IMG/VR virus record: IMGVR_UViG_3300032224_000517
Location: 1 to 28,114 of that record
DNA length: 28,114 bases
Strand: one strand, 5' to 3'
DNA from: a virus
A model generated the notes under the pieces. The model saw nothing but the letters and a program-made list of their open reading frames with translations. It did not search any database and was not told the origin of the DNA. A program made the translations under genes and the position numbers. Position 1 is the stretch's first letter; every line of letters begins with the position of its first letter. Positions 1 through 28,114 of the stretch are shown here, one piece after another.

Positions 1-107
1 GCAGTACCAGTTGTTGCTGGGAATGTAACTGTTAAATCTGAAGCACCATCAGCACTTACAAAGTTTAACGAACCACCAGAAGGATTTTTTAATTTTAAAT
101 TTGCCAT
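1..107 (-). CDS. Partial fibre or virion structural protein, N-terminus only
   Basis: The gene runs off the left edge and only the first 35 codons are visible. The product begins MANLKLKNPSGGSLNFVSAD and continues with Asp, Thr and Pro-rich residues. This Lys/Asn then Gly-Gly-Ser start resembles the N-termini of many phage tail-fibre or virion proteins that continue into a trimeric stalk; that is a resemblance recalled, not a search. The ATG overlaps the stop of the gene at 107-424 as TAATG, so it is probably translationally coupled. It is the most downstream visible member of the leftward fibre cassette. Function beyond virion or fibre component cannot be stated. Confidence 0.7.
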   Translation of the reverse strand, partial: MANLKLKNPSGGSLNFVSADGASDLTVTFPATTGT

Positions 108-424
108 TATAGAATTACCCAAGTAGAACCAGCGTTCAATGTTACTTGATATGGGTCGTTAATTGTTATTGGTCCCGCTGTAAAAGCATTTCTATCAGCA
201 GACACCGTAATATTTGATGTAACATTCTGTGCGTTAAAATACATGACACGAGTTGACTGTGAATCAACAAACTGTGCGGATGTAACTGAGTTGTTTGATA
301 CAGCCGTAATTACGCCATTCTGGTCAAAAGTAATTGACGGAATAGATGTTGTGTTACCAACAGTCGTAGAAGTTACATTGTTAGCAACTTGAATTACGGC
401 AAATGAGGCTTTTGTTAATGGCAT
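107..424 (-). CDS. Small virion structural protein (105 aa), fibre cassette
   Basis: A 105-residue protein rich in Asn, Thr, Ser and Val with no Cys, no membrane segment and a predicted all-beta look. It starts MPLTKASFAVIQVANN and ends in a hydrophobic WVIL. No catalytic motif is visible. It lies between a 57-aa gene upstream and another fibre-like gene downstream, whose ATG overlaps its stop. No Shine-Dalgarno sequence is seen before its start; instead an AATAAATA box lies 7 nt upstream. I do not recognise the family precisely. The most likely role is a small decoration or fibre-associated protein of the tail tip. Confidence 0.65.
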   Translation of the reverse strand: MPLTKASFAVIQVANNVTSTTVGNTTSIPSITFDQNGVITAVSNNSVTSAQFVDSQSTRVMYFNAQNVTSNITVSADRNAFTAGPITINDPYQVTLNAGSTWVIL

Positions 425-431
425 AATGGTC

Positions 432-439
432 TATTTATT
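432..439 (-). promoter_or_regulatory. T4-late-type promoter box AATAAATA
   Basis: On the minus strand the octamer AATAAATA differs from the T4 late consensus TATAAATA at the first base. It overlaps the stop codon of the 57-aa gene (438-440) and ends 7 nt before the ATG at 424. Since T4 late octamers are centred near -10, transcription would begin about at the ATG. The flank reads ATAAATAGACCAT, identical to the flank of the box at 23560. Confidence 0.45.
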
Positions 440-611
440 ATGATACAGCATCAAGCTGTTCTTGTGTTGGTCTAGTTAAAGTAGGGTGTTCCCATTTAGC
501 AATGTAAGCTCCGTTGCCATCTGAATCGTTTTGTAGTGTGATTGTTCCAAATAAAAAATCTTCTATTTTTAATTCTGGATATAAATCCATAATTTTTTCA
601 GTTAGTGTCAT
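438..611 (-). CDS. Small protein after the C1q fibre gene, XkdW-like (57 aa)
   Basis: A 57-residue protein beginning MTLTEKIMDLYPELKIEDFL and ending PTQEQLDAVS. The pattern of a helical N-terminus, an acidic Gly/Asp loop, a YIAKW strand and a Pro-Thr-Gln-Glu-Gln-Leu tail resembles small XkdW-type proteins found beside phage tail-fibre genes. I chose the start at 611 because its ATG overlaps the upstream stop as TAATG and AAGGAG lies 7 nt upstream; a longer reading to 647 would eat into the C1q-like gene. The position directly after a fibre gene suggests an assembly or accessory role, which is inference. Confidence 0.7.
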   Translation of the reverse strand: MTLTEKIMDLYPELKIEDFLFGTITLQNDSDGNGAYIAKWEHPTLTRPTQEQLDAVS

Positions 612-1219
612 TACGCACTCCTTACCAAACAACCATTGAAATAACAATTTTCCGCTCCGGTACCTAGTGTTACGCTAGAACCATTTATAAAATAAAATTC
701 AACATAATCAGTAGACCCATTTAAATATACGAGCGTAGATACACATGATGAGTTTACTGCACCGCTACCATTTGTTCCACTTTTGTAGACGCTACCATTT
801 TTAAAAATAGCAGAATTTGCGTAGTTTGAGGCTGGAGTATTAGAGCCAGCATTAACTTGGTAGTAACCAGCAACAGTAGGAGTAAATCTACTAGATGCAA
901 AATTATTGTTGGTATCAAACTCTTCCACATTTTGGGTAACTTTTGTAAAAACACCACCAGAAATTGATGTTGCTGTGCTTGCGTAAGCACTAAACGCTGG
1001 CATATTACCTGACACCATTACATCCGATCCTAACCTTGCTGAAGGTAATGTTCCTGTTGTTACTGTTGAAGCATTAACCGTTGCAATCTGAGAAGCTATA
1101 ATATTACCACTAATCTGCGTGTTAGCAACAGAGGTAATTTGCGAAGATACAATATTACCACTAATTTGCGTATTAGCAATTGAATCAATTACACCTGTGG
1201 TGATTTTCTGAATAGGCAT
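611..1219 (-). CDS. Tail fibre protein with C1q/TNF-like C-terminal head (202 aa)
   Basis: The N-terminal 70 residues form a stalk with two copies of a 17-residue repeat (ANTQISGNI core) and the phrase TVTTGTLPSARLG, typical of short trimeric fibre shafts. From about residue 74 (MPAFSAYAS) the sequence has the features of a C1q-like jelly roll: FDTNNNFASSRFTP followed by AGYYQVNAGS, then alternating hydrophobic strands and a final YFNGCLVRSA. Such heads trimerise and often act as receptor-binding tips. The start is preceded by AAGAGA about 9 nt upstream and by an AATAAATA box 23 nt upstream, so it may have its own late promoter. The 57-aa gene follows with a TAATG overlap. C1q-like assignment is from strand pattern, not a profile search. 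Confidence 0.75.
   Translation of the reverse strand: MPIQKITTGVIDSIANTQISGNIVSSQITSVANTQISGNIIASQIATVNASTVTTGTLPSARLGSDVMVSGNMPAFSAYASTATSISGGVFTKVTQNVEEFDTNNNFASSRFTPTVAGYYQVNAGSNTPASNYANSAIFKNGSVYKSGTNGSGAVNSSCVSTLVYLNGSTDYVEFYFINGSSVTLGTGAENCYFNGCLVRSA
1100..1179 (-). repeat. Two direct repeats, 51-bp period, in fibre stalk
   Basis: Bases 1100-1128 and 1151-1179 match over 29 bp with two mismatches. The 51-bp period equals 17 codons and encodes two ANTQISGNI-type stalk repeats in the C1q-like fibre gene. Recombination between them would stay in frame and shorten or lengthen the stalk. Confidence 0.75.
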
Positions 1220-1242
1220 CTATTTTTTCTCTTATAATTCTT

Positions 1243-1250
1243 TATTTATT
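1243..1250 (-). promoter_or_regulatory. T4-late-type promoter box AATAAATA
   Basis: This minus-strand octamer lies in the 33-nt gap between the 52-aa gene and the C1q-like fibre gene, 23 nt before the ATG at 1219. It differs from TATAAATA only at the first base. The gap length leaves room for a short leader and a weak AAGAGA ribosome site. Confidence 0.45.
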
Positions 1251-1252
1251 TG

Positions 1253-1411
1253 TTATTCGTCAGCAGGTTCTGGAGTGTTACCTTCAGCAACCCACTTTAA
1301 GTATTCTTTGTAGTCGGTGTTACCAGGAGCAAAAGGAATAGTTGCGTTATCAGCAATGCGAAAAACTGCTTGTGTTTCATTGGTGATAGGATGTTTTATT
1401 AATTTATACAT
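1253..1411 (-). CDS. Small fibre-associated protein (52 aa)
   Basis: A 52-residue protein starting [20 protein letters not shown], with a central [16 protein letters not shown] segment and an acidic Pro-rich end. The phrase with Pro, Asn-Thr-Asp-Tyr and a Tyr-Leu-Lys-Trp helix is common in short proteins next to phage tail-fibre genes. The start at 1411 is supported by GGAG 7 nt upstream and by a spacing of only 1 nt from the stop of the 579-aa fibre gene (TAAAATG); starting further upstream would read into that gene. It and the 57-aa gene each follow a fibre gene, which hints at a paired accessory or assembly role. Function is not established from sequence. Confidence 0.75.
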
Positions 1412-1412
1412 T

Positions 1413-3152
1413 TTATAACTCCGCAGAAGCAGTTGAACCTGATGCAAAAGAAGCATAATAACCGCCAATATTATTTGTTATTCCAGCCGCAAAATCAGCA
1501 GTTGATGTAACTACCGTGGTTGCCGCATTGCCTGTAACTGTTGGTGCAATTCGCATTGTAGATTTATAAAACCAATTAACCGCACCTTGTCCAGCCGCAC
1601 CTGAAATACTTCCATAAAGCGTAGTTGCCGTAACCGCATAATAGCGTTGGCACAAAGCTAACTCAGTACCATATTGGCGATATTCAAAAGGAGTTGCCTG
1701 TGAACCTTCTTCTAATTGGACACCAGTAACATACCAAGTAGCACCAGAAGTGCCAACTACTGATGTTGCACCAGTAGCACCATAGTAACCGGAGCCAGCC
1801 CATGATCCTGAAGTGCCAGATAAACTACTTCCCACTCCTAAACCAAAATTTAAAGATATTCCTATACCATTAGTTGTTAACCAAGTTCCACTTGTGTCAC
1901 CAGTAACGGTAATAATTTTTTGTTCCCAAGTGTTAGCAGCAACAATAGTGTATGTAAATGGATAAGACCTATTGGCGGCCGAATTCATTAATGCTCCACC
2001 AAAAGTTCCTGTTAATGAAGAACGAACCCAAAATGATAATGTTACCGGTTTAGCGTTAGCGGTTCCCCATGATAAATCACCAATATTTAAACCTTCAACT
2101 CTTTGTGAAACAAAGAAATAATCTGAGGAAGTAATTGAGTATGAAGATGATGAAATAACTTTTAATGAATTGATAAAACCAGCAACTGTATTTGAAGAAG
2201 AATCTTGTTGAACTGTTAATTTTGATGTTTGAGAATTTACAACAACCCATCTATCAAGAGTATATGAATTATCTGGAGTAACGGCTGCACCAGAGTTCCG
2301 TTGGTCAATCCGCATGGCGCCGTTGATAATACGATTCCGCATACCAAAGTCTAATGTATTGGCACGCAAATAATTCTCAATAGAACCCGTAGAGAACGCA
2401 GAGTTGCTCATAGTATTGGCAACAATAACATTACCGCTTACTGTATTAACTGGAATAGTATTTGCTAATAGTGATGCACCATTAACAGTTGAAATCTTAT
2501 CAGATGTAATAGAACCAGCAAGTTTTGCATTAGTAACAGCACCTGAGGCTAATTCAGTAGCCGTTACGGAAGATGCTGATAATGCGGTAACTGTTGCAGT
2601 TGTTCTAAAACCTAAATGTCTTACTGTAACATTGGCAGATGCTGCTGGTGCCGATGTGAGAATGAGTGTTGTACCTGAAACACTATAATTGCTTGGTGGA
2701 GTTTGAACAACACCGTCAATTGCCACCATAACTGTGTTAGCAGTAGCAGGAGTTTCAGATAAAGTAAATGTTGTGCCAGATCCGTTTGCAGAGAAGTTAT
2801 CTACGTTGAACTGGCGAATATTATTTGCTAACTTGGCATATGAGATTGAACCATCTGGTACAAAAGCATAGTTTGATATACCAGCTCCACGATAGATAAC
2901 ATAGATGTTATTTGTACCACTTTGTGGTGCTTCAGTAAATGTTAATGTTGTGCCGTTTACAATACTGTAAGCAACAATTGGTTCTTGTCGAACATTCTCA
3001 ACAAAAACTTCAACATCAGTTGGACTTACAACTTGTCTTAGAAGTGTAAATGCAACAGTAGAGTTATCACCGTTAAAACGCTCAGCGTCAAACTGAGGTA
3101 CAGTTGCTCTAGTTGGATCGTATGCAGGACCTACTGCGCCGAGATATCCCAT
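1413..3152 (-). CDS. Tail fibre or receptor-binding protein with jelly-roll domain (579 aa)
   Basis: Three regions are visible. Residues about 17-92 and 116-185 are two diverged copies of one beta module (strand FTL, then V-V-x-Q-x-P, then TTLTFT-x-AP). Residues about 185-270 are a Ser/Ala/Asn-rich trimeric stalk with [13 protein letters not shown]. From residue 271 a carbohydrate-binding-like jelly roll starts at [13 protein letters not shown] with YTLDRW, continues to [18 protein letters not shown] and ends ELALCQRYY, a familiar ending of phage fibre heads; a final strand-rich tail follows. AAGGA lies 7 nt before the ATG. It likely binds a host surface glycan or protein as a trimer. It is the largest fibre candidate here after the DUF4815-type protein and is followed at once by the 52-aa gene. 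Confidence 0.85.
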
Positions 3153-3161
3153 TTATTTTCC

Positions 3162-3488
3162 TTAGGCTATTTCTAACAAACTTACAATTGTGTCCAGCGA
3201 ATTACTTACACTCGTTGTAACTTTGAGCACATCTGCTGCTTGCAAAACAACTTTTTGGTCTCCACCAATTGGAACTAATGTTGAACCAGTTAAAATTGGT
3301 GCATTAGAAATTAGTGAATAGTCTACCGCAGAGCGAGTTAGATACACATTGGCAGTAATTGTGCCAGTGGACTTATTTGATAAAGTCATTCCAATGAGAG
3401 TAGTTTGTGTCGCAGAAGGACAAGTGTAAACGGTGTTACCACTTGTTGCAATATTGACATTTGCTGTTGATTTAAATGTGTTGGCCAT
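3162..3488 (-). CDS. Small virion structural protein (108 aa)
   Basis: A 108-residue beta-rich protein beginning MANTFKSTANVNIATSGNTV, with a central TTLIGMTLSNKSTG strand pair and a C-terminal VSLLEIA. Proteins of this size and pattern (N-T-A-x-N-I start, hydrophobic IG-x-x-LSN strand) are common in virions of T4-like aquatic myoviruses near the fibre genes, but no precise function is known to me. AAGGAAC stands about 11 nt upstream of the ATG, and a CATAAATA box lies 24 nt upstream. It has no signal peptide, Cys cluster or catalytic motif. A decoration or tail-tip role is inference. Confidence 0.75.
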   Translation of the reverse strand: MANTFKSTANVNIATSGNTVYTCPSATQTTLIGMTLSNKSTGTITANVYLTRSAVDYSLISNAPILTGSTLVPIGGDQKVVLQAADVLKVTTSVSNSLDTIVSLLEIA

Positions 3489-3512
3489 GTTTTTTTATGT
3501 TCCTTGATACTC

Positions 3513-3520
3513 TATTTATG
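3513..3520 (-). promoter_or_regulatory. T4-late-type promoter box CATAAATA
   Basis: This minus-strand octamer sits in the 35-nt gap before the 108-aa gene, ending 24 nt before its ATG. A second partial copy, GATAAATA, overlaps the stop of the gene upstream at 3521-3528. The first copy is followed by GAG, giving ATAAATAGA as at 432-439 and 23560-23567. Confidence 0.5.
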
Positions 3521-3523
3521 TAT

Positions 3524-4225
3524 TTATCCAAGTGCAATCGCTAAGGCAACTGATGTATCTAAAGCGGTGTTGGCAGCGGTAAACGCACTATTCGCATAAA
3601 TTGCTGCTGAATTTGCAGTAGCACTTGGAGTATTAGCCGCAGTACCTGCCGTGTTTGCTTTAATAAATGCTGAGTTAGCATATGACCCAGCGGATGTTGC
3701 AAAAGACTGTGCCGTTGTAATATTGCTATATAGTGCAGTATTGGCAGAGCCTGTTAAAATTGTAATATTGGCGGTTGAGAAATTGCCATATGTTGCAGTT
3801 ACATTACTGAGTGTTGTATTACCAGTAATGATTGTGAAACCACCAATCGTTAAATTGTTAGCAGCAGTAATAGAACCATTGGCGATGATATCATCAAAAC
3901 CAATAGAATCTAAAATAATGTTTCCTGATACTGTTACATTACCACCAACAGTTAAGTCACCACCAATATAACCAGTAGAAGATACATTAAGTGTGGTTAC
4001 ATTAGTAAACCCACCAAGAATTGCATTGTTCGCATACAGAGTATTGATACTGGCTGATGTGCGGACATTTAATTGAGCCTGTGAACCAGAAATATCTAAT
4101 TTTGTATTAGCAACAAACGAAGCGCCATTGCCATCAGTTAATGTATTTGCTGTGGTAATTAATGCTTGAGTTGCCGTTAACCATTGCTGGAAAGTATTGG
4201 CTGTGGAGATTTGATTAATAGCCAT
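3524..4225 (-). CDS. Virion or fibre-shaft protein with Asn/Ala/Thr repeats (233 aa)
   Basis: The protein starts MAINQISTANTFQQWLTATQ, then has a strand-rich middle with a left-handed or triple beta-helix look (repeated N-V-T and G-N-I phrases, for example GGDLTVGGNVTVSGN), and a C-terminal helical repeat with YANSAFIKANTA and IYANSAFTAANTA. Such Ala/Asn-Thr repeats are typical of fibre shafts in aquatic T4-like phages. A TTG start at 4234 would add three residues, but the ATG at 4225 overlaps the upstream stop as TAATG and AAGGAG lies 9 nt before it, so I use 4225. The role as a fibre or hinge component is inferred from composition and location. Confidence 0.75.
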   Translation of the reverse strand: MAINQISTANTFQQWLTATQALITTANTLTDGNGASFVANTKLDISGSQAQLNVRTSASINTLYANNAILGGFTNVTTLNVSSTGYIGGDLTVGGNVTVSGNIILDSIGFDDIIANGSITAANNLTIGGFTIITGNTTLSNVTATYGNFSTANITILTGSANTALYSNITTAQSFATSAGSYANSAFIKANTAGTAANTPSATANSAAIYANSAFTAANTALDTSVALAIALG

Positions 4226-4455
4226 TAGTTGCAACTCCTTGAGGCAGCAATCTCACGCAATAGGTTTTTGATTTCTGACATTTCTTCTTCTATTTTAGCT
4301 AGTCGTTGTTTTGTTTCTACTTTCTCAGACATTTCTTTTTTTGCCTGTTCACGCTTATGTAAGTAGTCTTGCAGTCCAGCTTTATCTGTATTTAGAACAG
4401 CCTTGGACTGCATATCTCTTACTAGATTTTCGTGGTCTTGAACTTTAGCAAACAT
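4225..4455 (-). CDS. Small coiled-coil protein (76 aa)
   Basis: A 76-residue, highly charged protein. Residues about 30-72 are almost all helix-forming with hydrophobics at heptad spacing (LAKIEEEMSEIKNLLREIAA), so a coiled coil is likely. One Cys stands next to the C-terminal Asn. It sits between the DUF4815-type giant upstream and the repeat-rich fibre gene, with a TAATG overlap to the latter. An AGG lies about 10 nt upstream of the ATG. Plausible roles are an oligomerisation or attachment adaptor, or an assembly chaperone for the fibre. There is no recognisable enzyme motif. Confidence 0.7.
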   Translation of the reverse strand: MFAKVQDHENLVRDMQSKAVLNTDKAGLQDYLHKREQAKKEMSEKVETKQRLAKIEEEMSEIKNLLREIAASRSCN

Positions 4456-4457
4456 AA

Positions 4458-7400
4458 TTAATTACCTGCAGGTAAAGCAATTGCACGGAAATCTCGCACC
4501 TTAGGAACATCTGTTGTTGATGTGCCAGTCAATACAATCTTAATTGCAAATGTTCTAAAATTACTAAATGAAGTAGAACCTGAAGTGTAACTTACAGAAT
4601 TGTTTGCTGTGCCACTAACGCCTGGAGCATATGAGATTTCACGATAGTCATTATAGTTAGCCGACACAAAATTGGTATTATTCAATTGTGTCATTAATTG
4701 ATAGTTTTTATCTTCAAATGCACCAGGATCAGAGATAGACAATAGCTTATAGTAAACACGAATGTTTGAACCTGATGGTTTGTATGCGGTTAAATAAACA
4801 CGCAAATCACCTGAATCAAATCCATCTGCTAAATTAACCTTGCGAGTAATGTAACGAACATTGGAATTACCACCAGATTTCTTATCTTCACCGTTGTATG
4901 TAATTGTTGCACCGGTACCTGGTGTTGTATTAGCATCAACCAATGTAATTGTTGGTGATGTTTCGTAACCAGAACCAGGATTTGTTAGGTAGATAGATGT
5001 TACCACATTGTTAGTAAGTATTGCAGCCGCAGTTGCACCTGAACCGCCACCACCTGTAATTGTTACAACGGCATTGGCATTAGTTGAGTAAGCTGTTCCA
5101 CCACTTGACAATACGATTCCAGAATTACTTAATGGCAAATCATTAATGATGTTTTCAACCGCAATCATGCTTATGCGTGAAGTATCAATAAATGGTGCAA
5201 TATCAGGATTGGTGGTTGCCATTGTAGCTTTAACTGTTAATGTTGTATTAGCAGTTGTTGTTAATACACGGCGTCCATAACCATCGGTCATTGGATAGTC
5301 ATTTAGTGGAGTAAATGGCAGAAAGCCTGTTTTACCACCAGTTGTAGCTTTCTCAGAATTAAATTGATATGTAATTGAAGTATTTTCAACAGATATGCCG
5401 TTTGCAATTAAGTGCATTAAGTCATATGCTGTATTAGCAGATGGATAATTAACATTAAATTGTGTTTGAGTTGTACCGGTATCAAATGTATATCTAAACA
5501 GTCGGAACATTAAATCAGAGTTTTGCTCAGCAGTCCATGTAGAACCGTTCTGTGATAAGAACAAGGAACCTTGATATGGTTGCTCTGAAATCTGTCTTGC
5601 TGATACTGTATCCAATTTGCCAATTTCAGCCGCATATGTTTCATATTTGTTGGAGTTAGACAACAATACAAAACAATGTTCGCCAGGTTGTAGGAATAAT
5701 GGAGAATCAAATACAAATTCTGTGTATTTGGTTGCATCATCCAAATCAGGAGATGTAGTTGTTTTAACTTTATCTGGTGTCAATGTAACTGTTGAATATG
5801 GATAAACCAAAGATGTTGATGGGTATCCATTTACAACAGAACGAACTTGTAGTGTAACAGGTACAGTTGTATCTTTTGATTTAAAGCAGAAACGAGCCTT
5901 AGACAAGAAAATACCTTGTGAATAATTTGATGGTGACACCAAAAATGTTTGTGCTAATGGGTCATACCAACCAATAACCCGTGATGTAACAGAAGTTGTT
6001 GTTACAACTCTATTATCTTGAACAGCCGCTCGTTGAATTGTTGGAACAGTAGCAGAAATAATTGTATTTTCTGTTTTTTGTAATAATCCTTGTGCAAAGA
6101 ATGTGGCATCTCCGTTTGTAGAAGATGCACCAATATCGCCACTTGAAGTATCAATTAATCTAAAGTTTTTCTCACCAATACGAAATACTCCATTTGGAAT
6201 ATTAAACACACCAGCAACATCACCTGCAGCTGTTGTTGTTAAATTGCCAATTGAGTAAACAGAATTGGATGTTGGTGTAGTTGTCCATGATCCAACAATT
6301 GCTAATGTTCTTGTTCCTGCGGTGTAAGAAGAAACTGTGGCTGATTGACCAGCACCGGTTCCTGATACAATGTAAACTGTTGAACCAGCGTAGTCACCGA
6401 TATTGTTTGCACTTGTAGCATCCACAGACAATACAATTGTATTAGATGTAGCAGAAGTTACAAATCCAGAGTAATGGTCATATCCATTAATTTTAATTGA
6501 TGTGCCACTAGATTGGCCAACCAAATTCATAGTTGCGCCATTCAACAATGTTGATGGACTCAAATTAACTACAAACGCTTCTTTATTTGATGTGCGAACA
6601 ATGTAAGCTGTTGCGTTTACTGTGCTTGTTGCCGTGTTGGTAACATTAACAGCTTCTGGATTACCAGACTGTGTAATATAACCTAAATTGTTAGAACTTA
6701 ATGTAAATTTATTTGCACGAGCAACATATTTGTTCACATTAATATTGTCAAAAAATCCATAAAGTTCGGTACTTGGTTTAAAATCAGAGCAAGTAAACAA
6801 TATACCACGCTCACGCATATAAGGAATAATTGAAACATCAATAACACGGTCACCTAACGATTGAGTGATTGTTGATGGTACAACTTTTGAAAATACTCCT
6901 GAACGAGTTTGAGCGTCTGTTGTTGTGGTAGTTGTTACTTGAATGATTGCTGGGCGACTAAGATAAGTATATGAAGAACTGTTTGAGCCTGTCCAATAAG
7001 TTTCCCAATTACCCCACTCATAACTATAAGCATCTTTTGTAATTAAAGCCCACGCATCTTTGTCACCTTCAAGGTTTACAAGAACATCTGGTTGTTTGTT
7101 AGTATCAATCCAAACATCTGATGGTGGGTCTAATTGAATTTTACCAATGTAGTTTACAATATTAAATGGGTTAATATTATATACTTTTGAAGATTTGTTT
7201 TGGTCAACAAAAACAGTATGTGTTGCTGTAGGCAATAAAATTGGACCAGCCTTCAAATAATTAGATGAATTGGCTGAATCAAATGTTAATAGATGTGATG
7301 TAATATTAAATGTTGGTCTAACTTCTTTTTTCTTAGGATCAACAGCAATAGAATAATCAGAATTGGTTACATCAGCAACAGAGGTGCCATCAAATGAATC

Positions 7401-10388
7401 CACAACAATACCATTCTTAAATCGTGGTAAATTTGTAGAATCCAAAATGGTCAAATCTTGTTTATTCAATGCACTTTGTTCAAGCAAAGAAAGTGAGGTA
7501 TAATATTCTAAATTACCAATTCGTTTGTCTAATGTACCAATATCACGCATCGTATAACGTTTGTTATCAACATATTGAACTTCAATGTCGGATGTATTGG
7601 CAACATAAGCAGGCTCACGAAGAATATACAATGTCATCGCACCATCTTTGTCATTGGGCATAACTGGTGTCAAAGATGGATTGCCTTGCAGAACTTCAAA
7701 TGTGCGGTCTTTGTTTAATATTACCTTGTCCGTTCTTGGTAGATAATATTGATAATCTAAAACTATGTCGGAACCGTTCTCAGGAATCTTAGGACCAGTC
7801 GTGGTTGAATCAACATCAAAGCTGACGGTGTTTGCTGTCGCTGCTGATGTGGGTGTTGTCCTAACAGGCCTATAATCAAGGCAATCTCTTAATTGGTAAA
7901 CTTGCCCCGTTGCCTTAGAGGTGTAGGCAGGAATACTTCCGTAATTATACCCAACATACGAATCTACGGTAAAAAATCCTGCACCAGATGAGCTAAAACG
8001 ATTAAACTTAACAACTAACGGACCAGTAGGTGCAGCTGAACCAGCTTTCAATCTAATGGATGAATGGTCATAGAGTGAATCTCTTTGGCCATTATCTAAA
8101 GTGTAACGTGATGTAACATCTGTTGCAGTTGTTGAGTTAGCAACAGTAATTAAAGTGTTGTTAAAATCTAAAACAGAAACCAATTCAATAACATCAGGAA
8201 CAAATAATGATTGAGCTGTTCCTGGAGTTTTGTAAACTGTGTTGGCCATAATGTGAACTTGACCATTTGCAGTATAGAGAATTACTCCATTGTTTGCAAA
8301 AATACTTGTACCACCAGTTGTTTGCACAGTAGCATTGGCAGCAACATATGTTTTACCTTTTGAACCAGGATTACTTGCATCAATAGTTGCAGTAATATTT
8401 GCAACCATATTACCGCCAGAAGTAACAGTAATCTTACGAGTTCCTGTATCTACGGTATATAAGTTGGAAGGAATAATTTGACCAATAGTATATGGTGATG
8501 TGCCTGAAGTCGTTACAACAATCTGATAGTTTTCAGCTTTTGCAGAAGAACTTGTGGCAGCAGAAATTGTTTCACCACTACCAACAGTTAGTGCTGGAGA
8601 ATCTGATGATGAGAATGACTGAGATGCATACAGGCGTTTATAAGAGTATGAAAAATCAGCGATTGTGTTTTGTGCAACATAATTTTGACCAAGATTAAAC
8701 AATAATGGTTCAAGGTTGCTATCTGAAATAAATGTGTCGTTATATGTTGAAGCTAAATCTTTTGATGAAATATCAATGTCAGCTGCGGCAAGACGAGTTG
8801 TACCACTAACTACCGATAATGACTTAACATCATTAAATTCAAAATCAATAGACCAATTGGATAATGCGTTTGGCGTGGTAATGAAAGGTTCAGAAAGTTG
8901 AATTGTTTGAGTTGCACCATTATAGTTTGTAATTGATTTTGGTGTTTCACCAGCACCAGGACCAGTTAAAATTCTAAACTTAGAACCAACATAAGCAGTA
9001 TTAGCAGTAGAATATAATTGTGAACCAGTTATACTATTTGCAATCTGAACATAACCTGTATTTGTTCCTAAAACAACAACATTACCACCTGTAATAGAAC
9101 CAACATTCACATCAAACAAGTATGTGCGATAGGTGTATGTTGAAGAATTTTGTGTATTTGCTGCGGATTCAAATGCAATAGATTTAACACGAGCTGTACC
9201 AATTTTAGTATTAGTAATGGTACCAGCGGTTGTTACATTGATTGTGCTATTTGATACACAATGTAAATCTATTGTTTGTAAACTGTTAATTGGTAAAGAA
9301 CCAAAATGTGTATTTGAATACACATAGTAACCGTAGTCAGCAGTTAATCTTTTATTATTTACTGAATCGGTTGTGCGTGGCTTATCATATGTGATTGTTG
9401 TTGGTGCAATCGTTTCAAATTCGTAACCATAAACATATGCTTTGCCTGGCGATATAATGACATTAGCTTTTGCGGTATTAGCTGCACTTGTTTCTAGTGC
9501 TATCTTAAATGGTCGAACAGTATAGTTACCAGATTCATCATATGTTCTGCGTGCTAAAGTATCTTCAAGCACAGCATATTGTGGATATATTAGTGCGTAA
9601 GTTAAAGTTCCATTTTCAACTCTGGCCAACTCAATAAATTGTGTGTCGTCAGTAGAAACTAATGAACGACTTGTCAATACTAAATCAATTTTATATCTGT
9701 CAGCACCAGGAGCTTGAAAGTTTGAAGCGTCTTGTGCAGGATCCAATAATGAAGTATCTTGTGTATAAACAACAATGGATTCACCAACTTCAAAACCAAT
9801 TCTTGCGCTAGATGATGTGCTATACTTTGAAAGAGCAATAGTTTGTTTTGAATTCTTAATGAAGAATCCATCATAATAAAATACACCTTCATTAACAGAG
9901 AATAGTTGTCCAGTTCCTACACCAGATGTGGAAACATTGGCAAAAATAGGAGCATCTTCAACTGTGCGGATAATATCACCAGGAACAAATGCTGTACCAG
10001 AAACTTGTTTAACAAAAACTGTTTTTGGATCACCTGTACCGGCATCAGCGTCATAGACAACAACAACTTCACCACGCTTAAGGCCTGTAGCGTCAGTAAT
10101 TGTTTTGCCATCAAATTGAGAAACTTGAACTGTAACGCCTGAATAATCAGTATCAACTTTAAGATATGTTGAATCATGGATAAACAACTCACCACCAGTT
10201 ACTAAAGAACCATTCTTGAATACATGGTCACCAAAACGACCAATTTGGCTCTGTAATAGTGTTTGTGATTGTGTTAATTCACGAGCTTGAACTGCATATC
10301 CTGGCTTAAACAATAAACGAAGAAACTTTTTTGCTTCGTCAAAATCGTCATAATACGGATTGACATTAAAGTTGGTATCTAATGACAT
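4458..10388 (-). CDS. Giant DUF4815-type baseplate or tail-fibre structural protein (1976 aa)
   Basis: The N-terminus (VNPYYDDFDEAKKFLRLLF, then PGYAVQARELTQSQTLLQSQ, then GRFGDHVFKNGS) is the hallmark I associate with the DUF4815 family, found in large structural proteins of T4-like aquatic phages. The middle is strand-rich and low in Cys. At about residues 1476-1596 a domain runs from WYDPLAQTFLVS through a jelly-roll-like block (SKARFCFKSKD, VTLQVRSVVNGYPS) to GEHCFVLLSN. About residues 1755-1825 carry two GSGY-type modules also seen in gp6, gp8 and the 835-aa protein. It ends VRDFRAIALPAGN. AAGGAAA lies just upstream of the ATG and overlaps the gp8 stop. No gp9, gp10, gp11 or gp12 homologue is seen nearby, so this protein may take over their role as a peripheral baseplate or fibre scaffold; that is inference. 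Confidence 0.85.
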   Translation of the reverse strand: MSLDTNFNVNPYYDDFDEAKKFLRLLFKPGYAVQARELTQSQTLLQSQIGRFGDHVFKNGSLVTGGELFIHDSTYLKVDTDYSGVTVQVSQFDGKTITDATGLKRGEVVVVYDADAGTGDPKTVFVKQVSGTAFVPGDIIRTVEDAPIFANVSTSGVGTGQLFSVNEGVFYYDGFFIKNSKQTIALSKYSTSSSARIGFEVGESIVVYTQDTSLLDPAQDASNFQAPGADRYKIDLVLTSRSLVSTDDTQFIELARVENGTLTYALIYPQYAVLEDTLARRTYDESGNYTVRPFKIALETSAANTAKANVIISPGKAYVYGYEFETIAPTTITYDKPRTTDSVNNKRLTADYGYYVYSNTHFGSLPINSLQTIDLHCVSNSTINVTTAGTITNTKIGTARVKSIAFESAANTQNSSTYTYRTYLFDVNVGSITGGNVVVLGTNTGYVQIANSITGSQLYSTANTAYVGSKFRILTGPGAGETPKSITNYNGATQTIQLSEPFITTPNALSNWSIDFEFNDVKSLSVVSGTTRLAAADIDISSKDLASTYNDTFISDSNLEPLLFNLGQNYVAQNTIADFSYSYKRLYASQSFSSSDSPALTVGSGETISAATSSSAKAENYQIVVTTSGTSPYTIGQIIPSNLYTVDTGTRKITVTSGGNMVANITATIDASNPGSKGKTYVAANATVQTTGGTSIFANNGVILYTANGQVHIMANTVYKTPGTAQSLFVPDVIELVSVLDFNNTLITVANSTTATDVTSRYTLDNGQRDSLYDHSSIRLKAGSAAPTGPLVVKFNRFSSSGAGFFTVDSYVGYNYGSIPAYTSKATGQVYQLRDCLDYRPVRTTPTSAATANTVSFDVDSTTTGPKIPENGSDIVLDYQYYLPRTDKVILNKDRTFEVLQGNPSLTPVMPNDKDGAMTLYILREPAYVANTSDIEVQYVDNKRYTMRDIGTLDKRIGNLEYYTSLSLLEQSALNKQDLTILDSTNLPRFKNGIVVDSFDGTSVADVTNSDYSIAVDPKKKEVRPTFNITSHLLTFDSANSSNYLKAGPILLPTATHTVFVDQNKSSKVYNINPFNIVNYIGKIQLDPPSDVWIDTNKQPDVLVNLEGDKDAWALITKDAYSYEWGNWETYWTGSNSSSYTYLSRPAIIQVTTTTTTDAQTRSGVFSKVVPSTITQSLGDRVIDVSIIPYMRERGILFTCSDFKPSTELYGFFDNINVNKYVARANKFTLSSNNLGYITQSGNPEAVNVTNTATSTVNATAYIVRTSNKEAFVVNLSPSTLLNGATMNLVGQSSGTSIKINGYDHYSGFVTSATSNTIVLSVDATSANNIGDYAGSTVYIVSGTGAGQSATVSSYTAGTRTLAIVGSWTTTPTSNSVYSIGNLTTTAAGDVAGVFNIPNGVFRIGEKNFRLIDTSSGDIGASSTNGDATFFAQGLLQKTENTIISATVPTIQRAAVQDNRVVTTTSVTSRVIGWYDPLAQTFLVSPSNYSQGIFLSKARFCFKSKDTTVPVTLQVRSVVNGYPSTSLVYPYSTVTLTPDKVKTTTSPDLDDATKYTEFVFDSPLFLQPGEHCFVLLSNSNKYETYAAEIGKLDTVSARQISEQPYQGSLFLSQNGSTWTAEQNSDLMFRLFRYTFDTGTTQTQFNVNYPSANTAYDLMHLIANGISVENTSITYQFNSEKATTGGKTGFLPFTPLNDYPMTDGYGRRVLTTTANTTLTVKATMATTNPDIAPFIDTSRISMIAVENIINDLPLSNSGIVLSSGGTAYSTNANAVVTITGGGGSGATAAAILTNNVVTSIYLTNPGSGYETSPTITLVDANTTPGTGATITYNGEDKKSGGNSNVRYITRKVNLADGFDSGDLRVYLTAYKPSGSNIRVYYKLLSISDPGAFEDKNYQLMTQLNNTNFVSANYNDYREISYAPGVSGTANNSVSYTSGSTSFSNFRTFAIKIVLTGTSTTDVPKVRDFRAIALPAGN

Positions 10389-10401
10389 TTAAACATTTTC
10401 C

Positions 10402-11958
10402 TTAGAATCTAATAACAAACTTGACATTTTCTGCTTGCCCATCTGCTCTCTGAATTTTTTGTGTATTTTCAACATATAATATATCGCCGGTGTATGGTTG
10501 AAATTCGGGGTTAAATTTCTTAACAACTGTTCTAGTTATACCAGAATTTGCACCAATCAATAAACCACCAACTGAAACTGTGCCTTTAACTTTAGTCAAA
10601 CGAACTTCATTGGAAGTTTGAGCATTAACAAAGCCATAGAAATAGGCGTTGTTTGCAGAAACTCCTTGATATACGAATTCATTTAACTCAAAATTTGTAC
10701 CAGCAATTAATGTCAAATTGGTAGTCTGTGATATGACTGTATTAGCATTTGAACTAATTACTGGCGATGTATTGCCATATTTATACGGATCCCTCAGAAG
10801 TCCATACTGTCGGAATGATGTAGCAGTAGAAATTAATCCGTTCTCTGTGGAATCAACTGAGCCAAGTCTTTCTGAAACCATAACATTGGTTGCATCCAAC
10901 TCTTTTGCGGGATTGAAGCCGTGGCCAAACTTAGGTGGAAGAACCACACGAGTATTTGCGCCTGTGCCAGAACCATAGATGGTTGCATTAGCATATGAGT
11001 AACCAGTTCCAGTTACATCAATTGTTACTTTTGAAACCGTTCCATTAGATGAAAGATTAGCAGAAGCTTGAAGTCCTGCACCATCACCTTGAATATAAAC
11101 TCTAGTGATAAATGATAGACTGTTTGCAGTTGTTCCGCCACCGTTTGCTGTTGTAGCAGTATTTAAAACGATTGTGGAGGTGATTATATTTACAGAAGAT
11201 ACTAATGTTCCACTGGCAATACCTGTTCCACTAACAATCATGTTAGCAGCCACATTTGTTGTATTGGCAAGAGTAATGGTTGTTACGCCTGTTCCAAAAG
11301 CAGAAGCATTGATAGTTGGATGTGCATATCCTGTTCCACCACCCGTAACAATAATGGTTGTGATTTCTCCATCAATGACACCAGAAGAACTCACATTGTA
11401 ATCCAATTTGCTTGTGGAGATTGGTGCGGGCACCCATTCTGTTGTTAAAAATCTATTTGACGGTTTAACATTATACAGATACTTCCAAATAAACCCGTCA
11501 GCCGTTGAGATTGTACCGTTTGCAGTAGTGTAATCACCAGTTGGTTCTGCGGTAGAGTTGGCAGAAGAATTATTTGATAAACATTTATATACATTTCTCT
11601 CTGAGGTCAAAATATACATTGGTTTAACATTTAATGTAGAATTTCCAGTTAACAAGTCATCAAGAGAAATTTTATCATCAAATTGTTTGTATTTTGTATT
11701 TGCAGTCCAATTAACACGAGGAATCACCAATTCAACATCGTTACCTGTAATTTTCTTGGCAGCAAACATATTGTCCCATGCAGATTTCTCATCAAAAGTG
11801 GAATCTACAATAGAACTTACATTTGATTCGTTTGCATATGGCACATGATTGCCAATAAAGACATAACCAACAGTTGCTGGTTCTGGCTCGTAGAACGATT
11901 CTTTAAATTGTTCTGCGTTATTAAACGAGAGTTTTTTGGATGTATAGTTAGTTGCCAT
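10402..11958 (-). CDS. 8: Baseplate wedge protein gp8 (518 aa)
   Basis: The landmarks of T4 gp8 occur in order: AWDNMFAAKK near residue 60, VIPRVNW at 78-84 (T4 has a similar VIPRRDW), YKCL at 124-127, DGFIWKYLYNV at 154-164, and a C-terminal GDILYVENTQKI with a final KFVIRF, matching the membrane-free beta end of T4 gp8. T4 gp8 is 334 residues; the extra length lies mainly at about 205-345, where a GTGY repeat module is split by another Gly/Thr-rich module. gp8 forms part of the wedge with gp6, gp7, gp10 and gp53. No Shine-Dalgarno is seen; a CATAAATA box ends 12 nt upstream. Assignment is strong from motif order. Confidence 0.88.
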   Translation of the reverse strand: MATNYTSKKLSFNNAEQFKESFYEPEPATVGYVFIGNHVPYANESNVSSIVDSTFDEKSAWDNMFAAKKITGNDVELVIPRVNWTANTKYKQFDDKISLDDLLTGNSTLNVKPMYILTSERNVYKCLSNNSSANSTAEPTGDYTTANGTISTADGFIWKYLYNVKPSNRFLTTEWVPAPISTSKLDYNVSSSGVIDGEITTIIVTGGGTGYAHPTINASAFGTGVTTITLANTTNVAANMIVSGTGIASGTLVSSVNIITSTIVLNTATTANGGGTTANSLSFITRVYIQGDGAGLQASANLSSNGTVSKVTIDVTGTGYSYANATIYGSGTGANTRVVLPPKFGHGFNPAKELDATNVMVSERLGSVDSTENGLISTATSFRQYGLLRDPYKYGNTSPVISSNANTVISQTTNLTLIAGTNFELNEFVYQGVSANNAYFYGFVNAQTSNEVRLTKVKGTVSVGGLLIGANSGITRTVVKKFNPEFQPYTGDILYVENTQKIQRADGQAENVKFVIRF

Positions 11959-11970
11959 ATTTTACTATTT

Positions 11971-11978
11971 TATTTATG
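11971..11978 (-). promoter_or_regulatory. T4-late-type promoter box CATAAATA containing a stop codon
   Basis: The octamer lies on the minus strand 12 nt before the gp8 ATG. The TAA stop of the 835-aa gene is bases 3-5 of the octamer. The gp8 leader would be about 7 nt and holds no Shine-Dalgarno sequence. Confidence 0.5.
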
Positions 11979-14481
11979 TAACAATTACAAGCGTTTCCGC
12001 ATTTGAGGTTACTGTGAAAGCAGAAGTGACTCTCAATTCCGTGTTACTTATAATGCTACTAATTGTTCTAATTTGTGAGTTGACCGCAATATTGGATCCA
12101 ACACTCATTATACCTCTTGTCACCGCAATATTGAATTTGGTATTAGTACCAACAACATAGATGCTACTATTAACATTGACGGTACCAGCAAGTGTGTTTG
12201 CAACATTAATTGTGGCAGTTGTAACTGTGTTGGCAGCAATTGTGTTATCAATTCTAAATTCAGCATAGTCAACAAAACCAGCTGGGTGAACAAGGTTTTT
12301 AAAGGTGTCTTTAAATTTATCAAATTCAACCTTTGAAGATAACACATAAGCATAATCTACATAGTATTCACGGCCTTGTATTACTCTTTCAGATGACGAA
12401 AGAATAGAATCGGATGTTGTCCATCGACCAGGTAATGTAACATAACTTGATTCAACGGTTGCATTAGCCGTTGCACTTCTATCACCTGAATTTGTCAAAT
12501 CAATTTCTGGTGGGTAAGCATAACCGGAACCAGCATCAATAATACGAATCTTTAAAACTTGACCAGGATTTTTATCAGCAGTTGCAAACAAGTTTTCACC
12601 ATCACCCATTAAAGCACTAACAGAAAGATTGGCACTAGAACCTGTTTTAGAACTAACTGTTATTGTTGCTGGTTTGGTTGGATTATAATTTTGGCCACCA
12701 ATTGGATAATCAAAATATTTACCAATATACTTATCAGTAGTTGAATATTGAAAATTAACATTCACATTCAATGATGTATTTGATGAAATGGAATTAATAT
12801 AACGAGATTGATTATTAATCATAATGTAATCTCCAACACGCAAATCATCTTGGAATATAGTGCCTGTTCCAATAACTGTTACATTTGAATTACCAAAAGT
12901 GTTTGCAGTACCACGAATTCTTGATGGTTGAATTTTAACTTGTGTGATTGCACCAGTAGAAGATACATTAGTTACGGCTGCAGCTGCACCAATACCAATT
13001 CCCATTGGAAAAGTTTCTGCAATTATAACTTCATCTCCAATAGCATAATTTGAACCACCACTATTAATTTGAATTCTACCAACTGATTGTGAGCTCTGAA
13101 CAAACTGTGTTGTTCCGTTGGCAAAATATTGTGCTGATTCAGCTTCTAAAGTTGGAACAGTAGCAAAAGTTGCATTAGCAAAAAGAATTGCCACATTGGT
13201 AATTGCACCAACACTTGTAATAGTTTCAAAAGTTAAAGCATCAACAATTTTGGAAGTAACATTTTCAGTTACTATGGCAGCATTAAATCCATAATTAGCA
13301 GCAGAAATTAAAACACTACCAAAGTCAGCAATTCTATCAGTATTAACAACAAATGTATTGGCGGTATTTGCACCAGAAACATCAATAGCATCAATAGCCA
13401 TACTCAATGAACCAGCTCCAGCCCCAATAACAAAAACATTACTACCAGTTTTAAATCCAGCACCACCAGCTAAAACTCTAATTTGGTTAATAAAACCAGA
13501 AAACACTTCTTCAACAGATGCTGTTGCATCTCTTGTGGCTTCACCACCAGAAACAATAACGGGGTCACCAACATTATAACTTGCACCACCGTAAATAATA
13601 TTAATTGTTCTGAGAATAGATAAACCATGAATTTCAATTTTAATTAAAGTGCTATCAATAGGGTCTATAATATAAGCAAAAGCATTTTCACCATTCTCAA
13701 ATGTTCCTAGTAAAGACTTTGTATTAATATACAATTCAAAAATTGGAACAGAGTTAATTGTTTTTTGTGAAGCTCTTTCAATTACGGCAGTTGCACCAGA
13801 AGTTTCACCAGTAATTTGCCTGTTTTTCAACAAATTAAAATCAAATTCATTGTATAATACTTTAATTGTTGCACCTGTAGCTGGTGCAGTATTAAATATT
13901 AATTTCCTTGTTTCTTTACGAATTATAAAACCAGAAGTTTGCAAAACATCATTGATATAAACTGATATATCAGCTGATTCCACAACTTGTGCAAGTTTAA
14001 ATGTTTTTGTGATTGAATTGCCTGTATATAAACTATACACAACCTGTTCAATTCTAAAAGCATTTTCAATTAACCATTTACCATCAGAAGCACGAAGAAT
14101 ATTTGTTTTAGGTTGAATAATGTCAACTTCTTCATTAAACAAAAGCCTAAACAATAATTTAAAAGACTTTTCACTACCTTTGGCAAGATATAATGGCAAT
14201 ATATGTTTTAACAGAATGCCTTTGTCAACCTCAACATTACGAGGAATCAAAGAAGCAAATGTATTAAAAAAACTTGTTTCAAATTCACCAATGGATAAAT
14301 CAACATCGGAAATATTTCTAAGTTTTTTAGCTTCCGTAGTTAAATCATTCTTTTTTGTGCCTTGTTTATTTTCAAGGAATTCATAATATGCTTCCAAAAA
14401 AGCAATAAAATTAGGATGTTCTTCACGAACAAACTCCGGTACCTGACGATTAATCAGTAGGGAAGTTTTTTGGTCAGCCAT
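11974..14481 (-). CDS. Wedge-associated baseplate protein, gp7 position (835 aa)
   Basis: The first 120 residues are helical and conserved-looking (VPEFVREEHPNFIAFLEAYY, then LYLAKGSEKSFKLLFRLLF), followed by strand-rich modules. Gly-rich modules occur near 298 (GGASYNVGD), 339 (GGAGFKTGS), 485 (GGSNYAIGD) and 651 (GSGYAYPPEI). Two copies of a GTGTxF type module lie at about 534-590 and 777-833. Near 712-746 a conserved stretch includes YYVDYAYVLSS and LVHPAGF. It sits between gp6 and gp8, where T4 encodes gp7, and its start overlaps the gp6 stop as TAATG. A gp7 counterpart is therefore plausible, but I cannot show sequence homology to T4 gp7 (1032 aa), so I leave the symbol empty. Confidence 0.75.
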   Translation of the reverse strand: MADQKTSLLINRQVPEFVREEHPNFIAFLEAYYEFLENKQGTKKNDLTTEAKKLRNISDVDLSIGEFETSFFNTFASLIPRNVEVDKGILLKHILPLYLAKGSEKSFKLLFRLLFNEEVDIIQPKTNILRASDGKWLIENAFRIEQVVYSLYTGNSITKTFKLAQVVESADISVYINDVLQTSGFIIRKETRKLIFNTAPATGATIKVLYNEFDFNLLKNRQITGETSGATAVIERASQKTINSVPIFELYINTKSLLGTFENGENAFAYIIDPIDSTLIKIEIHGLSILRTINIIYGGASYNVGDPVIVSGGEATRDATASVEEVFSGFINQIRVLAGGAGFKTGSNVFVIGAGAGSLSMAIDAIDVSGANTANTFVVNTDRIADFGSVLISAANYGFNAAIVTENVTSKIVDALTFETITSVGAITNVAILFANATFATVPTLEAESAQYFANGTTQFVQSSQSVGRIQINSGGSNYAIGDEVIIAETFPMGIGIGAAAAVTNVSSTGAITQVKIQPSRIRGTANTFGNSNVTVIGTGTIFQDDLRVGDYIMINNQSRYINSISSNTSLNVNVNFQYSTTDKYIGKYFDYPIGGQNYNPTKPATITVSSKTGSSANLSVSALMGDGENLFATADKNPGQVLKIRIIDAGSGYAYPPEIDLTNSGDRSATANATVESSYVTLPGRWTTSDSILSSSERVIQGREYYVDYAYVLSSKVEFDKFKDTFKNLVHPAGFVDYAEFRIDNTIAANTVTTATINVANTLAGTVNVNSSIYVVGTNTKFNIAVTRGIMSVGSNIAVNSQIRTISSIISNTELRVTSAFTVTSNAETLVIVT

Positions 14482-16532
14482 TATCTGTTAATTTGTTCTA
14501 AGGTGTTGACAATTGCGGTTGGATCAGTTTCATCAATTGTAATAATTGAATTTCTCAATGATTGAATAATACCTCTTTCCGCTTCAATATCAATTCTAAT
14601 TAATCCGTCATCAGCATTCACTAATAAGAAGTTGATACTATTAATAGTAATAATGCCGTTATCATAGTCAACTTCACCGGCATTTGCATTAATGATTTGG
14701 CGTTGTGCTAAAGAATCATAATAGATGGTGCGAAGTGTACCAATTTTACCATCAATAACAGCAACGGCATCAGAACCATATCCAGTTGAATCTGTGATGG
14801 TTACAATTGCTCGTGTATAATCTGTTCCACGATTAGTAATTTTAATGCTTTGGATTTTTCCATTAACAACCACAGCTTCAGCAGTTGCGTTTGATCCATC
14901 GCCACTAATTGTTACTGTTGGACTGGTTGTATATCCGCTGCCAGGTGATGTAATTTGAATTTGTGAAATACCAGTATATGATTGTGGACTTTCTTCAAAT
15001 ACAGCTCGTCTTATCACACCTGTTGAATCCGCTACATTAAATTCCGTTGATAAAAGTTTATTTGAAGATGTTCCACGGTGAAGTTGAGCATTATATTTAA
15101 TTGAATAACTGGCAACTTCATTTATTTTAGGAGTAAATCTTTTTTGAACACGAACAGAAGCTTCACTACCAAGAATTGAATCATTAACAGAAGCAATTGC
15201 AGTATCTTGAAAATCAGATAAAACAAAGTATGCACCAAATGTATTTAAATTGGTATTTTTGTAAGAAATAATTGAATTTTTAATTTGTGTTTTAAGTGTT
15301 TCAGCATCCAATGTTGTTTTCTTTGGATCATATTGAACTACACTATTAACAAGTAAATACAAATATTCAGGACTTCTAATTTCAGCAGCTACAGAAACAA
15401 TAGCTTTAGGATTAATAATTTCAGTAATAATTCTTTGTTTTTCTGTTTCAGACAAATAATAATTTGCTTTTGGTTTTAAAGATATAAAAACTCTACCAAA
15501 AACTTTTGGCGTTTCATCTTCACCACCCCAAACAGAGATGGCATCAATACTTGGGTAATGGCTTTTAATATATGATTCATAATCTTTAACTGTAACTAAA
15601 CGATTCTGTGTAGCATATTGTGCTTGTGCAGAATATTTAATAGAATCAACGGACTCTCTAATTGCACCACCACTTGCAACATCAACAACATCAACTACTA
15701 CATTTGAATATACTCCAATTAAAGCAGCATTAATAAAACCATTTGCTTGGTTAGCAGCTGTTCCATTTGTTGTTAAATATTCAACAGAAACAATACATCC
15801 ATCAGTTAAAGCTTTACCAACAACATCATCACCAAAATATATTTCATAATTACCATTTTTACTTTCTTGTAAGAAGTAAGCAGCCGATTCGGAAGTAATA
15901 TCCAACACCTCAGTTACCTGTGTGTAAGTTTCAATATATGTGTTTCCTGCATTTGGAGAAACAGTTACTTTAATTGTTGAAGTATCTATGTTTGCATCAG
16001 GTAAAACAAATATTGCTTTTGGATTAGATAGTTGGCTATAAGTAAAATTATAATTTACCAATGAACCTTCATAGATATTTAAATTTTCAAAATAAAATGT
16101 AGTATTGCTTTTTGTTGCTGTTTGCTGTTCTAATACAACAAAATTATATGAAATATTATCAATCAAGTTTGAAGCAAATGTGGATCCTTTTGGAATAGTT
16201 AATGTATCTGGAGTTGTTGTGCCAGATTCAACAGTTACATTAACAATAGCTCTAGGTGCAGTTGTGGAATATGGAGTATAACCTAAAGTTTTAGCATGGG
16301 AAACCACAGAATCTCTTAATACGGCAGTATCTAAAAATGATTCATTGGCAACCATATTTAAATAATATGAATTGTAATGAGTATTATATGCCAAAATATC
16401 TAAAAGAATATTTAAACCAGCACCTTCAAAATCATAATCTTGAAATTGTGATTGTTGTTTTAAATATGTTTTTAGGTTGGTCTTGATTTGGTCAAAATCA
16501 AGGTCTGAAATTTGTAAACGAGCGTTAGCCAT
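14481..16532 (-). CDS. 6: Baseplate wedge protein gp6 (683 aa)
   Basis: The start (LQISDLDFDQIKTNLKTYLK, then FEGAGLNILLDILAYNTHYN) is characteristic of T4 gp6 and baseplate J-like wedge proteins, and length is close to T4's 660. The conserved NGNYEIYFGDDVVGKAL follows at about 227-242. gp6 dimers form the ring of the inner baseplate, holding wedges together through gp25 and gp53. An extra Gly-rich domain at about 521-615 (SPGSGYTTSPTVTISGDG) splits the C-terminal region and resembles modules in three neighbours. gp25 ends 2 bases upstream and the 835-aa gene begins by TAATG overlap, so the three are likely one transcript. Very secure. Confidence 0.93.
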   Translation of the reverse strand: MANARLQISDLDFDQIKTNLKTYLKQQSQFQDYDFEGAGLNILLDILAYNTHYNSYYLNMVANESFLDTAVLRDSVVSHAKTLGYTPYSTTAPRAIVNVTVESGTTTPDTLTIPKGSTFASNLIDNISYNFVVLEQQTATKSNTTFYFENLNIYEGSLVNYNFTYSQLSNPKAIFVLPDANIDTSTIKVTVSPNAGNTYIETYTQVTEVLDITSESAAYFLQESKNGNYEIYFGDDVVGKALTDGCIVSVEYLTTNGTAANQANGFINAALIGVYSNVVVDVVDVASGGAIRESVDSIKYSAQAQYATQNRLVTVKDYESYIKSHYPSIDAISVWGGEDETPKVFGRVFISLKPKANYYLSETEKQRIITEIINPKAIVSVAAEIRSPEYLYLLVNSVVQYDPKKTTLDAETLKTQIKNSIISYKNTNLNTFGAYFVLSDFQDTAIASVNDSILGSEASVRVQKRFTPKINEVASYSIKYNAQLHRGTSSNKLLSTEFNVADSTGVIRRAVFEESPQSYTGISQIQITSPGSGYTTSPTVTISGDGSNATAEAVVVNGKIQSIKITNRGTDYTRAIVTITDSTGYGSDAVAVIDGKIGTLRTIYYDSLAQRQIINANAGEVDYDNGIITINSINFLLVNADDGLIRIDIEAERGIIQSLRNSIITIDETDPTAIVNTLEQINR

Positions 16533-16534
16533 TT

Positions 16535-16939
16535 CTATCTAATCCGTTCTAGGAAAAAATTAATTGTAATTGGGTCTGTTCTATTAATAACAAAAAATTC
16601 CATTTCCACTCTAAACCCATTTTTATCAAAATCGGCAATGGCATTAATTCTTGTTATTTTAGCCCTAGGTTCATAATTTAATACTGTCTGTCTAATTTCA
16701 TTTTCAATAGAACTTGCAGTAATGTTATCCATGTTTTCAAACAATAATCTACGGACATTACTACCAATATTTGGTTGAAATGGCCTTTCGTAATGGTTTG
16801 TTAAAATCAGATTTTTAATGGAACTGATAACCGCCATGTCACCAGTAACACGGTTGATGTCTTTTTTAACTGGATGAATAGTGAAATTCAAGTCCAAATC
16901 GCTATAGGTGCGTGCTATGTTGGTATCTACGGTTGCCAT
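16535..16939 (-). CDS. 25: Baseplate wedge protein gp25 (134 aa)
   Basis: Length matches T4 gp25 (132 aa). The signature glutamate-proline-arginine core is present as YEPRAKI (Glu90, Pro91, Arg92), preceded by LILTNHYERPFQP and NVRRLLFEN. gp25 connects the gp6 wedge to the first ring of tail sheath and templates sheath assembly; TssE of type VI secretion is homologous. A CATAAATA box ends only 4 nt before the ATG and there is no Shine-Dalgarno, so its mRNA may be leaderless if made from this box. gp6 follows closely. Confidence 0.95.
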   Translation of the reverse strand: MATVDTNIARTYSDLDLNFTIHPVKKDINRVTGDMAVISSIKNLILTNHYERPFQPNIGSNVRRLLFENMDNITASSIENEIRQTVLNYEPRAKITRINAIADFDKNGFRVEMEFFVINRTDPITINFFLERIR

Positions 16940-16943
16940 CTGT

Positions 16944-16951
16944 TATTTATG
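16944..16951 (-). promoter_or_regulatory. T4-late-type promoter box CATAAATA at the gp25 start
   Basis: The minus-strand octamer ends 4 nt before the gp25 ATG. Bases 3-5 are the TAA stop of the 277-aa gene. By the T4 rule the transcript would start at or next to the A of the ATG. Confidence 0.5.
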
Positions 16952-17780
16952 CGGTGTTTGCCAAGTTATTTACAAGATAATCTGTACCAATTACATTGTT
17001 AATTAAATACTTATTTGTGTTGCCCAAATTATTAAATTGTGATATAAAAGCTACATCTTTAGTAATTTGTATTGAGTTTTGAAAGAAAGTCCAATCATGC
17101 GTCCGTCTGGTGGTCATTAGTCCTTTTGTAGTGTCAATATAATTAACAATATTTGTAAGTTCACCGCTGGAAAGATTGGAACTGTATGTAGTTATTGGGT
17201 CTCCATTGGCATCTACACCAGCAATAGCAACAATACTATTGGCCAATTCACCAGAATAGTATATTAATTGAGAAACATTTGAGCTAATATCATCTCTTAC
17301 AAAAAGACTGGTAAAACTACCTAAAATTGGAGTTGTATTTGTTTGTGGTCCATCAGTTCTTGCCAAATTCATCATTGACATTTGGCCTATTCCAGAAGCC
17401 GTATCATAAGATGGAACGCTAGCGTCAGTTACAACAACAATACCAGATAAATTGTCCGTGTGTGAATGAAACGCTCCAATCTCTAAGATGCAATTATTTG
17501 AAGAAGTTACTATATTTGACAAGTTACAGGTGTTAGCGCTAACTCTAATACTGGTAATACTTGTATTCATACTAGAAAAATTAGCAGTATATGGATTTTG
17601 AAAATAAGTTGTTCTTACTGGAGAACCAGCTGATAAGTCACTTTTTTGCCAATCTGCAAAAGTGGGAAAACTAGATGAAATCAAATTTACTGTATTGTTG
17701 GCGCCCTCAGTTAAAACCGAAGCATCGCCAAATCTAGCAGTATCAAAATTAAATCCTAATCGTGCAAATAATGAGGCCAT
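16947..17780 (-). CDS. Unknown baseplate-region virion protein (277 aa)
   Basis: I do not recognise this protein. It begins MASLFARLGFNFDTARFGDA, is rich in Ser, Asn and Thr, and has an IGAFHSHTDNLSG segment near residue 102 with two His one residue apart. The C-terminal third has an amphipathic helical stretch (LTNIVNYIDTTKG) and ends in Asn/Leu/Ala. There is no signal peptide or membrane segment. It lies between the spike gene and gp25 in a leftward operon, with AGGAT 7 nt before its start. Its place suggests a hub or inner-baseplate component. The size rules out a simple counterpart of the 97-aa PAAR tip protein gp5.4 of T4. Confidence 0.65.
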   Translation of the reverse strand: MASLFARLGFNFDTARFGDASVLTEGANNTVNLISSSFPTFADWQKSDLSAGSPVRTTYFQNPYTANFSSMNTSITSIRVSANTCNLSNIVTSSNNCILEIGAFHSHTDNLSGIVVVTDASVPSYDTASGIGQMSMMNLARTDGPQTNTTPILGSFTSLFVRDDISSNVSQLIYYSGELANSIVAIAGVDANGDPITTYSSNLSSGELTNIVNYIDTTKGLMTTRRTHDWTFFQNSIQITKDVAFISQFNNLGNTNKYLINNVIGTDYLVNNLANTA

Positions 17781-17793
17781 AATATTATCCTAA

Positions 17794-18630
17794 TCAAGGT
17801 AAAGGCATTGGTTGTAATGGTATAGTTGTTGGACCTAAAGGCGCAATATGATTGTGTGTATCGTAAATTGTTCTTATTAACGGTGCTCCGCCGAGTGGAT
17901 CCATAAGAATGTTACCAAAAGTAATTACTGAACCAATGATAGCTGGCGCAGTAACCATAACAGTCGCTTTAACAACACCAGGAGCCGTTGGGATTGGTGG
18001 CGGAATGCCAACATTAATACCACCAAGTGTAGAAATACCAGCAAATGGATTTAAAGAACCTTTAACTCCAGCTTGAATGCCTGTTCCTGCTGTTACTGAA
18101 CCGGAAGAAGTTACCGATGATCCAGTAATTCCTCCATTAACAACCAAGTCACTATCAACAACAAATCTTTCACCAGCCAAAAATTTTAATTTTCCTCCAA
18201 GTTTTGTTGTTCCAATTTTCATATCTCCACCACTAGTAACATTAATTTCACCAGCAACAGATAAATTATAATTTCCTTCAATAACTTGTTTGTGGTCACC
18301 TAATGTTCTCTGAAAACAATTACCTTGAACTTCTAATATTGAATTTCCTTCAACAGTAATTGAACAAAATCCTTTGACTAAAACTTTTTTATTTGATGCA
18401 ACAATTTCATAACCTTCACCAACAATTTTATGGACTTCGCTGCCGTCCGGTCTAACTTCTGTATATGTTCCAGAACGATGTTGAGTTCTTATGCGTTCTG
18501 CATTTGGAGTATCATCAAATTCTTGAAAATGACCAGATTCCGTTTGCATAACATTGTTATACGGATACTGTGCATTAAAAGCCGAATCTGGTTCAGTCCA
18601 TGCGTATTTGCTTGGATCTAAATCTGCCAT
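17794..18630 (-). CDS. 5: gp5 C-terminal spike protein, stand-alone (278 aa)
   Basis: Residues about 24-70 match the region after the lysozyme of T4 gp5: TESGHFQEFDDTPNAERI, HRSGTYTEV, then VHKIVGEGYEI. Residues 70-160 are short alternating-hydrophobic strands (LVKGFCSITVEGNSILEVQG), as expected of the triple-stranded beta-helix needle. A Gly/Pro/Ala-rich segment follows and the end holds THNHIAPLGP; the His-x-His (259, 261) resembles the metal-binding tip motif of phage spikes such as P2 gpV. No OB fold or lysozyme domain is present in this gene. The OB fold is in a separate gene two positions upstream. It would form the trimeric needle that pierces the outer membrane. GAAGG lies upstream of the ATG. 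Confidence 0.88.
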   Translation of the reverse strand: MADLDPSKYAWTEPDSAFNAQYPYNNVMQTESGHFQEFDDTPNAERIRTQHRSGTYTEVRPDGSEVHKIVGEGYEIVASNKKVLVKGFCSITVEGNSILEVQGNCFQRTLGDHKQVIEGNYNLSVAGEINVTSGGDMKIGTTKLGGKLKFLAGERFVVDSDLVVNGGITGSSVTSSGSVTAGTGIQAGVKGSLNPFAGISTLGGINVGIPPPIPTAPGVVKATVMVTAPAIIGSVITFGNILMDPLGGAPLIRTIYDTHNHIAPLGPTTIPLQPMPLP

Positions 18631-18633
18631 AAA

Positions 18634-19536
18634 TTATGCCTTCTCATATTTTGTAGTATTAACAAATGAACTGTATGTGTCGCCAATAAGAGTATTAAAT
18701 TCAGCTTTGCCGTCACCACCTAAAAGTTCTCTAGCTTTATCAGTTTCTTCTGCACTATTGGATCCTAATAAAGCATTAGGCAATGCCGTTACAGTAAGTG
18801 CTGCTGTTGCAACTGTTGTTTTAACAAGAGTTTCTGTGCTTTTGATTAAAGCTTTAGTTTCATCAACAATATCACCTAAACCAACACCACCACCAGATTG
18901 ATTAAAAATGTCTCCAAATTGTTTTGCTAATTCTTTTGTAGCTTCTGCTAAACATTTTGCAAAATAAGCTACCAATCGAGCAGGTAAACTTAAAATATAA
19001 GCAATCACATCACGAATTTCTCTAACAACAATAACAAAAGTATTAATTGCTGCTTGAACATCTTTTAAAAATTCGGTCACATCTTCAATTTTTCTTTTAA
19101 TCCATTTTAGAGTTTCAATTATGCTGCTACTACCAGGACTAATTCCTAAAAATTCCATCAATTGTTGAATAGCATATCTTATTTTTTGAGTAACCATAGA
19201 TGCAATTCTACCAAGGTCAATATTTCTACGAATATATAGTGTCGTATCACAAACATGGACTTTATTGTTATTTGAAACAGCAATGCCAGTGGTGTCAATA
19301 ATACCTCTTGCTAAGTTTGAAACGGTAGGAGAACCAACTAACGATGTATCACCAAGATTAGTAACTTTTGGTTTATTTGGTTCATAGACTTTACCTTGCG
19401 GAGTTTTCTTAATTATCGCTTGCTTACCAGCGTTTTTTTGAGCATCTTTAAGTGCTTCAGTATATGATTTTGGAACTTCAACATTGTCAGCTGAACCTCC
19501 AATCACATTACCCATTTCGTCATATGTAACGGCCAT
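18634..19536 (-). CDS. Unknown helical protein between the two gp5 halves (300 aa)
   Basis: Not recognised. The N-terminal 90 residues are polar and probably flexible (Lys, Asn, Pro-rich). Residues about 92-104 contain VHVCDTTLYIRRNI, which looks like a strand pair. Residues about 105-215 are strongly helical and amphipathic (LMEFLG, IETLKWIKRKIEDVTEFLK, IRDVIAYILSLPARLVAYF), followed by a Gly-rich break and another helix to about 260. No lysozyme motif is visible. It occupies the place between the OB-fold gene and the spike gene that in T4 gp5 holds the lysozyme domain. AAAGG precedes its ATG and neighbours are 2-3 nt away. A role within the hub or spike complex is inferred from location only. 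Confidence 0.7.
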   Translation of the reverse strand: MAVTYDEMGNVIGGSADNVEVPKSYTEALKDAQKNAGKQAIIKKTPQGKVYEPNKPKVTNLGDTSLVGSPTVSNLARGIIDTTGIAVSNNNKVHVCDTTLYIRRNIDLGRIASMVTQKIRYAIQQLMEFLGISPGSSSIIETLKWIKRKIEDVTEFLKDVQAAINTFVIVVREIRDVIAYILSLPARLVAYFAKCLAEATKELAKQFGDIFNQSGGGVGLGDIVDETKALIKSTETLVKTTVATAALTVTALPNALLGSNSAEETDKARELLGGDGKAEFNTLIGDTYSSFVNTTKYEKA

Positions 19537-19538
19537 AG

Positions 19539-19841
19539 TTATACCTTTTGTTTTAAACCTGGTAGCATACCCATCATTACAGGCTGTTGAGCATTTTCAC
19601 CGTCTAAGAAAAAACCAACAATCCAATCTCCTAGTTTAGGTGATGAGAATGTATTAGAGTTATTTAATGGATACATTGGATGAGCCCAAGGTAAATTATC
19701 TGTTGTTACTTGCAAATTGTCTTGATTATGCCAACCAATGATTCTAACTTGGCAACGACCTAATGCTAATGGGTCAACACGATTCTCAATGACGCCAACC
19801 CACCAAATAAAACCATTTTTACCTGCAAAATCTTTATCCAT
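19539..19841 (-). CDS. 5: gp5 N-terminal OB-fold hub protein, stand-alone (100 aa)
   Basis: Residues 16-29 (GVIENRVDPLALGR) match the first strands of the T4 gp5 OB domain, and PWAHPMYPL (51-59), GDWIVGFFLDG (71-81) and PVMMGMLPG (87-95) follow in the T4 order. The protein stops there: it has neither the lysozyme nor the needle of T4 gp5 (575 aa). It would sit on the gp27-like hub, whose gene overlaps it as TAATG, and join the needle made from 17794-18630. No good Shine-Dalgarno is seen, so coupling to the hub gene is likely. Confidence 0.88.
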   Translation of the reverse strand: MDKDFAGKNGFIWWVGVIENRVDPLALGRCQVRIIGWHNQDNLQVTTDNLPWAHPMYPLNNSNTFSSPKLGDWIVGFFLDGENAQQPVMMGMLPGLKQKV

Positions 19842-21166
19842 TATGAATTTCTAGCCTTTTGTAAATCTGGTGTATTACCACCAATCAATTGTGTATTTGT
19901 AGAATCTGTTGTTACTTCACAAACAGTTTCGTGTTTATCTGGTCTAATTATGTGTCTTGTTCCAATAATTAAATAATTACCTTTCATGGAGTCATCTTGT
20001 TGTTGTGTATCATCATCTTTTAGTCCATATGTTGGCGCATTAAGTTTTAAAATCAATCCAGATGTTAAAGCAAAATTACCAGGCAAAGCAATTGTCAATC
20101 GTTTTTGAATCAAATTATTTAAAATAGCTTTGCGCTGAGGAATATATGTATGTGTTTCATCCAAAATAGTTGCAGCTTTGTTATCATTTGATTTAATATA
20201 TGTAGCAGTTGTTCTTGTTGTTTGATATGGATACAACGCAACTCTGGAATCATACATTTCAGAAACATCTTTGTTTTCTCTATTCTTCATTCCTGGTGCA
20301 ATTGGATACTTGTTAAGATTACTTGTACCATATGAATTAGAAATACCAATAGAAGTTTCGGTTATTTTTCTTGTAAGAATATCAAATCCAATAAACTTAT
20401 TGGCATAAAAACCATTTCTGATATTTTCAATCAAATCAAATGTTGAAGAATAGTTAAAATCTCTAACACCCAAAAATTCATCGCCTATTTCACCGTTACT
20501 GACATTTTTTGGTTGGAAATTGACTTCTAATGCGGGACCATAAGAAAACAAAGTTGGTAATGATACAAAATTAAAACCCATTTTATTTTCAAAAAATACA
20601 AAATTTGCTTTATTGTTTTTATCTAAAGCTCGTTTTAAAACCCAATCAATAGATTCTAATGGTGATAATAAAGGAATAACGGCAATTTGACTGCCTCTTG
20701 TAGTTTCAACAATACCAACTCTTTTGGTTGGAATTTTTAAATATTTTGTAATTACCGATTTAACAATTGTATCATAAGAGCCTGTGTATGATTGAGAAAT
20801 TTTTTGTTGTTCTGAGTAAATAAATTCTTCGGAAATAAAACTCAAAACATACATTTCTGAACCTTGATTTACAGTTGTTCTATCAGATTGTTTGTATATT
20901 CTGAATGTTTTATCAATTGTGGTAACAGCGTTATCTTCACCTTTAGATACATTTATTTTAATATATTCACTGCCATCAAAAGATAATCGTTTGGAAAGAC
21001 CAACAGAATCCTTGATAACAATGTTACCCGTCATGCACGGCATTAGTAAGCTATCATACACATTCAATTCTTCAAAAATGGCACTTATATCAAAAACGCC
21101 AAATTTCGTTATGAGTTTTAACTCACGAATTGTAAATTGTGTTGTTTGTTTTAATACAAGGGACAT
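19841..21166 (-). CDS. 27: Baseplate hub protein, gp27-like (441 aa)
   Basis: The protein starts with a polar stretch, then FGVFDISAIFEELNVYDSLL and MTGNIVIKDSVGLSKRL, the pattern of the first tube-like domain of gp27. YVLSFISEEFIYSEQQKISQ and SIDWVLKRALDKNN, then FFENKMGFNFVSLPTLF, are the family landmarks I rely on. T4 gp27 has 391 residues. In T4 three copies form the hub that carries gp5 and continues the tail tube. The next gene is the gp5 OB-fold protein, the direct partner. Start and stop overlap both neighbours by TAATG-type junctions without clear ribosome sites, so translation is likely coupled from gp53. Confidence 0.82.
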   Translation of the reverse strand: MSLVLKQTTQFTIRELKLITKFGVFDISAIFEELNVYDSLLMPCMTGNIVIKDSVGLSKRLSFDGSEYIKINVSKGEDNAVTTIDKTFRIYKQSDRTTVNQGSEMYVLSFISEEFIYSEQQKISQSYTGSYDTIVKSVITKYLKIPTKRVGIVETTRGSQIAVIPLLSPLESIDWVLKRALDKNNKANFVFFENKMGFNFVSLPTLFSYGPALEVNFQPKNVSNGEIGDEFLGVRDFNYSSTFDLIENIRNGFYANKFIGFDILTRKITETSIGISNSYGTSNLNKYPIAPGMKNRENKDVSEMYDSRVALYPYQTTRTTATYIKSNDNKAATILDETHTYIPQRKAILNNLIQKRLTIALPGNFALTSGLILKLNAPTYGLKDDDTQQQDDSMKGNYLIIGTRHIIRPDKHETVCEVTTDSTNTQLIGGNTPDLQKARNS

Positions 21167-21795
21167 TATTCTAAAACACTTATTAGTTCATTTTCTAATC
21201 TATTAACAAATTCTGGTTTAATTAATTTAATGGTTCTTTTGGATTCATTTAAATCAATTTCATAATCATAATATGATTGTGTTTCTTTGGTTACTTTAAT
21301 TGTAATTGCATTGCCATCTTGTAAATTTAAATTTGTGATAGATTCAACTAAATTGGTATAAGCATTTGAATCTATTTGAATTCTTTTTTCTATTGATGTA
21401 TTTGTTGAATTGCTTGTTCTTGTTTCAATTTTAAAATAAGAATGTGTGTTTTGTTGAGCCCACGATATGCCAGTTTGGCCAACTGAAGCATTGGCGGAAT
21501 ACTTGTCATTAATGTAACTAATAATAGTTCTTTGGTCAAGAGGCCAATCAAATTGTGGATCAACAATTTCATTCATCATTAAAACAATCCAATGCCTTTC
21601 TGAATTTCCATACATTTTGTGAGCAATAATTTCTGGTGTATCACTATCCTGTATATCGTATTCGTAATATACTGCGGAATTATCTCTGTATGATTTTTCA
21701 AAAGCAAAACGAGAAATAATATTGGTAACAACTACACCATTTTCAGCATCACTAGTGTATAGTGTTTTTGGAAAGTAATTAAAATATTTTGACAT
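21166..21795 (-). CDS. 53: Baseplate wedge protein gp53 (209 aa)
   Basis: The N-terminus MSKYFNYFPKTLY and the segment DTPEIIAHKMYGNSERHW (52-69), then VLMMNEIVDPQFDWPL, are typical of gp53, which in T4 is 196 residues. gp53 joins neighbouring wedges and clamps gp6-gp25-gp7. Immediately upstream is gp48 (1-nt gap) and downstream the gp27-like hub gene overlaps by TAATG. No clear Shine-Dalgarno is seen; the region before the ATG is A/T-rich. Confidence 0.92.
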   Translation of the reverse strand: MSKYFNYFPKTLYTSDAENGVVVTNIISRFAFEKSYRDNSAVYYEYDIQDSDTPEIIAHKMYGNSERHWIVLMMNEIVDPQFDWPLDQRTIISYINDKYSANASVGQTGISWAQQNTHSYFKIETRTSNSTNTSIEKRIQIDSNAYTNLVESITNLNLQDGNAITIKVTKETQSYYDYEIDLNESKRTIKLIKPEFVNRLENELISVLE

Positions 21796-21796
21796 A

Positions 21797-23017
21797 TTAA
21801 TTGAAATCTCTATCTTGTTCAGCTAACATAGCGGTTTGTTCCGAACCAATGTTGGTGTTATATGTTCTAGCTGTATTATAACCAGATTGATTGTTCAAAG
21901 AAGTTTTTGTCATAATTTCTGTTTCTTTGAATTGTAATGACATACGAATAGCAACTGGCATACCTGTTCTACCCATTTTTGCAGATTCGCCAGGAACCTC
22001 ATACGCAGAAAAACCATTTGGTGCATAATCAACATCCATAGATTCCATAACACAAGTTGAAATTTTAGGAATATTTGGATTAATTGTTCCATTGTAATAA
22101 AAACTAATGTCGAATTCAGAAGGAGGCACCATAAAAAAACCATTGCCAAATTTTGTATTAACTTCAGGTGATTGGTGAAATCTGAATCGCTCAATAATAT
22201 TTTGAACGGCTGAGGATTCTTTTTCAGACCTTGGATAAAACATAAAATCAAATCTAAAGGTTCTAAAATCAGGAGAAGAATACAAAACTTCTAACATTGG
22301 ATTTTGAACAACACCATAGGCTTGTGAGAAAGCAATTTGTCCAACACCACCAAGAGCTTTTGCTGCCATACTCGCAACAAATGGTGATAAGTTTTTTACA
22401 ATACCTGCACCAAGGCCTGCACCTTTTTGTGTTTGAATTGTATCAAGCACACTTTTACCAGCAGAAGCAAGTGCGGTCAATGCGTGGCCACCAGCACCTG
22501 GAGTATCATACTTTTGTGATTGTGCGTAAGCCAATGTATCAGGCATATACAAAGCAACAGTATCAGTAATTCGCCTCTCAGCTCGAATACTTCCTTTTTG
22601 TAAGCCTTTAGCTGCTGAAACAACTTCAGCTTGTAGTTGAGAACCTGCTCCACCTACAATTGTATTATCTAAAGATTTACCAAAAAGACTACCCACAGCA
22701 GAACCAACACCAGTTGCAACAACTTCTATTGCTTGACCAAGGTTACCCATAAGTGTTGTTGTTCCAGCTGCTGCAATACCATTCTTTAAATTATTTGCAA
22801 TAGTTGTTGGAGTATCACTAGTGGTTTTACCAGGATAACTGGTCATGCGTTGTTCATTAATATTGAACACTATATAATGTGCTTTATCACTACTTCCTAA
22901 ATCAATTGGATATCTGAAAGTATTTGATTCATATCCGGATTGACCAAGAACAGCTAAAGGGCCGGTTGCGCCTTTACTGCCGTTAAATACGATATCTGTT
23001 AGGTTAAATAGAGCCAT
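21797..23017 (-). CDS. 48: Baseplate tail-tube cap protein gp48 (406 aa)
   Basis: The diagnostic region is NPMLEVLYSSPDFRTFRFDF and then FYPRSEKESSAVQNIIERF (about 234-275), followed by FFMVPPSEFDISFYYNG and SMDVDYAPNGFSAYEVPG, which is the tube-like fold shared by gp48, gp54 and gp19. T4 gp48 is 364 residues. A Gly/Ala-rich stretch at about 80-230 is longer than expected and looks flexible. gp48 caps gp54 and is the base on which the tail tube polymerises. It is the first gene of the leftward block, behind a TATAAATA box 27 nt upstream. gp54 lies in the opposite block. Confidence 0.85.
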   Translation of the reverse strand: MALFNLTDIVFNGSKGATGPLAVLGQSGYESNTFRYPIDLGSSDKAHYIVFNINEQRMTSYPGKTTSDTPTTIANNLKNGIAAAGTTTLMGNLGQAIEVVATGVGSAVGSLFGKSLDNTIVGGAGSQLQAEVVSAAKGLQKGSIRAERRITDTVALYMPDTLAYAQSQKYDTPGAGGHALTALASAGKSVLDTIQTQKGAGLGAGIVKNLSPFVASMAAKALGGVGQIAFSQAYGVVQNPMLEVLYSSPDFRTFRFDFMFYPRSEKESSAVQNIIERFRFHQSPEVNTKFGNGFFMVPPSEFDISFYYNGTINPNIPKISTCVMESMDVDYAPNGFSAYEVPGESAKMGRTGMPVAIRMSLQFKETEIMTKTSLNNQSGYNTARTYNTNIGSEQTAMLAEQDRDFN

Positions 23018-23044
23018 TTAGGATTCCCGTGGAATTATACTACA

Positions 23045-23052
23045 TATTTATA
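23045..23052 (-). promoter_or_regulatory. T4 late promoter TATAAATA for the leftward block
   Basis: A perfect match to the T4 late consensus lies on the minus strand in the 34-bp gap between divergent gp48 and gp4. It ends 27 nt before the gp48 ATG, allowing a leader of about 20 nt with a weak GGGAAT ribosome site. Its last plus-strand base is also the first base of the gp4 ATG. Confidence 0.7.
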
Positions 23053-23495
23053 TGACATTTGGCAACAATTACAAAGGATGGTTCAAACCTAAGAACCCTG
23101 GCAAATATAAAGGCGACCCGTCCAATATCGTTTATAGGTCGACTTGGGAGGTGCGTGTAATGAAATGGCTTGACGAACATCCGCAAGTCATTTGGTGGGG
23201 CTCGGAAGAACTTCCAATACCATACATTTCACCTGTGGACAAGAAAAAACACAAATACTTTCCTGACTTTATTGCCAAGATGAAATTAAAAGATGGGAAG
23301 GTAATGACTTATATTATTGAAGTTAAACCACTTGCCCAAACAAAGATGCCCACGCAAAAGAAAAAGACCCGTAAGTATCTTCAGGAAATGGCTACTTATG
23401 CTGTAAACCAAGAGAAGTGGAGAGCTGCTGATATCTTCTGTCAGGAACATGGATGGAAATTTCTAGTGGTTACTGAGAAGGAATTAGGTATCTAA
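23052..23495 (+). CDS. 4: Head completion nuclease gp4 (147 aa)
   Basis: Length equals T4 gp4 (150 aa). PKNPGKYKGDPSNIVYRSTW at the start and IWWGSEELPIPY are family landmarks. Residues of a PD-(D/E)XK type nuclease are present: Glu33 in the first helix, Asp72 in YFPDFI, and Glu90-Val-Lys92 in YIIEVKP, an arrangement like TnsA. T4 gp4 is needed to finish filled heads before tail joining and has been reported to have nuclease activity. The gene opens the rightward block. No Shine-Dalgarno is seen within 20 nt of the ATG, and I see no plus-strand late octamer before it. Confidence 0.9.
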   Translation: MTFGNNYKGWFKPKNPGKYKGDPSNIVYRSTWEVRVMKWLDEHPQVIWWGSEELPIPYISPVDKKKHKYFPDFIAKMKLKDGKVMTYIIEVKPLAQTKMPTQKKKTRKYLQEMATYAVNQEKWRAADIFCQEHGWKFLVVTEKELGI

Positions 23496-23503
23496 CTTAA
23501 AAC

Positions 23504-23529
23504 CGGACACCGCTACTTAGTAGGTTCCG
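23504..23529 (+). other. Bulged hairpin between gp4 and the next gene
   Basis: CGGA (23504-23507) and ACC (23509-23511) pair with GGT (23523-23525) and TCCG (23526-23529), with one bulged C. TAC and GTA (23514-23516, 23520-23522) can pair inside, around a TTA loop. No T-run follows, so it is not a standard intrinsic terminator. It could be an mRNA processing or stability element. Confidence 0.4.
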
Positions 23530-23559
23530 CTGCCAAAATCAAGGTAATCTTTGGTTGAG

Positions 23560-23567
23560 TATAAATA
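23560..23567 (+). promoter_or_regulatory. T4 late promoter TATAAATA at the start of the 192-aa gene
   Basis: This perfect octamer ends 4 nt before the ATG at 23572. If start-site spacing follows T4, the message would begin at about the ATG itself. The flank ATAAATAGACCAT is identical to 426-438 on the minus strand. Confidence 0.6.
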
Positions 23568-23571
23568 GACC

Positions 23572-24150
23572 ATGGCTTACTTAATCCAGCGAATCAAGGA
23601 AGAACTAGACAATACAGGTTTTGAACCTAGAACTAGTGAAGCAAGAGATTGGCTAAAGGCTAAGGTTAAGAGTTTATCTCCCAGCCGCACGGCATTGATG
23701 AAAGACCGTGATAACTTAAAAGATAAGTCCATGATAGGTCGGATGTATTTTTACTTCTATGACCCTAAGTTGAAAGATATGTTGCCATATTACGATAGGT
23801 TCCCATTGGTTATACCAATTGAACGATACCAAGACGGTTTTTTAGGACTGAATCTACATTATATCAGTCCAAAGCAACGTGTCATTCTTTTAGACAAACT
23901 GAGTCATTTTTTGAATAATCATAAGTATGATGAGACCACAAGGCTTCGTCTATCTTATGACCATTTAAGAAACGCCAGCACAATTTACGAAGGTCTTCCT
24001 TGTATTAAGAAGTACCTTTACAAACAAGTCAAAAGCAGATTCTTAGAGATTACTGCTGATGAGTGGGATATTGCCGCCTTAATCCCATATGAGTATTTTG
24101 ACGGCGCAACAAAAAACAAAGTATGGACAGATTCTAGGAAAAAATTCTAA
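23572..24150 (+). CDS. Conserved unknown phage protein with LPYYDRFPLV motif (192 aa)
   Basis: Function not recognised. The N-terminal third is basic and helical (WLKAKVKSLSPSRTALMKD). The middle has MIGRMYFYFYDPKLKDMLPY, then YDRFPLVIPI and GFLGLNLHYISPKQRVILL. I recall this Leu-Pro-Tyr-Tyr-Asp with Gly-Leu-Asn-Leu-His-Tyr pattern from many T4-like and other large phages, always as an uncharacterised protein near head or tail genes. In T4, gene 2 (DNA end protector) neighbours gene 4, so a gp2-type role can be considered, but I cannot show similarity. Its stop overlaps the gp54 start as TAATG. Only a late octamer, not a Shine-Dalgarno, precedes it. Confidence 0.75.
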   Translation: MAYLIQRIKEELDNTGFEPRTSEARDWLKAKVKSLSPSRTALMKDRDNLKDKSMIGRMYFYFYDPKLKDMLPYYDRFPLVIPIERYQDGFLGLNLHYISPKQRVILLDKLSHFLNNHKYDETTRLRLSYDHLRNASTIYEGLPCIKKYLYKQVKSRFLEITADEWDIAALIPYEYFDGATKNKVWTDSRKKF

Positions 24151-24932
24151 TGTCATTTGCACCAAATTTATTCTTGTCAAATATGCGAGCAAAAGATGGC
24201 CCAGCAAAGCCATCAAGATTTGAGGTAATATTACCTATTCCTCCGTATATTAACAATTTTGTTAGCCAATCTATTTTTGAAAAATTAGTCAATTTGCCAA
24301 ATACAATTGTTTCTAGTTTAACTGATATCTTTGCTACTCAACCACAAGACGAACAATCAAAAACTTCAAATGCTTCTTTGTCCCGTTATTTGGCATTACA
24401 ATGTGAAACTGCTGAATTGCCTGGCAAAACATTGATGACACAAGATGCCAAAGTTTACGGACCAACATTTAAAGTTCCTTACTTAACACAATATAATGAT
24501 ATTACTTTAGGATTTCTATCAACAAATGATTTTTATGAAAGAAAATTGTTTGACCGCTGGTTGGAAGCAATTAATCCAAGCGATACAAATAACCTAAGAT
24601 TTTCCAAAGGAGAATCTACAAGATATATGACAAATATTAAAATTATTCAATATGATGATTTCATTAAACAAATCTATGCTGTTGAATTGATTGATGCTTT
24701 TCCTATTGGAGTATCAGCTCAACCACTAAGTTGGTCAGAGGATAATTTTCATCGTGTATCTGTTCAATTTTCATATCAAAAATATCGTGTGATTTATGAT
24801 GGCAATTATGATTTAGCTCAAGCTGCTGCAACAATTCTTGGACTAAAAACTGTAAACTTTACAAACAATACTGGAAATTCCATTATGAGTGGAATTGGAC
24901 GAGCTACGAGTGTATTTGGAAAATTATTTTAA
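24150..24932 (+). CDS. 54: Baseplate tail-tube initiator gp54 (260 aa)
   Basis: The tube-fold features are QCETAELPG (84-92) followed by KVYGPTFKVPY, then DRWLEAINP (135-143) and DAFPIGVSAQPLSW (182-195), with a final strand VSVQFSYQKYRVIY. These are shared with gp19 tube proteins, but the extended N-terminus (RFEVILPIPPYINNF) and the neighbours argue for gp54, which is 320 residues in T4. gp54 is the first ring on the hub from which the tube grows. AGGA stands about 10 nt before the ATG, which overlaps the previous stop. gp26 follows 16 nt later. Confidence 0.8.
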   Translation: MSFAPNLFLSNMRAKDGPAKPSRFEVILPIPPYINNFVSQSIFEKLVNLPNTIVSSLTDIFATQPQDEQSKTSNASLSRYLALQCETAELPGKTLMTQDAKVYGPTFKVPYLTQYNDITLGFLSTNDFYERKLFDRWLEAINPSDTNNLRFSKGESTRYMTNIKIIQYDDFIKQIYAVELIDAFPIGVSAQPLSWSEDNFHRVSVQFSYQKYRVIYDGNYDLAQAAATILGLKTVNFTNNTGNSIMSGIGRATSVFGKLF

Positions 24933-24948
24933 TTTATGAGGATATAAT

Positions 24949-25698
24949 ATGTTACCTAAAATTGATGTGCCGGTTTATAGTGTAAAGTTGATATCAAATG
25001 ATAAAACTTTGCAATTTAGACCATTCACCGTGAAAGAAGAAAAATTGTTTTTAATGGCCAATGAGAGTGATGATTTAGACACCATTCTTGATACCATTAA
25101 ACAGGTTATTAATAATTGTGTTTTGGATGAATTTGATATCAATGAATTACCAATGTTTGATATTGAATATGTCTTTTTGAACATTCGTGCTAGGTCGATT
25201 GGAGAAACAATCAACTTAAAATACAAATGTAACAACTCGCTTCCAAATGCCGAAGGCGAAGAAGGCGAAGAAGGCGAAGAAAAGAAATGTAATAATATGG
25301 TGGAAATTGATTTAAATGTTTTGGATATTGAACCAGAAAAAGTCGATAGCCATAGTAACAAGATTGAAATTACCGAACATATGGGTATGGTAATGAAATA
25401 TCCAAGTTTCAAATCTTTGAAAGAGTTTGATATTGAAAATGAAGCGGATTCTATTGTTAGTATGACTGCTGGTTGTATTGATTACATTTATGATAAAGAC
25501 AATATTTACTATGCAAAAGAGAATACAAAAGAAGAATTAATTGAATTTTTGGAATCTATGCAATCCAAAGATTTAGAGAAAGTTAGATTATTTTTTGATA
25601 CTATGCCTAAAATGAAAAAAACAATTCATTTTAAGTGTAATAAATGTGAACACGAAGAAAATATTGAGTTGGAAGGAATTCAAAGTTTTTTCGGATAA
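24949..25698 (+). CDS. 26: Baseplate hub assembly protein gp26 (249 aa)
   Basis: The N-terminal phrase QFRPFTVKEEKLFLMANES and the later LPMFDIEYVFLNIRARSIGE are the landmarks of the T4 baseplate (gp26) family; T4 gp26 is 208 residues. Cys94 and Cys114 flank an acidic insert, and Cys230, Cys233 with His235 (CNKCEH) lie near the end, suggesting a zinc ribbon. GAGG lies 7 nt before the ATG. The last codons are AGT TTT TTC GGA TAA, containing a slippery heptamer, so a fraction of product is probably extended by 62 residues in the -1 frame. In T4 the protein acts in hub assembly; the frameshift would make it resemble tail assembly chaperones of other phages. Confidence 0.87.
   Translation: MLPKIDVPVYSVKLISNDKTLQFRPFTVKEEKLFLMANESDDLDTILDTIKQVINNCVLDEFDINELPMFDIEYVFLNIRARSIGETINLKYKCNNSLPNAEGEEGEEGEEKKCNNMVEIDLNVLDIEPEKVDSHSNKIEITEHMGMVMKYPSFKSLKEFDIENEADSIVSMTAGCIDYIYDKDNIYYAKENTKEELIEFLESMQSKDLEKVRLFFDTMPKMKKTIHFKCNKCEHEENIELEGIQSFFG
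25252..25278 (+). repeat. Three perfect 9-bp tandem repeats in gp26
   Basis: GAAGGCGAA occurs three times in a row and encodes Glu-Gly-Glu three times. It lies between Cys94 and Cys114 of gp26. Change in copy number would keep frame. Confidence 0.9.
25686..25692 (+). promoter_or_regulatory. -1 ribosomal frameshift slippery site T TTT TTC
   Basis: In the gp26 frame the bases read T TTT TTC followed by GGA and TAA, a canonical X XXY YYZ heptamer. Slipping back one base gives TTT TTT CGG and opens a frame that runs to 25880. I found no convincing downstream pseudoknot or strong hairpin by eye. Confidence 0.7.
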
Positions 25699-25880
25699 AT
25701 TTTGGCCATGAGAACCTAGGGAACTACTATCAAACTAACTTTGCTTTAATGCAACATCACAAGTATAGTTTGACAGAATTGGAAAATATGTTACCTTGGG
25801 AAAGAGATATCTATGTGAATATGCTAATGCGATATCTCGAAGAAGAAAATGAAAAAATTAAACAAATGCAAAGGCATTAG
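25686..25880 (+). CDS. C-terminal extension of gp26 made by -1 frameshift
   Basis: After the slip the frame encodes 62 residues: RINFGHENLGNYY, QTNFALMQHH, then KYSLTELENMLPWERDIYV and an acidic helix ending KQMQRH. The open frame upstream has no ATG, GTG or TTG in a usable position; the first ATG (25749) comes after 19 residues, in the middle of a well-structured stretch, and lacks a ribosome site. The fusion would be 310 aa. The Leu-Pro-Trp-Glu-Arg and following charged helix resemble second-frame domains of tail assembly chaperones (the T part of lambda G-GT; P2 E-E prime). The stop at 25878-25880 is 2 nt before the next ATG. An alternative is an independent small gene starting at 25749. 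Confidence 0.68.
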   Translation, partial: FFRINFGHENLGNYYQTNFALMQHHKYSLTELENMLPWERDIYVNMLMRYLEEENEKIKQMQRH

Positions 25881-25882
25881 AA

Positions 25883-27895
25883 ATGAGCAGATTAGCTGAA
25901 ATCTTAACACAAGAGTATAAATCTAAAGGCATCCTTGGTGGTGCAGCTTCCGCTATTGGTAAACGAACTAGAGAAAAGTTAGACATCCGAAATGCTTTAT
26001 TTGGAGGGTCTGGTGTTGGCTCAATAGTTGGAAGAAAAGTGTTTGGTAAAGGATATTCAGCTACAGGTAAAGATAGTAAGATATCAACTGATACTAATGC
26101 ACTATCTGGTGGATCATCTTCTGCATTACAAGAATTAAATATGAACAGCCAGATTAGTGCAAAGAATTCTACTGCTTTGCCTAAAATTGCATTTGATATG
26201 AATATTATGAAACAAAACATCGCTAAGTTGGTTAAAGCACAAGGTGTAACACCATCTAAACGAGCTGATATGTATTTTCAAAAACAAAAAGAAAGAAATT
26301 CAACATATAAAAATCTTTTTGGTACAAAATCAAGTAAAGTAGAAAAAGTTGGAGCTTCAGAGGGTTCAGAAAGTATTATTGGTGGTATTATTGGTGGCCT
26401 TGTTTCTAAATTAGGCACAGGACTTTTACCTCTTATTGGGACTGCGGTTGCCGTTGGTGTTGCTTTAAATAATTTAAGAAATGCGTTTAATGGATTTTTA
26501 GATTGGTTTGCAGGAACTTGGATTGGTAAAAAATTAGGTATTCAACCATCAGGTGCAAATCCTGGTAGTGGTGGTGGCGGTGATCCAGGAAGTCCTGGCT
26601 CTGGACAACCAGGCCAAAAAGGATTTATGGAACGAGCAGGAGATGTCGCAACAAATTCTGTTGAAGCTTTTGGTGAATATAAAGCATTGCGATTTGGCCA
26701 AAAACTTGGTGAAAAAGTTCCTAAATTTGAAATGCGTGGTGCAGGAACTCTTGCAGAAAAAGGTGGAGGTTTTGTTAAAGGTGGAGCTTCTCAAGTTGGA
26801 GGAGGTGGAAAATTAGCCGATGCTTTAGAGAAATTGAGAAGTTTTGCGGTTAAATCCACATCAAAAGGATGGGGACCAAAAATCACTCAAAAACTAACAC
26901 AAAAATTAGGTCGTTTAATTGCTTTTAAATGTGTGACTTTATTTGCTGGATTTGCAGCTGCTCCGTTCACAGCAGGATTTTCTGCTCTAATCAGTATTGT
27001 TAGTGCTTTGTGGTTGATGAAAGATATTTGGGACATTTACGAAGCAATTTTTGGCACAAATGGTATTGAAAAAGAATTGGAAGATGAAGATAAAGATACT
27101 GGTAAATCTAGTTCTCCAACAATGCAAAAAACATCTACTGATTCAGCACCAGGCGCTACGCCATCAGCTTCAAATGAAACAGGAAATAGTCCTAGTCCAG
27201 TTGGATCAGGACCATCCAATTTACAATTACCAAAAGGTAAATCTGTTAGTAGTAATGAAGCTATTGATTATCTTGTTAAGAAAGGAATGTCACCAGAGCA
27301 AGCTGCTGGTGTAGTTGGTAATTTATTACAAGAATCTTCATTAAATAGTGGCGCACAAAACAACGCTGAGGGCGCTTATGGTATCGCACAATGGAGAGGT
27401 TCAAGATTAACAGATTTGCAGAATTTTGCCGCTTCTCGTGGAAAAACAATTGATGATGTAAATACTCAATTAGATTTTATCATGCATGAATTAAATGGTA
27501 AAGAAAAGAAAGCTGGACAAATGTTATTTGCTTCTAAAACTGCTGAAGAGGCTGCATACAATTTTGGTAAATATTATGAAAGACCAAAAACTGTTGAACA
27601 AGCTAGGATGGATTGGGCAGCAAAAACATTAGCTGAATATAAACCGACCGGTAGTGGTTCAAGTAATGTCCAATTAGCTCAAGTGGGAGATGGAATGGGT
27701 TCTGGTGGTGCTGAAATGATGGCCGCATCAAACGCTGTCAATGATGCTAAAAATTCTCCTGCTAAATCACAACCAGTTCAAGTAGCACAAGACAATAGAC
27801 AAACAGTAGTCAATAATGGCGGTGGCGGTGGTAATTCTCAAATGACTGCTTATGACCAGTATTTTGGTAAATACTTAATAGACCGCACTACGTAA
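25883..27895 (+). CDS. Large hub or tape-measure candidate with C-terminal tail lysozyme (670 aa)
   Basis: Residues about 455-575 form a phage tail lysozyme domain: YLVKKGMSPEQAAGVVGNLL, then QESSLN with the probable catalytic Glu484, and GAYGIAQWRGSRL. The N-terminus (LTQEYKSKGILGGAASAIGK, then RNALFGGSGVGSI) is a conserved-looking leader. Hydrophobic stretches lie at about 165-196 and 342-390, with a Gly/Pro linker at 222-248. The enzyme would cut peptidoglycan locally during infection, the job of the lysozyme domain in T4 gp5. It follows a frameshifted gp26 unit, the place of a tape measure in many tail operons, and 670 residues could span a T4-size tail; this is inference. A hub plug is the other option. 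AAGG lies 10 nt upstream. Confidence 0.82.
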   Translation: MSRLAEILTQEYKSKGILGGAASAIGKRTREKLDIRNALFGGSGVGSIVGRKVFGKGYSATGKDSKISTDTNALSGGSSSALQELNMNSQISAKNSTALPKIAFDMNIMKQNIAKLVKAQGVTPSKRADMYFQKQKERNSTYKNLFGTKSSKVEKVGASEGSESIIGGIIGGLVSKLGTGLLPLIGTAVAVGVALNNLRNAFNGFLDWFAGTWIGKKLGIQPSGANPGSGGGGDPGSPGSGQPGQKGFMERAGDVATNSVEAFGEYKALRFGQKLGEKVPKFEMRGAGTLAEKGGGFVKGGASQVGGGGKLADALEKLRSFAVKSTSKGWGPKITQKLTQKLGRLIAFKCVTLFAGFAAAPFTAGFSALISIVSALWLMKDIWDIYEAIFGTNGIEKELEDEDKDTGKSSSPTMQKTSTDSAPGATPSASNETGNSPSPVGSGPSNLQLPKGKSVSSNEAIDYLVKKGMSPEQAAGVVGNLLQESSLNSGAQNNAEGAYGIAQWRGSRLTDLQNFAASRGKTIDDVNTQLDFIMHELNGKEKKAGQMLFASKTAEEAAYNFGKYYERPKTVEQARMDWAAKTLAEYKPTGSGSSNVQLAQVGDGMGSGGAEMMAASNAVNDAKNSPAKSQPVQVAQDNRQTVVNNGGGGGNSQMTAYDQYFGKYLIDRTT

Positions 27896-27917
27896 AAACC
27901 CCGCCGAAGCGGGGTTT
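27896..27917 (+). terminator. Bidirectional intrinsic terminator
   Basis: AAACCCCGC pairs perfectly with GCGGGGTTT over 9 bp around the loop CGAA. A-rich bases precede it and T-rich bases follow, so it can end transcription from both sides. It stands 1 base after the stop of the lysozyme gene and 20 nt from the end of the convergent gp32-like gene. Confidence 0.85.
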
Positions 27918-27937
27918 AACGCACTTGCATGGGACTG

Positions 27938-28114
27938 TTACTCAGCGTCAGCTAACGATTTAAAATAATCCAAATCATCATCTTCAGCTAATGAAGGCGC
28001 CTTTGCAGAAGGAATGCTTTTAGCTTCTTCTGACTTGAATGGACTAATATCAGCAGTTTCTGCCTTACTAGCTGCAACTGGTGCACCTAGAACTTTATCC
28101 AAACGACCTTTTAA
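27938..28114 (-). CDS. 32: gp32-like ssDNA-binding protein, C-terminal part
   Basis: The frame is open from the right edge to a TAA at 27938 and codes for 58 residues: LKGRLDKVLGAPVAA, an Ala/Ser/Lys/Glu-rich linker, then an acidic end with AEDDDLDYFKSLADAE. The disordered linker plus an acidic, aromatic-containing C-terminal tail is the arrangement of single-stranded-DNA-binding proteins, and this one is close to the tail I recall for T4-like aquatic gp32; the tail recruits replication and recombination partners. The ssDNA-binding OB fold lies outside the window, so the call rests on the tail. It faces the structural operon across a shared terminator, marking the edge of the late region. Confidence 0.68.
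   Translation of the reverse strand, partial: LKGRLDKVLGAPVAASKAETADISPFKSEEAKSIPSAKAPSLAEDDDLDYFKSLADAE

What the first reader, a model, noticed from the sequence alone, without database searches (positions are those of the whole stretch)
25684..25880. Programmed -1 frameshift at the end of a T4-type gp26 gene
A perfect slippery heptamer T TTT TTC sits in the gp26 frame three codons before its stop. The -1 frame is open for 62 codons, has no start codon for its first 19 residues although these look coherent with the rest, and stops 2 nt before the next gene. This is the architecture of tail assembly chaperones (short form plus frameshifted long form, followed by the tape measure gene), placed on a hub assembly gene of a T4-like phage. 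If real, it links gp26 with the chaperone families of siphoviruses and P2-like phages.
Basis: partly seen in the sequence, partly recalled or inferred. Interest (0 to 1): 0.82.

Follow-up and report, generated by a model that had tools for sequence, protein, structure and literature searches.

The report
Frameshifted tail assembly chaperone, T4-like phage
In this virus the ribosome is very probably made to slip back one letter near the end of gene 26 so that a few longer copies of the protein are made, the classic way tailed phages make the two forms of the helper that builds their tail; the signal is conserved across the wider T4 group, and the core idea has already been published for T4-like phages.

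Summary
Observation confirmed to the base. Gene 26 (24949-25698) ends ...AGT TTT TTC GGA TAA. The -1 frame runs on for 62 codons and ends 2 nt before the next ATG. The -1 frame encodes the C-terminal part of T4 gp51. In 104 gp26 clusters (<80% identity), all have the extension in the -1 frame and none in +1. T TTT TTC sits at exactly -10 from the stop in 91 (11.7 expected from protein and codon usage), and TTTTTTN in 97. A Shine-Dalgarno-like hexamer lies 6-9 nt upstream in 91 of those 97. Separate initiation is unlikely in most clusters. A profile of T4-type gp51, whose gene fuses both parts in frame, aligns across the junction of 102/103 frameshift products. Predicted gp26 resembles solved tail assembly chaperones. 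T4 itself carries the short and long forms as two genes. This closes a gap left in 2010, when cyanophage gp51 was called truncated and Aeh1 was said to lack it. The central claim is not new: Vladimirov et al. 2022 identified T4-like tail assembly chaperone genes (paper not held; known here through citing papers). Extensions made here: statistics, upstream stimulator, and a heptamer-less T_TTC variant in Ackermannviridae. No translation data exist.

The parts
24949..25698 (+). gene 26 homologue, zero-frame short form (249 aa): T4_baseplate domain; predicted tail assembly chaperone, short form (TAC-N)
   Evidence: PF12322 E 5e-63, phrog_150 E 2e-67; AlphaFold2 pLDDT 89.5, residues 1-93 match tail assembly chaperones
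25671..25676 (+). internal Shine-Dalgarno-like hexamer GGAAGG, 9 nt upstream of the slip site (predicted stimulator)
   Evidence: anti-SD pairing for windows starting about -31..-25 from the stop stronger than in synonymous shuffles, z -5.6 to -6.8; SD-like hexamer 6-9 nt before the heptamer in 91/97 clusters
25686..25692 (+). slippery heptamer T TTT TTC, in the gp26 frame
   Evidence: TTTTTTC at the same place in 91/97 clusters and TTTTTTN in 97/97
25696..25698 (+). zero-frame stop TAA, one codon after the heptamer
   Evidence: spacing kept at -10 in 97/104 clusters
25692..25880 (+). -1 frame extension (62 codons + TAG): C-terminal part of T4 gp51; with gp26 gives the 310-aa long form (TAC-NC)
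   Evidence: phrog_634 baseplate hub assembly catalyst E 3.8e-27; 587 phage records with a homologue; codon-position pattern of a translated -1 frame
25749..25751 (+). first ATG in the extension frame; unlikely start
   Evidence: ATG at this place has no SD: mean anti-SD energy +0.25 against -4.28 for gp26's own starts; conserved residues lie upstream of it
24150..24932 (+). tail-tube-type protein immediately upstream
   Evidence: phrog_45 E 5e-34, phrog_3629 E 6e-27
25883..27895 (+). tape-measure-like protein with tail lysozyme domain immediately downstream
   Evidence: phrog_9570 tail length tape measure E 2e-28 (C-terminal part), PF18013 Phage_lysozyme2 E 2e-35

Best explanation
The locus is a frameshifted tail assembly chaperone gene. 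Most ribosomes read gene 26 to its stop and make the short form (249 aa). A minority, on reaching T TTT TTC with an SD-like GGAAGG pairing behind them, slip back one base (Phe tRNAs re-pair from TTT TTC to TTT TTT), bypass the stop and add the 62-residue gp51 domain, giving a 310-aa long form. By analogy with lambda gpG/gpGT, many short copies and few long copies would coat the tape measure protein encoded next door, and the extra domain would bring in tail tube or hub components. T4 has replaced the frameshift by two genes: gene 26 (short) and gene 51 (long, both parts in one frame). Shown here: conservation and codon-level selection on the slip site, the SD-like element, translation-type evolution of the -1 frame, homology of the fusion to gp51 across the junction, predicted chaperone fold. 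Inferred: slippage in vivo, its rate, the ratio of forms, and binding to the tape measure.
For: Frame: 104/104 clusters have the extension in -1, 0/104 in +1. Slip site: the preceding codon ends in T in 97/97 (60 expected), TTT in 97/97, TTC in 91/97 although TTC is 26% of Phe codons elsewhere in these genes. One relative (L137) keeps the heptamer at -31 although its stop lies further downstream. Stimulator: z -5.6 to -6.8; hexamer 6-9 nt upstream in 91/97. Translated -1 frame between stop and first ATG: third-base entropy 1.18 against 0.80 and 0.48. Long form: T4-type gp51 is T4_baseplate plus this extension in one frame; a gp51 HMM scores fusions at median 63.5 bits against 26.6 for short forms, and 102/103 have one hit spanning the junction. 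Aeh1 DFF|RLTLVND aligns with T4 gp51 DVF|KLLVNPD. Fold: the only PDB chains with Z >= 5 are 3FGX 8.1, 3KLU 7.6, 2OB9 7.5 and 5IR0 5.6, described as tail assembly chaperones in PMC9603447 and PMC12987554. T4 gp51 is required for assembly but absent from the virion (PMC3004832).
Against: No translation or mass-spectrometry data. No conserved downstream RNA structure, so stimulation rests on the SD-like site. 16/104 clusters have a start codon near the stop that could allow coupled initiation. The fold match has moderate Z and covers residues 1-93 only; the gp51 model gave no match with Z >= 5. The downstream gene matches tape measure families only in its C-terminal part.
Confidence: 0.88

Rival explanations
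1. The second frame is a separate small gene (short gp51), translated from its own or a coupled start, as annotated in many cyanophage and vibriophage records.
For: GenBank annotates separate gp51 ORFs. KVP40-like, phiM12, VAP7 and RL38J1 have an ATG overlapping the gp26 stop.
Against: In the window and most relatives no start lies near the stop (16/104 have one). The first ATG at +53 lacks an SD and would cut off conserved residues. KVP40-like phages keep the heptamer as well. The alignment to T4 gp51 runs through the junction.
Confidence: 0.06
2. Transcriptional slippage on the T run makes a mixed mRNA population instead of ribosomal slippage.
For: A run of T at the junction.
Against: The run is exactly six T in 94/97 clusters, short for RNA polymerase slippage (general knowledge). 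The codon phase is fixed, TTC is preferred over TTT, and an SD-like element at ribosomal spacing is conserved.
Confidence: 0.02
3. Chance heptamer plus an unrelated overlapping reading frame, or a sequencing error splitting one fused gene.
For: In-frame slippery heptamers are common in this AT-rich window.
Against: The same site and frame offset recur in 97-104 clusters from many environments and in named isolates.
Confidence: 0.01

Closest known systems
T4-like tail assembly chaperone genes gp26/gp51 (Vladimirov, Gautam and Davidson 2022, Virology 566:9-15)
   Same: Very probably the same genes (the paper's gene numbers could not be read here). Short and long forms of a T4-like tail assembly chaperone, poly-T slippery sequences in T4-like TAC-N genes (as cited in PMC12846349), and two-gene solutions in some T4-like phages (as cited in PMC10274946).
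   Different: The paper itself was not held, so its exact taxa and sites are unknown here. In T4 the forms come from two genes; here from one gene by frameshift.
Phage lambda gpG/gpGT
   Same: Short and long forms from one -1 frameshift near the 3' end; chaperone of the tape measure protein (PMC5009743).
   Different: Different slippery heptamer (G GGA AAG, own knowledge), different size, and an extra C-terminal half in gp26; no lambda G family was hit by sequence.
Vandenendeviridae/Andersonviridae tail assembly chaperone frameshift (phage Adele, PMC12846349)
   Same: -1 frame extension between chaperone and tape measure genes, poly-T motif GTTTTT.
   Different: Different phage families; motif is GTTTTT rather than the full T TTT TTC heptamer. 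VAP7 (Ackermannviridae) shows a GTTTTT site.
E. coli dnaX -1 frameshift signal (own knowledge)
   Same: Heptamer plus upstream SD-like stimulator at about 10 nt.
   Different: dnaX also has a strong downstream hairpin; none is conserved here. The dnaX frameshift product is shorter, not longer.

Membership tests
[quoted passage not shown]
Frameshifted tail assembly chaperones (lambda G/GT type) | Gene lies between a tail tube gene and the tape measure gene | tested here: met
   upstream tail-tube family (phrog_45, phrog_3629), downstream tape-measure-like gene (phrog_9570, C-terminal part only); similar order in other clades
Frameshifted tail assembly chaperones (lambda G/GT type) | Chaperone fold of the N-terminal domain | tested here: met
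   VIA-align Z 8.1, 7.6, 7.5, 5.6 to 3FGX, 3KLU, 2OB9, 5IR0, all chaperones, no other chain with Z >= 5; Z values are moderate. Foldseek gave no hit with E <= 0.001
Frameshifted tail assembly chaperones (lambda G/GT type) | Frameshift occurs in vivo at a few per cent and both forms are needed | not testable with these tools
   needs a reporter, mass spectrometry or genetics
Frameshifted tail assembly chaperones (lambda G/GT type) | Binds the tape measure protein; absent from the virion | not testable with these tools
   only T4 gp51 is reported absent from the final particle (PMC3004832)
T4 gp26/gp51 family (PF12322, phrog_150, phrog_634) | T4_baseplate domain above curated cut-off | tested here: met
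   213 bits against cut-off 24.5
T4 gp26/gp51 family (PF12322, phrog_150, phrog_634) | gp51 C-terminal domain continuous with the T4_baseplate domain | tested here: met
   only through the -1 frameshift: gp51 HMM hit covers residues 18-294 of the 310-aa window fusion

The most novel reading that the evidence does not exclude
Across the T4 superfamily the frameshift is the ancestral way to make both chaperone forms, helped by an upstream SD-like stimulator without a downstream structure. The T4 lineage replaced it once by gene duplication (26 and 51 as sister genes). Ackermannviridae keep the frameshift on a minimal T_TTC tetranucleotide that annotation and heptamer-based searches miss.
Probability: 0.45. 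Interest if true: 0.5.

Novelty: new member of a known kind. Interest (0 to 1): 0.4.

Why it matters
It shows that the 'truncated' gp51 of cyanophages and marine vibriophages, noted in 2010 (PMC3037559), is probably not truncated but made by frameshift, and that Aeh1, listed there as lacking gp51, has it. It gives a concrete, testable role (tape measure chaperone) for T4 gp26 and gp51, long described only as hub assembly proteins. It also points to a mis-annotated gene in hundreds of public phage genomes.

Tried and rejected
Downstream stimulatory RNA structure: modest folding bias just after the stop (mean z about -1) but no consensus structure in 47 sequences, so not claimed. Solved-structure search by sequence: nothing credible. 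Foldseek alone: no hit with E <= 0.001 in the PDB for gp26 or gp51; the chaperone match came from the second look by VIA-align, and the gp51 model gave nothing with Z >= 5. Literature for a published gp26 frameshift: the key paper (Vladimirov 2022) is not held and was read only through citing papers. Separate initiation, transcriptional slippage and chance were tested and rejected as above.

Full report
What is in the sequence. Gene 26 (24949-25698) ends ATT CAA AGT TTT TTC GGA TAA. The heptamer T TTT TTC occupies 25686-25692 in the gp26 frame. A -1 slip resumes at CGG (25692) and reads 62 more codons to TAG (25878-25880), 2 nt before the ATG at 25883. In-frame slippery heptamers are common in this AT-rich window, so only comparison can decide. 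The window is a whole IMG/VR record of 28114 bases.

What the two frames encode. The zero frame is the T4_baseplate family (PF12322, 213 bits; phrog_150). The -1 frame is phrog_634, 'baseplate hub assembly catalyst', that is the C-terminal part of T4 gp51 (E 3.8e-27). tblastn finds gp26 homologues in 987 phage records and extension homologues in 587. Cyanophage records annotate the extension as a separate gp51 gene or not at all; none of those inspected carries a joined feature.

Conservation. In 162 loci first examined, 161 have the extension in the -1 frame; in the one exception (L151) the gp26 frame stops early. After adding more clades and clustering gp26 at 80% identity, 104/104 clusters have a -1 extension of at least 45 codons and 0/104 a +1 extension. 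TTTTTTN lies at exactly -10 from the stop in 97 of them, at -13 in phiM12 and at -7 in Milchi, and L137 keeps it at -31 although its stop lies further downstream; the rest are Ackermannviridae-type. Among the 97, the codon before the heptamer ends in T in all, TTT is invariant, and TTC is used in 91 although it makes up 26% of Phe codons in the rest of these genes. TTTTTTC is expected 11.7 +/- 3.2 times and observed 91 times. Clusters are related, so the figure is not a formal probability, but it shows selection on nucleotides rather than on Phe-Phe.

Stimulator. Pairing with the 16S anti-SD is stronger than in synonymous shuffles for 8-nt windows starting at about -31 to -25 from the stop (z -5.6 to -6.8). 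An SD-like hexamer lies 6-9 nt before the heptamer in 91/97 clusters; in the window it is GGAAGG at 25671-25676. No downstream structure is conserved.

Is the extension translated, and from where? Between the gp26 stop and the first ATG, base variability follows the -1 codon phase (entropy 0.80, 0.48, 1.18), and several residues there are nearly invariant. A start codon lies near the stop in only 16/104 clusters. The ATG at +53 has no SD (mean +0.25 kcal/mol; gp26's own starts -4.28; random sites -1.26). KVP40-like phages have an ATG overlapping the stop and also keep the heptamer, so coupled initiation may add to frameshifting there.

The in-frame equivalent in T4. T4 and its near relatives have two genes: gp26, with T4_baseplate only, and gp51, with T4_baseplate plus the extension in one frame. 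T4 gp26 and gp51 are paralogues (blastp E 2e-6; both in phrog_150). An HMM of T4-type gp51 scores the frameshift fusions at a median of 63.5 bits against 26.6 for the short forms, and in 102/103 one hit runs through the junction. In Aeh1, reported in 2010 as lacking gp51, the fusion DFF-RLTLVND aligns with T4 gp51 DVF-KLLVNPD. In Slopekvirus BL02 the two genes lie in tandem. A tree puts T4-type gp26 and gp51 together, apart from all 31 single-gene rows (support 96/93), as one duplication in the T4 lineage would give; branches are long and the root is unknown.

Fold. AlphaFold2 of window gp26 has pLDDT 89.5. Of 287 chains compared, the only entries with Z >= 5 are 3FGX (8.1), 3KLU (7.6), 2OB9 (7.5) and 5IR0 (5.6), over residues 1-93. 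All four are described as tail assembly chaperones in the literature. Z is moderate and Foldseek alone was not significant. The predicted structure matches gp26-type proteins of many large phages in BFVD. A T4-type gp51, folded with a mixed alignment, has pLDDT 92.3 and places the extension as a helical C-terminal part, with no PDB match of Z >= 5.

Ackermannviridae. Ten loci (Kuttervirus, Limestonevirus, Taipeivirus, Campanilevirus, VAP7, and the related VPALA, TSW001, D503) have a -1 extension of 49-68 codons with a PW motif and no long +1 extension. They lack the heptamer; most have xxT TTC near the stop (ATT TTC, CTT TTC, GCT TTC), and VAP7 has GTT TTT. A tetranucleotide slip site is the likely explanation; this is inferred.

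Mechanism, shown and inferred. Shown: conservation, codon-level selection, SD-like element, translation-type evolution of the -1 frame, homology of the fusion to gp51. Inferred: slippage in vivo, ratio of forms, and coating of the tape measure, by analogy with lambda gpG/gpGT (PMC5009743) and from T4 gp51 being required for assembly but absent from the particle (PMC3004832).

Novelty. [quoted passage not shown] The paper is not held. Citing papers report that some T4-like phages carry a short gene and a long fusion gene instead of frameshifting (PMC10274946), and that poly-T slippery sequences are known in TAC-N genes of T4-like phages (PMC12846349). The central claim is therefore known, and this locus is a new member. 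What may be new is the upstream stimulator, the scale of the conservation, the explanation of 'truncated' and 'missing' gp51 in the 2010 survey, and the Ackermannviridae variant.

Noticed in passing
25252-25281: In-frame 9-nt tandem repeat GAAGGCGAA x3.3 (GEEGEEGEE) in the gp26 loop between two Cys motifs; loop length varies in relatives.
   Followed up: partly
L170, L171, L173, L188, L294-L299 near the gp26 stop: Ackermannviridae and relatives keep the -1 extension without a canonical heptamer; most have T_TTC near the gp26 stop, VAP7 has GTT TTT.
   Followed up: partly
L289 2483-3429: Aeh1, listed in PMC3037559 as lacking gp51, encodes it in the -1 frame after gp26 with TTTTTTC at -10.
   Followed up: yes
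L292 2501-3795: Slopekvirus BL02 carries long (gp51) and short (gp26) genes in tandem on the same strand, unlike the divergent pair of T4.
   Followed up: partly
24949-25698: gp26 has Cys motifs (KCNN, KKCNN, KCNKC) that resemble a zinc ribbon; the second pair is replaced in some marine relatives.
   Followed up: no
23052-23495: Head closure family protein (phrog_218) matches a TnsA-like endonuclease domain (PF08722, E 1e-22).
   Followed up: no
4458-10388: 1976-aa ORF on the minus strand, the largest in the window; not examined.
   Followed up: no
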